Below are positions 1-54,298 of a stretch of DNA of 54,298 nt, piece after piece; the first letter of the stretch is position 1; every line of letters starts with the position of its first letter. The DNA comes from Streptomyces bobili. Its GTDB lineage: Bacteria; Actinomycetota; Actinomycetes; Streptomycetales; Streptomycetaceae. The DNA lies in contig NZ_MUBA01000039.1 in assembly GCF_002154575.1 (NCBI RefSeq), positions 1-54,298 on the forward strand, in the 5' to 3' direction. The position numbers and the translations under genes are program-made. The notes under the pieces were generated by a model. That model did no database searches. It worked only from the letters and a program-made list of their open reading frames with translations, and was not told the origin of the DNA.

Positions 1-442
1 GGCGGCCCGCAGCCCGTCGTAGGTCAGTTCCCGCTGGAGGTCGCGCTGGAGTTCGCCGGCGGCGGCGAGGGTCTGCACCATGAACTTCACGGTGGACAGC
101 AACTCTCCGGTGCGCGGGTGGCGGGCGGTGAGGTCCGGCGCGGAGAACGCGCCGTCGTGGATGCGCAGGGCGAGACGGTCGCGGTGCAGGACGTCGAGCA
201 CGTCGAGGATGTGCCCGGTGCCGCGTACGAGGCGGAACATCTCGGAGATGTGCACGGTGTCGCCCGGCCGCGCGTACGTCAGCAGTTCGCCTTCGGTCGC
301 TGGAGCGCCTGGAGGCGGCTGGAGGTGCCGGCCTCCTCCTCGAACGGGATGGGGTCCTCGATCCCGGCCTCGTCCAGGACGAGTTCTGACGGTCGGTCGA
401 CTGCTGGTCGGTCGAGACACGCTGGTAGACCAGGTTCGCCAT
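1..442 (-). pseudogene. Serine recombinase (Tn3-type resolvase) remnant, frameshifted and cut by the window edge
   Basis: Read on the minus strand from the ATG at 442, the first residues are MANLVYQRVSTDQQ, the resolvase N-terminus with the catalytic serine in RVST. The frame is lost after about 20 codons. The next resolvase-like segment (LVLDEAGIEDP) is in another frame, and the rest (GDTVHISEM, HILDVLDVLHRD, LRIHDGAFS) is in a third frame that continues off the left edge. At least two frameshifts therefore separate recognisable blocks of one catalytic domain. The family cuts and rejoins res sites to resolve transposon cointegrates; this copy should be inactive. It fits the Tn3-family transposase remnants found to the right. 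Confidence 0.75.
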
Positions 443-602
443 CGGGGACCCCTCCGTGCGGAGGATCGGACCCTACCTGTCACCAAACCCTGTCATCAAT
501 CGCCAACGGATCTGATGGGATTCGAGCCGCCGTGAACCCCCGGATTGCACGGGTTCATTGGACGTCCGGGTCGTCTGTCGTCATGGGTTCGTTTGCCGAC
601 AC

Positions 603-1265
603 TCAGGCAGTGGTTCCGGCGACCACGTCGACGGCGTGGCGCCGGTGTGCTGCGAAGAGGTCGAGGGCGCTGTTGGTGTCCCGGGCGCGCAGTGCGGTGA
701 CGAGTCCGTGGTGCTCGCGCGGGATGCGGTCGAGGTAGCCGGCGGTGCTGCGGCTGATCCGGGTCAGCAGGAACAGGTGGACCTGGCACCGTATGCCGTC
801 CCAGGCGTCGGCGAGGCGCTGGTGCCCTGCGGCGGCGAACACCGCGTCATGGAAGGCGATGTCCAGGCGCACCATCTCGTGCGCATCGCCGGCCCGCTCC
901 ATCATGTCGGCCGTCTTCGCGATGGACGCGAGGTCCTCGTCCGAGGCGTGGGCGATCACCTGCCGTACGGCGAGGTCCTCCAGCGCGCCGCGCAGGCTGT
1001 CGAGCTCAGCCACGTCTTCGGCGGACAGCGTCGTCACCGTCGTGCCCCGGTGCCACGCACAGTGCACCAGGCCCTCGCGCTCCAGCAGCCGCAGCGCCTC
1101 GCGCACCGGGCCGCGGCTGACGTCCATCTCGCCGGACAGCTCCACCTCGCGCAGCTGCTCGCCCGGGGCGTAGGCCCCGTTGAAGATGGCCTCGCGGATG
1201 CGGTCCGCGACCTCGTCGGCCAGACCCCGGCGGCGGGCCGGGGCCACCTTGCCCTGAGCACCCAT
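603..1265 (-). CDS. GntR-family (FadR/FCD subfamily) transcriptional regulator
   Basis: 220 residues, the normal size for an FCD-type GntR repressor. Residues about 15-80 form the winged HTH ([20 protein letters not shown]). The all-helical FCD domain follows, with the usual metal or ligand positions: Asp and His in LDIAFHDA, a second His in REHHGL and a third in AAHRRH. FCD regulators mostly bind small carboxylic acids and repress divergent catabolic operons. The gene is divergent from the VOC-to-ATP-grasp operon, and a double palindrome lies in the shared gap, so control of itself and that operon is the simplest reading. AGGAGG lies about 12 nt upstream of the chosen ATG, slightly far. The effector is unknown. 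Confidence 0.9.
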
Positions 1266-1293
1266 GTCCGAATTGCACCTCCTCAGTCAATGG

Positions 1294-1336
1294 CCTAATG
1301 TTAACATTCAATCGTTGTCGTGATGTCAACATTAGG
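1294..1336. promoter_or_regulatory. Probable GntR operator: two ATGTYAACAT palindromes in a larger inverted repeat
   Basis: CCTAATGTTAACAT (1294-1307) is repeated in inverted form at 1323-1336 with one mismatch in 14, around a 15-nt spacer. Each arm contains a smaller palindrome: ATGTTAACAT at 1298-1307, which is perfect, and ATGTCAACAT at 1323-1332, which is nearly so. Their centres are 25 bp apart. The stretch is strikingly AT-rich for this genome and sits midway between the divergent regulator and the first operon gene, as expected for a GntR-family operator. Assignment to this regulator is inference. Confidence 0.65.
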
Positions 1337-1393
1337 ACAAGTCGAGCAGGATCGCCCACGGGCCACTCCGCTCCCCGGCAGGAAGGCAGTGCC

Positions 1394-1825
1394 ATGACCG
1401 TTCTCGACTCCCCGATCCCCCGCTTCCACCTGGCCGTTCCGGTCGATGACCTGGCTGCGGCGCGCCGCTTCTACGGCGACGTCCTGGGCCTGGAGCAGGG
1501 CCGCAGTGCGGACACGTGGGTGGACTGGAATCTGCACGGCCACCAGTTCGTCACGCACCTCGCACCGGGGCGCGCCCAGCGCACACACAACCCGGTCGAC
1601 GGCCACGACGTCCCGGTGCCGCACTTCGGTCTGGTCCTGACGATCCCGGCCTTCCAGCAGCTTGCCGAGCGGCTGCGGGCGGCGGGCACCGAGTTCGTCA
1701 TCGAGCCGTACGTGCGTTTCGCGGGCCAGAAGGGTGAGCAGCGGACGATGTTCTTCCTCGACCCGGCCGGCAACGCGCTGGAGTTCAAGGCGTTCGCCGA
1801 CGACTCCCAGGTGTTCGCCGCCTGA
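1394..1825 (+). CDS. VOC-superfamily (glyoxalase/extradiol dioxygenase-fold) protein
   Basis: 143 residues, one VOC domain. The usual metal ligands are visible: His12 in RFHLAVPV, His77 in VPHFGLVL and Glu130 in [16 protein letters not shown] is the classic first beta-alpha-beta module. VOC proteins bind a divalent metal and act as isomerases, dioxygenases or resistance proteins; the substrate cannot be read from sequence. I chose the ATG at 1394 because AGGAAGG lies just upstream and the extra N-terminal codons of the longer frame run through the operator. It is the first gene of an operon running to 5759. Confidence 0.85.
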
Positions 1826-1874
1826 CCGGCGGCCGATACCACCCACCCCCACACGCGACAGACGGGACGAGCTC

Positions 1875-2528
1875 ATGAAGGTGTTCCAGATCGGCGCCGC
1901 CGGAGAAGTCGGCCGCCGCCTCACCCCACTCCTCACCCAACGCGGTGACGTCGTGACCGGCATGCACCGCGGGCCCGCTCAGGGCGAGACCGTACAGGCG
2001 GGCGGCGGAACTCCCGTAATCGGTGATCTCATCGCCGACTCGGTCGACGACCTGGCCAAGAAGATGCGCGGCCATGACGCCGTGGTCTTCTCGGCCGGCG
2101 CACACGGCACCGGTCAGGACAAGACGACCCTCATCGACGGCCGCGGCCTTCAAAAGGCCGCCGACGCGGCCGTGCTGGCCGGGGTGGCGCGGTTCGTCCT
2201 CGTCTCGGTGTTCCCCGACGCGCTGCGCGACGGGACACGTAGTGAGGGCTTCGAGCACTACATCAAGGTCAAGAAGACCGCTGACGTCTATCTGACGCAC
2301 ACCGATCTGGACTGGCTGATCGTCCGTCCCGGAACCCTTCTGGACACCCCCGGCTCCGGCCGGGTCACCGCCGGTCCTGCCGTCGAGTACGGCGACGTGC
2401 ACCGCGACGACGTCGCCGCGTTCCTCGACGCCGCCCTGCACGCTCCGGCCCTCAGCCGCGTGATCGTCGAGCTCACCTCCGGGGACACCCCCGTCGCGGA
2501 CGCCGTCACCCGCCTCGCGGCCGCCTGA
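1875..2528 (+). CDS. NAD(P)-binding NmrA/atypical SDR oxidoreductase (first of two)
   Basis: 217 residues. The N-terminus MKVFQIGAAGEVGRRL is a Rossmann glycine-rich loop of the GxxGxxG type. DAVVFSAGAH and VSVFPDAL follow as the next strands, then VRPGTLLDTPGSGRV near the active site. These atypical SDRs bind NAD(P)H and reduce small carbonyls, or act as redox sensors without a full Tyr-Lys catalytic pair; no YxxxK is evident here. It lies about 50 bp after the VOC gene in the same direction. A related paralogue follows two genes later, which suggests duplication within the operon or two successive reductions in one pathway. Confidence 0.85.
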   Translation: MKVFQIGAAGEVGRRLTPLLTQRGDVVTGMHRGPAQGETVQAGGGTPVIGDLIADSVDDLAKKMRGHDAVVFSAGAHGTGQDKTTLIDGRGLQKAADAAVLAGVARFVLVSVFPDALRDGTRSEGFEHYIKVKKTADVYLTHTDLDWLIVRPGTLLDTPGSGRVTAGPAVEYGDVHRDDVAAFLDAALHAPALSRVIVELTSGDTPVADAVTRLAAA

Positions 2529-2576
2529 GCTCACACCAGCACCTCAACCACAGCACCATCAGCAAGGAGAAGCACC

Positions 2577-2978
2577 ATGACCGCCATCGATTCCTACAGC
2601 CACGACGTCTCCGGTGAGAAGGAGTTCGGTTTCGCCCAGGCCATCAAGGTCGGCGACACGATCTACGTCTCCGGGCAGCTCTCGCACGACGAGCAGGGCA
2701 ACTTCCTCTACCCGGGCGACTTCGACGCCCAGCTGAAGCAGTCCTACGCCAACTTCGAGAAGGTGCTTGCCCACTACGGCGCCACCCGCAACCAGGTCGT
2801 CTCCGAGACCCAGTTCATCGTGGACCTGCCGCGATACAACATGGCGATGGCCGCGGCGAACCTGGCCTACTTCGGTGACCACCGCCCCACCAGCTCCACC
2901 ATCGGCGTCGCGTCGCTGTTCTTCCCGGGCCAGCTCATCGAGGTCAACTTCGTCCTCGACACCCGCCTGCCGGCCTGA
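2577..2978 (+). CDS. RidA/YjgF-family protein lacking the canonical arginine
   Basis: 133 residues, a complete RidA fold (VGDTIYVSGQLSHDEQGN; YGATRNQVVSETQFIVD; LIEVNFVLD). Canonical RidA deaminates reactive 2-aminoacrylate-type imines and needs an arginine in the PAR-S motif near the C-terminus. Here that motif reads RPTSSTIGV, with serine in place of the arginine. It therefore belongs to a divergent Rid subgroup without demonstrated imine deaminase activity and may serve the neighbouring oxidoreductases. Its stop lies 2 bp before the next start, indicating tight translational coupling. Confidence 0.88.
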   Translation: MTAIDSYSHDVSGEKEFGFAQAIKVGDTIYVSGQLSHDEQGNFLYPGDFDAQLKQSYANFEKVLAHYGATRNQVVSETQFIVDLPRYNMAMAAANLAYFGDHRPTSSTIGVASLFFPGQLIEVNFVLDTRLPA

Positions 2979-2980
2979 TC

Positions 2981-3649
2981 ATGAAGGTCGTGATCGCCGG
3001 AGGGCACGGCAAGATCGCCCTTCTCCTGGAGCAGCTGCTGTCCCGGCGCGGCGATGCGGTCACCGGCCTCATCCGCAACCCGGCCCAGGCCGAGGCGTTG
3101 GAGGAGGCCGGGGCCCGGGCCCGGCTCGTGGATCTGGAGAAGGCCACCGGCGACGAGGTCGCCCGCCATCTGACGGGTGCCGACGCGGTGGTTTTCGCCG
3201 CCGGGGCGGGTCCCGGGAGTTCGGTGGGCCGTAAGGACAGCGTGGACCGCGGCGCGGCGATCCTGCTGGCGGACGCCGCCGAGAGCGCCGGTGTCGGACG
3301 CTATCTGCTGCTCTCCGCCATGGGCGCCGATCTGCGGGCCGTCGACGATGAGAGCCTCGCCCCGGTCTTCCGTACCTATCTGCGGGCCACGCTCGCGGCC
3401 GAGAACGCGATGCGGTCCCGGTCCGCGCTCCGGGCGACGATCGTCCGCCCCGGTCTGCTCAACGACACCCCCGGCACCGGCCGGGTCACGCTCGCCGAGC
3501 GGACCGGTCCGGGCCCCATCTCCCGGGCCGATGTCGCCGCCGTCCTGCTGGCACTGCTCGACGAACCGCGGCTGACCGGCCGGACCGTCGAGGTCATCGG
3601 CGGCGCCACCCCTATCGCGGATGCCGTGGCGGCCCACGCAGCCCACTGA
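2981..3649 (+). CDS. NAD(P)-binding NmrA/atypical SDR oxidoreductase (second of two)
   Basis: 222 residues. Begins MKVVIAGGHGKIALLL, a Rossmann dinucleotide loop; then DAVVFAAGAGPGSSVG, RYLLLSAMGA and IVRPGLLNDTPGTGRV. It resembles the first reductase of the operon in length and motif order (both end with TPIADAV or TPVADAV-type segments), so the two are paralogues. It likely reduces or senses a small carbonyl with NAD(P)H. It starts 2 bp after the RidA-like gene. The specific substrate is unknown. Confidence 0.85.
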   Translation: MKVVIAGGHGKIALLLEQLLSRRGDAVTGLIRNPAQAEALEEAGARARLVDLEKATGDEVARHLTGADAVVFAAGAGPGSSVGRKDSVDRGAAILLADAAESAGVGRYLLLSAMGADLRAVDDESLAPVFRTYLRATLAAENAMRSRSALRATIVRPGLLNDTPGTGRVTLAERTGPGPISRADVAAVLLALLDEPRLTGRTVEVIGGATPIADAVAAHAAH

Positions 3650-3731
3650 ACTGCCCGTTCCGCCTCTCCCCTCATCTCCCCATCGACGGCGTTGTCCCGG
3701 CCGGCGATGCCCCACCTGAAAGAGAAACACC

Positions 3732-4841
3732 GTGAGCACTCTGTTCACCCCCCTCAAGCTGCGCTCCCTCCAGATACCCAACCGGGTGTGGATGTCGCCG
3801 ATGTGCATGTACTCCGCCGCCCCCACCGGCCTGGAGACCGGCGCGCCGACCGACTTCCACCTCACCCACCTGGCCTCACGCGCCGCCGGTGGCACGGGCC
3901 TGGTCATGGCCGAGGCCACCGGGGTCCGCCCCGACGGACGGATCAGCCCCTGGGACCTGGGCCTGTGGAACGACCGTCAGCAGGAGGCGTTCGCCAGGAT
4001 CACCCAGGCCATCAAGGCGTACGGCGCCGTCCCGGCCATCCAGCTCGCCCACGCTGGCCGCAAGGCTTCCGTCGACAAGCCATGGCTGTCCGACCGGTAC
4101 GTGCCCCAGAGCCAGGGCGGCTGGCAGACGGTGGCGCCCAGCGCGGTCGCGTACGACAGCCTGCCCGTCCCGCACGAACTGACCGTGGCCGAGATCCAGC
4201 AGCTCGTAGCCGACTTCACCGACTCCGCCAAGCGCGCCCTGGCCGCCGGCTTCCAGGTCGCCGAGGTGCACGGCGCCCACGGCTACCTCATCAACTCCTT
4301 CCTCTCCCCGGTCTCCAACCACCGCACCGACGCCTACGGCGGCAGCTTCGAGAACCGGATCCGCTTCGCCCTGGAGGTCGTCGACGCAGTGCGCGCCGTG
4401 TGGCCCGCCGAGCTGCCGGTCTTCTTCCGCACCTCGGCCACCGACTGGCTGACCGAGGACCGCGAGGACACCCGCGAGGGCTGGACCGGTGAGGACACCG
4501 TCCGCCTCGCCAAGGAACTGACCGCTCACGGCGTCGACCTGCTCGACGTCTCGACCGGCGGCATGGTCCGCGACGCGAAGATCGTCGCCGGGCCGAACTA
4601 CCAGGTCCCCTTCGCCGCCCAGGCCCGCAACCAGGCCGGTATCCCCACCGCCGCCGTCGGCATCATCACCGAGCCGCAGCAGGCCGAGGACGTCATCGCC
4701 TCCGGCCAGGCCGACGCCGTCTTCCTCGGCCGCGAACTGCTCCGCAACCCGTACTGGGCACAGCACGCCGCCCTCGCACTCGATGCCGAGCCGACCTGGC
4801 CGGACCAGTACGCCTACGTCGTCCAGCGCCGCAAGTGCTGA
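3732..4841 (+). CDS. Old yellow enzyme (YqjM-type NADPH:flavin oxidoreductase)
   Basis: 369 residues, a full FMN-binding TIM barrel. It shows the marks of the thermophilic-like/YqjM class: Cys25 and Tyr27 in SPMCMYSA, the substrate-binding pair His180 and His183 in VHGAHGYLINSFLSP, and the FMN-binding segment AVFLGRELLRNPYW near the C-terminus. The family reduces activated C=C bonds of enones and nitro compounds with NADPH. Translation starts at GTG (3732) after a purine-rich AAAGAGAAA. The 80-bp gap before it is the longest inside the operon, but I see no terminator. It probably acts on the same compound as the two reductases. Confidence 0.92.
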   Translation: MSTLFTPLKLRSLQIPNRVWMSPMCMYSAAPTGLETGAPTDFHLTHLASRAAGGTGLVMAEATGVRPDGRISPWDLGLWNDRQQEAFARITQAIKAYGAVPAIQLAHAGRKASVDKPWLSDRYVPQSQGGWQTVAPSAVAYDSLPVPHELTVAEIQQLVADFTDSAKRALAAGFQVAEVHGAHGYLINSFLSPVSNHRTDAYGGSFENRIRFALEVVDAVRAVWPAELPVFFRTSATDWLTEDREDTREGWTGEDTVRLAKELTAHGVDLLDVSTGGMVRDAKIVAGPNYQVPFAAQARNQAGIPTAAVGIITEPQQAEDVIASGQADAVFLGRELLRNPYWAQHAALALDAEPTWPDQYAYVVQRRKC

Positions 4842-4922
4842 CCCTCAAGCCACCCTCCTGACCACCAACCGTCTGCCTCACCAGGCACGATGCGTTGCAC
4901 CACCTGCCTAGGAGATTGCACG

Positions 4923-5759
4923 ATGGCCGAGCGCCGCAGAGTTCTGTTCGTGACCGACCTCGCCTACCCAGCCCGGGGGCGGCGCTACGGCGACGAAGAC
5001 ATCTTCCTGACCTCCCGACTGCGCGACGCCTTCGACATCGCCCTGTGCCACCCCCTGGACGCCGCCGCGCTGATGGACGCCTTCGACGTGGTCGTGGTCC
5101 GCAACAGCGGGCCCGTGCTGCACTACCAGAAGGAGTACGACGCCTTCCGGCAGCAGGCCGTGGCCCGTGACATCCGGGTCTACAACCCGCTGTCCGGCCG
5201 GGGCGACATGGCCGGCAAGCAGTACCTGCTGGACCTGACCGCCGCCGGATACCCGGTCATCCCCACCATCGACCGGCCCGAGGACCTGCACCTACTGCCC
5301 GAGGCCGCCCAGTACGCGGTCAAGCCGAAAGCGGGCGCGGACTCCATCGGCCTGACTTTCCTGCCCCGAGAGCAGCTGAGCGACCTCGTCTACGGCGACA
5401 TCCTGGTCCAGCCGCGCATCGACTTCCGCTACGAGGTGTCCCTCTACTACGTCGACGACACCTTCCAGTACGCCCTTCACGCCCCCGATCCCGAGCGGCG
5501 CTGGGTCCTCGAGCCCTACGAGCCCACCGACCCCGACCTGGCCTTCGCTCGGCCCTTCATCGACTGGAACACCCTCGACCACGGCATCCAGCGCGTGGAC
5601 GCCTGCCGCACCCAGGAAGGCGAGCTGCTCCTCGTAGAGCTGGAGGACCTCAACCCGTATCTGTCCCTGGACCTGGTCTCCGACCGGACCCGTGACGCGT
5701 TCGTGGCGAGCATGGCGGCATCCCTCCACCGGTTCCTGGACGCTCAGCCCCGCGTCTGA
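4923..5759 (+). CDS. Stand-alone ATP-grasp domain protein
   Basis: 278 residues starting at ATG 4923, with AGGAG 8 nt upstream; an earlier in-frame ATG at 4890 has no such site. After a Rossmann-like pre-ATP-grasp region (VLFVTDLAYPARG; FDVVVVRNSGP) come the ATP-grasp hallmarks: KPKAGADSIGL (phosphate loop), ILVQPRIDFRYEVSLYYV (nucleotide hinge) and VELEDLNPYLSLD (metal-binding Glu/Asn). Family members ligate a carboxylate, via an acyl-phosphate, to an amine or thiol. It resembles no named ligase I recognise. As the last gene of the GntR-controlled operon, it suggests the pathway ends in, or modifies, an amide-type product. Confidence 0.7.
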   Translation: MAERRRVLFVTDLAYPARGRRYGDEDIFLTSRLRDAFDIALCHPLDAAALMDAFDVVVVRNSGPVLHYQKEYDAFRQQAVARDIRVYNPLSGRGDMAGKQYLLDLTAAGYPVIPTIDRPEDLHLLPEAAQYAVKPKAGADSIGLTFLPREQLSDLVYGDILVQPRIDFRYEVSLYYVDDTFQYALHAPDPERRWVLEPYEPTDPDLAFARPFIDWNTLDHGIQRVDACRTQEGELLLVELEDLNPYLSLDLVSDRTRDAFVASMAASLHRFLDAQPRV

Positions 5760-5841
5760 GGTGACCTACGAGCCCTCAAGAGCGATCGCGGCCCTGGGCA
5801 GGCATGCCCCGACACAGGTTGACGACAGGCGGCAAGGCTGC

Positions 5842-5867
5842 CGGTGCTCAGGCAGCTCGGAGCACCG
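5842..5867 (+). terminator. Possible terminator hairpin after the ATP-grasp gene
   Basis: CGGTGCTC (5842-5849) pairs perfectly with GAGCACCG (5860-5867) across a 10-nt loop, 80 bp after the operon's last stop. There is no T-run, which is usual in this genus. A smaller GGGCA/TGCCC hairpin lies at 5796-5809. Confidence 0.4.
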
Positions 5868-5926
5868 CAGCCCAGGTCGCCCCGCCGGACGAGCATGTTC
5901 GGCCAGGTGACGACCTCGCACCAGCT

Positions 5927-6028
5927 CTAGGACGCCTTGGGGAAGGTGAAGGTCAGGTGCCGGTAGATCCCGTCGTCCTTGAGGACGGTCATCGTCGCGC
6001 CCTTGCGGTCGGCGGCGAACCGCTCGTG
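5927..6028 (-). pseudogene. N-terminal fragment of a Streptomyces hypothetical protein (TVLxDDGxYRHL family)
   Basis: The minus-strand reading RFAADRKGATMTVLKDDG then IYRHLTFTFPKAS, followed by TAG at 5927, matches the opening of a small protein family I know from Streptomyces genomes and mobile elements (pattern MTVLxDDGxYRHLRF). Homologues continue with a conserved FDLxTWPG segment, absent here. The fragment abuts the C-terminal end of a transposase remnant with no sign of its own start, so it is debris from a junction. Recognition is from memory of the motif; a profile search would settle it. Confidence 0.4.
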
Positions 6029-6541
6029 AGCTGCTTGTGCATCTGCCGCCGGTAGGTGTCGTCGACCGGGTCGACGACAGCGAGCAGGTGCAGGGTCTTG
6101 GCGATCCGCCCGTACTCGGCGAACGCCTGCCCCAGCGGGGCGGGGTGGCCCTCGCGGCCGAACATCCGCAGCAGGTCGTAGGCGCGGACCTGGTTGGTGA
6201 CCAGGGAGCCGGCCACCCGCAGCATGTCTGGCCAGTTCGTGATCACCTTCTTCACGTTCACCTTGTTCCGCGCGATCGCCTCCAGCGGCCCGTACCCGCC
6301 CGCCGGCTCCCGATGCCGATCACCTGGTCGTTGATCGCGTTCAGCCACGTGATGCCGGTCTTCTTCGCGAAGCACTTGGGCGAGGGCGCGGCGTTGATGG
6401 TGCGGACGGGGACGACGAAGCGCAGGCCGTCGACGGAGGCGAGCAGGCCCTTGCCCCAGAACTGCACGATCGGCACCTGGGCCTGGGCTTCGATCAGCGC
6501 CGCGTTCGCCGCGGCGATGGTGTCGGCGCGCAGGTACACGC
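6023..6541 (-). pseudogene. Tn3-family transposase remnant A, internally deleted and frameshifted
   Basis: Minus-strand codons from about 6541 read VYLRADTIAAANAALIEAQ, WGKGLLASVDGLRFVVPVRT and TWLNAINDQVIGIGS, the start of the catalytic core of Tn3 TnpA. At about 6300 the frame jumps to GYGPLEAIARNKVNV, PDMLRVAGSLVTNQVRAYD and FAEYGRIAKTLHLL, which belongs much further along TnpA. The intervening core is deleted and the reading frame shifted. The fragment begins immediately at the stop codon of the sigma factor gene and ends at about HKQLT. It differs in sequence from remnant B where they overlap, so it comes from another element. Confidence 0.8.
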
Positions 6542-6542
6542 C

Positions 6543-7481
6543 TCAACCCGTCGTCCAGCGATGGAGCTTCTCGGGGTTGCGTACGACCCAGATGTGCTTG
6601 ATCCGGTCGTCCGCGACCTCGAACGCGTACACCGACACGATGACGCCGTCCTGCTGGGCCACCAGACCGGGCTGACCGTTGACCGTCCGTTCCAGGAGCG
6701 TCATGGTGTCGGGCTTGCGGTGGGCGATCTCTCGCCAGACGTGCGCGATCTGCTCGGCGCCTTCGATGGGGTGCGGGAAGGTGATGGCAAGGCCACCGCC
6801 GTCGGCGATCGCCGTGGCATCGGGGTCGAGCAGGCCGATCAGGGCGTCGATGTCCTTGGCCTCCCAGGCTTGCTTGAAGTCCCTGACGAGGGCGGCGCGT
6901 TGGGCTGCCGAAGTCGTGGGAAACCGCGCGGCCCGGATGCGGCGGCGGGCCGAGGAGGCCAACTGGCGGCATGCCGCCGGGGTACGGCCGACGATCTCGG
7001 CCACTTCGGTAAACGAGTGGCAGAAGACGTCGTGCAGGATGAAAGCGACGCGTTCGGCCGGGGTCATCGCTTCGAGCACGACCAGGAAGGCCAGATTGAC
7101 CGACTCGTCCAGGGTGACCCGGTCGGCCGGATCGGCCGCCGCACCGTCCGCCCGCCCACTGATCCACTCCGAATTCTCGGGCAGTGGCTCTGGGATCCAT
7201 TCGCCCACGTAGGTCTCTCGCCTGGCCCGTGCCGAGCCGAGCAGGTTGAGGCAGATGCGACCGGCGACTGTCGTCAGCCAGGCGCCGGGGTTCTCGATGG
7301 CGTCCTGCTGTTGCCGTGACATGGCGTACCAGCGGGTGTAGGTCTCCTGGACGGCGTCCTCGGCCTCGGCCAGGGAGCCCAGAAGCCGGTACGCGCGGTT
7401 GATCAGTTGGCGCCGCTCGCTCATGAGCGCGTCCAGGCCCGGATCGGGCCGGCCGTGTCCTGGCTCGGATCTGGTGTTCAT
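6543..7481 (-). CDS. sigJ: ECF41 (SigJ-like) RNA polymerase sigma factor with C-terminal SnoaL-like domain
   Basis: 312 residues from ATG 7481, which follows GAAGGGAG; the open frame extends upstream through a long palindrome but is unlikely to be translated. Sigma region 2 (YRLLGSLAEAEDAVQETY) and region 4 (HSFTEVAEIVGRTPAACRQL) are intact. A fused NTF2/SnoaL-like domain follows, carrying the ECF41 DGGG motif (ADGGGLAITFP) and the C-terminal NPEKL segment. In ECF41 factors the fused domain replaces an anti-sigma factor. The usual oxidoreductase or decarboxylase partner is not adjacent. The divergent AOC-like gene and the two genes after it are candidate targets. Confidence 0.9.
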   Translation of the reverse strand: MNTRSEPGHGRPDPGLDALMSERRQLINRAYRLLGSLAEAEDAVQETYTRWYAMSRQQQDAIENPGAWLTTVAGRICLNLLGSARARRETYVGEWIPEPLPENSEWISGRADGAAADPADRVTLDESVNLAFLVVLEAMTPAERVAFILHDVFCHSFTEVAEIVGRTPAACRQLASSARRRIRAARFPTTSAAQRAALVRDFKQAWEAKDIDALIGLLDPDATAIADGGGLAITFPHPIEGAEQIAHVWREIAHRKPDTMTLLERTVNGQPGLVAQQDGVIVSVYAFEVADDRIKHIWVVRNPEKLHRWTTG

Positions 7482-7517
7482 GGTGCCGAAGGCTCCCTTC
7501 GTCGCATCTGGCCTTAC

Positions 7518-7594
7518 CGGTTCGACAACACAGCGCCGCGGAATGTGAGGCGACGCACCAGCCTCACATTCCGCGGGCCTGTGTTGTCGAACCG
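7518..7594. repeat. 77-bp near-perfect palindrome in the sigma factor/AOC-like divergent promoter region
   Basis: The 33-bp arm 7518-7550 (begins CGGTTCGACAACACAG, ends CGCGGAATGTGAGG) recurs inverted at 7562-7594 with two adjacent mismatches, around an 11-nt loop. Because both flanking genes are transcribed away from it, it is not a simple terminator. It could be a transposon-end pair or miniature element, or a regulatory structure. I saw no further copy of the arm in the window. Confidence 0.85.
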
Positions 7595-7756
7595 CTGAGA
7601 CGAACACATCACCCAGCGAGCACGTCGGCGCTCAACTCGTCGGCGTACCTGCCGGGTGCTCCAGGGCCGGCGGCGAGGTCGGCCCTCCGGCGCCCGCTTG
7701 ACCGGCAACGCCCACCAGGGGCAGAAGCTGCTTGAGCAGATGAGGAGGTTTCCATC

Positions 7757-8293
7757 ATGGTCACCAGAAGACTGGGATCCGTTGGCGCGCATGACAGGGA
7801 ACGGACGAACAACAACACACGAGCGTCGCTCACAAAACTCTTCTTCATTTCGCTGGTCACCGCTTTGGTCGGCGTCTTTGCCGTAAATAGCGCAGACGCC
7901 GATACGCCGGAAAGGCGACAAGTCGAGGTCCTCGAACTCAAGGTTCAGAACGATCAGTACGCGTATACCGATCTCGACCCGAAAGGGCCGAGCCTGGGTG
8001 ATACGCACGTCTACTCCGGCACCGCGATAAAGGACGGCCGCAGTGTCGGACGCGGGGGCGGGTCGTGCCAGGTCATCCACATCAAGGGCGACGAACTCAC
8101 GACCCAGTGCCTGATCACGATGGAACTTGAGCGCGGCTCTCTGACGATGCAGTCGCTCTGGGGGAGCGGAACGAGCTCGCTCGACATGGCGATCACCGGC
8201 GGTACGGGGGACTTCCGTGAAGCGCGGGGCACCGTCCGCTACTGGGACATCGCAACGCCGGAAGAGAGGGTGCGGGCCGAAATTCTGCGCTGA
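7757..8293 (+). CDS. Secreted allene oxide cyclase barrel-like protein
   Basis: 178 residues. GAGGAGG stands 8 nt before the ATG. A basic N-region is followed by a hydrophobic stretch (LFFISLVTALVGVFAV, about 28-43) and an ADA-type cleavage site, so the protein is exported or anchored. The mature part has the AOC/dirigent-like beta-barrel pattern: VYSGTAIKDGRSVGRGGGSC, then SLTMQSLW, then AITGGTGDFREARGTVRYWD. Plant relatives cyclise epoxy fatty acids or guide radical coupling; the bacterial role is unknown. It stands divergent from the sigma factor gene and heads a run of three small genes. Confidence 0.8.
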   Translation: MVTRRLGSVGAHDRERTNNNTRASLTKLFFISLVTALVGVFAVNSADADTPERRQVEVLELKVQNDQYAYTDLDPKGPSLGDTHVYSGTAIKDGRSVGRGGGSCQVIHIKGDELTTQCLITMELERGSLTMQSLWGSGTSSLDMAITGGTGDFREARGTVRYWDIATPEERVRAEILR

Positions 8294-8367
8294 TAGGTGA
8301 AGCGTAATCCGCAGAGCGGAGCGTGTGAGAAGCCAAGGTTCCACCACGAAAGGGAAGTGAGGTCGCG

Positions 8368-8808
8368 ATGCCTACGCAACGCGAGATGGACGAAGCCGAG
8401 ATTCGCCGGCAAGTCGACATGATCGCCCAGGGACTCCAGGCCAAGGATCCCGGGGGCCTGAAGAATCTGTACGCAACGGACATCGTGTCCTTCGACATCG
8501 AGCCGCCGCTCCAGAGTGTGGGGATGGAGGCGAAACTCAAGAACTGGGCGCCCGTGTTCGCGTTCTTCGAGAGCGTGACCTACGACGTTCGCGAGCTGAC
8601 CCTCACCGTGGGCGATGACGTGGCCTTCGGGCACGCCTTTGCTCGTCTCAGCGGCACGCTGAAGGACGGGACGGCGATGAGCGGTATGTGGGTCAGGGTC
8701 ACGTACTGCTTCCGGAAGATCGACGGGACCTGGCTGATCACGCACGACCAGGTCTCGGTGCCGCTCGACATCGCGAGCGGCAAAGGAGCGGTCGACCTCG
8801 AGCCCTGA
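8368..8808 (+). CDS. NTF2-like (SnoaL/DUF4440-type) protein
   Basis: 146 residues with the alpha-beta cone fold of the NTF2 superfamily: an N-terminal helix (IRRQVDMIAQGLQAKDPGGL), a strand with DIVSFDIEPPL, and C-terminal strands (VTYCFRKIDGTWLITHDQVS) typical of SnoaL_3-type proteins, where the final HxxxS segment lines the pocket. Members are isomerases, hydrolases or binding proteins. It lies 75 bp behind the AOC-like gene with AAAGGGAAG upstream. Together with the next gene it may form a small stress-induced unit under the divergent sigma factor. The substrate is unknown. Confidence 0.8.
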   Translation: MPTQREMDEAEIRRQVDMIAQGLQAKDPGGLKNLYATDIVSFDIEPPLQSVGMEAKLKNWAPVFAFFESVTYDVRELTLTVGDDVAFGHAFARLSGTLKDGTAMSGMWVRVTYCFRKIDGTWLITHDQVSVPLDIASGKGAVDLEP

Positions 8809-8972
8809 CAGATCACGGGAGTTCGAGCAATACCAGGCAACTGTCCGCGACGACCGACGTCTTGGGCCCCAAGCGCCGACGGGCGCGCCGCTCGCGATGG
8901 ATCACGGGCACCAACCCCGACCCACCATCCCCCTCGCGGCGCTGCCGCGGCCGCACAACCACAGAGGAAGCC

Positions 8973-9527
8973 ATGAATGAAACCATGAACAGCGCTCCCG
9001 CGACCGAGATTCCGGGCTATCTGGCCGGCACGTGGAAGGCCGACCCGGCGCACTCCGAGATCGCCTTCTCAGTCCGCCTCCTCGGGATCAGCAAGACGCG
9101 GGGCCGTTTCACCACCCACGACGTCACGCTCGTCACGGACAAGAACCCACTGCGCTCGTCGGTCACCGCGACGATCGACCTCGCATCCATCGACACCGGC
9201 AACGAAAAGCGAGACAGCCACCTCCACGCCGCCGAATACCTCGACGTCGGCACGTACCCGGCGATGAGCTACCGCTCGACCGGCATCCGCCAGACAGTCG
9301 ACGGTTGGGCCGTCGACGGTGAGCTGACCTTGCACGGCGTCACACGGCAGGTGCCGCTGACCCTCAAGGTGAACGCCTTCAGCTCGGACCAGCGGGATGG
9401 ACAGCGGGCCGGCTTCTCCGCGACCGCAGAGATCGACCGGCGCGACTTCGGCATCAACGCCGGTGGCGTGGCACTCAGCAACAAGGTGTCGATCGGCCTC
9501 GAAATCCAGGCCGTTCTCCACAAGTGA
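8973..9527 (+). CDS. YceI-family lipid-binding-like protein
   Basis: 184 residues, one YceI domain. It opens GTWKADPAHSEIAFSVR, the standard first strand, and continues with FTTHDVTLVTD, the ligand-pocket segment EKRDSHLHAAEYLDV, the DGWAVDGELTLHGVTR strand pair and RRDFGINAGG. YceI proteins are lipocalin-like barrels that bind polyprenoids or fatty acyl chains. There is no signal peptide, as in many actinobacterial members, so it acts in the cytoplasm. AGAGGAAG precedes the ATG at 8973. Third gene behind the sigma-divergent promoter. Confidence 0.9.
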   Translation: MNETMNSAPATEIPGYLAGTWKADPAHSEIAFSVRLLGISKTRGRFTTHDVTLVTDKNPLRSSVTATIDLASIDTGNEKRDSHLHAAEYLDVGTYPAMSYRSTGIRQTVDGWAVDGELTLHGVTRQVPLTLKVNAFSSDQRDGQRAGFSATAEIDRRDFGINAGGVALSNKVSIGLEIQAVLHK

Positions 9528-9829
9528 CCCGCCCAGGACGGGCGGCCACGCCCCCATCCACCGATCGTGCATTGTCCCGATTCCGCAGTTCGACCGAGCG
9601 GGATCGGGGCACCCCCCCCCGCCACCCTTCACACGTGGACACGTGGAATCACCATGCCCACCTGGACCAGGTCGCCGTCGCCCTCGACCAGCAGCAATGG
9701 CAGCACACGAACCCGGCCGGAGGCGAGTCCTGCACGCGCCGGAACGCCAACCCCTTCTCACAAACGACCCTTTGCGGGAGCAAGATCGGAAACGGTCGCC
9801 GGAAACGGCCCAGGGCCCCCGATCGGTTC
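9528..9829. other. Intergenic stretch between the YceI gene and transposase remnant B
   Basis: Holds a small GC hairpin (CCGCCC at 9529-9534 with GGGCGG at 9540-9545) directly after the YceI stop, a plausible terminator without T-run, and a nine-C tract at 9612-9620. I found no supportable gene here on either strand and no repeat shared with other parts of the window. Confidence 0.5.
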
Positions 9830-10848
9830 TCAGAACTCGTTCTCACGCAAGTGGTGACGGACCATGTTCTGGGAATCGGCGGCGTCCTTGTCCCGCAAGG
9901 GGCGCAGACCGCGGGTGGGCAGGTCGGGGAGCTGGAACGAGTACCGGCCGAGCATGTTGATGTGGTGCCGCACGAACGGTGACAGCTGGGCGACGTCCTC
10001 GTCGCGGACGTCGAACCCGTCCGCCCGCAGCTGCGCCACCGCGGCGTCCATGTAGCGGGTGTTGAAGAGCACGACGGCGTTGAGGACCAGGCCGAGCGCG
10101 CCGATCTGGTCCTCCATGCCTTCCTGGTAGCGCTGGTAGAGCTGCCCTGAGCGGCCGTGGAAGATCTTCCGGGCGAGGGAGTGGCGGCCCTGCTGGAGGT
10201 TGGCCTGCGCCTTGATCTGGCGGCGGTAGCCGGGCTCGTCGGCCAGGCGCAGGATGTGCAGGGACTTGGCGATCCGCCCGTAGTGCGCGATCGCGTCCCC
10301 CAGCGGGGTCGGCCGCCCGTCCCGCGACAGCATCCGGATCACGTCGTACGCACGGAGGGCGCCGGTGTGGACGGAGCCGATGATCCGAAGGATGTCCTCG
10401 CACAGGCCCGGTAGGTGGCCAGCCGCAGCTACGTCTGGTCCACGTGGGACAACCTGCCGTATTTCAGCTCGTCGGTCCCGCCGATGACCGGTGTGTAGCC
10501 GACGTTGCAGCCGTGCGCGACCAGCAGCGCGGCGACCGTCACGTGCAGGTCCTTGAGCCTGGCCTCACCGCCGGTGATCGAGGTGAACGCCTGGTCGGCG
10601 CCGGTCCAGGAGAACACCTCTAGCAGGACCTCCGGCAGGTCGACGCGGGGCATCATCGCCTCCACCGCCTCCACCGCCTTCCGCAGGTCGATCAGGGAGA
10701 CGGGTTCGGGCTCCGGCTGAAGGGCGGCGAAGTGCAGGCGGCCGTCGTCGCCGAACACGATCTGTGAGGTCGCCGGCACCCGCCCGGCGACCTCCCGGTA
10801 CGTGCCGTCCAGCAGCGCGGCCCGCGCCGCCAGGTGCTCCCCGGCCTA
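9830..10848 (-). pseudogene. Tn3-family transposase remnant B with catalytic-core deletion and nonsense codons
   Basis: The C-terminal part is well preserved: DVIRMLSRDGRPTPLG, HYGRIAKSLHIL, QGRHSLARKIFHG, GMEDQIGALGLVLNAVVLFN, RDEDVAQLSP and HHINMLGRYSFQLP, ending at TGA 9830. Upstream, another block (RVDLPEVLLEVFSWTGADQA; GRLSHVDQT) is interrupted by TAG at 10429-10431 where relatives have Tyr in YLR. Right after it the sequence jumps to the region encoding EDILRIIGSVHTGALRAYD, so the entire DDE core is missing. A further in-frame TAG lies at 10846-10848, and homology may reach about 10.9 kb. The copy cannot be active. Confidence 0.85.
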
Positions 10849-10921
10849 GGCGGGCAGGTTCAGGGAGGCCAGCACGGTCGGGCGGACCTTCTCACGCGAG
10901 GGCGCGCGCGTCCGGGCGCCG

Positions 10922-10986
10922 GGATTTCCCTGAGGGCGGAACGTCGGAGCCCTCCCCTCGGCGGCCGGTCCTCCTAGGCTGGGAAG
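10922..10986 (+). promoter_or_regulatory. popR promoter region with GGATTTCCCTG box and leaderless-type -10
   Basis: GGATTTCCCTG at 10922-10932 also occurs at 12767-12777 upstream of clpP3, so it may be part of a shared PopR operator. TAGGCT at 10975-10980 is a good -10 element. The GTG start of popR lies 7 nt beyond it, placing the predicted transcription start on the start codon itself. I see no convincing -35. Confidence 0.45.
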
Positions 10987-11409
10987 GTGAGCAACCAAGC
11001 GCCGAACCACGCCCGCGTGATCCCGCTGCGCCCCTCGGCGGGGCGCCCGGGGACCACCCGCCCCGCCGACCGGCAGCCCACCCCCAGAGAACCTCTCTGG
11101 CGCGACCTGGTGGGCGACGTCCTGCGTCGCGAACGCCAGGCCCAGGAGCGCACGTTGAAGGACGTCGCCGACACCGCCCGCATCTCCATGCCGTATCTGT
11201 CGGAGGTGGAGCGCGGCCGCAAGGAGGCCTCCTCGGAGGTCCTGGCGGCTGCCGCCCGCGCCCTCGGCCTGAGCCTCGGCGACCTGCTGGCGCGCGCCCA
11301 GGGCGAGCTGGTCAGGCTCACCAGCCGGACCTCGCGCACCACGCAGACCTCGCACGCCGGCAGCACGGCGACCACGTCCTCGTACAACGGGCTCTGCCTG
11401 GCCGCCTGA
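10987..11409 (+). CDS. popR: XRE-family regulator PopR (controller of clpP3-clpP4)
   Basis: 140 residues. A helix-turn-helix occupies about 44-100 (LVGDVLRRERQAQERTLKDV, ISMPYLSEVERGRKEASSEV). The protein ends in CLAA. In Streptomyces, PopR activates the clpP3-clpP4 operon and is itself degraded by ClpP1/P2 through two C-terminal alanines, much like an ssrA tag; this protein has that ending and lies tail to tail with a clpP pair. The start is GTG 10987. A GGGAAG directly abuts it, too close for a normal ribosome site, and the -10 hexamer spacing suggests a leaderless message. The related regulator ClgR is the alternative, but gene context favours PopR. Confidence 0.8.
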   Translation: MSNQAPNHARVIPLRPSAGRPGTTRPADRQPTPREPLWRDLVGDVLRRERQAQERTLKDVADTARISMPYLSEVERGRKEASSEVLAAAARALGLSLGDLLARAQGELVRLTSRTSRTTQTSHAGSTATTSSYNGLCLAA

Positions 11410-11430
11410 CGGCACCAACGGGCCGGCGTC

Positions 11431-12033
11431 CTACACCCGCACGGGGCGCCGGCCCAGTACCTCGTCGACCAGGCCGTACGCCACCGCCTCCTGCGCGGTG
11501 AACACCTTGTCGCGGTCCATGTCCGCGCGCAGCGTCGCCACGTCGTGGTGAGTGTGCCGGCTCAGCACCTCCTCGACCTGGGCGCGGATGCGGACCATCT
11601 CCTTGGCCTGGAGCGCCAGGTCCGACACCGTGCCCTGCCGCCCGCCACTCGCCGGCTGCCCGAGCAGCACCCGCGCGTGCTCCAGCGCGAACCGCCGCCC
11701 GGGGTCCCCGCCCGCCAGCAGTACGGCCGCGGTGGACGCCGCCTGGCCGACACAGAACGTCGCGATGGGCGCCTGCACGAACGTCATCGTGTCGTAGATC
11801 GCCATCAGCGAAGTGAACGAGCCGCCGGGGGAGTTGATGTAGATCGCGATCTCGTTCTCCGGCCCCGACGACTCCAGATGCAGGAGTTGCGCGATGACGA
11901 CGTTGGCCACGCCGTCGTCGATCTCGGTACCGAGGAAGATGATCCGTTCGGCCAGCAGCCGGCTGTAGACGTCGTAGGACCGCTCGCCCTGCGGGGTCCG
12001 CTCGACCACGTTCGGAATCGTGTACGTCCCCAT
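11431..12033 (-). CDS. clpP4: ClpP-family subunit (ClpP4-like) lacking the catalytic histidine
   Basis: 200 residues. The nucleophile Ser100 ([11 protein letters not shown]) and the Asp171 region (ADMDRDKVF) are present. The position of the catalytic His, HQP in active ClpP, reads LLGQPASGG, with Gly125 replacing it. Alone it should be proteolytically inactive, working as a structural or modulating partner in a mixed tetradecamer with the intact ClpP encoded just upstream. Start and stop are one base apart: the upstream stop is at 12035-12037 and this ATG begins at 12033, so the two are coupled. The operon is likely controlled by PopR. Confidence 0.88.
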
Positions 12034-12034
12034 G

Positions 12035-12688
12035 TCAGAGTCCCATCCGTCGCTTCGAGGCGGCCGGGCGGACGTCGGCCAGCGACTCCACGACCCGGTC
12101 GACGATGCCGTACTCCCTGGCCTCCTCGGCCGTGAACCAGCGGTCGCGGTCGCCGTCACGGGAGATGGTCTCCGGGCTCTGACCGGTGTGCTCGGCGGTG
12201 ATCCGCTCGATGGTCCGCTTGGTGAACTCCAGGTTCTCCGCCTGGATCTCGATGTCCGCGGTGGTGCCGCCGATCCCCGCCGACGGCTGGTGCATCATGA
12301 CGCGCGCGTTCGGCAGCGCGTACCGCTTGCCCGCCGTACCGACGCTCAGCAGGAACTGCCCCATGCTGGCCGCGAATCCCATCGCCAGCGTCGAGACGTC
12401 GTTGGGGACGAGCCGCATCGTGTCGTAGATGGCCAGGCCCGCGTGGACCGAGCCGCCGGGGCTGTTGATGTACAGGCTGATGTCGGTGCGCGGGTCCTCC
12501 GCCGACAGGATCAGCAACTGCGCGCAGACCCGGTTCGCGGACACCTCGTCGACCTGGGTACCGAGCAACACGATGCGCTGGTTCAGCAGTTGGGCCGCGA
12601 GCTGGTCGTCGAAGCGGCCGGGAGAGGTGTCGCCCTCCTCGGCCCGAGGGAGCAGGGCCGGCGCGGCACCGGCGAGGAATGGGGACAT
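12035..12688 (-). CDS. clpP3: ATP-dependent Clp protease proteolytic subunit (ClpP3-like)
   Basis: 217 residues with a complete triad: Ser108 in [11 protein letters not shown], His133 in VMMHQPSAG and Asp178 in [20 protein letters not shown] is the oxyanion/handle region. The N-terminal 30 residues (a propeptide-like, Ala/Pro-rich extension) should be processed. It forms the peptidase barrel used with ClpX or ClpC ATPases. AAGGAG sits 6 nt before the chosen ATG 12688; the frame is open further upstream but without signals. It is the first gene of the clpP3-clpP4 unit, which in Streptomyces substitutes when ClpP1/P2 is impaired. Confidence 0.92.
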
Positions 12689-12766
12689 GGGCGCTCCTTG
12701 TCGAGGGGTGGTGCGGCAGCGCTCCTGCCGCGCCACCCACTCTCGGCGCGTGACCGCCCCCGTGGC

Positions 12767-12787
12767 GGATTTCCCTGCCCTGGGCAG
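12767..12787. promoter_or_regulatory. Candidate PopR operator upstream of clpP3
   Basis: GGATTTCCCTG (12767-12777), shared with the popR upstream region, runs into a perfect 13-bp palindrome CTGCCCTGGGCAG (12775-12787). The pair sits about 80-100 bp upstream of the clpP3 start, in the gap divergent to the PhnB-like gene. Linking it to PopR is inference from position and sharing. Confidence 0.4.
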
Positions 12788-12944
12788 ATTCGCCGACAGC
12801 AGAGGCCGAAGCCGGGGGAGGCCCGCATCGGCAAGACGGCGAAGCCGGTCGAACGAGTACGCCTTCGAGCGATGAGTTTCGGGACGCGGACCGGTCCACA
12901 CCCATGACCGCGCTCCACGTACTCCCGCGCTCCCGGAGGAACTC

Positions 12945-13427
12945 ATGACCACCGACGGATTCACCACGTGTCTCTGGTTCGACGGCCAGGCGGAGGAAGC
13001 CGCCCACCACTACGTGTCCATCTTCAAGAACTCCAGCGTCGGCACCGTCGCCCGCTACACCGAGGCGGGACCGGGCCCCGCCGGCTCAGTGGTCACCGTG
13101 GAGTTCACGGCGAACGGTCAGAGGTTCATCGGCCTCAACGGCGGCCCGCAGTTCACGTTCAACGAGGCCATCTCCTTCCAGATCGACTGCGCCGACCAGG
13201 AAGAGGTCGACCACTACTGGAACAAGCTCGTCGAGGGCGGTGGCGAACACGGTCCCTGCGGCTGGCTCAAGGACAAGTACGGCGTGTCCTGGCAGGTCGT
13301 GCCCACCGAGCTGACCGAGATGGTCACCGACCCGGACCAGGAGAAGGCCGCCCGCGCCATGAAGGCCATGCTCTCCATGAGCAAGCTCGACATCGCCGCC
13401 CTGCGCAAGGCGTACGACGGGGAGTAG
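12945..13427 (+). CDS. PhnB/YjdN-like VOC-fold protein
   Basis: 160 residues. TCLWFDGQAEEAAHHYVSIF, FTANGQRFIGLNGGPQF, GWLKDKYGVSWQVVP and the C-terminal KLDIAALRKAYDGE are the standard blocks of the PhnB-like family (also listed as 3-demethylubiquinone-9 3-methyltransferase domain, a misnomer since members are metal-independent or zinc VOC folds). Function is unknown. CGGAGGAACTC gives a good ribosome site before the ATG. It is divergent from clpP3 and convergent with the next gene; no operon partner is visible. Confidence 0.9.
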   Translation: MTTDGFTTCLWFDGQAEEAAHHYVSIFKNSSVGTVARYTEAGPGPAGSVVTVEFTANGQRFIGLNGGPQFTFNEAISFQIDCADQEEVDHYWNKLVEGGGEHGPCGWLKDKYGVSWQVVPTELTEMVTDPDQEKAARAMKAMLSMSKLDIAALRKAYDGE

Positions 13428-13443
13428 AGGCGCCGCTTTCCCG

Positions 13444-14337
13444 TCAGCCTCCGGTCTCCGCCAGGATCTCCCTGATCACATGCCGGGAGTTCTCCGCCAG
13501 CGATGGATTGGTCTCCCAGTAGTACGGCAGCTGGATCAGCGAGATCGACAGCGCCCAGCCCCGGCCGCGCGCCCACTCGGCGTCGTCCGCGCCCACCTTC
13601 TCCCGGAAGGTGGCGCGGGCCGACGCCGGCAGCAGGTTCCAGGCCACGATCAGGTCGACGGCCGGGTCCCCGATCCCCACACAGCCGAAGTCGATCACCG
13701 CGGCGAGCCGGCCGTCCGCGACCAGCACGTTTCCCGGCGACAGGTCGCCGTGGGCCCACGCGGGCGGCTCCGTACGGCCCGGCGCGCGCAGCGCCTCCTC
13801 CCACAGGGCGGTGACCGCGGCGACGTCGATCCGGCCCTCCAGTTGGGCCAGGGCCGAGCGGGTCGGCGCATCCCGTTCCGCCAGCGGCATACCCCGGTAT
13901 CCGGGCGGCCCGCCCCGCGCGTCGACCTCGCGCAGCCCCGCGACGAACGCCCCCAGATCGGCGGCCAGCGCCTCGGGCCGCTCCAGGGCTCCCGCGACGG
14001 GATTACGGCCGTCCAGCCACCCGTAGACGGACCAGGGCCACGGAAACCCGTCGCCGGGGCCGCCCCGCGCCAGCGGCACCGGCGCGGCCACGGACAGCCG
14101 CGGCCCGAGCCGCTCCAGCCAGCGCACCTCGTACGCCACGCTCTCCACCGCCCCCGGATGCCGGGGCAGGCGCACCACCTTGTCGGCGCCCAGCCGGAAC
14201 ATCGCGTTCTCCGTCCCGGAGGACGTCAGCCGCTCCACGGGCAGCGACGCCCATCCCGGGAACTGCGCGGCCACCAGCCGCCGTACCAGCGCGGAGTCCA
14301 CGTCGACCTCGTCGGGGTGCATCTTCAGGGCACACAT
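13444..14337 (-). CDS. Aminoglycoside/macrolide phosphotransferase-family kinase
   Basis: 297 residues from ATG 14337, with GGAG 8-9 nt upstream. The APH fold is complete: an N-lobe with a Lys-containing strand (GADKVVRLPR), the Brenner-type catalytic loop HGDLSPGNVLV and the metal-binding DFG-like VIDFGCVGIGDPAVD. Such kinases phosphorylate hydroxyls of aminoglycosides, macrolides or endogenous small molecules. In streptomycetes many are housekeeping or orphan resistance genes; the sequence does not identify a drug. It is divergent from the mannanase gene across a 450-bp gap. Confidence 0.88.
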   Translation of the reverse strand: MCALKMHPDEVDVDSALVRRLVAAQFPGWASLPVERLTSSGTENAMFRLGADKVVRLPRHPGAVESVAYEVRWLERLGPRLSVAAPVPLARGGPGDGFPWPWSVYGWLDGRNPVAGALERPEALAADLGAFVAGLREVDARGGPPGYRGMPLAERDAPTRSALAQLEGRIDVAAVTALWEEALRAPGRTEPPAWAHGDLSPGNVLVADGRLAAVIDFGCVGIGDPAVDLIVAWNLLPASARATFREKVGADDAEWARGRGWALSISLIQLPYYWETNPSLAENSRHVIREILAETGG

Positions 14338-14657
14338 GCCGCTCACTCCAGGTGATCGGAGCGACGGCTGTCCAACGAATTGCGGGGCCGCGAGCCCGGC
14401 CGCGACCGAGGGCGGCACATGGTGGTCGAACCCCACGTCGACGCTCGCCCTCCGGACGGTCAGGACCTGACGTGGGAAACCGGCTGCGAAAACTTTCGAG
14501 AAGCCGCGGCAAAAGGCCCCGCCGAGAAGCTGCCGCGGAACGCCCGCCCGGAAGCCGCGGTGAAAACGTCGGAAACCGGTACGGAAACTGCTGCGGAAGT
14601 AGTCCGTCGGCCGCCACACCGCTCGGACCGGGCGGCCGACGGCCTCTGCGCGATGCC
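14338..14657. other. Long divergent intergenic region with repeated purine-rich motifs
   Basis: Between the kinase and mannanase genes. From about 14466 to 14600 the plus strand carries repeated GAAAC/CGGAA and AGCCGCGG-type motifs (GGAAACCGG occurs near both ends of the stretch) and a short CGAAAACTTTCG palindrome-like site. Open frames exist but their composition does not look coding. I see no gene; upstream regulatory sites for the mannanase are the likeliest content. Confidence 0.4.
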
Positions 14658-14686
14658 TTGACGTGTACTTGCCGCAGTGGCTTCAT
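14658..14686 (+). promoter_or_regulatory. Probable manA promoter
   Basis: TTGACG (14658-14663), a 17-bp spacer and CTTCAT (14681-14686). The -10 is weak but its last base is the first base of the CebR palindrome, so the predicted start falls inside the operator, as expected for steric repression. Confidence 0.5.
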
Positions 14687-14699
14687 GGGAGCGCTCCCA
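14686..14699. promoter_or_regulatory. CebR box (perfect 14-bp palindrome)
   Basis: TGGGAGCGCTCCCA is exactly the operator known for CebR, the LacI-family repressor of cellulose and cello-oligosaccharide utilisation in Streptomyces, released by cellobiose. It lies about 90 bp before the mannanase start codon. No cebR gene is in the window. Confidence 0.88.
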
Positions 14700-14787
14700 C
14701 CCATCACCTCCCTCGTATCACCTCCCACCCGTCACCTCCCATCCGTCCTCCCTGCCTGAGTTTCTGGCGCTCACTCCTGGAGTCGCA

Positions 14788-16488
14788 GTGAGAAGAGCAC
14801 GCAGCACGACACGAAAGAGGTTCCCGACCGCCTCCGCCGCCCTCTCCGGCCTCACCCGCCTGCCCGCCCTCGCCGCTCTGTTCGCGCTCACCGTGGTCCT
14901 GGGCCTCCTCGCCCCGGCCGGCGCGCAGGCCGCCGAGTCCCCCCGTGCCCTCGCCACCGGCCTGCACATCAGCGACGGCCGTCTGCTGGAGGGCAACGGG
15001 AACGACTTCGTCATGCGCGGCGTCAACCACGCCCACACCTGGTACCCCGGCGAGACGCAGTCCCTCGCCGACGTCAAGGCGCTGGGCGCCAACACCGTCC
15101 GCGTCGTCCTCTCTGACGGCCACCGGTGGACGAAGAACTCCCCCGAGGACGTGGCCGCCGTCATCGGCCAGTGCAAGGCCAACCGCCTCATCTGCGTCCT
15201 GGAGGTGCACGACACCACCGGCTACGGCGAGGAGGCCGCCGCCGGCACCCTCGACCACGCCGCCGACTACTGGATCGGCCTGAAGGACGTCCTCGCCGGC
15301 CAGGAGGACTACGTCATCGTCAACATCGGCAACGAGCCCTGGGGCAACACCGCCCCGGAGGGCTGGACCGACCCGACGGTCGCCGCCGTGAAGAAGCTCC
15401 GCAACGCCGGCTTCCAGCACACGATCATGGTCGACGCGCCCAACTGGGGCCAGGACTGGCAGGGCGTCATGCGCGCCAACGCCCGCACCGTGTACGACGC
15501 CGACCCCACCGGCAACCTGATCTTCTCCATCCACATGTACAGCGTCTTCGACACCGCGGCGGAGATCACCGACTACCTCAACGCCTTCGTCGGCGCCGGA
15601 CTCCCGCTCCTCATCGGCGAGTTCGGCGGACCCGCCGACCAGTGGGGCGACCCCGACGAGGACACCATGATGGCCGCCGCCGAACAGCTCGACCTCGGCT
15701 ACCTGGCCTGGTCCTGGAGCGGCAACACCGACCCGATCCTCGACCTCGCGATCGACTTCGACCCGACCCGCCTCAGCTCCTGGGGCCAGCGCATCTTCAA
15801 CGGTGTCAACGGCATCGCCCAGACCGCCGAGGAAGCCACCGTGTTCGGCGGCGGCAACCCCGGCGACACCCAGGCGCCGACCGCCCCCGGCGCTCCGGTC
15901 GCCTCCGCCGTATCGGCCACCTCCGCGACCCTCACCTGGGGCGCGGCCACCGACAACGTTGGCGTAAGCGGTTACGACGTCGTACGGATCAGCGGCGGTA
16001 CGGAGACGACCGTGGCCGCCTCCACGACGAACACCGCGACTTTGACGGGCCTCACCGCGGAAACGGCGTACACATTCGCGGTCTACGCCCGTGACGCGGC
16101 CGGCAACCGCTCGGCGCGCTCGGCCACGGTGAACGTCACCACGGACGAGGACGGCGGCACCCCGGGCGCCGCGTGCTCGGTCGGCTATCGCGTGGTGGGG
16201 CAGTGGCCCGGCGGTTTCCAGGGCGAGATCGCCCTCCGCAACACCGGCACCGCGCCGGTCAGCGGCTGGACCCTTGCCTTCGCCTTCGCGGACGGCCAGA
16301 CCGTGTCGAACATGTGGGGCGGGACCCCCACCCAGACCGGCGGCACGGTCAGCGTGGCCGCGGCGTCCTACACCTCGGCCGTCCCGGTCGGCGGCACGGT
16401 GACCGTCGGCTTCATCGCCACCAAGGGCGCCACCAACACGGCACCGGCCGCGTTCACCCTCAACGGCACCACCTGCAGCACCGCTTGA
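14788..16488 (+). CDS. manA: Secreted mannan endo-1,4-beta-mannosidase (GH5) with FN3 and CBM2 modules
   Basis: 566 residues from GTG 14788, preceded by GGAG; the earlier in-frame ATG at 14677 overlaps the promoter and operator. Signal peptide about 1-48 (hydrophobic core then GAQAAE). The GH5 domain opens with the bacterial mannanase signature FVMRGVNHAHTWYPGETQ. Acid/base Glu183 lies in VNIGNEPWGN and nucleophile Glu278 in LLIGEFGG. A fibronectin type III linker (about 362-448, APTAPGAPVAS start) leads to a C-terminal CBM2 (about 468-566, CSVGYRVVGQWPGGFQGEI) that should bind crystalline cellulose or mannan. The architecture and CebR box point to hydrolysis of plant-wall mannans co-induced with cellulases. 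Confidence 0.93.
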   Translation: MRRARSTTRKRFPTASAALSGLTRLPALAALFALTVVLGLLAPAGAQAAESPRALATGLHISDGRLLEGNGNDFVMRGVNHAHTWYPGETQSLADVKALGANTVRVVLSDGHRWTKNSPEDVAAVIGQCKANRLICVLEVHDTTGYGEEAAAGTLDHAADYWIGLKDVLAGQEDYVIVNIGNEPWGNTAPEGWTDPTVAAVKKLRNAGFQHTIMVDAPNWGQDWQGVMRANARTVYDADPTGNLIFSIHMYSVFDTAAEITDYLNAFVGAGLPLLIGEFGGPADQWGDPDEDTMMAAAEQLDLGYLAWSWSGNTDPILDLAIDFDPTRLSSWGQRIFNGVNGIAQTAEEATVFGGGNPGDTQAPTAPGAPVASAVSATSATLTWGAATDNVGVSGYDVVRISGGTETTVAASTTNTATLTGLTAETAYTFAVYARDAAGNRSARSATVNVTTDEDGGTPGAACSVGYRVVGQWPGGFQGEIALRNTGTAPVSGWTLAFAFADGQTVSNMWGGTPTQTGGTVSVAAASYTSAVPVGGTVTVGFIATKGATNTAPAAFTLNGTTCSTA

Positions 16489-16500
16489 GGCACTCGGCAC

Positions 16501-16533
16501 CGGCCGGCGCGGGCATCGAGCCCTCGCCGGCCG
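16501..16533 (+). terminator. Terminator hairpin after manA
   Basis: 14-bp arms CGGCCGGCGCGGGC (16501-16514) and GCCCTCGCCGGCCG (16520-16533), one mismatch, 5-nt loop, 13 bp after the manA stop. No T-run. Confidence 0.7.
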
Positions 16534-16539
16534 ACGCGC

Positions 16540-16593
16540 TTGTCCCGGCCCGGCCCCTGGCCTAGGCTCACAAGGAGGGGGTAAGCGCTTTCT
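16540..16593 (+). promoter_or_regulatory. Promoter of the cupin gene with a LacI-type operator at +1
   Basis: TTGTCC (16540-16545), 17-bp spacer and TAGGCT (16563-16568) make a good housekeeping-type promoter. Immediately downstream is GTAAGCGCTTTC (16581-16592), a palindrome with core AAGCGCTT that resembles general LacI/GalR-family and cre-type operators. It overlaps the predicted transcription start, so repression by an unlinked LacI-family protein in response to a sugar is likely. Confidence 0.6.
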
Positions 16594-16614
16594 GACCTGA
16601 AAGGTCCGCTGCTG

Positions 16615-17379
16615 GTGAGCCACTCCGACTCCGACTCCGACGGCGAGTCCGCGCTGCCGCACCCGCTGCCCGGCGCGGTCGGGCTGTCCCATCTGACCGC
16701 GTACGACTGGGAGGCCGCCGACGGCGTGTGCGGCGGCAGCCCTCACCTGCACCTCGTGTGCACCGAGGCGTACGTCGTCACCGGCGGCCGGGGAGCGGTG
16801 CAGACCCTGAGCCCCGACGGCTACCGGGACATCCCCCTGGAGCCCGGCTCGGTGGCGTGGTTCACGCCGGGCACCGTGCACCGGATGGTGCAGGGCGGCG
16901 GCTTGCGCGTCACGGTGCTGATGCAGAACAGCGGCCTGCCCGAGGCGGGGGACGCCGTCTTCACGTTCCCGCCCGAAGTGCTCGCCGATCCGGAGAGGTA
17001 CGCGGCAGCGGCCGTACTCCCGCCCGGTACCGGCGCGGAGGTGGCGCGGGCCGCACGCAGCCGCCGGGACCTCGCGGTCGAGGGCTACCTCGGTCTGCGG
17101 AAAGCGCTCGTCGCCGGGGACACCGAGCCGTTTCTGGCCTTCCAGCGGGCCGCCGCCGCTCTGGTGCGGGAGCGGGTGCCGGTGTGGCGCGAGCTGTGGC
17201 GTGCGGGCGCACTGGCCACGGCCGTGCGCACCGGCGCCCAGTTGGACGCGCTGGCGGCGGGGCAGCCCTCGTATCTCGGCGAAGCGACCGCCTACGAGGC
17301 CGCTCCGACCCGGCTGGAGGGCTTCGGGATGTGCGGACGCAGGGACGAGTACACGCTGCCCGGTACCACGGTGGTGTGA
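16615..17379 (+). CDS. Cupin-domain protein
   Basis: 254 residues, GTG start. After an acidic Ser/Asp repeat at the N-terminus (SHSDSDSDGE) comes a cupin barrel: SPHLHLVCTEAYVVTGGRGA, then DIPLEPGSVAWFTPGTVHRM, giving the two cupin motifs with His pairs and Glu that usually hold a metal. The remaining 120 residues are helical and not recognised. Cupins of this layout are often sugar-binding isomerases or regulators. The LacI-type operator at its promoter and its place beside the mannanase favour a carbohydrate role, but the reaction is not known. Confidence 0.75.
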   Translation: MSHSDSDSDGESALPHPLPGAVGLSHLTAYDWEAADGVCGGSPHLHLVCTEAYVVTGGRGAVQTLSPDGYRDIPLEPGSVAWFTPGTVHRMVQGGGLRVTVLMQNSGLPEAGDAVFTFPPEVLADPERYAAAAVLPPGTGAEVARAARSRRDLAVEGYLGLRKALVAGDTEPFLAFQRAAAALVRERVPVWRELWRAGALATAVRTGAQLDALAAGQPSYLGEATAYEAAPTRLEGFGMCGRRDEYTLPGTTVV

Positions 17380-17458
17380 CCACCTACGGCTCCTCGCGCC
17401 CCGGCGCCGTCGGCCCGTCGTGGGCCGGCGGGCACCGGGGCGGCGGTGTGGGCCGGCC

Positions 17459-18043
17459 TCAGCGGGTGGCGGTCCAGCTGTGGGCGACGTCGATCACGAG
17501 GCGGCCGTCGAGCGGCAGCACGCGGAAGGGCAGCCTCGCACGCACCCCGAGGCCGAGCTGCGTGTCGCCCTCGAAGCTGCCGGCGTACCGCGTGTCGCGG
17601 AACGTGCGGTAGCCGGTGATGTTCACGCCGGGCAGTGGCTGGCCGGCCCGCGCGGGATAGGTCGGGGTGCCGGTTTCGGGGTCGTAGGCGGGCGCGGTCA
17701 CCCGCACTTCGAGGATCGCTCCGCCGGCGACGGGGATGTAGCGGCCGGAACCGTCCTGGTAGAGCCGGGTGACGTACTGGACCGTGTACCCGAGCTGGGC
17801 GGCGGTCGCGCCGGGGACGTCGATGACGAGCCGGTCGTAGCAGGTGTGCTGCCCGGTCCGGGCGTTGCGCACCGACTCCATCGTGCCGGCGCTGTACGTC
17901 TTGGCGATGCTGCCCCAGCCGGTGGCGCAGACGGTGGCGGTGCGGGCGGCGGCGGCCGGGGCGGCCTGGGCCGGGATCGCGGCCACGCCGAGCGTGGCGG
18001 TCATGAGAGCGGCGGTGGCCCAAATGGTTCTGGTTCGCACCAT
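17459..18043 (-). CDS. Secreted AMIN-like domain protein
   Basis: 194 residues from ATG 18043, after AAGGGGGA. Signal peptide about 1-27 (WATAALMTATLGVAA, cut after QAA). The mature part matches the actinobacterial AMIN-like domain: CYDRLVIDVPG, VQYVTRLYQDGSG, AGGAILEVRVTAPAYD, FEGDTQLGLGVR and the closing LVIDVAHSW. Two cysteines (CATGWGS and HTCYDR) may form a disulfide. The domain is thought to bind cell-wall or other extracellular partners; function is unproven. Monocistronic, separated from the upstream gene by a strong hairpin. Confidence 0.78.
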   Translation of the reverse strand: MVRTRTIWATAALMTATLGVAAIPAQAAPAAAARTATVCATGWGSIAKTYSAGTMESVRNARTGQHTCYDRLVIDVPGATAAQLGYTVQYVTRLYQDGSGRYIPVAGGAILEVRVTAPAYDPETGTPTYPARAGQPLPGVNITGYRTFRDTRYAGSFEGDTQLGLGVRARLPFRVLPLDGRLVIDVAHSWTATR

Positions 18044-18200
18044 GGTGTCCCCCTTGAGGTGCGTGTGACTGATATCAGGTAGGACATTCCGATCGGCTGA
18101 ATGGTTGCACCGTTCGGGGGACCAGTCACCAGGGAGTTTCCTCGGCGAGGATGTCGGGCGGCGCGGCGGTCGGCCACCGGATCGCCGGCGTCCAGCCCGA

Positions 18201-18254
18201 CCACCAGTGGCCCCTGCCGTCCGGACGCGTCCGCTCGGCAGGGGCCACTGGTGG
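18201..18254 (-). terminator. Strong hairpin, terminator of the ECF41 partner gene
   Basis: Perfect 19-bp arms (18201-18219, CCACCAGTGGCCCCTGCCG, and 18236-18254) with a 16-nt loop that itself contains the palindrome CGGACGCGTCCG. It lies 28 bp downstream of the minus-strand reductase stop. No T-run on either side. Confidence 0.8.
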
Positions 18255-18281
18255 GAACCCGACCCTTGGGGGAGGCGGGAA

Positions 18282-19028
18282 CTACCGCTGCCGCGCGAGC
18301 CAGTCGGCGAACCTCGTCTCCGCGAGGTGCGCGTCGGCACCCGGCAGAAGGGTGGTCTCCTGCAACTGGGCGCCCGAGTAGAGGGCGTTCGGGTCCGTGA
18401 CGACCGTGCGCGGGTCGTTGTCGGCGGCCAGCCGCGTGCGGATCAGCTCGTCGAGCTGGAAGGCGTCGGGGCCCGCCACCTCCACGATGCCGTTGAGCGG
18501 GGTACCCACGGCGGTACGGCCGACGGCCGCGGCCACGTCGTCGGAGTACACGGGCTGGATCTTCGCCGGCGACACACGCACGGTGTCGCCCTCGGTCGAC
18601 ATGTCCGCGAGCGCCCTGACGAACTCGAAGAACTGGGTGGCGTGGACGATGGAGTAGGGCACCCCGGAGGCCTTGATCAGCTCCTCCTGGGCCTGCTTGG
18701 CACGGAAGTAGCCACTTTCCTGGAGGCGGTCGGTGCCGACCACGGACAGTGCCACGTGGTGCGTCACACCGGCCTGGACCTCCGCCTTGAGGAGGTTGGT
18801 CGTGGAGGTGCGGAAGAACTCCATCACCGCCCGGTCCTCGAACGAGGGCGAGTTGGACACGTCGACCAGGACCGACGCGTCCTCCATGGCCTCGGCCAGG
18901 CCCGCACCCGTCAGCGTGTCCACGCCGGTACTGGGGGCGGCCGCGACGGCCTGATGACCGTGTTCGCCGAGCTTGCCGACCAGCTTGGAGCCGATGAGCC
19001 CGGTGCCACCGATCACTACGATCTTCAT
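18282..19028 (-). CDS. NAD(P)H-binding atypical SDR, ECF41-associated partner
   Basis: 248 residues from ATG 19028 with GAGAGGAAAC upstream. The N-terminus MKIVVIGGTGLIGSKLV is a GGTGxIG Rossmann motif of the NmrA/UbiE-like epimerase group. VDVSNSPSFEDRAV, HHVALSVVGTDRL and SIVHATQFFEF are typical of reductases found next to SigJ. ECF41 sigma factors are known to be linked to a carboxymuconolactone decarboxylase, oxidoreductase or epimerase gene that is their main target. This gene follows the sigma gene on the same strand and has an ECF41-like promoter of its own. Substrate unknown. Confidence 0.88.
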   Translation of the reverse strand: MKIVVIGGTGLIGSKLVGKLGEHGHQAVAAAPSTGVDTLTGAGLAEAMEDASVLVDVSNSPSFEDRAVMEFFRTSTTNLLKAEVQAGVTHHVALSVVGTDRLQESGYFRAKQAQEELIKASGVPYSIVHATQFFEFVRALADMSTEGDTVRVSPAKIQPVYSDDVAAAVGRTAVGTPLNGIVEVAGPDAFQLDELIRTRLAADNDPRTVVTDPNALYSGAQLQETTLLPGADAHLAETRFADWLARQR

Positions 19029-19120
19029 GACGTTTCCTCTCGGGGGGTGGTCGTGGTGCGGGCACGATGCCTTCCGCTGCGAGCGGCTCACCGGCACCGC
19101 GTTCTGCCCGCACTGGAAGA

Positions 19121-19147
19121 GACCGGACAGCTTCCCCGGCTGTGACA
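19121..19147 (-). promoter_or_regulatory. ECF41-type promoter upstream of the partner reductase
   Basis: On the minus strand TGTCACA (19147-19141) matches the published ECF41 -35 element exactly. The expected CGTC -10 is only approximated by CCGGTC at 19126-19121. It sits about 95 bp before the reductase start and between the sigma gene and its partner. Confidence 0.5.
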
Positions 19148-19208
19148 CGGGATCCGGGGACCGGGGCCACGGACACCACGACGCTTCCGCGGGGAGCGGC
19201 ATGGGGCC

Positions 19209-20114
19209 TCAGGCGTCCGGGGCGTCCAGGGCGGTCACGTAGGGCGCGAGCTTGTCCGGATTCATGATCCACATGATGCGTTCGATGCCTCGTGCCGACA
19301 CGTCGACGCTCAGCAGAGCGACCGGCTGTCCCGCGGCCGAGACCAGGACGGCCGGCCTGCCGTTGGCCTCGACCCGGCGAACGTCCGCCGAGGGCCAGAA
19401 GCGGGGCGCGAACGCGGCGAGGTACCTGGAGACGTGCGTACGCCCGACGACCGGGATCCTGGACGCCCCGCGCATCCCTCCGCCGTCGGAGTAGCTGACC
19501 ACGTCCGCGGTCAGCACCTCCTCGAGCGCCGACAGACTGCCGGTCTGCGCCGCGGTGAGGAAGACCTCCAGCAGCCGCCGGTGGGCCTCGGGACTGACCG
19601 GCGCCTTGCGCTCCGCCGCCAGATGCCTGCGGGCACGGCTCACCAGCTGGCGCGTGTTGGCCTCACTGGTCTCCAGCATGTCCGCGATCTGCCGGTAGGG
19701 GTAGTCGAAGGCTTCCCGCAGCACGTAGGCGGCCCGCTCCACCGGGTTCAGCTTCTCCAGGAGGAACAGCAACGCCAGGTCGAGCGCCTCGGCCCGCTCC
19801 GCACCGAGCTGCGGATCGTTGCTCGTGTCGACCGGCTCCGGGAGCCACGGCCCGACGTACGTCTCACGCCGTACCCGCGCCGACCGGGCCAGGTTGATCG
19901 CGAGCCGGGCGGTGACCGTGGCCAGGAACGCCGCCGGCTCCTGGACGTCGGCCCGGTCGGCCTTCTGCCACCGCAGCCACGCCTCCTGGACGATGTCCTC
20001 GGCCTCCACGGCACTGCCGAGCACGCGGTACGCGATACCGAAGAGCCGGGGCCTGGCGGCCATGAAGTCCCTCGTCGCCAGGGCGAGGGAGTCTGCGTCA
20101 TCCCCGGCTTGCAT
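19209..20114 (-). CDS. sigJ: ECF41 (SigJ-like) RNA polymerase sigma factor with C-terminal SnoaL-like domain
   Basis: 301 residues from ATG 20114, preceded by GGGAAGGA. Region 2 (FGIAYRVLGSAVEAEDIVQE) and region 4 (YPYRQIADMLETSEANTRQL) are intact. The C-terminal NTF2-like domain carries the diagnostic YSDGGGMRGASR and the closing NPDKL. The fused domain controls activity directly, so no anti-sigma factor is expected. Unlike the sigma factor at 6.5-7.5 kb, this one has the textbook partner gene and promoter directly downstream. It probably responds to an oxidative or redox signal, although the cue for ECF41 is not established. Confidence 0.92.
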   Translation of the reverse strand: MQAGDDADSLALATRDFMAARPRLFGIAYRVLGSAVEAEDIVQEAWLRWQKADRADVQEPAAFLATVTARLAINLARSARVRRETYVGPWLPEPVDTSNDPQLGAERAEALDLALLFLLEKLNPVERAAYVLREAFDYPYRQIADMLETSEANTRQLVSRARRHLAAERKAPVSPEAHRRLLEVFLTAAQTGSLSALEEVLTADVVSYSDGGGMRGASRIPVVGRTHVSRYLAAFAPRFWPSADVRRVEANGRPAVLVSAAGQPVALLSVDVSARGIERIMWIMNPDKLAPYVTALDAPDA

Positions 20115-20170
20115 ACACGTCCTTCCCGAGCCGGCCACCATGCTAAGCCGCGGTGCGGGACAGCGCCCGC

Positions 20171-20806
20171 CTACAGGCTCAGTGCGTCCTCCACGTTGTT
20201 CACCCACGGGGTCACGGAGTTGATGTCGGGCGAGACGTACAGGTCGGGGGTCGACGCGGTGAGAGGGGTCTGTTCGAGGTCGGACTCGGTGTTCATGGTC
20301 ATCGCGATCGAACCGACCGTCCTGCCCCTGCCGTCGTCGGCGCCGCCCATGAGGCCGGCGTACGCCGATTCACCCGGCTCCAGCCGGAGCGCGTCCTCGA
20401 TGCCGGGGGCCGTGCCCCGTTCCGTGGCCGCGCCGTCCAGGTCGCCGAAGGTGACGACCGGGTGGCCGAGCGCACGGCAGGCCTTCGTGCCCTTGTTGGT
20501 GACCTTCAACAGATAGCTGCTGGTGGTCGGTTCGGCGAGGCTCGCGGTGAACGTGACGTCGAAGGTGCTGCACGGGAAGACGTCGTGGTCGGCCGAGGAG
20601 CCGCCGCCGGAGGACGTCGACGGTGCTGAGGGCTTCGACGGCTTTGACGGCTTCGACGGTGGCTCGGACGACGCCGTGGAGGGGACGGCGGGCGTTGCCG
20701 TGACGGTCCCGCCCGCCGCGTCGTCCTCGGCGGGCCCGCAGGCGGTCAGTGCCAGCGCGGCGGACAGGGTGGTGAGGACGAGTGCGGCTCTGCGTACGGT
20801 GCTCAT
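20171..20806 (-). CDS. DUF4232-type secreted lipoprotein
   Basis: 211 residues from ATG 20806, after GGGGGAAC. The signal sequence ends in a lipobox, LALTACGP, so the protein is lipid-anchored outside the membrane. A disordered linker rich in Pro/Ser/Thr contains the repeat KPSKPSKPS, encoded by 9-bp direct repeats. The C-terminal DUF4232 domain has its usual features: PCSTFDVTF, TSSYLLKVTNKGTKACRALG and the late VSPDINSVTPW. Many streptomycetes encode several such proteins; function is unknown. Monocistronic. Confidence 0.82.
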   Translation of the reverse strand: MSTVRRAALVLTTLSAALALTACGPAEDDAAGGTVTATPAVPSTASSEPPSKPSKPSKPSAPSTSSGGGSSADHDVFPCSTFDVTFTASLAEPTTSSYLLKVTNKGTKACRALGHPVVTFGDLDGAATERGTAPGIEDALRLEPGESAYAGLMGGADDGRGRTVGSIAMTMNTESDLEQTPLTASTPDLYVSPDINSVTPWVNNVEDALSL

Positions 20807-20973
20807 GGCGTGGTTCCCCCGACGTGAAGCGTGATGTTCCGGACTGCTGCTCCAGAGTCCCGCTGATTCTTCACAGCTTGGTGACAGGATCTCGCCGGAA
20901 CCAACACCGTTGACGGCGGCGGGGGAGCCGACTCGTCCACCGGACGTTGGCCGGTGAGCCGTACTCCGCCCCG

Positions 20974-21513
20974 TCAGCCGCCGACGCGGTCGGCGATGGC
21001 CAGCGCACACTCCAGCGACTCGGTGCGACTCGTGTCGACCTCCAGGTCGTAGATCACCCCGTGGTGCACCGCGTCCGCCTGCGACGCGGCCATGCCCCGC
21101 ACGCGGTCCCCTCGTGCGATCTCGCGGCCGGCGGCGACCACGCCGTCACATCTGACGCCGACCCACAGCACCGGCACGTCACCCAGAGCCTTCTGCCACC
21201 GCTGCTGGGACGCCGCCCCGCCGAGGAAGACGTCGTCGACGACGATGCGGGCGCCGGCCCGTGCCATCGCCACGATCCCCTCGGTCCAGGCCTCCTCCAG
21301 TGCCCGGAAGTCCGCTCCGACGCTCACCCGGCCGTCCGCCGCGACCTCGAGGCCCGCGTCGGACGCCTGAAGCCTCGCGGGCAGCGCGTCGACGAACGAA
21401 TCGACCCCGAAGGCCAGCCAGGGATCCGGCAGTACGGCCTGGAGGCACCGCACGATCCCGGTCTTCCCCGAGCTGGAACCGCCGTTGAGAATGATCATCC
21501 GCGTCGTCGTCAC
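20974..21513 (-). CDS. cpt: Chloramphenicol 3-O-phosphotransferase homologue
   Basis: 179 residues, the same length as the S. venezuelae enzyme. The Walker A loop is GGSSSGKT at 11-18, and the catalytic Asp is at 38 in AFGVDSF. Further blocks ([50 protein letters not shown]) follow the family closely. The known enzyme transfers phosphate from ATP to the primary hydroxyl of chloramphenicol, giving self-resistance. No chloramphenicol biosynthetic gene is nearby, so here it is an orphan resistance gene or a kinase for another substrate. Start taken as GTG 21513; ATG 21498 is an alternative. The ribosome site is weak for both. Confidence 0.88.
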
Positions 21514-21694
21514 CGCGCCACAGTAGGGGTGCGTCCGCCGGACATGAAACGAATTTCGGGCGGCCCCGTGCCCCTCGCGCGGCAGACCGGCCCGAGGGCC
21601 CGCAGATTGACGGATTGACGGCCGGGAGCCATGGGCAGAGGGTTCAGCAGCACGTGACATGAGCACGTCCACCTTCCCCCACAGGAGGTCGATC

Positions 21695-22261
21695 ATGCAC
21701 TCACGCACCTACGTCCCCGCCCTCGCCGCCACCCTCACGGCAGCCGTCAGCCTGTTCGGCGGCCCCGCCTACGCGCAGGCGGACGCTCCCGTCGATCAGC
21801 CCCTCGCGGCCCGTGTCGTGACGTACGACGCCGGGGCCTCCGCGGAGTTCAGGGGCGCCGTCGACCGGGGCGCGGCGATCTGGAACGAGAGCGTGGACAA
21901 CGTCGAACTGCGCCCGGTCGCCGCCGGGCAGCGCGCCGACATCCGCGTCCTGGCGGACGACGGCTGGCCCCGGGCCCTGACCACCTCGCTCGGCAGGGGC
22001 ACCGTCTACATGGGACGGCAGGCCGTGAACGAGGGATACGACACCGTGCGCATAGCGGCGCACGAACTCGGCCACATCCTCGGCCTGCCGGACCGTAAGC
22101 CCGGCCCCTGCAGCAGTCTGATGTCGGGTTCCAGTGCGGGCGTCCCGTGCACGAACCCGTACCCGAACGCGGCCGAGAAAGCCGAGGTCGAGGGCGACTT
22201 CGGTGCCGCGCTCGCCCGCCCGTCCGCGACGGCGCCGCGCCAGGTGATGACCGTGGACTGA
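21695..22261 (+). CDS. snpA: Snapalysin-type small neutral metalloprotease
   Basis: 188 residues from ATG 21695, with AGGAGG upstream. Signal peptide about 1-28 ([20 protein letters not shown]). The M7 zinc site reads [11 protein letters not shown], with ligands His123, His127 and Asp133 and catalytic Glu124. [14 protein letters not shown] supplies the two cysteines of the conserved disulfide, and [13 protein letters not shown] is the family C-terminus. Snapalysins are secreted, milk-clotting proteases found only in streptomycetes and relatives. They usually have a divergent LysR regulator; none is adjacent here. Tandem GATTGACG at 21605-21620 lies in the upstream gap. Confidence 0.93.
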
Positions 22262-22384
22262 CCCGCCCCGCCCCGTGGTGGCGGCCGAAGCTCTGGAGTT
22301 GCTCAAGACGCGCTTGGCCCACCGATGTTCCGGGGCATTGCCCTCGTACGAGTTCCAGCAGGACGACTACGGGGGCTGAACGCA

Positions 22385-22588
22385 GTGGAATATGTCGTGA
22401 TCGTGGGGATCGTGCTCGTCGTGATCCTTCTCGTGGGGTCACGTGGTGGCCGGGGCGCAGGCAGGTCGCGGGGTCGCTCCCGAGGCGGCGACGGGGGTGG
22501 CCACGGCGGCGGAGGCGGTTGGTCGTGCGGCGGCGGGTCGTCCTGTGGCGGTGGATCGTCCTGCGGAGGCGGTGGCGGAGGCGACTGA
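22385..22588 (+). CDS. Small single-span membrane protein with Gly/Cys-rich tail
   Basis: 67 residues if translation begins at GTG 22385, with GGGGG 9 nt upstream; an in-frame ATG lies at 22325 without a visible ribosome site. One hydrophobic helix (EYVVIVGIVLVVILLVG) is followed by an Arg/Gly linker and a tail in which WSCGGG, SSCGGG and SSCGGGGGGD repeat. I recall similar short proteins with an EY-plus-hydrophobic start and a Gly/Cys tail in other streptomycetes, without known function. Regular cysteines spaced by Gly/Ser could bind metal or be modified. Confidence 0.55.
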   Translation: MEYVVIVGIVLVVILLVGSRGGRGAGRSRGRSRGGDGGGHGGGGGWSCGGGSSCGGGSSCGGGGGGD

Positions 22589-22656
22589 CCGCTACGGGCC
22601 GTATTGCCCCGAACGCCCCACGTCACTTGCCCTCCATTGGCTGACAAGAGGTCACG

Positions 22657-22734
22657 ATGGAGAAGTTTTTGAGCGACAACTGCGGATTGCGGGGCCATTC
22701 GTGGGGTAGAACGGGTCTGGGACACAGTCCATGA
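22657..22734 (+). CDS. Possible 25-residue leader ORF upstream of the cold-shock gene
   Basis: ATG 22657 with AAGAGG 6 nt upstream opens a 25-codon frame ([18 protein letters not shown] then TGLGHSP) that stops inside the 20-bp palindrome at 22725-22744. The stop overlaps the structure that precedes the cold-shock gene, so translation of this ORF could affect the hairpin. Coding status is unproven. Confidence 0.25.
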
Positions 22735-22744
22735 TCATGGACTG
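22725..22744. promoter_or_regulatory. 20-bp perfect palindrome in the cold-shock gene leader
   Basis: CAGTCCATGATCATGGACTG is fully self-complementary and ends 54 bp before the cold-shock start codon. Flanking GGGTC and GACCC could extend the stem. It may be an operator or, in RNA, a temperature-sensitive hairpin. Confidence 0.6.
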
Positions 22745-22798
22745 GACCCACACCCATTCCAGCCGGCGTCCGCCGGCGAGAACGAAGGACACAGCAGT

Positions 22799-23002
22799 AT
22801 GGCCAGCGGCACCGTGAAGTGGTTCAACGCCGAAAAGGGCTTCGGATTCATCGCCCAGGACGGCGGCGGCCCCGATGTCTTCGCGCACTACTCCAACATC
22901 TCCGGCAACGGCTACCGTGAGCTGGTGGAGGGAGAGGCGGTCACCTTCGACGTGACCCAGGGACAGAAGGGCCCCCAGGCGGAGAACATCGTCCGCGGCT
23001 GA
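22799..23002 (+). CDS. Cold-shock domain protein (CspA family)
   Basis: 67 residues, one cold-shock domain. [18 protein letters not shown] contains RNP1 (KGFGFI), and DVFAHYSNI is RNP2, with Ala-His-Tyr where VHF is most common. [20 protein letters not shown] is the standard C-terminal half. These OB-fold proteins bind single-stranded RNA and DNA and keep messages unfolded, often constitutively in Streptomyces. The gene has an unusually long upstream gap with a palindrome and a possible leader ORF, and stands 50 bp before the initiator tRNA. Confidence 0.95.
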
Positions 23003-23051
23003 CCCCCTGTTTCCAGCCCGCCCGGATCGCCGTGTAGAGTGGCAGAACCGA

Positions 23052-23125
23052 CGCGGGGTGGAGCAGCTCGGTAGCTCGCTGGGCTCATAACCCAGAGGTC
23101 GCAGGTTCAAATCCTGTCCCCGCTA
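23052..23125 (+). tRNA. Initiator tRNA-Met (CAT anticodon)
   Basis: Full cloverleaf: acceptor CGCGGGG/CCCCGCT, D stem GAGC/GCTC, anticodon arm CTGGG-CTCATAA-CCCAG, T arm GCAGG-TTCAAAT-CCTGT. Initiator marks are the mismatched first pair (C1 against T72), the A11-T24 pair in the D stem and three consecutive G-C pairs closing the anticodon loop. CCA is not encoded; the genome continues CAAAA. Confidence 0.95.
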
Positions 23126-23132
23126 CAAAAGG

Positions 23133-23160
23133 AAGGGGCCCGGCTGATGCCGGGCCCCTT
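23133..23160 (+). terminator. Intrinsic terminator after the tRNA
   Basis: Perfect 12-bp arms AAGGGGCCCGGC (23133-23144) and GCCGGGCCCCTT (23149-23160), a TGAT loop and a short T tail. Nine bases after the tRNA. Confidence 0.92.
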
Positions 23161-23237
23161 TCGCTTGTGTTCGTCAACCCCGTCCTGGGTCGTCGACCTG
23201 CTGGGTCTTGTCGCGAGACGAACCTATGCTGGCGGAC

Positions 23238-23735
23238 ATGAGGCGGACATCCTTTGCGCAGTGGCCCTGCTCGATCGCGCGGACCATGGACCTGCTCGGT
23301 GACTGGTGGACGCCGCTGGTGCTGCGTGAGGCCTTCTACGGCATCCGGCGCTTCGACGCGTTCCAGGAGTCGCTGGGCATCGCCCGCAACACGCTGACCG
23401 ACCGGCTGCGCCGGCTGGTGGAGGAGGGGCTGCTGGAGAAGCGGCCGTACCAGAGCGAGCCGGTCCGGTACGACTACGTGCTCACCGACAAGGGGCGCGA
23501 TTTCTACGGCGTGCTGCTGGTCATGAACCGGTGGGGGGATCGCTGGCTGGCGGATGAGGCGGGCCCGCCGGTGCTCATGCATCACGACGTGTGCGGGCAG
23601 GAGAGTCATGCCGAGGTGGTGTGCGCCGCCTGCGCCGAGCCCATGACCGCCGACAACACCCGTCCCCGGCTGGGGCCCGGCTACCCGCCGCGTCTCGCCG
23701 AACGGCCCGACGTGCGGGAACGCTTCACGGGCTGA
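23238..23735 (+). CDS. HxlR-family winged-helix regulator
   Basis: 165 residues from ATG 23238 (GGCGGA upstream); an ATG at 23226 is an alternative. The HxlR core is clear: PCSIARTMDLLGDWWTPLVL with the conserved Cys, then FQESLGIARNTLTDRL as recognition helix and EKRPYQSEPVRYDYVLT as wing. The C-terminal extension holds three more cysteines (HHDVCGQES, VVCAACAEP) and could bind metal or sense redox. HxlR proteins often control adjacent detoxification genes. The SRPBCC and LLM genes 120 bp downstream, with a TTGACA element in the gap at about 23766, are the obvious targets. Confidence 0.88.
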   Translation: MRRTSFAQWPCSIARTMDLLGDWWTPLVLREAFYGIRRFDAFQESLGIARNTLTDRLRRLVEEGLLEKRPYQSEPVRYDYVLTDKGRDFYGVLLVMNRWGDRWLADEAGPPVLMHHDVCGQESHAEVVCAACAEPMTADNTRPRLGPGYPPRLAERPDVRERFTG

Positions 23736-23853
23736 CCCGAGGTGTGCGTGGGTCCGCGCACACCCTTGACATGAAGGTCTATCTACGCAACTTTACTGGT
23801 CAGACGCATTGTCGCAGTGCGGACCACGCTAGGGGCAAGGAGGCCACGAGGCG

Positions 23854-24387
23854 ATGGAGTGGACAGGTGCGCGGTACGCGGACAAGCCGACGGTCGAGGT
23901 GCACACCTGGATCGCCGCCCCGCCGGAGCGGGTGTGGGCGCTGGTGGCCGACATCGACCTGATGCCCAGCCTGAGCGCCGAACTGCAGGCGGTGGAGTGG
24001 CTGGACGGCCGGAGCGGCCCCGCCTGCGGAGCCCGGTTCGTGGGGCGGAGCAAGCACGATTCGCTGGGGGAGTGGGCGACCACGTCCCACATCGTCGAGT
24101 GCCGGCCGCCGGAGGTGCTCGCCTGGGCGGTCGAGGACCCGCAACACCCCACGGCGCTCTGGCGGTTCACCCTGGAGCCGCAGGACGACGGCACGCTGCT
24201 GCGGCAGTGGATGCAGATGGGTCCGGCCCGCTCGGGCCTCTCCTTCGCCATCGACCGCATGCCGGACAAGGAACAGAAGATCGTCTTCGTACGGATGCGG
24301 GAGTTCGAGACCGGCATGACCGCCACCCTCGCAGCGATCAAGGAACTGGCCGAGAACCCCCGGACCTCCAAAGAGGTGAGCAACTGA
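23854..24387 (+). CDS. SRPBCC (polyketide cyclase/dehydrase-like) protein
   Basis: 177 residues with the START/Bet v1-like helix-grip layout: VEVHTWIAAPPERVWALVAD, ELQAVEWLDG, ATTSHIVECRPPEVLAWAVE, LWRFTLEPQDDGTLLRQW and a long C-terminal helix (MREFETGMTATLAAIKELAE). Such proteins bind a hydrophobic ligand and may catalyse cyclisation or dehydration. Its stop TGA overlaps the ATG of the LLM oxidoreductase (ATGA), so the two are translationally coupled and probably act on the same compound. Confidence 0.88.
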   Translation: MEWTGARYADKPTVEVHTWIAAPPERVWALVADIDLMPSLSAELQAVEWLDGRSGPACGARFVGRSKHDSLGEWATTSHIVECRPPEVLAWAVEDPQHPTALWRFTLEPQDDGTLLRQWMQMGPARSGLSFAIDRMPDKEQKIVFVRMREFETGMTATLAAIKELAENPRTSKEVSN

Positions 24388-25454
24388 TGCGTACATCCAC
24401 CACGATCGAGGCCTCCGGCGGCGACTGGCGGGAGATCGTCGACTACGTCACCGAGGCGGAGAGGCTCGGCCTCGACATCTGCTGGGTGGCCGAGGCCTGG
24501 GGCTCCGAGGCGCCGTCACCCCTGGGCTATCTCGCCGCGAAGACCGAGCGCATGCTCCTCGGCTCCGGGATCATCCAGCTCGGCACCCGCACCCCGGTGG
24601 CCATCGCCCGCGCCGCAATCACGCTCTCGCAGATCACCGAGGGGCGTTTCCTCCTCGGGCTCGGGCCTTCCGGACCGCAGGTGATCGAGGGGCTGCACGG
24701 TGTGCCCTTCGCCCGGCCGCTGTCACGGATGCGCGAGACCGTCGACATCGTGCGACGGGCCGCGACCGGAGAGAAGATCTCCTACTCCGGGCGGGAGTAC
24801 CAGGTTCCGCTGCCGGGCGGCGAGGGGAAGCCCATGCGGCTGTCGATGCGCGCCGAGCACGACATCCCCGTCTACCTGGCGACGCTGTCGCCCAAGATGC
24901 TGCACCTGACGGGGGAGATCGCCGACGGCTGGCTGGGTACCAGCTTCGTCCCCGAGGGCGCCAAGGAGGCGTACTTCGACCATCTCGACGAGGGGCTGGC
25001 CGCCGCCGGGCGCAAGCGTGCGGACCTGGACATCTGCCAGGGTGCCGAGGTCGCCTTCGCCGACGACGAGGACGCGCTGCGCGCGATGGTGGCCGGACGC
25101 AAGAAGGAACTCGCCTTCAGCCTCGGCGGCATGGGCTCCGAGAGCACGAACTTCTACAACAAGGCCTACAGCCGCCAGGGCTGGGCCGAGGTCGCGGCCG
25201 ACGTACGGGCCCGCTGGCAGGCCGGGGACCGGGACGGCGCGGCCACACTGGTCACCGACGAGATGGTGTTGGCGACCACTCTGATCGGCACCGAGGACAT
25301 GGTCCGCGAACGGCTGCGCGTCTGGCGCGACGCGGGCGTCGACACCGTCCGCTTCTACCCGGCGGGCGAGACCCTCGACGCCCGGCTCACCACCCTGGGC
25401 CGGGCCATCGAACTGGTGCGGTCAGTCGAGGGTGAGGGCGGGGCCGGGGGGTGA
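24387..25454 (+). CDS. F420-dependent LLM-class oxidoreductase
   Basis: 355 residues. Bacterial-luciferase-like TIM barrel: AERLGLDICWVAEAWGSEA, RMLLGSGIIQLGTRTPVAIA, TEGRFLLGLGPSGPQVIEGL (the LGxGPSGPQ cofactor-phosphate loop of F420 enzymes), DIPVYLATLSPKMLHLTGEI and DGWLGTSFVP. It resembles F420-dependent reductases that use F420H2 to reduce imines, ketones or double bonds. It starts inside the stop of the SRPBCC gene. The reaction is unknown; control by HxlR is inferred from position. Confidence 0.9.
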   Translation: MRTSTTIEASGGDWREIVDYVTEAERLGLDICWVAEAWGSEAPSPLGYLAAKTERMLLGSGIIQLGTRTPVAIARAAITLSQITEGRFLLGLGPSGPQVIEGLHGVPFARPLSRMRETVDIVRRAATGEKISYSGREYQVPLPGGEGKPMRLSMRAEHDIPVYLATLSPKMLHLTGEIADGWLGTSFVPEGAKEAYFDHLDEGLAAAGRKRADLDICQGAEVAFADDEDALRAMVAGRKKELAFSLGGMGSESTNFYNKAYSRQGWAEVAADVRARWQAGDRDGAATLVTDEMVLATTLIGTEDMVRERLRVWRDAGVDTVRFYPAGETLDARLTTLGRAIELVRSVEGEGGAGG

Positions 25455-25459
25455 CCGGA

Positions 25460-25492
25460 CGGCGTACGCCGACGTGGTGTCGGAGTACGCCG
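25460..25492. terminator. Bidirectional terminator between convergent genes
   Basis: 14-bp arms CGGCGTACGCCGAC (25460-25473) and GTCGGAGTACGCCG (25479-25492), one mismatch, loop GTGGT. It lies between the LLM stop and the stop of the convergent glycoside hydrolase gene. Confidence 0.75.
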
Positions 25493-25515
25493 CCGGCCGC
25501 CCTTGTTCAGCTACC

Positions 25516-28500
25516 TCATCGCGTCTCCCGTGCGTACGGCGCGACGGTGATCCGGTCGATCAGCGGTGCGTAGCGGGAGCGGAGCGGTACGCCGGGGAAG
25601 GTGTCCGAGGCGTAGGTGGTGCCGTCGAAGTTGGGCAGTTCCTCGGAGCGGAAGGTGATCGTGTTCTGTCCCTTCCTCAGCTGGACGGGGACGGTCAGCT
25701 CCCAGAAGTTGTTCTGGTGGAAGCTGTGCGGGAAGCCGACGCGCCGTGTCTCGCCGCCGTTGACGCCGATGTCGGCGTGACGGGCGAGCGGGTCGGGGTT
25801 GTAGTGGGTGGCCTCGGCCTGCTCGGGGTTGGCGTACCGGATGCGCAGCGCGTGCAGGCCGGCCCGGTCGGCGGTGACGGTGAACGTGGCGGTGTTGCCG
25901 TTGCCGGGCTCGCCGCCGATGCCGGTGATCGCCGTGCCGGCCGTGGCCAGGGAGAGCGGGGCGAGCGCGGCCGTCCCGGCGAGCTCGGCGTCGCCCGCCT
26001 CGTACGTCCGCGTCGTGAGCGTGCCGTCGGTGGGAGTGACGGTGAGCCGGTCGACGAGGGTGGTGGACGAACCTCCGGTCACCGTCACCTTGTTGATGCC
26101 GCCGGACAGGGAGACCGCCGCGCTGTTCCTGCCCTTGGCCAGGCTCAGGACGTCGTGTCCGTTGACGGCGAGGCGGGCGCCCGTGCCGCCGAGGGTGTCG
26201 ACCTTGAGGGTGGCCTCGCGGTCGGCGGGGGAGTAGACCCAGAAGGTGGCGCTCTGGTTCTTCTTCAGCTGGATCGCGCCCGAGCCGGTGGCGGGGATCC
26301 CGGCCCGCTTCGGCAGGTCGTAGACGGGCAGTGCTCCGCCGGCCGGCCAGGCCAGCTCACCCTCGTAGACCTGGGTGCCGGCCGAAGCCTCGGGGAGGGT
26401 GAGGGTGAGGCGGTCGACGATGGCGTCGCCCTTCGTGACGCGCTTGCCGTCGGCGCTCTTGGCGGCGAGCGTGAGGGTGTGCTTGCCCTTGGTGAGCTGG
26501 ACCTTGGTGTCGGTGTGGTCCCAGACGACCCACTTGTAGCCGAGCGGAAGGTACAGCTCCTGCTCGCTGTCCGCCTTGCCGTCCACGCGGAGGAAGACGT
26601 TGGTGGGGCCCTGCTCCTTCACCTTGTCGAAGGTGTTGAGGGAGTTGGCGAAGACGCTCAGGTCGTAGGTGCCGTCCTGCGGCACGTCCACGGTGACGTC
26701 GAGGGTGACGTCCGAGCCGGTGCGCAGGCCGCCCACGTCGTAGCCGCCGGAGGTGTAGAACTTCGACACGTCGCGGGGTGAGCCCTCCGGGCCGTTCCTG
26801 GTGTAGCCGGACCCGGTGTGGGCGGCGTCCTCCGCCTCGTACGAGGCCTGCCAGCGCACGGGCGGGGACTGCGTGCCCGTCGCCTCGCCGGCCGGGCTGA
26901 GGACGATCTCGTACGCCGAGGACTCCTTCAGCGGCGGCAGCGTGCCGTTGCCGAAGTCGACGGAGACCGTGGCGTCGTCGGCGACCTTCAGGTTCTGCTC
27001 CGTGAGCAGTTTCGGGCCGGACGAGTCGCCGAGCTGCCCGCTCCAGTCGATCTCCCGCACCCAGGCGTGCACGCGGTCCCCGAAGAGCTGCTTGGGTACG
27101 TCGGCGAAGGTGATGTGTCCCTTGCCGGTGGAGCCGCCGAAGATCAGCCGGGCCTGCTTCTTCTTCTCGTCGAGTGTGCCGACGCCCTGCATCGAGTAGT
27201 TCTCGCCGGGGAACGGCGGGGTCACGTTCACCGTGTGCCCGCTCATCGAGGCGTAGGAGTTGAGCAGCCACCACTGGCCGTTGCCACGGTTGGACTGCAC
27301 CGCGGAGTCGGAGAGGTTGCCGTCGATGTTCCAGTACGCGATGTCGGCGTCCACCTTGGACTCCTCGATCGCGGACACCCACTGAATCATCTGACCGGGG
27401 ACCGAGGTGTGGTAGTTGAAGGCGTACTCGTTGATGTTGACGGGGATTTGAGTTCCCTCGCGATCGGTGCCCTTGAACAGGTCCTTCTCCCACGCCCGGT
27501 ACTTGGCGACGCTCGCGCGTACCGCCTCCGGGTGGCTCAGCTCGTGCCAGGTGATGACCTCGGGGAGGGTTCCGGCGGCCAGGGCGTGCGTGAGGAAGCC
27601 CTTCACCTGGTCGTAGAGGACGCTGGTGTTGGGCCCGGCGATGCGGGCGTCCGGCATCTTCGACTTGATGAGCTTGTACGCGTCGTCCCAGGCGGCGAAG
27701 TAGTCCGCCGGGTCGTTGAGCCAGCTGACCTTGTCGTAGCTCCACTCGCCGGTGCCGAACATGTTGCCCTCGGGCTCGTTGAACGGCACGAAGACGATGT
27801 TGTCCTGGTACTGCTCGGGCAGGCGCAGGACCTGGTCCACCTGCTTCGCCATCTTCTCCTTGTAGAGCTTGAGCTTCTCCTCTGGCGTGTCGCCGGGCCA
27901 CTGGTACGGGAAGCCGCGGTGGATGTCGGTCATGTAGATGTACACGTCACCGTCGGTGGAGTCGGCCAGCGGCTTGACCACCTCCAGCGCGTCGGCCCCC
28001 GGGTGCTGCGGGCCGTCCTGTGCCTTCGTGGAGACCGTGCGCAGGCCCATGCCCTCGATCAGGTTGTTGGTGGGGACGTCCGGCCCGTACACGCCGTAGA
28101 GGGTGCCGGAGGCGCCGCCGTGGAACGCGCCGGTGTCCGAGCCGAGGTCGACGGTGAGCTGCCCCTCGCGGACCACGGTGACGGTCGCCTTCACCGCACG
28201 CCCGGCCGCGGTGCCGGCCACCGTGAAGGTGCCGGGCCCGGCGTACTCGTCGGCCGGTACGGCGTCCCAGACGACCGGCGCGTCCCGGTCGTAGCCGTCG
28301 GAGAAGGAGGCGCGGACGGCGGCGGGGAGAGCCGGTGCGGTTCCCGTCGTCGTACGGACCTCGAAGGAGGTCCGCGAGAGCTGCTGGAGCGTGGGCACGC
28401 TGCCGACCGTACCGGCCACCTGAGCGGGACTGAGCGCCGCGTGCCACACGGTGAAGTCGTCGATCGCGCCCTTGAACAACGGGTCCGGCCAGAAGGACTT

Positions 28501-29178
28501 GCCGAGGTAGCCGGCGGACGTGGCCGAAGCGTCCAGCAGTTCCTTCGCCTTGACGTCGGTCTCGGCCGAGGAGACGGCCACGCCGTCCACGTACGTGGTG
28601 ACCCGGCGGGCCGAACTGTCGAGGGTGACCGCGACCGTCCGCCACTGGTCCGCGGGGAGCGGCCCGTACCCGGAGACCTTGACCTCCGCGCCCCCGCCGC
28701 CGGTGGTCACGGCCGTGCGCAGCCGCCCGTCGCTGTCGTACGGGGTGGTGAAGAGGTACTTCGTGTTGTCGGTCCCCAGATCGAACACGCGCTGCCAGGA
28801 GGACGGGTCGCCGCTCCATTTCACGCGGGCCGACACGGTCAGATCGGCTGCCTCGCCGAGCACTTCGCGGGGCAGGCGGACGTACGCGCCGTTCGAGGTG
28901 GGCGCTCCGCCGGGCAGGGCGAGCGCCTTGCCTCCGTCGGCGCCCGCGACGGACCGGGCGGTGTCGCCGTTCACCAGGCTCGCCGTCAGACCGTTGCCGG
29001 AACTGTCGGTGATCCTGCCCGAGGCGAGGTCGTCCTGGTCGAAGGTGTAGCGCGCGGCGGGCTGGGGTGCGTCGGCAGCCTGTGCGGGGAGGGCAGGTGC
29101 GGCCAGCACTCCCGCGCCGAGAGTCAGGGCCACGGCGGCCGCGGCTCGCCGCCGTGCGGATCTGTGAGCGGATGGCAT
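25516..29178 (-). CDS. Giant secreted multimodular glycoside hydrolase (clan GH-A-like) with LamG, Ig-like and CBM modules
   Basis: 1220 residues. Signal peptide 1-35 (VALTLGAGVLAAPALPAQAA). LamG/concanavalin-like module about 40-250 (ARYTFDQDD to DDFTVWHAALSPAQVAG). Bacterial Ig-like module about 260-335. A TIM-barrel-like catalytic region about 340-700 has a probable acid/base Glu468 in VPFNEPEGNMFG and a probable nucleophile Glu584 in PVNINEYAF, the NEP plus xNEY arrangement of clan GH-A (GH39-like). At least three carbohydrate-binding-type beta modules follow (EAEDAAHTGSGY near 780; YEGELAWPAGG; TYEAGDAELAG), ending near the C-terminus. No sortase signal. It presumably cuts an extracellular polysaccharide whose products feed the divergent ABC importer. 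The exact GH family and substrate are not readable. Confidence 0.8.
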   Translation of the reverse strand: MPSAHRSARRRAAAAVALTLGAGVLAAPALPAQAADAPQPAARYTFDQDDLASGRITDSSGNGLTASLVNGDTARSVAGADGGKALALPGGAPTSNGAYVRLPREVLGEAADLTVSARVKWSGDPSSWQRVFDLGTDNTKYLFTTPYDSDGRLRTAVTTGGGGAEVKVSGYGPLPADQWRTVAVTLDSSARRVTTYVDGVAVSSAETDVKAKELLDASATSAGYLGKSFWPDPLFKGAIDDFTVWHAALSPAQVAGTVGSVPTLQQLSRTSFEVRTTTGTAPALPAAVRASFSDGYDRDAPVVWDAVPADEYAGPGTFTVAGTAAGRAVKATVTVVREGQLTVDLGSDTGAFHGGASGTLYGVYGPDVPTNNLIEGMGLRTVSTKAQDGPQHPGADALEVVKPLADSTDGDVYIYMTDIHRGFPYQWPGDTPEEKLKLYKEKMAKQVDQVLRLPEQYQDNIVFVPFNEPEGNMFGTGEWSYDKVSWLNDPADYFAAWDDAYKLIKSKMPDARIAGPNTSVLYDQVKGFLTHALAAGTLPEVITWHELSHPEAVRASVAKYRAWEKDLFKGTDREGTQIPVNINEYAFNYHTSVPGQMIQWVSAIEESKVDADIAYWNIDGNLSDSAVQSNRGNGQWWLLNSYASMSGHTVNVTPPFPGENYSMQGVGTLDEKKKQARLIFGGSTGKGHITFADVPKQLFGDRVHAWVREIDWSGQLGDSSGPKLLTEQNLKVADDATVSVDFGNGTLPPLKESSAYEIVLSPAGEATGTQSPPVRWQASYEAEDAAHTGSGYTRNGPEGSPRDVSKFYTSGGYDVGGLRTGSDVTLDVTVDVPQDGTYDLSVFANSLNTFDKVKEQGPTNVFLRVDGKADSEQELYLPLGYKWVVWDHTDTKVQLTKGKHTLTLAAKSADGKRVTKGDAIVDRLTLTLPEASAGTQVYEGELAWPAGGALPVYDLPKRAGIPATGSGAIQLKKNQSATFWVYSPADREATLKVDTLGGTGARLAVNGHDVLSLAKGRNSAAVSLSGGINKVTVTGGSSTTLVDRLTVTPTDGTLTTRTYEAGDAELAGTAALAPLSLATAGTAITGIGGEPGNGNTATFTVTADRAGLHALRIRYANPEQAEATHYNPDPLARHADIGVNGGETRRVGFPHSFHQNNFWELTVPVQLRKGQNTITFRSEELPNFDGTTYASDTFPGVPLRSRYAPLIDRITVAPYARETR

Positions 29179-29305
29179 GGATTACGTCCTCATCCTCGGG
29201 AAGGGGTTCCGGTCCTGTCCGCCCCTCGGCCCCGGTCACCGGACTTCATCGCACGGCGGCTCCACGGGTTCCTGACCGTGCGCATGGCGGAGGAGGCATA
29301 CGAGT

Positions 29306-29349
29306 CGAACCGGTTCGGCGAAGCTAGCACCGGCGAAACCGGCCAGCAA
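29306..29349 (-). promoter_or_regulatory. Promoter and operator of the giant hydrolase gene
   Basis: On the minus strand TTGCTG (29349-29344), 17-bp spacer and TAGCTT (29326-29321). The perfect palindrome CGAACCGGTTCG (29306-29317) overlaps the predicted start. The same palindrome recurs in front of lacI. Confidence 0.75.
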
Positions 29350-29422
29350 TCCCCCTGACACCCGAAACCTCGGGCGTACACCCCGAGTTGCAGGCTCTTT
29401 GCGGGAAACGCGGTCCGAAGTG

Positions 29423-29472
29423 TTGACAGCCGTCTGGCTTGTTCCTACCTTCACTTCACGCGAACCGGTTCG
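29423..29472 (+). promoter_or_regulatory. lacI promoter and operator
   Basis: TTGACA (29423-29428), 17-bp spacer and TACCTT (29446-29451), followed at 29461-29472 by CGAACCGGTTCG just past the predicted start. The layout mirrors the divergent promoter and implies autoregulation. Confidence 0.8.
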
Positions 29473-29540
29473 ACAACCGATAGTCGCCTTCCTTCTTTTC
29501 CTCAGTCCAGTGCGACCGGCGGGCGGTTCCTTTCGAGGAG

Positions 29541-29570
29541 TCGAACCAGTTCGATCCAGTTCGATCCAGG
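29541..29570. repeat. Three tandem 10-bp repeats forming degenerate LacI half-operators
   Basis: TCGAACCAGT, TCGATCCAGT and TCGATCCAGG follow one another directly before the lacI start codon. Adjacent units form TCGAACCAGTTCGA (29541-29554) and TCGATCCAGTTCGA (29551-29564), variants of the CGAACCGGTTCG operator. They lie in the message leader, next to the ribosome site. Confidence 0.75.
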
Positions 29571-29577
29571 AGTGACC

Positions 29578-30624
29578 GTGAACATCGGTGAGATCGCCCG
29601 GCGGGCCGGTGTCTCGCGGAGCACCGTGTCCTACGCGCTGAGCGGCAAGCGCCCCGTCTCCGAGGAGACACGACGCAAGATCCAGCGGGTCGTCGACGAA
29701 CTCGGTTACCGGCCCAGCGCCAGTGCCCGCGCCCTCGCCAACGGCCGGACCAGCACACTCGGCCTCGTCTTCCCGCCGGCCGGGAATCACTACACCGGCA
29801 TGCAGCTGGACTTCATCGGCAGCGTGGTGGAAGCCGCCGCCGCCTACGACTACGACGTGCTGCTGTCCCCCAGCGGCGTGGACAGCGACCGCTCCTTCCA
29901 GCGGCTCCTGGGAGAGCGGAGGGTCGACGGCGCGATCCTGATGGAGATCAGACTGGAGGACGACCGGGTGGACCACCTGTCCGCACTCGCCTTCCCCTCC
30001 GTCGCCATCGGCCGCACCGCCCGCCCCGAGGGCGCGTGGTGGGTGGGACTCGACCACACCGCGCTGGTCGAGCGCTGCGTGCACCACCTGGCGGATCTCG
30101 GCCACCGCCGGATCGCCTTCGTCAACCGTCCCGAGCAGCTGCTGCGCACCGGGTACGAGTCCGCGCACCGGGGACTGGAGGGATTCACCAAGGCCGCGGC
30201 CGAGCGCGGGCTGACGGTCCGGACGTACTGCTGCGGCGACGACGCCGACTCGGGCCAGACCTGCGTGGAACGCATCCTGCACGACGACCCCGCCACCACG
30301 GCGCTGGTCACGTTGAACGAGGCCGCGCTGGGAGGCCTCTACCGCGGCCTCGCCCGCGCCGGCCGCCATGTGCCGCGCGACTTCTCCGTCACCGGGGTCG
30401 TGGCCGGCCGCTGGGCGGAGACGGTGACCCCGCAGCTCACCGCGGCGGACGTACCCGCCGCCGAGATGGGCCGGCTCGCCGTCGACCTCCTGGTGGAGCG
30501 GCTCGACCATCCCGACGCACCACCCCGCCACCACCTCCTGACGCCGCCCATCTCCCTGCGCGCCAGCACCGGACCGGCGGGAGCCCGGCCCGACACGGAC
30601 ACCGGAACCGACACCGCGCGCTGA
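29578..30624 (+). CDS. LacI-family repressor of the glycan-utilisation locus
   Basis: 348 residues. I prefer GTG 29578 because GGAG sits 5 nt before it; the GTG at 29572 would overlap that site. HTH and hinge: NIGEIARRAGVSRSTVSYAL, then YRPSASARALANGRT. The effector domain is periplasmic-binding-protein-like: LGLVFPPAGNHYTG, DGAILMEIRLEDDRV, VERCVHHLADLGHRRIAFVN. Operators with the central CG typical of the family lie at both divergent promoters. The inducer is probably an oligosaccharide released by the giant hydrolase and imported by the next three genes. Confidence 0.93.
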   Translation: MNIGEIARRAGVSRSTVSYALSGKRPVSEETRRKIQRVVDELGYRPSASARALANGRTSTLGLVFPPAGNHYTGMQLDFIGSVVEAAAAYDYDVLLSPSGVDSDRSFQRLLGERRVDGAILMEIRLEDDRVDHLSALAFPSVAIGRTARPEGAWWVGLDHTALVERCVHHLADLGHRRIAFVNRPEQLLRTGYESAHRGLEGFTKAAAERGLTVRTYCCGDDADSGQTCVERILHDDPATTALVTLNEAALGGLYRGLARAGRHVPRDFSVTGVVAGRWAETVTPQLTAADVPAAEMGRLAVDLLVERLDHPDAPPRHHLLTPPISLRASTGPAGARPDTDTGTDTAR

Positions 30625-30682
30625 CCGCAACCCCGCACGCCGGACCCTCGGCACCCGCATGCCAAAAACAGAAGGAACCGCG

Positions 30683-31936
30683 ATGAACAGCTTCAGCTTC
30701 TCGAGAAGGCGCCGCCTGACCGCCGCGGCCCTGACCGCCCTGGCGGTCGCCACCACCGCCACCGCCTGCGGCTCCGGATCGGGGAGCGCCGGGAGCGAGG
30801 CGGCGGACAGCGGGACGTACACCGTCTGGGACCCGTACCCGCAGTTCGCGAAGGGCTCGGCGTGGGTCAAGCTGCTCGACGCCTGCGGCGCCGAGGCCGG
30901 TGTGAAGATCAAGCGGACCGGCTTCGACACCAGCGACCTGACGAACAAGGCGCTGCTGGCGGCGCAGCAGGACAACTCCGCCGACGTCCTCATCGTCGAC
31001 AACCCGGTGGTCTCGACCCTGGCCGAGGCGGGCGTACTGACCACGACCGACGACAACAAGCTGGACACCTCCGCGGTCGACCCCAACCTGCTGGCGGCGG
31101 GTCAGTCGGGCGGGAAGACGTACGGCACGCCCATCGGCGCCAACACCCTCGCCCTCTACTACAACAAGGAGGTCCTGAAGGCGGCGGGCGTGGACATCGC
31201 CTCGGTCAAGGACTGGCCGTCGCTGACGGCGGCGCTGGCCAAGGTGAAGAAGGCCGGCAAGAAGGGCATCACCTTCTCCGCGATCGGCACCGAAGAGGGC
31301 AGCTTCCAGTTCCTGCCGTGGTTCTGGGGATCCGGCGCGAAGCTCACCGCACTCGACTCGCCCGAGGCCGTCTCCGCGCTGACCCTGTGGAAGGACTGGC
31401 TGGCCGACGGATACGCGCCCAACTCCGTACTCAACAACACCCAGACGACCAGCTGGCAGGAGTTCGCGACCGGCGACTACGCGTTCGGCGAGAACGGCAC
31501 CTGGCAGCTCGCCAACGCCGCGAAGGCCGGCTTCGACTACGGGGTCATACCCGTCCCGGGCGCCGACGGCGGCAACGCCGCCGCACCGACCGGCGGCGAG
31601 TTCGTCACCCTCCCGGTCCAGGGCGACACCGGCCGCTACGCCACCACGCAGAAGATCGCGACCTGCCTGACCAGCACCCAGAACCTGTACGACACCGACG
31701 CCACCCTCTCCTACGTCGCCCCCACCACCGAGGTCCAGGACAAACAGGTGGCGGCCGACCCCGGCCTGCAGACCTGGGTGAACGCGGTCAAGGCGGCCAA
31801 GGGCCGCACCAGTGACGACCTGGGCACCAAGTACCCGAAGATCTCCGAGCAGTTGTGGAAGGCCGTCCAGTCCGCCCTCAGCGGCTCCAAGTCTCCCGAG
31901 GACGCGCTGAGCGCCGCCCAGTCCGCCGTCAAGTAA
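30683..31936 (+). CDS. ABC transporter sugar-binding lipoprotein
   Basis: 417 residues from ATG 30683 (GAAGGAA upstream). The lipobox is TATACGS after an Arg-rich N-terminus with an RRRR stretch. The mature protein is a family 1 extracellular solute-binding protein: VKIKRTGFDTSDLTNKALLA, DVLIVDNPVVSTLAEAG, GTPIGANTLALYYNKEVLKA, NGTWQLANAAKAGFDYGV. It delivers the ligand to the two permeases that follow. No dedicated ATPase gene is present, so a shared MsiK-type ATPase elsewhere in the genome is expected, as for other Streptomyces sugar importers. Confidence 0.93.
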   Translation: MNSFSFSRRRRLTAAALTALAVATTATACGSGSGSAGSEAADSGTYTVWDPYPQFAKGSAWVKLLDACGAEAGVKIKRTGFDTSDLTNKALLAAQQDNSADVLIVDNPVVSTLAEAGVLTTTDDNKLDTSAVDPNLLAAGQSGGKTYGTPIGANTLALYYNKEVLKAAGVDIASVKDWPSLTAALAKVKKAGKKGITFSAIGTEEGSFQFLPWFWGSGAKLTALDSPEAVSALTLWKDWLADGYAPNSVLNNTQTTSWQEFATGDYAFGENGTWQLANAAKAGFDYGVIPVPGADGGNAAAPTGGEFVTLPVQGDTGRYATTQKIATCLTSTQNLYDTDATLSYVAPTTEVQDKQVAADPGLQTWVNAVKAAKGRTSDDLGTKYPKISEQLWKAVQSALSGSKSPEDALSAAQSAVK

Positions 31937-31956
31937 CCGCAGCCAAGGGCCCGTTG

Positions 31957-32928
31957 ATGAGTCACACGACACAAGTGCCGCACCGTCGGCCCGTGCCCGA
32001 CCACAGCGGTGCGGCCCCCACCGCACCGCCCCGAGCGCGCCGCCGCCCCAGTTCCCAGCAGTGGGCCGCCTGGGCCTTCCTCACCCCGGTGACCCTCTAC
32101 CTCGTCCTCTTCTACGCCTATCCGCTCTACCGCAACCTCGACCTGAGCCTGCGCAACTACACGGTCCGCTCCTTCGTCCAGGGCGACGCGCCCTTCACAG
32201 GCCTCGCGAACTACCGGACCGTCCTCGACGACCCGACCTTCGCCCCCGCCCTGCTCCACACCGTCGTCTTCACCGCCGTGTGCCTGGCCTTCCAGTACGC
32301 CATCGGCCTGGCGCTCGCCGTCTTCTTCAACCAGCACTTCCGGCTCTCCGCCACCCTGCGGGCGCTGTTCCTGGTGCCCTGGCTGCTGCCGCTGATCGTG
32401 TCGGCCTCCACCTGGTCGTGGATGCTCAACAGCGACTCGGGCATCGTCAACACCGCCCTGCACGCCGTCGGCATCGGCCCGGTGAACTGGCTGACCTCCC
32501 CGTCCTGGTCACTGACCTCGGTGATCATCGCGAACATCTGGATCGGCGTCCCGTTCAACCTGGTCGTCCTGCACAGCGGACTGCAGTCCATCCCGGCCGG
32601 CCTGTACGAGGCCGCCGCCCTGGACGGGGCGGGTGCCTGGCGGCGGTTCTGGAGCATCACCTTCCCACTGCTGCGCCCGGTGTCCGCGATCACCCTGCTG
32701 CTGGGGCTGGTCTACACGCTCAAGGTCTTCGACATCATCTGGATCATGACCAAGGGCGGCCCGGCCGACTCGTCCACCACCTTCGCCACCTGGTCCTACC
32801 AACTCGGCTTCGGCAACCTCCTCCCCGCGTTCGGCCCCGGAGCGGCCGTCGGCAACCTGCTCGTCGTCGCCGCCCTGGTGTTCGGCCTGATCTATATGAG
32901 GGTCCAGCGCAAGCAGGGACTGTCATGA
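31957..32928 (+). CDS. ABC sugar transporter permease 1 (MalF-like)
   Basis: 323 residues, six predicted membrane helices (first at about WAFLTPVTLYLVLFYAYPLY). The EAA loop that docks the ATPase is EAAALDGAGAWRRFWSITFP. A basic, Pro-rich cytoplasmic N-terminus of about 40 residues precedes helix 1. The ATG at 31957 is 18 bp after the lipoprotein stop. The stop TGA overlaps the ATG of the second permease (ATGA), so the subunits are made in equal amounts. Confidence 0.93.
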   Translation: MSHTTQVPHRRPVPDHSGAAPTAPPRARRRPSSQQWAAWAFLTPVTLYLVLFYAYPLYRNLDLSLRNYTVRSFVQGDAPFTGLANYRTVLDDPTFAPALLHTVVFTAVCLAFQYAIGLALAVFFNQHFRLSATLRALFLVPWLLPLIVSASTWSWMLNSDSGIVNTALHAVGIGPVNWLTSPSWSLTSVIIANIWIGVPFNLVVLHSGLQSIPAGLYEAAALDGAGAWRRFWSITFPLLRPVSAITLLLGLVYTLKVFDIIWIMTKGGPADSSTTFATWSYQLGFGNLLPAFGPGAAVGNLLVVAALVFGLIYMRVQRKQGLS

Positions 32929-33761
32929 CGGGAATCGCCATGAACCGACGCGGCCGCACGTGGTGGAAGACCGCCATCGGCCTCCTGCTGACCGGCATCA
33001 TGCTCTTCCCGGTGTACTGGATGCTCAACGTGTCCTTCACCCGCGAGCAGGACATGCGCAAGAGCCCGCCCGGCCTGTTCCCCGTGCACGGCACGCTGGA
33101 GGGCTACCGGGCGGTCCTGGACCAGCAGTTGCCCTATCTCGGCACCAGCCTCGTGATCGGCCTGGGCACCGTGGTCCTGACCGTGGCGCTGGCCGCACCC
33201 GCCGGCTACGCCCTCGCCAAACTGAGGCCGCGCGGCGGCGGCGCCCTCAGCTTCGTCCTCCTCGCCGCCCAGATGATCCCCGGCATCATCATGGCGATGG
33301 GCTTCTACGCCATCTACCTCAGCCTCGGCCTGCTGCAGTCCGTCCCCGGCCTGATCATCGCCGACTCCACGCTGGCCGTCCCGTTCGCCGTGCTCATCTT
33401 CACCGCGTTCATGTCCGGCATCCCCGGCGAACTCATCCAGGCGGCGAAGACGGACGGCGCAGGACCCCTGCGCACCTTCTGGTCGATCGTCCTGCCCATG
33501 AGCCGCAACGCCGTCGTCACGGTGTCCCTGTTCGCCTTCCTGTGGTCCTGGTCGGACTTCGTCTTCGCCAGCACCCTCGCCGGCGGTGGGGCGCACGAGC
33601 CGATCACCCTCGGCATCTACCACTACATCGGCAACAACAACCAGGAGTGGAACGCCATCATGGCCACCGCCGTCGTGGCCTCGCTGCCCGCCGCGGTGAT
33701 CCTCGTCCTAGCCCAGCGTTACGTCGCCGCCGGTGTGACCGCCGGCGCGGTGAAGGACTGA
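32925..33761 (+). CDS. ABC sugar transporter permease 2 (MalG-like)
   Basis: 278 residues, six membrane helices, beginning IGLLLTGIMLFPVYWMLNVS. The EAA-type loop is IQAAKTDGAGPLRTFWSIVL, with Gln-Ala-Ala replacing Glu-Ala-Ala, as in many MalG partners. It starts in the stop codon of permease 1. The C-terminus (AQRYVAAGVTAGAVKD) is the usual MalG tail. It imports the oligosaccharide captured by the lipoprotein. Confidence 0.93.
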   Translation: MTGIAMNRRGRTWWKTAIGLLLTGIMLFPVYWMLNVSFTREQDMRKSPPGLFPVHGTLEGYRAVLDQQLPYLGTSLVIGLGTVVLTVALAAPAGYALAKLRPRGGGALSFVLLAAQMIPGIIMAMGFYAIYLSLGLLQSVPGLIIADSTLAVPFAVLIFTAFMSGIPGELIQAAKTDGAGPLRTFWSIVLPMSRNAVVTVSLFAFLWSWSDFVFASTLAGGGAHEPITLGIYHYIGNNNQEWNAIMATAVVASLPAAVILVLAQRYVAAGVTAGAVKD

Positions 33762-33837
33762 GACCGACCCCTGCGCGACCTCCTGCCACCGTCGGTCCGC
33801 CGACGGCCGCCCCCGCACGAGAGACGAGTGACGCTTC

Positions 33838-35622
33838 ATGACCGCCGACCGATCCGGCCCGGCCTTCTCCGTCCACGACATCCCGTTCAGCCTGCACGGA
33901 TCCTGGTTCGACATCTCGCCCGTGGTGGCGGAGAAGACGTACGCCGAGGACCTCCACCTGGTCTCCCACCAGAACGGCATGCACGGCGTGCTGCGCCTCA
34001 TGCCGCTCGACGGCGCGAGCGGCGAGCGGGCCGAGACCCGCGTGGAGGCGACGCCCGGCCTGCTGACCTGGACCGGCACGGCCGGCCGCGTCGACCTCGC
34101 CTACGAGGCGCCGGACACCGTACGCCTGCGCGGCGAGGGCCTCGCGCTGCGCGTCTGTGCGGCGGTCCGCGAGCTGACCCCGTTCAGCGGCACCTACTTC
34201 TTCCGCGACGCGGCTGCCGACGCCCACGTGTTCACGTCCTACGAGACCGGACGCCGCTACCGCGTCACCGTGCTGCGCGGCTCCCTGACCGACACCTTCG
34301 GCAGCCAGGCCCTCGGCAGCGCCGACCGTGGCCTCACCGTATCCGCCGCCGACGAAGCGGACGCCGACGGCCCGTGGGAGATCGCGGTCGAGGAACTCGA
34401 CACGGCTCGCCCGCCGTACGTGCCGGCGGCGCCCTTCGACAAGATCGTCGAGGCCGCACGGAACTCCTTCGCGGACTTCGTCGACACGGTCGCCCCCTGG
34501 CGTTCGGCCGCGACCCCGGCCGCCGAACTAGCCGCCTACGTCATCTGGTCCGCGACGGTGGGCCCGGCGGGGCTCGTCACCCGGCCCGCCGTACTGATGT
34601 CCAAGCACTGGATGGACAAGGTCTGGAGCTGGGACCACTGCTTCAACGCCCTGGCCCTGGCGCCCGGATGCCCCGAACTGGCCTTGGACCAGTTCCACCT
34701 CCCCTTCGACCACCAGGACGCGACCGGGGCACTGCCCGACTCGGTGACCCACTCCGAGGTGCTCTACAACTACGTCAAACCTCCCATCCACGGCTGGACG
34801 TTCGCCCACCTGCGGCAGAAGCTGACCGTGCCGCTCGGCCGGACCGAGTTGGCGGAGACGTACGACAGGCTGGCACGCTGGACCGAGTTCTGGCTGACCG
34901 CACGCCGAGCCCCCGGCGCCGAACTGCCCCACTACCAGCACGGCAACGACAGCGGCTGGGACAACGCCACCACCTTCGACCCCGAACGCGTGGTCGTCAC
35001 CGCCGACCTGGCCGCCTTCCTCATCCTGCAACTGCACCAACTGGCAGCGCTCGCCGGTGAATTGGGGCGACCTGAAGAGGCGAGCCGATGGACCCGGACG
35101 GCCGCGGAGACCCAGACCGCGATGCTCGGCACACTCTGGAACGGCGACCGGTTCGTCACCCGCGGCGTCGACACCGGGGACACCTGGAGCAGCTCCAGCC
35201 TGCTCGACCTGATGCCCATCGTGCTGGGAGAACATCTGCCCGACGACGTCAGCGACGTACTGGCCGAGCGCCTTCAGACCCACCTCACCCGGTACGGCCT
35301 GGCCACCGAACTGCCCACCTCACCGCACTACCGCTCCGACGGCTACTGGCGCGGCCCCATCTGGGCCCCCGCCACCGTCCTCATCGAGGACGGCCTGCGC
35401 CGCGCCGGACACCACCGCCTCGCCGACGAGATCAGCGCCCGCTTCCGCACCCTGTGCGAAACCCACGGGTTCGCCGAGAACTTCGACGCCCTGACCGGCA
35501 CGGGTCTGCGCGACCGCGCCTACACCTGGACGGCCGCTGCCTACCTCCACCTGGCCGAGGCACACAGCCGCCGGGGCGACGACGCGACGCCCGCCGAGAC
35601 GGCCGACCCGGGCGGACGGTGA
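33838..35622 (+). CDS. Cytoplasmic (alpha/alpha)6-barrel glycoside hydrolase, GH63-like
   Basis: 594 residues, no signal peptide. An N-terminal beta-sandwich (about 1-190) is followed by the toroid. Signature blocks: MDKVWSWDHCFNALALA, GNDSGWDNATTFD with the probable catalytic Asp, YWRGPIWAPATVLIEDGLRR, and FAENFDALTGTGLRDRAYTW with the probable base Glu. This layout is that of GH63 and related mannosylglycerate- or alpha-glucan-cleaving enzymes. It should hydrolyse the imported oligosaccharide inside the cell. The 76-bp gap from the permease lacks a terminator, so it is the last gene of the lacI-side operon. The sugar is unknown. Confidence 0.82.
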   Translation: MTADRSGPAFSVHDIPFSLHGSWFDISPVVAEKTYAEDLHLVSHQNGMHGVLRLMPLDGASGERAETRVEATPGLLTWTGTAGRVDLAYEAPDTVRLRGEGLALRVCAAVRELTPFSGTYFFRDAAADAHVFTSYETGRRYRVTVLRGSLTDTFGSQALGSADRGLTVSAADEADADGPWEIAVEELDTARPPYVPAAPFDKIVEAARNSFADFVDTVAPWRSAATPAAELAAYVIWSATVGPAGLVTRPAVLMSKHWMDKVWSWDHCFNALALAPGCPELALDQFHLPFDHQDATGALPDSVTHSEVLYNYVKPPIHGWTFAHLRQKLTVPLGRTELAETYDRLARWTEFWLTARRAPGAELPHYQHGNDSGWDNATTFDPERVVVTADLAAFLILQLHQLAALAGELGRPEEASRWTRTAAETQTAMLGTLWNGDRFVTRGVDTGDTWSSSSLLDLMPIVLGEHLPDDVSDVLAERLQTHLTRYGLATELPTSPHYRSDGYWRGPIWAPATVLIEDGLRRAGHHRLADEISARFRTLCETHGFAENFDALTGTGLRDRAYTWTAAAYLHLAEAHSRRGDDATPAETADPGGR

Positions 35623-35643
35623 TCAGGACGGCTCGTGCTTGAG

Positions 35644-35934
35644 TCATATCCGCGGCTTCACCTCGAACCGGGGGCCCATGTCCGGGCTGTCCGAGCCGGC
35701 CAGTTCCGTGGCGAGGCCGTGGACGGTCACCAGGTCGTGCAGCAGCTCGGAGGTCTCGTCGGGAGGCAGGTCCGAGGCGCGTGCCACCTCTTCCAGGTGG
35801 ACCGCCTCGCCCCGGTGTTCCTCCTGCGTGCGGCTCAGCGCCTGGAACACCCGCTCATGCACCTCCGAGTACGGCCCGGAGGCACGGCCCGCGAACGACC
35901 TTTCCTCGTGGCCTTCCATGTTCTTGCGCACCAT
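35644..35934 (-). CDS. Small hypothetical protein, possible winged-helix
   Basis: 96 residues; an alternative ATG gives a protein five residues shorter. A charged N-terminus is followed by a three-helix pattern (SEVHERVFQALSRTQEEHRG, VHLEEVARASDLPPDETSEL, LHDLVTVHGLATEL) that resembles a DNA-binding wHTH such as the LexA/MarR helix set. I know no named family. It converges with the GH63-like gene, with stops 21 bp apart, and lies just downstream of the phosphoribosyltransferase on the same strand. Confidence 0.55.
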   Translation of the reverse strand: MVRKNMEGHEERSFAGRASGPYSEVHERVFQALSRTQEEHRGEAVHLEEVARASDLPPDETSELLHDLVTVHGLATELAGSDSPDMGPRFEVKPRI

Positions 35935-36027
35935 GGACGTGGGGGTCCTCTCCGTGTCGTACGGCAGCGCCGGGTACGGCTTGCCCGCCTCTTCCGCGGG
36001 CCCTTCCGTCCGGACCCGGGACCGGTC

Positions 36028-36690
36028 TCAGCCCCGGCCCGCCGCGGCGCCGTGTTCGTGCAGGGTGCGGACGACCTCCTCGTCGCCGACCTGGTCGAAA
36101 TCGGCGTACCACAGGCCGACCGCGCGGAAGTCCCGTGGCTGGTGGAGGCAGATGACGTCGTCGGCCTCCGAGCGCATCTCCGCCGCCGACTCGGGAGCGC
36201 CGACCGGGACGGCGAGGATCAGCCGGGCGGGACCCCGCCTGCGCAGGTGGCGCAGGGCGGCACGCGCGGTGGCGCCGGTGGCGAGCCCGTCGTCGACGAC
36301 GATCACGGTCCTGCCCTCGATGTGCGGCGCGGACCGTTCTCCGCGGTACTGCCGTTCCCGGCGGTGCAGTTCGGTCCGCTCGCGGGCCACATCCGGGCGG
36401 AGCTTGTCCTCGCTCAGGCCGAGCATCTGCACCGCGCGGCGGTCGAACACCGGCGGATCGTCACCGACGATCGCGCCGATGCCCGTCTCCGGATGCCCCG
36501 GGACCCCGATCTTCCGGGCCACGAGGATGTCGAGCGGCGCCCCCAGAGCGCCGGCGACCTCAGCGGCCACCGGGACGCCTCCGCGGGGCAGGGCCAGGAC
36601 GAGGGGATCGACGAGATCACCGTCGGCCGACCACTCCATCAGCCGGGCGGCGAGCTGCTGTCCGGCCTGGCGACGGTCCTGGAATCGCAT
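36028..36690 (-). CDS. Phosphoribosyltransferase-domain protein
   Basis: 220 residues from ATG 36690, with a GGCAGG/GAGG purine stretch upstream. The PRPP-binding signature is TVIVVDDGLATGATARAAL, and VLALPRGGVPVAAEVA precedes it, as in the stand-alone PRTase fused to a dienelactone hydrolase in M. tuberculosis Rv0571c. The C-terminus carries the typical DFRAVGLWYADFDQVGDEEV block. The biochemical reaction is unproven for this group. The separate dienelactone hydrolase gene two positions to the right is the second half of the Rv0571c arrangement. The 297-bp gap to the divergent gene shows no strong motif. Confidence 0.88.
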   Translation of the reverse strand: MRFQDRRQAGQQLAARLMEWSADGDLVDPLVLALPRGGVPVAAEVAGALGAPLDILVARKIGVPGHPETGIGAIVGDDPPVFDRRAVQMLGLSEDKLRPDVARERTELHRRERQYRGERSAPHIEGRTVIVVDDGLATGATARAALRHLRRRGPARLILAVPVGAPESAAEMRSEADDVICLHQPRDFRAVGLWYADFDQVGDEEVVRTLHEHGAAAGRG

Positions 36691-36987
36691 GACCTCACAC
36701 CTGCCTTCCGCGGGACCGGTCGGTCGCTCCGCCCTGACGGCCACCGGCGGGCAGCGACCGGGCCGGCACCCGCGAACCGTTCCCCGTGCGCATGGGCGTG
36801 TGCGTGGTCGTCATCCCTCCTGTCCGGGGTTTCCTCCCGGACGGCACCCAAACGGCACGGATCCGTACGCCCCCGCCGCTCAGGGGTACCCGTGTCCGTG
36901 CGGCACGTCGCAGGCCGGTGTGCCCGTACGGGACGCCACGGGATGTCACCGCGGCGGCCGACACAGACCTCGACCAGGGGCAGCACG

Positions 36988-38132
36988 ATGAAGCTCTCCT
37001 TTCTCGATCCCCTCTTCTCCGAACCCGGCCCCTGGGCCAGCGTCTACCTCGACACCTCGCGGGACATCGACGATCCCGACGCGGCCATCGACCTTCGCTG
37101 GCGGCATCAGAGCGATGTCCTGCTCGAGCAGGGAGCCGACCCCGCCACCGTCACCGCCCTGGCCGGGGCCGTGGGGACGGACCGCGCCCTGCCCGGCCGG
37201 CACGGACAGGCACTCTTCGCCGCCCACGGACGCCTGGCCCTCGCGGAGGAACTCCCCGAGCCGCCCGCACGGGACACCGCCCGGCTCGACGCGCTGCCCG
37301 ACGTGGCGCCCCTCGCCGTACAGCGCGCACCCGACATCCCGTACCTGGCCGTCGCCCTCACCCGCTCCGGCGAGTGGCCCCGGGACGAGGCCGTGGAGGC
37401 CGGCCGGGACCACGTCCCCGGTGACCATGTGCTGGTCGTCTCGGTGGCCGGGCGGTGGCCCACCGGAAGGGTCGCCCCCCCCGGGAACGGCTGACCCACC
37501 AGGTGCCGACCGACGCCTGGCAGCGCACTGCCCCACGGATCGCCCGCGAGCTGGGCGACCTCGCCGAACACCACCGCGCCGAGTCGATCGTGCTGTGCCG
37601 GCACCTGGACGACGTCTGGGTCTCGGGCGTGCTGGTCAACCGCTTCCCCGCCGTCCTGCGCAGCCGGGTGACCGTGGTGGACGACGACTCCCTCAGCACC
37701 CCCGAATCCGTCGGCCCGACCTTCCTCGAAGAACATGTGGGCCGCGTGCTGGAAGGCTGTCTGAGCGCGGCGGACGAGCGGCAGCTGGAGGACTTCCTGG
37801 CCCAGCGCGCCCGGCACCCCCACCGGTCGGAAGGGGTGGCGGCGGCCGTCTCCGCCCTGCAACGCGGACAGGCCGGGTCCCTGCTGCTCACCCGCCGGGC
37901 GCGGCTGCCCGAGCGTGTGTGGCTCGGCTCGGCGCCGTCGCAGATCGCGCTGTCCGCCGCCGAACTGGAGGCGTTCGGGGTGACCCCGCCGCAGGAGGAA
38001 CCGGCTGACGCGGCACTGCTGTACGCCGCCCATCGCACCGGGGCCGAGCTGGTCGTGCCGCCACCGGACCGCGTCCCGTCGGCCGACGGCGTCGGCGTCC
38101 TGCTCCGCTACCAGGACGCCTCCGGCCGTTAG
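36988..38132 (+). pseudogene. Rv2629-like baeRF-domain protein, frameshifted in a C8 tract
   Basis: The frame from ATG 36988 gives MKLSFLDPLFSEPGPWASVY and runs to WPTGRVAPPGNG, stopping at 37494. The matching remainder (ERLTHQVPTDAWQRTAPRIA ... GVLLRYQDASGR) is in the frame ending at 38132. The switch falls in eight consecutive C at 37475-37482; adding one C restores APPRERLTHQV and a full-length protein of about 381 residues, the family's size. Conserved blocks (SVYLDTSR, LEEHVGRVLEGCL, LQRGQAGSLLLT, DAALLYAAHRTGAELVV) are otherwise intact. The family is related to peptide-release factors and is linked to dormancy in mycobacteria. Sequencing error, recent mutation or slippage are all possible. 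Confidence 0.8.
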
Positions 38133-38241
38133 CCGGGCCGCAACGGTGAGGGGATTCCCGGCGACAGGGTGGGTACGCGGTGGGGGACATCCGGGTCCTG
38201 GCGATCCGCCCGATCGGCCGATGGGGAAGAGGCTGATACCG

Positions 38242-38946
38242 ATGATCTCCGACATGGTTCTGGTGCCCACCGCGGACGTCACGCTCTCCGGTGACCTCGT
38301 CGTGCCGGCACCGGCGCGGGCCGTGGTGCTCTTCGCGCACGGCAGCGGCAGTTCCCGGCACAGTCCGCGCAATCGGATGGTGGCCGCCGAACTGCGTACC
38401 GCGGGGCTGGGCACGCTGCTGATGGATCTGCTCGGCGAGCGCGAGGAGCGGCGCGACGCGCTGACCGCGGAGCACCGTTTCGACATCGGGCTCCTGGGCC
38501 GGCGGCTGGTGGCCGCGGTCGACTGGCTGGACACCCAGCCCGACACCCGCGGCCTGCCCGTCGTCCTGTTCGGCGCCAGTACGGGTGCCGCCGCGGCACT
38601 GGTGGCCGCCGCCGAGCGTCCGGAGCGCGTGCTGACCGTGGTGTCACGCGGCGGGCGGCCCGATCTCGCGGGCGACGCCCTGGAGCGGGTGACGGTCCCC
38701 GTACTGCTCCTCGTCGGCGGGCGGGACCAGAACGTGCTGGCGCTGAACCAGGAAGCGGCCCGGCGGCTCAGCTGCCCGCACGCCCTGCACGTCGTTCCGC
38801 AGGCCACGCACCTGTTCGAGGAACCCGGCGCCCTGGAACACGTCGCCGAGACGGCCAGGCGCTGGTGCGACGACCGCCTGCGCGACGCACAGGAGTCCCG
38901 TACGAGCACGCGGACGGCACCGGCACCGTCGCGGGAGACGACATGA
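38242..38946 (+). CDS. Dienelactone hydrolase-family alpha/beta hydrolase
   Basis: 234 residues from ATG 38242. The nucleophile elbow is VLFGASTGAAAALVAAA (Ser in GAST), the acid LLLVGGRDQNVLAL and the histidine PQATHLFEEPGAL; AVVLFAHGSGSSRHSPRN holds the oxyanion loop. This clade corresponds to the hydrolase half of Rv0571c, whose other half is the phosphoribosyltransferase encoded at 36028-36690. It is likely a cytoplasmic esterase or lactonase. It follows the broken baeRF gene in the same direction with a 110-bp gap. Confidence 0.9.
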   Translation: MISDMVLVPTADVTLSGDLVVPAPARAVVLFAHGSGSSRHSPRNRMVAAELRTAGLGTLLMDLLGEREERRDALTAEHRFDIGLLGRRLVAAVDWLDTQPDTRGLPVVLFGASTGAAAALVAAAERPERVLTVVSRGGRPDLAGDALERVTVPVLLLVGGRDQNVLALNQEAARRLSCPHALHVVPQATHLFEEPGALEHVAETARRWCDDRLRDAQESRTSTRTAPAPSRETT

Positions 38947-39001
38947 CCGGCCGGCCGCGGGTACGCCGGACAGCGCGGCCCGCGGCGACGGAGGAGGCCC
39001 G

Positions 39002-39865
39002 ATGACCGGCTCGCACGGCACCGTCCTGGTCGGGGTCGACGACACACCGCACTCCTGGCTCGCCGCGGAGTGGGCGGCCACCGAGGCCGAACTGCGCGGC
39101 GGCGCCCTGCGTATCGTGCACGCCCTCGGCCCCGGCCCCGAGGTCGGATACGACGAGACCGGAGCCGGCCTCACCCGCGAGGTCTTCGAAGCGGCCACCG
39201 GCCAGGTGGACGCCGGCCGGGCCCGGATCGCGGCCGCCCATCCGGGGCTGCGCGTCGACGCCGTCCTGGCCCATGACCGTCCGGCCGAGGCCATCCTCGA
39301 CTCGGCGGGCGACGCCGACCTCATCGTCGTCGGCACCCGCGGGCGGGGCGGCTTCGCCGGCCTGCTGCTCGGCTCGGTGAGCCTGAAGGTCGCCGCGCAC
39401 GCCGACCGCCCGGTGGCCGTCGTGCGCGAGCGTCCCGAAGCGGCGAAGGACGCCGGCGTCGTCGTCGGCGTGCGCGACGACCGCGACGAGGAGGCGGTGC
39501 GGTTCGCCGTCGTCGAGGCCGCGCGGCGGCGGACCCCGCTGCGCGTGGTCCATGCCTGGACGCCGGTCGTGTGGGCGGGCGAACTGGCGCCGCCGCCGGA
39601 ACTGCGCGAGGAGGAACAGCACCGCCATCGCGTGCTGCTGAGCCGCGCCGCCCGCCCCGCCGCGGAGTACCCGCACGTGCGGATCGAGACCGACCTGGTG
39701 GCGGACGCACCGGCCGCAGCCCTCGTCGAGGCGTCGCAGCGGGCCGGCCTCGTGGTGCTGCCCCGTCACCCGGCCGAGGGTCGGCTCGGACTGCGCCTGG
39801 GATCGGTCACGCACGCGGTGCTCCACCACGCGCGGTGCCCGGTCGCGGTCGTGCCCACCCGGTAG
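39002..39865 (+). CDS. Universal stress protein with two Usp domains
   Basis: 287 residues, tandem UspA folds. Domain 1 (about 5-145): TVLVGVDDTPHSWLAAEWAA and the ATP-binding G-x2-G-x9-G-S/T motif in VVGTRGRGGFAGLLLGSVSL. Domain 2 (about 155-287): VVVGVRDDRDEEAVRFAVVE, but its nucleotide motif is degenerate (LPRHPAEGRLGLRLGSVTHA). ATP binding is therefore most likely in the first domain, as in mycobacterial Rv2623. Such proteins accumulate in hypoxia and stasis. A purine-rich site precedes ATG 39002. Confidence 0.93.
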   Translation: MTGSHGTVLVGVDDTPHSWLAAEWAATEAELRGGALRIVHALGPGPEVGYDETGAGLTREVFEAATGQVDAGRARIAAAHPGLRVDAVLAHDRPAEAILDSAGDADLIVVGTRGRGGFAGLLLGSVSLKVAAHADRPVAVVRERPEAAKDAGVVVGVRDDRDEEAVRFAVVEAARRRTPLRVVHAWTPVVWAGELAPPPELREEEQHRHRVLLSRAARPAAEYPHVRIETDLVADAPAAALVEASQRAGLVVLPRHPAEGRLGLRLGSVTHAVLHHARCPVAVVPTR

Positions 39866-40065
39866 GGGCGGCCACGGCCCGCCGACGCACGGCGATGCCC
39901 GCGCGTACGGGACAGCCCCCGGTGCCCTGCCCGCGTCTCCGGGACGCCCGGCCGAGGCGCCGGCGCTCGCCGGGACGGCCTGCTCGCCGTGGCCGTCGCG
40001 GCGGGCCTCGCACGCAAGGTACGGCGGAGAACGGCGGGAGATGAACCGGTGAGGAGAGAGACGTC

Positions 40066-40401
40066 ATGAGCACATCGAGCCCGGGACACCACGGCGGGGG
40101 ACGGGCGCGCCGCGCACGCTCCGGCGCGGTCGGCCGCCGCTTTCCGCGGTCCGGCACTGAACCCGTCACCGCACAGAGCCCGCTCGGACTGCGGCTGATC
40201 CTGTCAGGTGTCTTCCTGCCGGTGTTCGGCGTCGCGACCGTCGCCTTCGCGATGTGGGCCGAGCAGTCGGGCCCGGGGGACGATCCGGGGCGCGGTCCGC
40301 TGGTCGTCCTCGCCGTCGTGTGCGGGGTGCTGGCCCTGCTGGCGGCGGTCGGTCTGCTGGCCGTCCTGCGCCGGCTGAGGCATGAGCGGGGCGAACGGTG
40401 A
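40066..40401 (+). CDS. DUF6343-type small membrane protein
   Basis: 111 residues. A basic, disordered N-terminus (about 1-35) ends in the family motif RSGTEPVTAQSPLGLRLILS. Two membrane helices follow (LILSGVFLPVFGVATVAFAM and LVVLAVVCGVLALLAAVGLL), with a short acidic loop GPGDDPG between them and a basic tail. The family occurs in Streptomyces and relatives without assigned function. It stands alone between the stress protein and a convergent PEBP gene. Confidence 0.78.
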   Translation: MSTSSPGHHGGGRARRARSGAVGRRFPRSGTEPVTAQSPLGLRLILSGVFLPVFGVATVAFAMWAEQSGPGDDPGRGPLVVLAVVCGVLALLAAVGLLAVLRRLRHERGER

Positions 40402-40413
40402 CGGACGTGCCGA

Positions 40414-40452
40414 GGCGCCCACGGCAGGGTCCTGCCACCTGCCGTGGGCGCC
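40414..40452. terminator. Bidirectional terminator between DUF6343 and PEBP genes
   Basis: Perfect 15-bp arms GGCGCCCACGGCAGG (40414-40428) and CCTGCCGTGGGCGCC (40438-40452), 9-nt loop, placed exactly between convergent stops at 40401 and 40462. Confidence 0.85.
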
Positions 40453-40461
40453 GCTCGTCGC

Positions 40462-40914
40462 TCACCGCTGATAGAGCGCCACGATGGTGCCGCTCGCGAG
40501 TTGTCCGCCCTCGACGGCCTGATGGACCTGCTCGGCGCTGGGCGCTTCGGGCAGGACGCACGGCTCGCCGAGCGCGTAGAGGCGGAAGAAGTACCGGTGT
40601 GCCTCGTCGCCGGGCGGTGGGTGGGGTCCGCCCCAGCCCTGTTCGCCGTAGCCGTTGACGAGTTCGGTGCCGCCGGGCGGGCTCTTGCCCGCCTCCGTGC
40701 CCTCGCTGCGGGGATCGATGCCGACCACCACCCAGTGCACGAACGTGCCCGACGGGGCGTCGGGGTCCTCGCACAACAGCACCAGCTCGGTCGCCTCGTC
40801 CGGGATGCCGCTCCACGCCAGCGGCGGCGATTCGTTCTCTCCTTCGTACGCGTACCTGCGTGCCAGAACGGCGTGGTCGTTGAACGCACTGCTGATGAGT
40901 TCGATGCCGGCCAT
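40462..40914 (-). CDS. YbhB/YbcL (PEBP, Raf kinase inhibitor-like) protein
   Basis: 150 residues from ATG 40914. The PEBP blocks are present: ENESPPLAWSGIPDEATELV, CEDPDAPSGTFVHWVVVGID with the DPDAP and HW ligand-pocket residues, GWGGPHPPPGDEAHRYFFRL with the GPxPP and HRYFF motifs, and YALGEPC. Bacterial members bind phosphorylated or anionic ligands; their role is unclear. The longer open frame upstream is not supported. It is downstream of, and on the same strand as, the large decarboxylase but separated by 200 bp. Confidence 0.92.
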   Translation of the reverse strand: MAGIELISSAFNDHAVLARRYAYEGENESPPLAWSGIPDEATELVLLCEDPDAPSGTFVHWVVVGIDPRSEGTEAGKSPPGGTELVNGYGEQGWGGPHPPPGDEAHRYFFRLYALGEPCVLPEAPSAEQVHQAVEGGQLASGTIVALYQR

Positions 40915-41117
40915 GGGACCGGAGTACCCAGGCGAGCCGCCGCCTACCGGGTGCGGTCGAGGTGACAGAAGGCGTGGTGGCGCTCGGCGAGGCCGTGGAG
41001 GGGGCCGTCGGGGACCGGGTCCGCCAGTCGTCGGACGACGAACTCGCGCGGCTGCTGTTCGCCGGGAGTAGGGGGAAACCCGCCCGAGTGAGCGGCGCGG
41101 TGAGGCGGCGGGCTGGC

Positions 41118-43502
41118 TCAGGTCCGATCCGGGGTCCGCGCCGTGCGCCCCCGCTGTGCCGGGGGCGCGGCGTGCGGCGCTTCCTCGTGCGCCGTCGGCC
41201 GCAGACACTCGATGAGGTAGTCGCCGGTGTCCGGATCGACGGTCACGCCGTGCGTCTCGCTGCCGAAACCGGGGAAGCGGCGGTCGAAGGACTCCAGGGC
41301 GGACAGGTACCGCAGCAGCGGGCCGTCGGGGGCGCCGACGTTCTCTCCGGGCATGAGCACGGGGATGCCCGGCGGGGTCACGGTGACCATGGCGGCGGCC
41401 ACCTGGCCGGGCGAGTCGAGCAGCCGCACCCGGTGCGTGCCGCCCCGGACCAGCCGCTGGTAGCACAGCTGGGGCGGCTCGACCGGCTCCGGCAACTCCC
41501 GGAAGGCGGTGTCGAGCAGGTCGACGAGACGGGCCGAGCGCAGATGGTCGTGCATGTCCTGACACAGCTCGCGCAGGGTCGCCCCGGCGTACCGCCTCGG
41601 GTGCTCGGCGACCAGCGCGGGCAACACCCGGTCGAGGGGCGCGTCCTGGTCGTAGAGGGACTTGAAGTCCATCAGGGCGTCGAGGAGGGTGCCCCACTTG
41701 CCCTTGGTGATGCCCATGGAGAACAGCACGAGCGTGGTGTACGTGTCGGTCTTCTCCACGACGATGTGCCGTGTGGCCAGGTACGCGGTGAGCACCCGCG
41801 CGGGGATGCCCCGGTCGGCCATGTCGCCTCCCGCGTCGATGCCCGGACAGGTCAGGGTCACCTTGACCGGGTCGAGCATGCAGTAGCCGGCGGTCAGTCC
41901 GGGGAAGCCGTGCCAGGCCGCGCCGGGCTCCAGATGCCAGCAGGACGGTTCGGTGCGCAGCAGGTCGGCGGGCGCCGCGTCGAAGGCGAACCGTTCGCCG
42001 CTGCCCGGATCGGTGACGGACTCGGGCTGCCACACGCCGAAGAACCACGGCGGCCGGTCACCGGCCTCCTCGATACGGCGGCGGATGCGGACCATTTCCT
42101 GGCGGAACCGGACGGCCTCGGTCACGGCCTCGTCCACGAGCCAGTGCCCCTGCGGGCCGTCCATCATCGCGGTCGCCACGTCCAGCGAGGCGATCATCGG
42201 GTAGAGCGGTGAGGTGGTGCCGTGCATCATCAGCGCCTCGTTGAACCGGTCGTGTCCGACGGGTGCCCGGGGCGCGGGCCTGACATGGATCATGGCGCTC
42301 TGGGACAGCGCGGCGAGCAGCTTGTGGGTGGACTGGGTCGAGAACACCGTCGGCCGGTCCGGGCCGGGGAAGCTGTCCTCGTCCACGGACATGCCGTACC
42401 GGCCCGCGTAGAGCGGGTGGAAACGGGCGTACGCGAACCATGCCTCGTCGAAGTGCAGCCGTGGGGTGCTCGGGGCGAGCGCGTGTGCCGCCGCCGAGGC
42501 GTCGTAACACAGGCCGTCGTAGGTGGAGTTGGTGAAGACGGCGTACTGGGCGTCGGGTGAGACGGCCTGTCCGGTCAGTGGATTGGCGGCGATGCGGGCC
42601 GCGACCGAGTCCGCCGCCAGCTCCGCCGGGGGCAGCGGGCCCGCCAGGCCGTAACCGTTGCGGGTGGGGATCAGGTACACCGGGCGCGCGCCGGACACCA
42701 CCAGGCCGTGCAGCACGGACTTGTGGCAGTTGCGGTCCACGAGGGCGATCTCGTCGCGGGTGACACTGAAGTGGCCGACCACGCGGTTGCAGGTGGAGTC
42801 GCCGTGCAGCACGAAGTAGGTGAGGCCGGAGCCGAAGACCCGGGCCGCGTTGCGTTCCGCCTCGCCGATCGGGCCGGTGTGCTCGAACAGCGAGCCGAGT
42901 TCGCCGACGGAGATCGACAGGTCGCTGCGGAGCAGCCGTTCGCCGAAGTAGTCGTGGAAGGCCCGCCCGGCGGGCGACTTCAGGAGTGCGACGCCGCCGG
43001 CGTGGGCCGGGGTGTGCCACGAGTACTCGTGCGCGTCGTCGAAGCGGCGCAGCGCCCGGAAGAAGGGAGGCAGAACCGCCTCGCGGTAGGTGCGGGCGGC
43101 GGTCATCACGCGTCCCGCGATGAAACCGGGGGTGTCCTCCAGCGGCCACACATAGCCGACGACCGACTCCGACACCCACAGCGGCAGGTCCCGCACACCG
43201 TCGTCCGCCATGATCAGGAACACCGGCAGGTTCTGGAACCGCCGGCCGACGGAGCGCAGCACCGACGCGCCCCCGGGCTCCGCCCCGGCGCCCTGGCGGC
43301 GCGGGAGTTCCCAGGCGATCAGCGCGGCGGTCAGTCCGGCCTCGGTCCGCAGCACCGCCTCGGCGTCGGCCGCGTCGACCGCCCATCTCACCTCGAACCC
43401 GTGCGCCTCGATCGCCTCACGCAGGCGCCTCAGATGCTCGGCGCTCGCTCCCTCACCCCGCGGATGTTCCGGTACCGCGATCAGGACCTGGCTGTCCGTC
43501 AT
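41118..43502 (-). CDS. PLP-dependent basic amino acid (Orn/Lys/Arg) decarboxylase
   Basis: 794 residues from ATG 43502, with GGGAGGAG upstream. An N-terminal wing domain about 1-135 has a receiver-like fold (LIAVPEHPRGEG). The fold-type I core has the PLP lysine in STHKLLAALSQSAMIHV, preceded by LHFDEAWFAYARFHPLY and NSTYDGLCYDA, and the C-terminal domain includes LMPGENVGAPDGPLL. The family (LdcC, AdiA, SpeF) removes CO2 from lysine, arginine or ornithine, giving cadaverine, agmatine or putrescine, often for acid tolerance. The sequence alone does not choose the substrate. No antiporter gene is adjacent, which is unusual for a pure acid-resistance role. Confidence 0.9.
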   Translation of the reverse strand: MTDSQVLIAVPEHPRGEGASAEHLRRLREAIEAHGFEVRWAVDAADAEAVLRTEAGLTAALIAWELPRRQGAGAEPGGASVLRSVGRRFQNLPVFLIMADDGVRDLPLWVSESVVGYVWPLEDTPGFIAGRVMTAARTYREAVLPPFFRALRRFDDAHEYSWHTPAHAGGVALLKSPAGRAFHDYFGERLLRSDLSISVGELGSLFEHTGPIGEAERNAARVFGSGLTYFVLHGDSTCNRVVGHFSVTRDEIALVDRNCHKSVLHGLVVSGARPVYLIPTRNGYGLAGPLPPAELAADSVAARIAANPLTGQAVSPDAQYAVFTNSTYDGLCYDASAAAHALAPSTPRLHFDEAWFAYARFHPLYAGRYGMSVDEDSFPGPDRPTVFSTQSTHKLLAALSQSAMIHVRPAPRAPVGHDRFNEALMMHGTTSPLYPMIASLDVATAMMDGPQGHWLVDEAVTEAVRFRQEMVRIRRRIEEAGDRPPWFFGVWQPESVTDPGSGERFAFDAAPADLLRTEPSCWHLEPGAAWHGFPGLTAGYCMLDPVKVTLTCPGIDAGGDMADRGIPARVLTAYLATRHIVVEKTDTYTTLVLFSMGITKGKWGTLLDALMDFKSLYDQDAPLDRVLPALVAEHPRRYAGATLRELCQDMHDHLRSARLVDLLDTAFRELPEPVEPPQLCYQRLVRGGTHRVRLLDSPGQVAAAMVTVTPPGIPVLMPGENVGAPDGPLLRYLSALESFDRRFPGFGSETHGVTVDPDTGDYLIECLRPTAHEEAPHAAPPAQRGRTARTPDRT

Positions 43503-43638
43503 GGTGCTCCTCCCGGCGACCGGCGACCGGCGCCGCCCCGGCACCAGTCTCTGAGCAGGTCGGGCGCCGACGGCGGCCTCACCGCCGTAAACCACCCGGA
43601 CGACGGACCGGCCGCGCTCCGCCGCGAGGACGGGACCA

Positions 43639-43653
43639 TGCAACGGTGTTGCA
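43639..43653. promoter_or_regulatory. 15-bp palindrome upstream of the decarboxylase
   Basis: TGCAACGGTGTTGCA, arms of six around a GGT centre, 137 bp before the decarboxylase start codon. A second TTGCAACGTT overlaps its right arm. It is a candidate operator; no regulator gene is adjacent. Confidence 0.4.
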
Positions 43654-43711
43654 ACGTTCGGTGCGCCAGCATGGCCGGTGCCGGGCCGCGGCCACGCCCG
43701 CACAGGAGTGA

Positions 43712-43743
43712 CCGGCCCCGTATCGACGGCGGTACGGGGCCGG
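43712..43743 (-). terminator. Terminator hairpin after the adenosine kinase gene
   Basis: 11-bp arms CCGGCCCCGTA (43712-43722) and TACGGGGCCGG (43733-43743) with a 10-nt loop, 54 bp past the minus-strand stop at 43797. It probably ends the transcript that begins at the oxoamine synthase promoter. Confidence 0.65.
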
Positions 43744-43796
43744 CGCTTCCGGCGTCGCCGCGGTGGTCCGCCGGTCGACGGCCAAGTCGGAGGAGC

Positions 43797-44732
43797 CTAG
43801 AGAGGGACGGTCGTCTTCGTGACGAGTGACTCCAGGTGGACGTCGTACTCCTGGGAGCCCGTCGTCTCCAGGACGCGGGTGGCCAGTGCGCAGCCCAGTC
43901 GTGCGGCCTCGGCCGGGGTGTGGTGGTGGGCGAGGCCGGTGAGGAAGCCGGCGCGGAAGGCGTCGCCCACGCCCGTGGGGTCCACCGCCCGTGCGGTGGG
44001 CACGGCGGGGATCCGCAGGGTGGGCCGGTCGCGCTGCTCGATGGTCACGCCGTCCGCGCCGAGTGTGGTGATCCAGGCGCCGACCTGTGCGAGTACGCCG
44101 GCGGTGTCCCAGCCGGTGTGCCGGCGCAGCAGGGCGTTCTCGTAGGCGTTGGTGAACAGCAACTGTGCCCCGCTGACCAGCCGGCGCAGCTGATCGCGGT
44201 CCAGGCGGGCCAGTTGCTGTGCGGGATCGGCCGCGAACGGGATGCCCAGCGTCCGGCAGGTCTCGGTGTGGCGCAGCATCGCGGCGGGATCGTCCGCGCC
44301 GATCAGCACCAGGTCGAACGGCCGGTGCGGGTCGGTCGCGGCGGCCAGGTCGATGTCGGCGGCCTCGGCCATGGCCCCGGCGTAGAAGGTGGCGATCTGG
44401 TTCTGGTCCTGGTCGGTGGTGCACACGAACCGTGCCGTGTGCAGGGTCTCGCTGATCCGTACGGACGAGATGTCGACGCCCGCCGCGGCGAGCCGCTCGC
44501 CGTACGCGGCGAAGTCCTTGCCGGCCGCGCCGATCAGGACCGGCCGCAGGCCCAGCTTGCCGAGGCCGTAGGCGATGTTGGCAGCGACCCCGCCGTGGCG
44601 GATGTCGAGTCCGTCGGCGAGGAAGGACAGCGAGACCGTGTCGAGCCGGTCCGCGATGAGCTGCTCGGTGAACCGGCCGGGGAAGGTCATGAGGTGGTCG
44701 GTGGCGATGGAACCCGTGACGGCGATACGCAT
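43797..44732 (-). CDS. adoK: PfkB-family carbohydrate kinase, adenosine kinase-like
   Basis: 311 residues. MRIAVTGSIATDHLMTFPGR and LDIRHGGVAANIAYGLGKLG follow M. tuberculosis adenosine kinase closely, as do IGADDPAAMLRHTETCRTLG, FAADPAQQLARL and the catalytic anion-hole motif VDPTGVGDAFRAGFLTG. The bacterial AdoK enzymes phosphorylate adenosine and are closer to ribokinase than to human adenosine kinase. It lies 38 bp behind the CPBP gene on the same strand and may be the last gene of that operon, or may simply be read through. A link to methylation chemistry is possible, since SAM-dependent enzymes release adenosine-containing by-products. Confidence 0.88.
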   Translation of the reverse strand: MRIAVTGSIATDHLMTFPGRFTEQLIADRLDTVSLSFLADGLDIRHGGVAANIAYGLGKLGLRPVLIGAAGKDFAAYGERLAAAGVDISSVRISETLHTARFVCTTDQDQNQIATFYAGAMAEAADIDLAAATDPHRPFDLVLIGADDPAAMLRHTETCRTLGIPFAADPAQQLARLDRDQLRRLVSGAQLLFTNAYENALLRRHTGWDTAGVLAQVGAWITTLGADGVTIEQRDRPTLRIPAVPTARAVDPTGVGDAFRAGFLTGLAHHHTPAEAARLGCALATRVLETTGSQEYDVHLESLVTKTTVPL

Positions 44733-44769
44733 GGTCCGTGACTCTCTCTCGGGCGGGGAGGGACGGCGG

Positions 44770-45507
44770 TCACATCCACAGCAGGACGGCACCGAGCAGC
44801 AGCAGGTTGCACACCCCCTGGGCGGCGGCGCAGGCCAGTGCGGAGCCGGTGACCGCGCGGCAGATGCCCAGGGCGAGGCCCATGAAGAACACCGAGGGCA
44901 GTACGCCGCAGACGACCCTCGGGTTGAGCGGGTTGAGGCCGTAGTCGCCGAGGTGGACCGCCGCCCAGCCGGCCGCGGTGACGACGATCGCCGTGCGGGT
45001 GCTCCAGCGTTCCTCGACGGCGTGGAAGAGGACACCCCGGTAACAGACCTCCTCGACGAGGGGTACGAGGACACCCATGGCGAGCACCATGGCCGCCGCG
45101 TCCGCCCAGCGCGCGCCGGGCACCAGACCGTCGAAGATGCGCGGCACCCACGCCGTCCAGTTGTCGTCCGCGGTCCCGAAGACGGTCCGGTTGGCGAGGA
45201 ACGTCTCCGCGTACACGAGAGCCACCACGACGGTGCAGACGACGACCGCGCCGGTGCGGTCGCTGCGGCGGATGCCCATGGCGGGCCAGCGGTCCCGGCT
45301 CACTACGAGCAGGGCGGTCGCGCTGAGCGCCACGGACAGCGCCATCAGGAGGAAGCTGAAGGCGCCGGCGACCCTGACCGCGGCGAGCAGCGCGAAGAGG
45401 AGGATCGCCGCGGTGAGAGGGCTGGCCGCGGTACGGCGGTGCAGCCGGCTCAGGGGTCCGGAGCGTCCGGGGCGTCCGGGCGCGGGTGCGACGCGACTCG
45501 TGGTCAT
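44770..45507 (-). CDS. CPBP intramembrane metalloprotease (Abi-like)
   Basis: 245 residues from ATG 45507. At least six membrane helices. The CPBP motifs are present: VPLVEEVCYRGVLF (EExxxR) and the later His in WAAVHLGDYGLNPLNP, with Asn downstream. The family includes prenyl-protein CAAX proteases and bacteriocin-immunity proteins. It starts 6 bp after the MMPL stop, so co-transcription is near certain. A role in maturing or giving immunity to the operon's product is inference. Confidence 0.9.
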   Translation of the reverse strand: MTTSRVAPAPGRPGRSGPLSRLHRRTAASPLTAAILLFALLAAVRVAGAFSFLLMALSVALSATALLVVSRDRWPAMGIRRSDRTGAVVVCTVVVALVYAETFLANRTVFGTADDNWTAWVPRIFDGLVPGARWADAAAMVLAMGVLVPLVEEVCYRGVLFHAVEERWSTRTAIVVTAAGWAAVHLGDYGLNPLNPRVVCGVLPSVFFMGLALGICRAVTGSALACAAAQGVCNLLLLGAVLLWM

Positions 45508-45512
45508 CGCCG

Positions 45513-48083
45513 TCACCCGGCCCTGGGCAGGGGCGACGTGCGCCGGCGGAAGGAAGGGAACCACCAGTTGTAGCGCTGGAGCAGCAGGAGGGTGGCGGGC
45601 ACGAACAGCATGCGGATGACGGTGGCGTCGAGCAGGACGGCGGTGCCGAGGCCGGCCCCGTACTGCTGCAGCATCAGGGTGGACGACAGTGCCATGGTGC
45701 CGAGGCTGCCCGCCATGACCAGGCCGGCGGCGTTGATCACCCGTCCGGTGTCCACGACGGCCGCGATGGTCGCCTCCTCCTGGGAGCGCCCGGCGCGGAT
45801 GAGGTCACGGACCCGGGTGACCAGGAAGATCTCGTAGTCCATGCCGAGGCCCATCATCAGCACGGTCAGGAAGATCGGCAGGTCGTCGATGACCACCTCG
45901 CCGCGCAGGTGATGGAAGATCAGCACGGTGATGCCGATGGCCCAGACGTTGCTGAGCATGATGGTGGCGATCAGGCGGACCGGGACGAGCAGCGACCGCA
46001 GGGTGAGCGCGAGCATCACGAACACGCCGATGCTCACCAGCGCGGCCATCTGCCAGAAGCTGCTGCGCAGCGCGGCGCCGTACTGGAGATCCACCTGCGT
46101 GGCGCCCCCGACGTCCAGACGTCCGACGTCCGCTCCCGCCCCGTCGAGCACGTCGTCGAGTCTCCCCACGGTGCCGGCCGCGGCCGACGAGTACGGGTCG
46201 TCCTCCAGCACGACGACGAAGCGCAGGGTGCCGTCGCGGGCGACGTGGTCGGTGAGGAAGGCCTGGTTCTGCCGGAGTTCCCCGGCGTCCCAGGGCTGTC
46301 CGAACGGCTGGGTGGCGGAGTCGACGGACGCGACTCCCTCGGTGGCGGCGATGCGTTCGGTGAGCCGGGCCACCGCCCGCCGGCCCTGTTCGGTGAGCTG
46401 CCCGTCCCGTACGACGCCCTCGGCGGCCTCGCCCACGACGGTGGTGGGCAGGACCGCGCTGTCGCCCCAGGTGGCCGCGAGCCTTTCGAAGCCGGTGCGG
46501 GAGTCCGTGACGGGGCTCAGCTTCACCGGGTCCGACGTCGAACGGTTGCCGGCCGTCAGCAGTGCGAAGGGCACCGTGGCGACGAGGAAGACCACGACGA
46601 TCGCGGCCTTGCGGCGCCTGGCGAACTCGGCCGTACGCAGCAGATGCCGGCCCATCGCGCCGTTCCGCTCGAGGTCGGACAGCGGGGAGCGGCCGAGCGC
46701 GAAGAAGCGGTCGCCGAGCAGTACCAGCAGGCACGGCGTGAGGGTGAGCGCGGCGGCGAACACGATGGGGATGCCGACGAGTCCGCCGTAGCCCAGCGGC
46801 GGGATCCAGTCCACCGGCGACAACAGGGTGGCGCCGAACGCGAGCACCACGGCCACGGCGGCGAGCAGCATGCTCTCCCCGGCGTGCACGGTGGCCTGTA
46901 CCGCCGCCTCCTTGGGTGGCCGCCCGGCCAGGCGCTCCTGGCGGTACCGGGAGGACAACAGCATGCTGTAGTCGACCCCGGCTCCCAGCATGACGAACTG
47001 CATGATGGTGACCGTGAACTGAGTGAGCGTCACCTGATGGGCCAGACCGTAGAGAGCCGCCTGGCTGACGCTCATCGACAGGCCCACCACCGCCAGTGTG
47101 AGGACGGCCGGGACCAGCGCACGGAAGAAGAACAGCAGGACGACGAAGATGATGCCGTACGCCACGGTCTCCATCAGGGCGTTGTCCGACTCGGCCTTCT
47201 GATACGTGTCGTGGATGAGCGCCAGCTCACCGGTGATGTGGACGTCGGCGGAGCCGTTCGCGCCGGCCGAGGCGAGCGCGGTGCGAGCGGTGTCGCGCAA
47301 CCAGTCGACGTCCGGATCCTCGTCGCCCTCGGCCGGGTGGGCGACGGACACGACGGCGGTCTTCGCGTCCGGGGCGATGAGCCGGTCCACGGCGTCGGCC
47401 GGCACGGGCAGCGGGAAGTTCCGCCAGTCGGCGGCGACGGTCGCGTCGCGGGCGATCCCGGCCACCTGGCCCGCGGTTTGCGCGCGGGCGGTCCGGCTCG
47501 CGGCCGGGACGAGTGCCTCGGGAATCCGCCCCTGACGCACCTCGCTGTCGACCGCCGCGGCACGCTCCGCCGGTGTGGCGCTCGCGCCGCCCGCCCGCCG
47601 CCACACCTGGGTGAGGAACTGCGCGGTCGCGTCCCGGAACACGGTGTACGCCGACGACGTGGCCGTCACTTCTCCGGTGCGCCGCCGGTCGGCGAGCCGT
47701 TCGTCGAGTCCGGCCAGGAAGGCCCGTACGCGAGGCGTGTGGATGTCGGGGGCCGTGACGACCACGGTGAGTTCCCGCTCGGAGCGTTGCGGGAACGACC
47801 GCTTGGTCAGCTCGTCGACATGGGCGCTGCTGGTGCCGGGCACCACCTTGGACGCGCCCTGCTCGGTGAGCTGGGACGTCAACTGCCCGCTGATGGGAAT
47901 GCACACCGCGATGAGCACCGCCCACAGCAGGATCACGGTCTTGGGGCGGGCGGTGAGCCGGCGGGCGAAGGCGTACAGCGCGCGGTGCACGCGTCCGCCC
48001 CCGTCGGCCGGAGGGCCGCCCGCGCCCGGCTCACGCGCGGGCGCGGGCCCGGTGGCGGGCCGGGGCGCGGGGGACTTCGTCAT
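45513..48083 (-). CDS. MMPL/RND-family lipid transporter
   Basis: 856 residues, twelve predicted membrane helices in the MMPL pattern: helix 1 (VILLWAVLIAVCIPI), a periplasmic domain about 70-300, a second large loop about 515-640. The two proton-relay motifs are in GAGVDYSMLLSSRYRQERL and GLGMDYEIFLVTRVRDLI, with conserved Asp-Tyr pairs. Actinobacterial MMPL proteins export lipids, siderophores or natural products. Its start overlaps the methyltransferase stop (ATGA), tying it to the biosynthetic genes upstream. A long Pro/Ala-rich cytoplasmic N-terminus (about 1-30) is unusual but harmless. Confidence 0.93.
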   Translation of the reverse strand: MTKSPAPRPATGPAPAREPGAGGPPADGGGRVHRALYAFARRLTARPKTVILLWAVLIAVCIPISGQLTSQLTEQGASKVVPGTSSAHVDELTKRSFPQRSERELTVVVTAPDIHTPRVRAFLAGLDERLADRRRTGEVTATSSAYTVFRDATAQFLTQVWRRAGGASATPAERAAAVDSEVRQGRIPEALVPAASRTARAQTAGQVAGIARDATVAADWRNFPLPVPADAVDRLIAPDAKTAVVSVAHPAEGDEDPDVDWLRDTARTALASAGANGSADVHITGELALIHDTYQKAESDNALMETVAYGIIFVVLLFFFRALVPAVLTLAVVGLSMSVSQAALYGLAHQVTLTQFTVTIMQFVMLGAGVDYSMLLSSRYRQERLAGRPPKEAAVQATVHAGESMLLAAVAVVLAFGATLLSPVDWIPPLGYGGLVGIPIVFAAALTLTPCLLVLLGDRFFALGRSPLSDLERNGAMGRHLLRTAEFARRRKAAIVVVFLVATVPFALLTAGNRSTSDPVKLSPVTDSRTGFERLAATWGDSAVLPTTVVGEAAEGVVRDGQLTEQGRRAVARLTERIAATEGVASVDSATQPFGQPWDAGELRQNQAFLTDHVARDGTLRFVVVLEDDPYSSAAAGTVGRLDDVLDGAGADVGRLDVGGATQVDLQYGAALRSSFWQMAALVSIGVFVMLALTLRSLLVPVRLIATIMLSNVWAIGITVLIFHHLRGEVVIDDLPIFLTVLMMGLGMDYEIFLVTRVRDLIRAGRSQEEATIAAVVDTGRVINAAGLVMAGSLGTMALSSTLMLQQYGAGLGTAVLLDATVIRMLFVPATLLLLQRYNWWFPSFRRRTSPLPRAG

Positions 48084-49012
48084 GCGACGCCGACCTCCTC
48101 GCCCTGCGGGCCCTGCCGGTCGTCCCGGGCGGACACCGGCTTGTGACCGGTGACGATCACGAACGTGTGCTCGATGTCGAGCCGGCCCTGCCGGCGCAGG
48201 AGTTCCGCGAGGCCCTCCTCCACCCGGCTCAGCACGAGCTGTTCACGCGAGTTGTCCACGGCGGTCTTGAACCCCGCCGCCGCGCCCGACCGCTGCACCC
48301 ATTCCAGGACCGCCTGCGGGGTGTGGGCGGGAATGACCTGCGTGCCCTCCCGCTGGACGTCGACGGTCAGCCCCGCCTTGGTGAACCAACGCGCCACGAC
48401 CGCCGCGCTCTTGGGCAGCGCGACCCGGATAAGGCTGGTCAGCAGGGAGGGGTCGTCGGCGAAGACCCGCTCCAGCCGGTCGGTGAGCGCCTTGTGGGCG
48501 TCCGCCCTGGTCTCGATGACCATGACCCGGCCGCCGGGGCGCAGGATCCGTTCTATCTGGGCGAGCAGCCGGGGCGGCTTGGCGTAGCAGATGGCCCAGC
48601 CGACGACGACCAGGTCCGCGCTGCCCGACGGGATGCCCCTGGCGAAGGTCTCCATGTCGCCGTCGGACAGTTCCACCAGCAGGCCGGGCGCCCCCGTGAC
48701 CAGGGGCAGCACCTTCTTCCTGGCCACCTCCAGCATGCCGAGCGACTTGTCGACCGCGAACACCGCGCCACGGCCGTCCAGCCTGCGCACGATCTCGGCG
48801 GTCAGGTGGCCGGTGCCGCAGGCCAGTTCGACCACCGTGTCGCCGGGGCGGACCGGGACCTCGTCGAGGGCGGCGACGGAGTGACGGCCCATCACCGGGC
48901 TGAAGAAGGTGTCGTAGTCGGAACTGGCGGCGTCGTAGTCGGCGGTGGGATCGGCGTGGGCCTTGTTGAGGGTGAGGCGCAGGGCTCGGGCGACGAGTCC
49001 GATGCGGGACAT
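48080..49012 (-). CDS. SAM-dependent methyltransferase (class I)
   Basis: 310 residues from ATG 49012, after AAGGAG. A 60-residue N-terminal part (ADYDAASSDYDTFFSPVMGR, UbiE-like opening) precedes the SAM fold: motif I VVELACGTGHLTAEIVRRL, motif II VFAVDKSLGMLEVA, then LSDGDMETFARGIP and LVVVGWAICYAKP. The C-terminal half carries an insertion (FTKAGLTVDVQREGTQVI) near the substrate site. It is probably a C-, N- or O-methyltransferase acting on the oxoamine synthase product. The upstream spacer contains 15-bp tandem repeats. Confidence 0.9.
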   Translation of the reverse strand: MSRIGLVARALRLTLNKAHADPTADYDAASSDYDTFFSPVMGRHSVAALDEVPVRPGDTVVELACGTGHLTAEIVRRLDGRGAVFAVDKSLGMLEVARKKVLPLVTGAPGLLVELSDGDMETFARGIPSGSADLVVVGWAICYAKPPRLLAQIERILRPGGRVMVIETRADAHKALTDRLERVFADDPSLLTSLIRVALPKSAAVVARWFTKAGLTVDVQREGTQVIPAHTPQAVLEWVQRSGAAAGFKTAVDNSREQLVLSRVEEGLAELLRRQGRLDIEHTFVIVTGHKPVSARDDRQGPQGEEVGVA

Positions 49013-49029
49013 GAGGGCTCCTTGGTGCT

Positions 49030-49114
49030 CACGAAGTCGAGAGGCATGAAGTCGAGAGACATGAAGTCGGCGGTCAGGAGGTCGCCGGTCATGAAGTCGC
49101 AGACATGGAGTCGG
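49030..49114. repeat. 15-bp tandem repeat between membrane protein and methyltransferase genes
   Basis: On the plus strand, units beginning CATGAAGTCGAGAGA follow at 49030, 49045, 49060, 49075, 49090 and a partial copy at 49104; the fifth unit is 14 bp. On the coding (minus) strand each unit reads CGACTTCATG plus a variable tail. Several of these ATGs open tiny frames, one of which runs out of frame into the methyltransferase start. Confidence 0.85.
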
Positions 49115-49162
49115 AGTGGAGGCGGTCGGGAGGGGCGGGCAGTCGTCGACGGTGGGGTGATG

Positions 49163-49720
49163 TCAGCCCGGGGGCGGCGCCACCCGGCGGGCCTGCGACA
49201 TCGAGGCCAGCCACAGCAGTGCGAAGGCGCAGGCCGACGCGCTGGCCGCGGCCCGGGTCTCCGGCAGCCGCCAACTGCCCACGGCGCAGCCCGCGCCCAG
49301 TCCCGTGCCGAACCAGAGGAGGGCGTACGCGGTCCGGGCGAGTTCCCCGGATCCGCGCACGAGGTGTCCCGAGCCTGCGGCCGGCGTGCCGGTGAGGAGG
49401 CCCGAGGCCGACGCGGTGACGAGGAGCTGGGCGAGAGCCGCCCCGTCGGCGGCGGGAACGGCGACCGCGACGCTCAGGAGGAGCAGCCCGGCGGCGACCA
49501 CGACGGCACGGCTGTCGTCCCGGTTCGCCATCGCCACCGGGACCGGGATCGTCCGGGCCAGAAGCATGCCTGCGGTGAACGACAGCGCGGCGCCGGGCAG
49601 GACGACGCCGAGACTTCCGACAAAGCCGGCCGAGGACGCCGATGCCGCGGCGCACGCCCCGGTGGCGAGGCCCGCGACCGTCAGCGCCGGGACATGGCCC
49701 CGGGCCGGGACGCCGTTCAC
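49163..49720 (-). CDS. Six-helix membrane protein (half-MFS-like)
   Basis: 185 residues, almost entirely hydrophobic: about six helices rich in Ala/Gly (VAGLATGACAAASASSAGFV; LLLLSVAVAVPAADGAALAQ; FALLWLASMSQA). It looks like one half of a major-facilitator protein, with a charged RTIPVPVAMANRDDSR loop. The GTG start overlaps the upstream stop (GTGA), so it is translated with the oxoamine synthase. It could be a small transporter subunit or a membrane anchor. No family assignment is safe. Confidence 0.7.
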   Translation of the reverse strand: MNGVPARGHVPALTVAGLATGACAAASASSAGFVGSLGVVLPGAALSFTAGMLLARTIPVPVAMANRDDSRAVVVAAGLLLLSVAVAVPAADGAALAQLLVTASASGLLTGTPAAGSGHLVRGSGELARTAYALLWFGTGLGAGCAVGSWRLPETRAAASASACAFALLWLASMSQARRVAPPPG

Positions 49721-50961
49721 GCGACGCTCACCGAGCGGCCCTCGTTCCCGGGCCGTTCCAGCAGGGCGTCCTGCGCGGCACAGGCCTCGACGACCCGGTC
49801 GAGCTGGTCGAGGGTGTGCGAGGCCATGTAGCTGGTGCGCAGGCGCGGTTCGGCGGCGGGCGGGAGCACCGGATTGACGTACACGCCGTCGTGGAGCAGC
49901 CGCTGCCAGGTGGTGAGGGTCTCCAGGGCGCCCGGTGTGGGCAGCGACACGATGGGTGTCGAGCTGGGAGTGGAGCGTACGCCCGCCTCGGCCAGTCCGC
50001 GCCGGACGTAGGCGGCGTTGGCCTGTACCGCCGTGGCGAGTTCGGGCCGGGCCCGCAGGAGGCGCAGGGCGGCGAGCGCCGCGGCGGCGTTGGTCGGGGT
50101 CGTCGACGCGCTGAACATCAGGCTGCGGGCGTGGTGCCTGAGGTAGTGGATGGCCTCCTCGCTGCCCGCGACGGCGCCGCCGAGGGAGGCGAGGGACTTG
50201 CTGAAGGTGACGGTGATCAGGTCGACCTCGTCGGTGAGACCGAAGTGCGCGGCAGTGCCCCGCCCTTCGGCGAGTACGCCCAGCCCGTGGGCGTCGTCGA
50301 GGAGGAGGCGTGCGCCGTACGCCGAGCACATCTTTACGACGGCCGGCAGATCGCAGACGTCGCCCTCCATCGAGTAGACGCCGTCGACCACGACGAGCCG
50401 GCCGGCTTCGTCGGGTATGCGCTCCAGCGTCTGGCGCAGTCCCTCGGCGTCGTTGTGCGGGAACCAGCGGACCTTGGCCCCGCTCAGCCGGCAGCCGTCC
50501 AGGAGTGAGGCGTGGGCGCTGCGGTCCAGGACGACGTGGTCCCGGGGCGTGAGGACAGTGCCGAGGACGCCGAGGTTCGTCTGGTAGCCGGTGGACATCA
50601 CCAGTGCGGCCGGCTTGCCGAGGTAGTCGGCGAGTTCCGCCTCGAGTTCCTGGTGCAGGTCCGTGTTCCCGTTGAGGAACCTCGAACCGGTGCGGGAGGA
50701 GCCGTACCTGTCGAGCGCGGACCGGGCGGCGGCGAGCACCTCCGGATGACCGGTGAGCCCCAGGTAGTTGTTGGACCCGCACATGATCAGGGTGCGGCCG
50801 TCCCGGCGGACGGTCGGGCCCTCCCCGCCCTCCAGGGGCAGGAAGAACGGATAGAGATCGGCGGCCATGAGGTCGCGGGCCGCGGTGAAAGAGCTGAAAC
50901 GCGAGTAGAGGTCAGTGGGATTACCCCGCTGAGATAATGCCTGTATCGCACTCATTTTCAT
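49717..50961 (-). CDS. Alpha-oxoamine synthase (KAPA synthase/serine palmitoyltransferase-like)
   Basis: 414 residues from ATG 50961, with AAGGAA upstream. Fold-type I PLP enzyme with all catalytic parts: SNNYLGLTGHPEV, GSSRTGSRFLNGNTDLHQEL, the stacking His in LDRSAHASLLDG, Asp/His in LLLDDAHGLGVL and the Schiff-base Lys in TVTFSKSLASLGG. Such enzymes condense an amino acid (Gly, Ala, Ser; SAM in CqsA) with an acyl thioester to give an aminoketone. No biotin, heme or sphingolipid genes are nearby. The operon with methyltransferase and MMPL exporter suggests a dedicated small-molecule product. Confidence 0.9.
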   Translation of the reverse strand: MKMSAIQALSQRGNPTDLYSRFSSFTAARDLMAADLYPFFLPLEGGEGPTVRRDGRTLIMCGSNNYLGLTGHPEVLAAARSALDRYGSSRTGSRFLNGNTDLHQELEAELADYLGKPAALVMSTGYQTNLGVLGTVLTPRDHVVLDRSAHASLLDGCRLSGAKVRWFPHNDAEGLRQTLERIPDEAGRLVVVDGVYSMEGDVCDLPAVVKMCSAYGARLLLDDAHGLGVLAEGRGTAAHFGLTDEVDLITVTFSKSLASLGGAVAGSEEAIHYLRHHARSLMFSASTTPTNAAAALAALRLLRARPELATAVQANAAYVRRGLAEAGVRSTPSSTPIVSLPTPGALETLTTWQRLLHDGVYVNPVLPPAAEPRLRTSYMASHTLDQLDRVVEACAAQDALLERPGNEGRSVSVA

Positions 50962-50967
50962 CGTTCC

Positions 50968-50983
50968 TTGATCGGTCGATCAA
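50968..50983. promoter_or_regulatory. 16-bp palindrome beside the oxoamine synthase ribosome site
   Basis: TTGATCG, GT, CGATCAA (50968-50983). On the minus strand its last bases run into AAGGAACG just before the ATG. It could be an operator or a hairpin that hides the ribosome site. Confidence 0.5.
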
Positions 50984-51208
50984 TGACGAACGTGCTCGAT
51001 GGGCATGCGTGCACCAGAAAGTGGCACGGCGAATTGGCCATTCGTGCACAAGGCCAAGGAATGCGCGCGGCAACGAGGGGAAGCGTTTTTGCGTCCCCTG
51101 GTCACGCGCAGATGATTACCCGGTCTGCCGGGCTGCGTCTTCTAGGCGGAGTTACCGATCATCCTGTCCCCCGTTGGTTCCGCGATGCCGGCCGTCAGCC
51201 GGTGACGA
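50984..51208 (-). other. Long, potentially structured leader of the oxoamine synthase operon
   Basis: From the predicted start near 51208 the message would carry about 250 nt before the first gene. The minus strand contains possible stems TTGGCC/GGCCAA (around 51038-51057) and CCCGG/CCGGG (about 51120-51133), and a mini-ORF (ATG at about 51162, MIGNSA, after GGGGGACAGG). I recognise no known riboswitch class. Confidence 0.4.
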
Positions 51209-51214
51209 TGCCCG

Positions 51215-51244
51215 AAAATATCCCCGCAGGCTCAAAAGTGTCAA
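51215..51244 (-). promoter_or_regulatory. Strong housekeeping-type promoter of the oxoamine synthase operon
   Basis: Minus strand TTGACA (51244-51239), 18-bp spacer, TATTTT (51220-51215). It is the best -35/-10 pair in the intergenic region and lies about 250 bp ahead of the first gene. Confidence 0.65.
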
Positions 51245-51356
51245 CGACGGCAAGGTAAAGGCGCTTCTCTTGACGTGGAGGTAACGAATCCGGTTGGCGT
51301 GGAAAGCGTTTGTCCGATCTTTCTCCACCGCCATTGACCAGCATGGTACGCTTTCA

Positions 51357-51374
51357 CGACCGTCCAGACGGTCG
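51357..51374. promoter_or_regulatory. Probable TetR operator
   Basis: CGACCGTC, CA, GACGGTCG: an 18-bp perfect inverted repeat with a two-base centre, 35 bp before the tetR start codon, the size and placement typical for TetR-family autoregulation. Confidence 0.7.
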
Positions 51375-51409
51375 GGAATTGGCCACGGTGACGAAGACGG
51401 GTGGAACAC

Positions 51410-51952
51410 ATGCGCGACGAGATCCTCGACGCGGTGGAGAGACTCCTGGTGAAGGGTGGCGTCGATGCCGTCCGTCTGGACGCGGCGGCCGCCGAGGCCG
51501 GCGTGAGCAAGGGCGGACTCCTCCACCACTTCCCGTCCAAGCTCGCGCTGGTGCAGGGCGTCGTCCGCCGGCTCGTCGACCGGTTCGAGGCCGTCCTGCC
51601 CGGCCCCGACGCGCCCCCCGGAGCCTTCACCAGAGCGTGGCTGGACGCCTCGATTCCCGTGGCTGCCCCCGACGAGGACGGGGCCGGCCCGTCCGCCGTA
51701 CCGGTCGCTCTGCTCGCGGCGGCAGGGGGCCCCGCGGTCCTCGACGTCCTCCAGGAGCGCTACCGCACCTGGCAGGCCCGTCTCGACCAGGACGGGCTGC
51801 CGCCGGGCGTCAGCTCCCTCGTTCGCATGGCGGTCGACGGCTGGTGGACCGCATGCCTGCTGGGACTGGCCCCGCCGCGGGGAGCCGACCACCACCGGCT
51901 GCGCGCCCTCGTCGAGGACCTGATCGCGGCCCGGCCCACGGAGGACGAGTGA
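51410..51952 (+). CDS. TetR-family regulator
   Basis: 180 residues from ATG 51410 (GGGTGG 5 nt upstream); GTG 51401 is an alternative adding three residues. HTH at about 5-48: EILDAVERLLVKGGVDAVRL, then AAEAGVSKGGLLHHFPSKLA, the GGLLHHF recognition helix seen in the subgroup next to SMR pumps. The ligand domain is Ala/Pro-rich. Its stop overlaps the start of the SMR gene (TGATG). It likely represses its own operon via the 18-bp palindrome; control of the divergent oxoamine synthase operon is possible, since both promoters share the gap. Confidence 0.9.
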   Translation: MRDEILDAVERLLVKGGVDAVRLDAAAAEAGVSKGGLLHHFPSKLALVQGVVRRLVDRFEAVLPGPDAPPGAFTRAWLDASIPVAAPDEDGAGPSAVPVALLAAAGGPAVLDVLQERYRTWQARLDQDGLPPGVSSLVRMAVDGWWTACLLGLAPPRGADHHRLRALVEDLIAARPTEDE

Positions 51953-52278
51953 TGGGGATCCTCCTGGTCGCCGGGGCCATCGTCTCCGAGGTGGCCGCCA
52001 CGCTCGCCCTGCGCGCCTCCCACGGACTGACCCGGCTCGCCCCGAGCGTCCTGGTCGTCGTGGGCTACGGTCTCGCCTTCGTGCTCCTCGCCCAGGCCCT
52101 CAAGTCCCTGAACGTCGGCCCGGTCTACGCCGTCTGGTCCGGGGTCGGCACGGTCGGCGCCTTCGCCGGAGGCGTCCTGCTCTTCGGCGAGTCGGTGCGC
52201 CCCGCCACCGTGATCGGAGTCGCCCTGGTCGTCCTGGGCGTGGCCGTGATGTACCTGGGCGGAGGGATGGAGCACTGA
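51952..52278 (+). CDS. Small multidrug resistance (SMR) efflux protein
   Basis: 108 residues, four helices. The conserved membrane Glu is in GAIVSEVAATLALRAS (equivalent to Glu14 of EmrE). GLTRLAPSVLVVVGYGLAFV, LNVGPVYAVWSGVGTVGAFA and FGESVRPATVIGVALVVLGV are standard SMR blocks. It works as a proton-coupled dimer exporting cationic amphiphiles. Overlaps tetR at its start and the DUF5360 gene at its end. An aminoketone or amine product of the divergent operon would be a plausible substrate, but this is inference. Confidence 0.93.
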   Translation: MGILLVAGAIVSEVAATLALRASHGLTRLAPSVLVVVGYGLAFVLLAQALKSLNVGPVYAVWSGVGTVGAFAGGVLLFGESVRPATVIGVALVVLGVAVMYLGGGMEH

Positions 52279-52769
52279 TGACGACGGCACCGGACCGCAC
52301 CTCTCGCGGCGTGCGCACCATCAAGGCCGCGATGCTCGTGACCGACGTCGGCTTCCTGCTGTACTGGTCGGTCGCACTGCTCAACCTGATTCCGCCGAAG
52401 CACGCCTACAAGGACTACGGCGACCCGGTCATGAGCGACTGGAACTACTCGTTCCTGCCCCTGGACATCGCCGCGAGCGTCACCGGCCTCGTTTCTCTCT
52501 ACCTGGCCGGAAACCGCAGCGACCGGGCAAAGGCGCGTTACGGCGGACTTCATCTTCCGTTGACCCTGATTTCCCTCACGCTCACCAGTACCGCCGGACT
52601 TCAGGCCGTCGCGTTCTGGTCATTGCGCGGCGACTGGTCCCTCACCTGGTGGATTCCGAACCTCGCCCTGCTCCTCTTCCCCATTCCGTCGATCGTGTAT
52701 TTGCTACGGAGATCGACGGCAAGTGCGACCCGGACGGAAGAATCTATGGCGGCGACCGGGCGGCGCTGA
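52278..52769 (+). CDS. DUF5360-like (YvaD-type) membrane protein
   Basis: 163 residues with four helices: AMLVTDVGFLLYWSVALLNL, FLPLDIAASVTGLVSLYLAG, LTLISLTLTSTAGLQAVAFW and IPNLALLLFPIPSIVYLLRR. The conserved motifs DWNYSFLPLDIAASVTG and WWIPNLALLLFP occur in YvaD-like proteins, which sit beside SMR pumps in bacilli (yvaD-yvaE), supporting a functional link. Its ATG overlaps the SMR stop (TGATG). Function unknown. Base composition is slightly less GC-rich than its neighbours. Confidence 0.8.
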   Translation: MTTAPDRTSRGVRTIKAAMLVTDVGFLLYWSVALLNLIPPKHAYKDYGDPVMSDWNYSFLPLDIAASVTGLVSLYLAGNRSDRAKARYGGLHLPLTLISLTLTSTAGLQAVAFWSLRGDWSLTWWIPNLALLLFPIPSIVYLLRRSTASATRTEESMAATGRR

Positions 52770-52822
52770 GGGAATTTCTTCGTCGTCCGTCCGCGGCTCA
52801 CAATATTTTGTGGCCCCTCGTC

Positions 52823-54298
52823 TCAGAGCCCGGCCACCTTCGCGCTCGCCGACACCTCGTAGACCAGGGTGACCGTGCGTCGGCGACCGGGCGGCAGGAC
52901 GACGTCCCAGCGGGCGATGCCCTCCGCGTCGAGCGTGTCCGGGGCGGGGGAACAGGCTTCCCCGCGCAGCCGTACCTCCACCGCCGAGACCTCGGAGACG
53001 GGGATGCGCTCCCGCACGGCGACCGATTCCTCGGCCTGTTCCGCCGGGGCGGAGAAACGGGAGAGGTGCAGCCGGACCGTGTGGGTGGTCACGGTCCGCT
53101 GGGTCAGGCCGGGCGAGGCGTGGGACTCCTCGGTCTGCCGGACCACCCGGTAGTCGTCGCAGCTGCCGAAGGCCAGCTCGACGGGGGCGCCGGGGGCGGT
53201 GAAGTCCAGCGTGCCGCGGCCGGTGAATCCGCTGCCGCGGACCAGGTCCACGGGTCCGGCGAGCAGCGCGTGGCCGGACCGGTTGTCGAACCGTGCCACC
53301 CGGGTGACCAGCGGGGACACCTCGGGAGCGCAGGCGTACTCGGCGCGCGCGGGCGTGGTGAAGGCGGAGAGCGGCACACGGTGGGCGCGGCCGTCCGCCG
53401 GCACCGAGACCGGGGCGGGGGCGTTGAGCACCCGTGTCTCGCCGCCGTCGGCGACTCCCGGCAGGCCGAGCACGGGGGCCGGGCCGAGGTCCCCGATCTC
53501 CTGCTCGCGCAGCTCCACCTCGACCGTGCGGCGCTCCTCCGCGGTGCGGTCCTTCAGCGTCAGCCGGTCCTCGCGCAGCCGCGGCGGTTCCGCGGCCAGC
53601 GCGGACCGGGCGGTCGACAACGTCAGCCGTACGTCCGACCAGTCCTCGCCGGTGCGCTGCCAGACCATCGCGTCGGTCTCCAGCGTCAGGGACTCACCGT
53701 CGAGGACGGCACGGTAGGCGGGCCGCCACAGCGCGCACGGGGTGAGGTGCGTCAGGCGCAGCCCCACCGGACCGGCGGTGGCGGCCTCGACGGTCAGCTC
53801 GATGTGACCGACCAGCTCGGCGGGTTCCGTCTCCGCGAGGTCCATGGCCCTCTGGGCTTCCCCGAGTTCGACGCCGAGGGCGGTCAGCCGGGCTTCGGTG
53901 GCGCGGAGTCGCTCACCACAGGTGTCGCGCTCGCTGTCCACCCGGTCGAGTTCCCGGGCCCAGCGGGTCCCTTCGGTCTCTCCGGAGCCGGCGCCCTCGC
54001 CGATCTCCCGCAGCAGGTCGGCGGCGAGGCGGCCGAGCAGGTCGAGACGGGACCGCAGCCGGTCGCGTTGCCGCTCCACGCCGAGGCGTTCCTCTTCGAG
54101 GGCGTGCACGCGACGGCGCAGGGCGGAGTCGTCGTCGGGGGACGGCAGCGGACCGCGTGGCGTCCACTCGCGGACGATCCGCACGTCGAGCACGGTCGCG
54201 GGGTGGCCGGAGGTCAGCTCGGCGTGGAGGGTTCGGTCGACGGCCAGCGCGCTGACCGGGCCCAGCCGCAGCCGCTGGACGCCGGGTTCGAGGTGGAG
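52823..54298 (-). CDS. DUF4139 (MuiA-like) protein, 5-prime end beyond the window
   Basis: The coding frame runs off the right edge: reading inward from 54298, VQRLRLGPVSALAVDRTLHA is already in frame and belongs to the DUF4140 N-terminal domain. A coiled coil follows (RRRVHALEEERLGVERQRDR; ATEARLTALGVELGEAQRAM). The DUF4139 domain has LTHLTPCALWRPAYRAVLDG, EDWSDVRLTLSTARS, ARFDNRSGHALLAGPVDLVR and VVLPPGRRRTVTLVYEV. 491 codons of coding sequence are visible. Homologues are called mucoidy inhibitor A but have no proven reaction. Convergent with DUF5360; a weak CACAA/TTGTG hairpin at 52799-52812 lies between them. Confidence 0.85.
   Translation of the reverse strand, partial: LHLEPGVQRLRLGPVSALAVDRTLHAELTSGHPATVLDVRIVREWTPRGPLPSPDDDSALRRRVHALEEERLGVERQRDRLRSRLDLLGRLAADLLREIGEGAGSGETEGTRWARELDRVDSERDTCGERLRATEARLTALGVELGEAQRAMDLAETEPAELVGHIELTVEAATAGPVGLRLTHLTPCALWRPAYRAVLDGESLTLETDAMVWQRTGEDWSDVRLTLSTARSALAAEPPRLREDRLTLKDRTAEERRTVEVELREQEIGDLGPAPVLGLPGVADGGETRVLNAPAPVSVPADGRAHRVPLSAFTTPARAEYACAPEVSPLVTRVARFDNRSGHALLAGPVDLVRGSGFTGRGTLDFTAPGAPVELAFGSCDDYRVVRQTEESHASPGLTQRTVTTHTVRLHLSRFSAPAEQAEESVAVRERIPVSEVSAVEVRLRGEACSPAPDTLDAEGIARWDVVLPPGRRRTVTLVYEVSASAKVAGL

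Follow-up and report, generated by a model that had tools for sequence, protein, structure and literature searches.

A PopR-controlled backup Clp protease in Streptomyces with a probable division of labor between a docking subunit, ClpP4, and a cutting subunit, ClpP3

Based on gene content, catalytic residues, and ATPase-docking residues, the locus at positions 10,987–12,688 of the window (the whole 54,298-nucleotide stretch of Streptomyces bobili DNA that was analyzed) is probably an actinobacterial PopR-controlled backup Clp protease, in which ClpP4 is a ClpP2-derived subunit that gave up catalysis and kept ATPase docking. By analogy with the housekeeping ClpP1P2 protease, ClpP4 would most likely be the docking subunit and ClpP3 the sole peptidase. 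Three genes fill this segment exactly, with popR on the forward strand lying tail to tail with clpP3 and clpP4 on the reverse strand:

10987..11409, forward strand: popR, an HTH activator of 140 amino acids with a GTG start and the C-terminus GLCLAA (translation, Pfam HTH_3)
11401..11409, forward strand: the last two codons of popR (Ala-Ala) and its stop, the end of the LAA degron (sequence)
11431..12033, reverse strand: clpP4, 200 amino acids, ClpP2-type, with Ser100, Gly125, and Asp171 (alignments, tree, predicted ClpP fold)
11659..11661, reverse strand: Gly125 codon GGG of clpP4, the vacated His position (counted from the ATG at 12033; alignments)
12034..12034, reverse strand: single-base spacer between clpP3 and clpP4 (sequence)
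12035..12688, reverse strand: clpP3, 217 amino acids, ClpP1-type, with a complete triad Ser108/His133/Asp178 (alignment, tree)
12774..12803, reverse strand: PopR operator-like site upstream of clpP3, with two substitutions relative to the 30-base consensus and an exact 20-base core

The window locus is a member of the PopR-ClpP3-ClpP4 backup system, with gene content, operator, and LAA tail as already known, and with popR next to an operon made up of a ClpP1-type gene (clpP3) and a ClpP2-type gene (clpP4). PopR carries the Pfam domain HTH_3, and its best NCBIfam match is ClgR (91.9 bits, under the cut-off of 170). The preliminary description had read its LAA end as an ssrA-like degron, which agrees both with the translation and with published work. 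Of 282 PopR-like ORFs (window included) that adjoin a ClpP3-type gene, 264 have AA and 244 have LAA at the C-terminus, and LAA also closes the tmRNA tag encoded by this genome (ANSKSDSQSFALAA). ClpX with ClpP1P2 is reported to degrade PopR, and ClpP3 to be expressed when this degradation fails (PMC9765437); a review citing Viala and Mazodier 2002 gives the two C-terminal alanines as the recognized feature (PMC9775585). Because PopR degradation and C-terminal alanine recognition are both published, the degron and the backup role are already known.

A PopR operator lies about 85 bases upstream of clpP3, as judged by the 30-base consensus given in PMC9775585. With up to two substitutions allowed, 153 of 177 Streptomycetaceae loci have its core upstream of clpP3, compared to 8 of 113 loci outside this family, where the operator has probably diverged; run on both strands over all 3.45 million bases of the loci, the same core search returned 186 sites in total. 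Across the genome, the 20-base core had 55 matches with at most three mismatches (one with 0 and 54 with 3), fewer than the 103 of a reversed control pattern, which leaves the clpP3 site as the only one to stand out, being the sole match with fewer than three mismatches. A wider PopR regulon, for which the 54 three-mismatch sites were the candidates, was rejected by the same control. The stop of clpP3 and the start of clpP4 are one base apart, which suggests that the two genes are translationally coupled. Across Streptomycetaceae, this gap (measured up to the aligned start of clpP4) is 1, 2, or -1 in 172 of 177 pairs among the eight commonest gap values listed.

ClpP4 belongs to the ClpP sequence family (peptidase family S14; PF00574 at 238.2 bits, cut-off 20.2) and to the ClpP fold: its predicted model (mean pLDDT 87.8), used for fold and confidence alone, matches 6vgq_A, a chain of the Mycobacterium tuberculosis ClpP1P2 complex, with Z 30.2 and an rmsd of 2.0 over 179 residues. 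It also scores above the cut-off of an NCBIfam subfamily named as proteolytic subunit, a name that is misleading if, as its residues suggest, ClpP4 probably cuts nothing. Ser100 lies in the motif GQAAST and Gly125 in ARVLLGQPA, followed by Asp171; in the alignment with the solved ClpP2 chain 5dzk_A, ARVLLGQPA falls over ARVLIHQPS and the site is ungapped. The alignment columns thus bear out the earlier observation that ClpP4 has Ser and Asp in place and Gly at the His position, and the protein lacks the full Ser-His-Asp triad that would justify calling it a peptidase.

This replacement is a family-wide feature. In a first set, Gly occupied the His column in 109 of 109 ClpP4 relatives, with Ser100 and Asp171 invariant. 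The full set covered 178 loci of Streptomycetaceae, the window's own family, in which its nearest named relatives are Streptomyces; these loci correspond to 155 distinct ClpP4 proteins, and a species is possibly present twice. A His at the HQP motif was absent from all 178: 175 were Ser-Gly-Asp, two Ser-Gly-Ala, and one Ser-Ser-Asp. Accordingly, the His column holds Gly in 177 of 178 and Ser in the remaining locus (L145), Ser100 is present in 178/178, and Asp171 in 176/178, Asp being lost as well in L172 and L173. With Gly at 177 of 178 loci, a sequencing error or a single-strain oddity was ruled out. All four Gly codons encode residue 125 among the 179 genes including the window (GGG 76, GGC 76, GGT 15, GGA 11; one AGC for Ser), which indicates that the residue and not the DNA is being conserved; Ser100 likewise uses all four TCN codons. 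Using the Nei-Gojobori method on random pairs (150 ClpP4, 150 ClpP3, 149 ClpP5), we obtained the same median dN/dS for ClpP4 and ClpP3 (0.162), compared to 0.304 for ClpP5. The Gly version of ClpP4 is thus kept at the protein level, with a constraint, estimated from sequence, like that of ClpP3.

The ClpP4 alignments were also searched for a shifted His that could complete the triad, and none was found. The site is ungapped relative to solved ClpPs, and, compared to 62 intact ClpP4s, no His column was at once invariant in the Streptomycetaceae proteins and confined to them; a compensating His was ruled out on these two grounds. His52, His119, and His160 are common to Streptomycetaceae and occur in 97 to 100 percent of the intact ClpP4s, and therefore are not compensations for the lost His. 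His163 is present in 98 percent of Streptomycetaceae and in 29 percent of intact ClpP4s, and His162 in only 65 percent of Streptomycetaceae. At the level of the genus, all 295 Streptomyces genomes had a ClpP match at E 1e-50 or better; among the matches listed, roughly half had a ClpP4-like match (E 1e-85 or better) and the remainder a weaker, ClpP2-level match alone. ClpP4 is split in frame in L143 and L163, and ORFs aligned over fewer than 120 residues (pieces of L143, L163, and L031) were left out.

The partner, ClpP3, was described from the outset as complete, and its Ser108, His133, and Asp178 confirm this. Its His was invariant among 108 relatives in the first set, and the triad is Ser-His-Asp in 288 of 290 loci besides the window (176/177 in Streptomycetaceae and 112/113 outside, one of the latter, L219, adjoining a ClpP2-type gene and possibly being a ClpP1). 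The two exceptions are L143, a broken frame in a 76-percent-complete genome that was retained as a non-intact row, and L329, where Asp is changed to Glu beside an intact ClpP4, the reverse of the usual pattern. Among 289 paired loci, ClpP4 alone was broken in 226, both were intact in 61, ClpP3 alone was changed in one, and one (L143) was unreadable. The housekeeping proteins were intact throughout the main set (ClpP2 11/11, ClpP1 9/9), where ten class-wide loci, either ClpP1P2 pairs or ClpP2 alone, served as ClpP2/ClpP1 rows. Another class-wide search gave ClpP2 29/29 and ClpP1 26/26; because only the best 29 non-window ClpP2 loci of 118 genomes searched were used, this control leans to proteins near the ClpP2 of the window. 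Two further rows of that search scored as ClpP3-type, both intact. The S. bobili genome itself has five ClpP genes, of which ClpP1, ClpP2, and ClpP3 are complete, ClpP4 has Gly, and ClpP5 has Arg at the His position. Besides this copy, the ClpP5 triad was not intact in 14 of 29 proteins. The ClpP5 gene of this genome is on another contig (C72), away from clpP3.

Searches across the class Actinomycetes revealed the popR-clpP3-clpP4 arrangement in families outside Streptomycetaceae as well, with a ClpP4 triad that is not intact in 51 of 113 loci, compared to 178 of 178 within the family. Of the 113 outside proteins, 62 are intact; Ser is replaced by Ala in 27, by Glu in 11, and by Trp in 9, and the remaining four read Ala-Gln-Asp, Ala-Asp-Asp, Ser-Asp-Asp, and Ser-Gly-Asp, showing that the losses outside Streptomycetaceae are mostly at Ser and not at His. 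The Ser-Gly-Asp protein (L331, genome G974, family f17) groups inside the clade of Streptomycetaceae, perhaps owing to transfer or contamination; it is tallied outside the family despite this position. Outside Streptomycetaceae one locus per genome was counted (17 repeated loci were dropped), and all triad counts are without own-genome copies (L001-L005, L086, L232) and second copies (L185, L186). Since loci were picked by similarity thresholds, distant ClpP4s are under-sampled.

In a tree of the five ClpP families, ClpP1 and ClpP3 were split from ClpP2, ClpP4, and ClpP5 (SH-aLRT 100). In this smaller tree ClpP4 formed one group (79), and ClpP5 clustered with ClpP2, not with ClpP4 (92). For the losses, a tree of 175 rows was built with the three catalytic columns removed and with 11 ClpP2 rows, each of them Ser-His-Asp, as the root. 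All ClpP4s grouped together (100), including a Gly clade of 52 rows (100) and a Ser-to-Glu clade of 11 rows (99), and at least seven changes between intact and lost, or 12 between exact states, were needed within ClpP4; support is SH-aLRT from a quick search and many branches are open, so these loss counts are provisional. Because ClpP2 and the early-branching ClpP4s are intact, the state changes are most simply read from the sequences as losses, several times over.

The ATPase-docking residues show the opposite asymmetry. In S. hawaiiensis, mutants placed the ClpP2 docking pocket at S94, Y96, and Y116 (PMC9765437). Aromatic residues fill the Tyr96 and Tyr116 positions together in ClpP4 at 288 of 289 loci, compared to 2 of 289 in ClpP3 (a count that includes the unreadable L143), and in all housekeeping proteins (ClpP1 9/9, ClpP2 11/11). 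In Streptomycetaceae, 175 of 177 ClpP3 rows carry Leu at the Y116 position, and the S94 position is variable in ClpP3 and ClpP4 alike and thus uninformative. Beside an intact ClpP4, the ClpP3 pair is already gone in 60 of 62 loci; for this reason the docking asymmetry seems to have come first and the ClpP4 triad loss later.

These asymmetries match a division of labor published for Streptomyces ClpP1P2, where activity is undiminished in the ClpP2 mutant S131A and abolished in the ClpP1 mutant S113A, and the ATPases dock via the ClpP2 pocket only (PMC9765437). As long as ClpP1P2 works, ClpX and ClpP1P2 destroy the LAA-tailed PopR and clpP3-clpP4 is off, as published for Streptomyces. If ClpP1P2 fails, PopR would build up and turn on both genes via the operator at 12,774–12,803, and ClpP3 and ClpP4, given the observed spacing, would probably be co-translated. 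Assembly of the two proteins would follow, most likely with each forming its own ring. The triads, the pockets, and the mutants published for ClpP1P2 suggest that the ATPase would dock on ClpP4 and that ClpP3 would cut. Because the triad of the docking subunit would be dispensable, it could have been lost in ClpP4, by His to Gly at the base of Streptomycetaceae and again elsewhere by other changes, and kept in ClpP3. Given the family split (100) and the ClpP1P2 mutants, ClpP3P4 appears to be a duplicated ClpP1P2 pair, with a pre-existing division of labor having become fixed in sequence. Some observations count against this reading: the retention of Ser100 and Asp171 in Streptomycetaceae is more than a plainly dead site needs, 62 of 113 outside ClpP4s are still intact, and L329 is reversed. 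The retained Ser and Asp may putatively support the handle region and ring contacts.

Other arrangements of the same subunits were weighed. The presumably inactive ClpP4 could be mixed with ClpP3 inside each ring and set the active sites per ring, as in cyanobacterial ClpP3/R, whose two identical rings have three ClpP3 and four ClpR in alternation (PMC4673316). The single base between clpP3 and clpP4, suggesting co-production, would suit such mixing. However, ClpP4 is on the ClpP2 side of the family and ClpP3 on the ClpP1 side, for Listeria and M. tuberculosis the ClpP1P2 core is described as consisting of separate rings, each of a single subunit type (PMC4673316), and docking and cutting residues split between two proteins are easiest to reconcile with pure rings; mixed rings are thus unlikely. 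We also doubt that the His was lost for regulation, with a His-less ring favoring the compressed state and a backup core active only when ATPase-bound, even though the conservation of Ser and Asp without His in Streptomycetaceae, the catalytic-triad mutant D172N, and the ClpP4 model, whose residues 131-140 just past the vacated His position have the lowest interior confidence (mean pLDDT 59), count in favor of it. Losses outside Streptomycetaceae mostly hit Ser instead, and the Ser mutant ClpP2 S131A is reported to leave ClpP1P2 fully active (PMC9765437), so the common thread is lost cutting, not lost His hydrogen bonds.

That ClpP4 is still a peptidase, with another residue or a substrate His in place of the missing one (substrate-assisted catalysis), is very improbable. 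The near-complete retention of Ser100 (178/178) and Asp171 (176/178) fits this idea, and the cavity left by Gly could in principle take a substrate His, but other lineages lose Ser itself, and the candidate His residues are nearly as common in intact ClpP4s (His52, His119, and His160), occur in 29 percent of these as well (His163), or are found in only 65 percent of the family (His162). E. coli BL21 has its own ClpP. A S. cattleya protein named ClpP4, together with ClpX, shortened the half-life of RelB in that host (PMC4989188), a point for a working peptidase in which the identity of the protein and the host background are unsure. The S. cattleya numbering may not match ours, as its ClpP4 and ClpP5 adjoin (PMC4989188), and with this uncertainty and the ClpP of the host the RelB result is of little weight. 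Finally, it is extremely improbable that clpP4 is a decaying gene, a pseudogene in the making, and the sequence comparisons already largely refute it: despite the additional loss of Asp in L172 and L173, the in-frame splits in L143 and L163, and a decaying ClpP5 in the same genome, ClpP4 has the median dN/dS of ClpP3 and not the 0.304 of ClpP5, there was no internal stop in any ClpP4 among the matches listed, and the docking pocket is kept at 288 of 289 loci. The reading of ClpP4 as a docking subunit beside a cutting ClpP3 is the one we retain.

Two-component ClpP proteases are widespread and raise the question of why bacteria keep two different ClpP subunits. Here, one ClpP-pair lineage appears to repeat the same experiment, with active-site loss in the ClpP2-derived subunit in all readable cases but one; the ClpP1-derived partner instead lost the ATPase pocket, which turns the division of labor into a testable claim. 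The pattern may also bear on how streptomycetes survive ClpP-targeting antibiotics. A bolder and rather unlikely reading is that natural antibiotics of this kind shaped the backup core: ClpP3 would have shed the aromatic pocket used by ADEP, and ClpP4 a reactive triad that beta-lactones could acylate, leaving a poorly hit spare that PopR switches on when ClpP1P2 is poisoned. The reported ADEP insensitivity of Streptomyces ClpP3P4 (PMC12607617) is in line with the erosion of the pocket in ClpP3, and S. coelicolor without clpP3 and clpP4 is said to be killed by beta-lactones (PMC9775585). If this were true, the repeated loss of one catalytic subunit would represent convergent evolution of drug-insensitive spare parts.

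Compared to known systems, the locus has the gene content, PopR operator, LAA tail, and clpP3-clpP4 operon of the S. lividans and S. hawaiiensis PopR-ClpP3-ClpP4 system, and published work presents Streptomyces ClpP3P4 as a backup core that is produced solely upon failure of ClpP1P2 (PMC9765437, PMC12607617). The open-access literature searched, as far as its accessible text goes, made no mention of the loss of the His from ClpP4, of the recurrence of such losses, or of the reciprocal pocket loss in ClpP3. One survey finds 21 putatively inactive proteins among 121 prokaryotic Clp homologues (PMC2605481), and Streptomyces ClpP4 may be among those it tabulates. A triad-incomplete ClpP relative beside a complete one is a kind known from ClpR; in the papers searched, we did not find PopR-controlled pairs described in which one partner repeatedly lost its triad and the other its docking pocket.

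The likeness to ClpR drawn in the preliminary description fits ClpP4 in its probable function rather than in membership. Cyanobacterial and plastid ClpR is likewise a triad-incomplete subunit that pairs with an active ClpP (PMC4673316), as ClpP4 would with ClpP3, and restoring the catalytic site of ClpR made the protease no faster (PMC4673316). However, ClpR, which we compared by description, is characterized as being without the catalytic triad (PMC4673316), whereas ClpP4 misses one residue of three, keeping Ser and Asp, and lies with actinobacterial ClpP2. Whether such a partial loss qualifies a protein as ClpR turns on how ClpR is defined. Listeria monocytogenes ClpP1 also has an odd triad, with Asn for Asp172, in one of two paired ClpPs, but this triad is reported to be active once joined to ClpP2 (PMC9765437), whereas the Gly of ClpP4 would offer no side chain in place of His. 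Streptomyces ClpP5 shares with ClpP4 the ClpP2 side of the family and an often broken triad, but lies apart from clpP3, evolves faster (0.304), and groups with ClpP2. Streptomyces ClpP1P2 combines a ClpP1-type with a ClpP2-type subunit, docking being assigned to the ClpP2 type and cutting to the ClpP1 type (PMC9765437). The two pairs differ in that ClpP2 keeps its triad, though dispensable in assays, whereas ClpP4 lost it, and in that ClpP1 keeps both pocket aromatics (9/9), whereas ClpP3 has them at 2 of 289 loci.

Two pieces of a Tn3-family transposase lie upstream of popR, and the clpP3 side of the locus carries two further genes:

9833-10342, minus strand: piece of a Tn3-family transposase (PF01526)
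10432-10779, minus strand: separate piece of a Tn3-family transposase (PF01526)
12945-13424, plus strand: PF06983 gene, transcribed in the direction away from clpP3
13447-14619, minus strand: APH-family phosphotransferase (PF01636)

A Tn3 element from a Streptomyces plasmid is about 92% identical to the window DNA at positions 9876-10893, with the match falling in two pieces, and popR starts about 90 bases past the end of this Tn3-like stretch. The window starts to resemble the DNA ahead of popR in its nearest relative (locus L006) at position 10918, so the near promoter of popR seems to have been left untouched by the Tn3-like DNA. On the other side of the locus, the candidate PopR operator is located in the intergenic region shared by clpP3 and the PF06983 gene, about 140 bases upstream of the latter.

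The window's genome also encodes a ClpP5 with a changed triad:

G000:C72:5453-6097 (locus L005): ClpP5 with Arg at the catalytic His position

This genome has five ClpPs, and the catalytic His is therefore missing in two of them. Among the other ClpP5s of the genus, 14 of 29 lack an intact triad, via many different changes.

Several sampled loci are unusual. The only readable ClpP3 with an altered triad (Asp to Glu) is found at L329 in genome G853, where the adjoining ClpP4 is intact, and the usual pattern of a broken ClpP4 triad beside an intact ClpP3 is thus reversed. In two Streptomyces ClpP4s (L172 and L173), the catalytic Asp is replaced by Ala in addition to the loss of His. A Gly-type ClpP4 (L331) is positioned inside the Streptomycetaceae clade, even though its genome (G974) is assigned to another family (f17), a placement attributable to gene transfer or to contamination.

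Further changes were found in ClpP4s with broken triads. The SPGG loop of ClpP takes part in the oxyanion hole, and three ClpP4s with a Ser to Ala replacement (L213, L222, and L223) have CEGG in its place, which suggests that these sites are more thoroughly dismantled. Streptomycetaceae ClpP4s carry Thr101 and Ala128 (numbered by alignment column). Outside this family, both residues are rare in intact ClpP4s (Thr101: 3 of 62; Ala128: 5 of 62) and common in dead ones (Thr101: 28 of 50; Ala128: 39 of 50), and this distribution possibly reflects parallel changes that followed the loss of catalysis.
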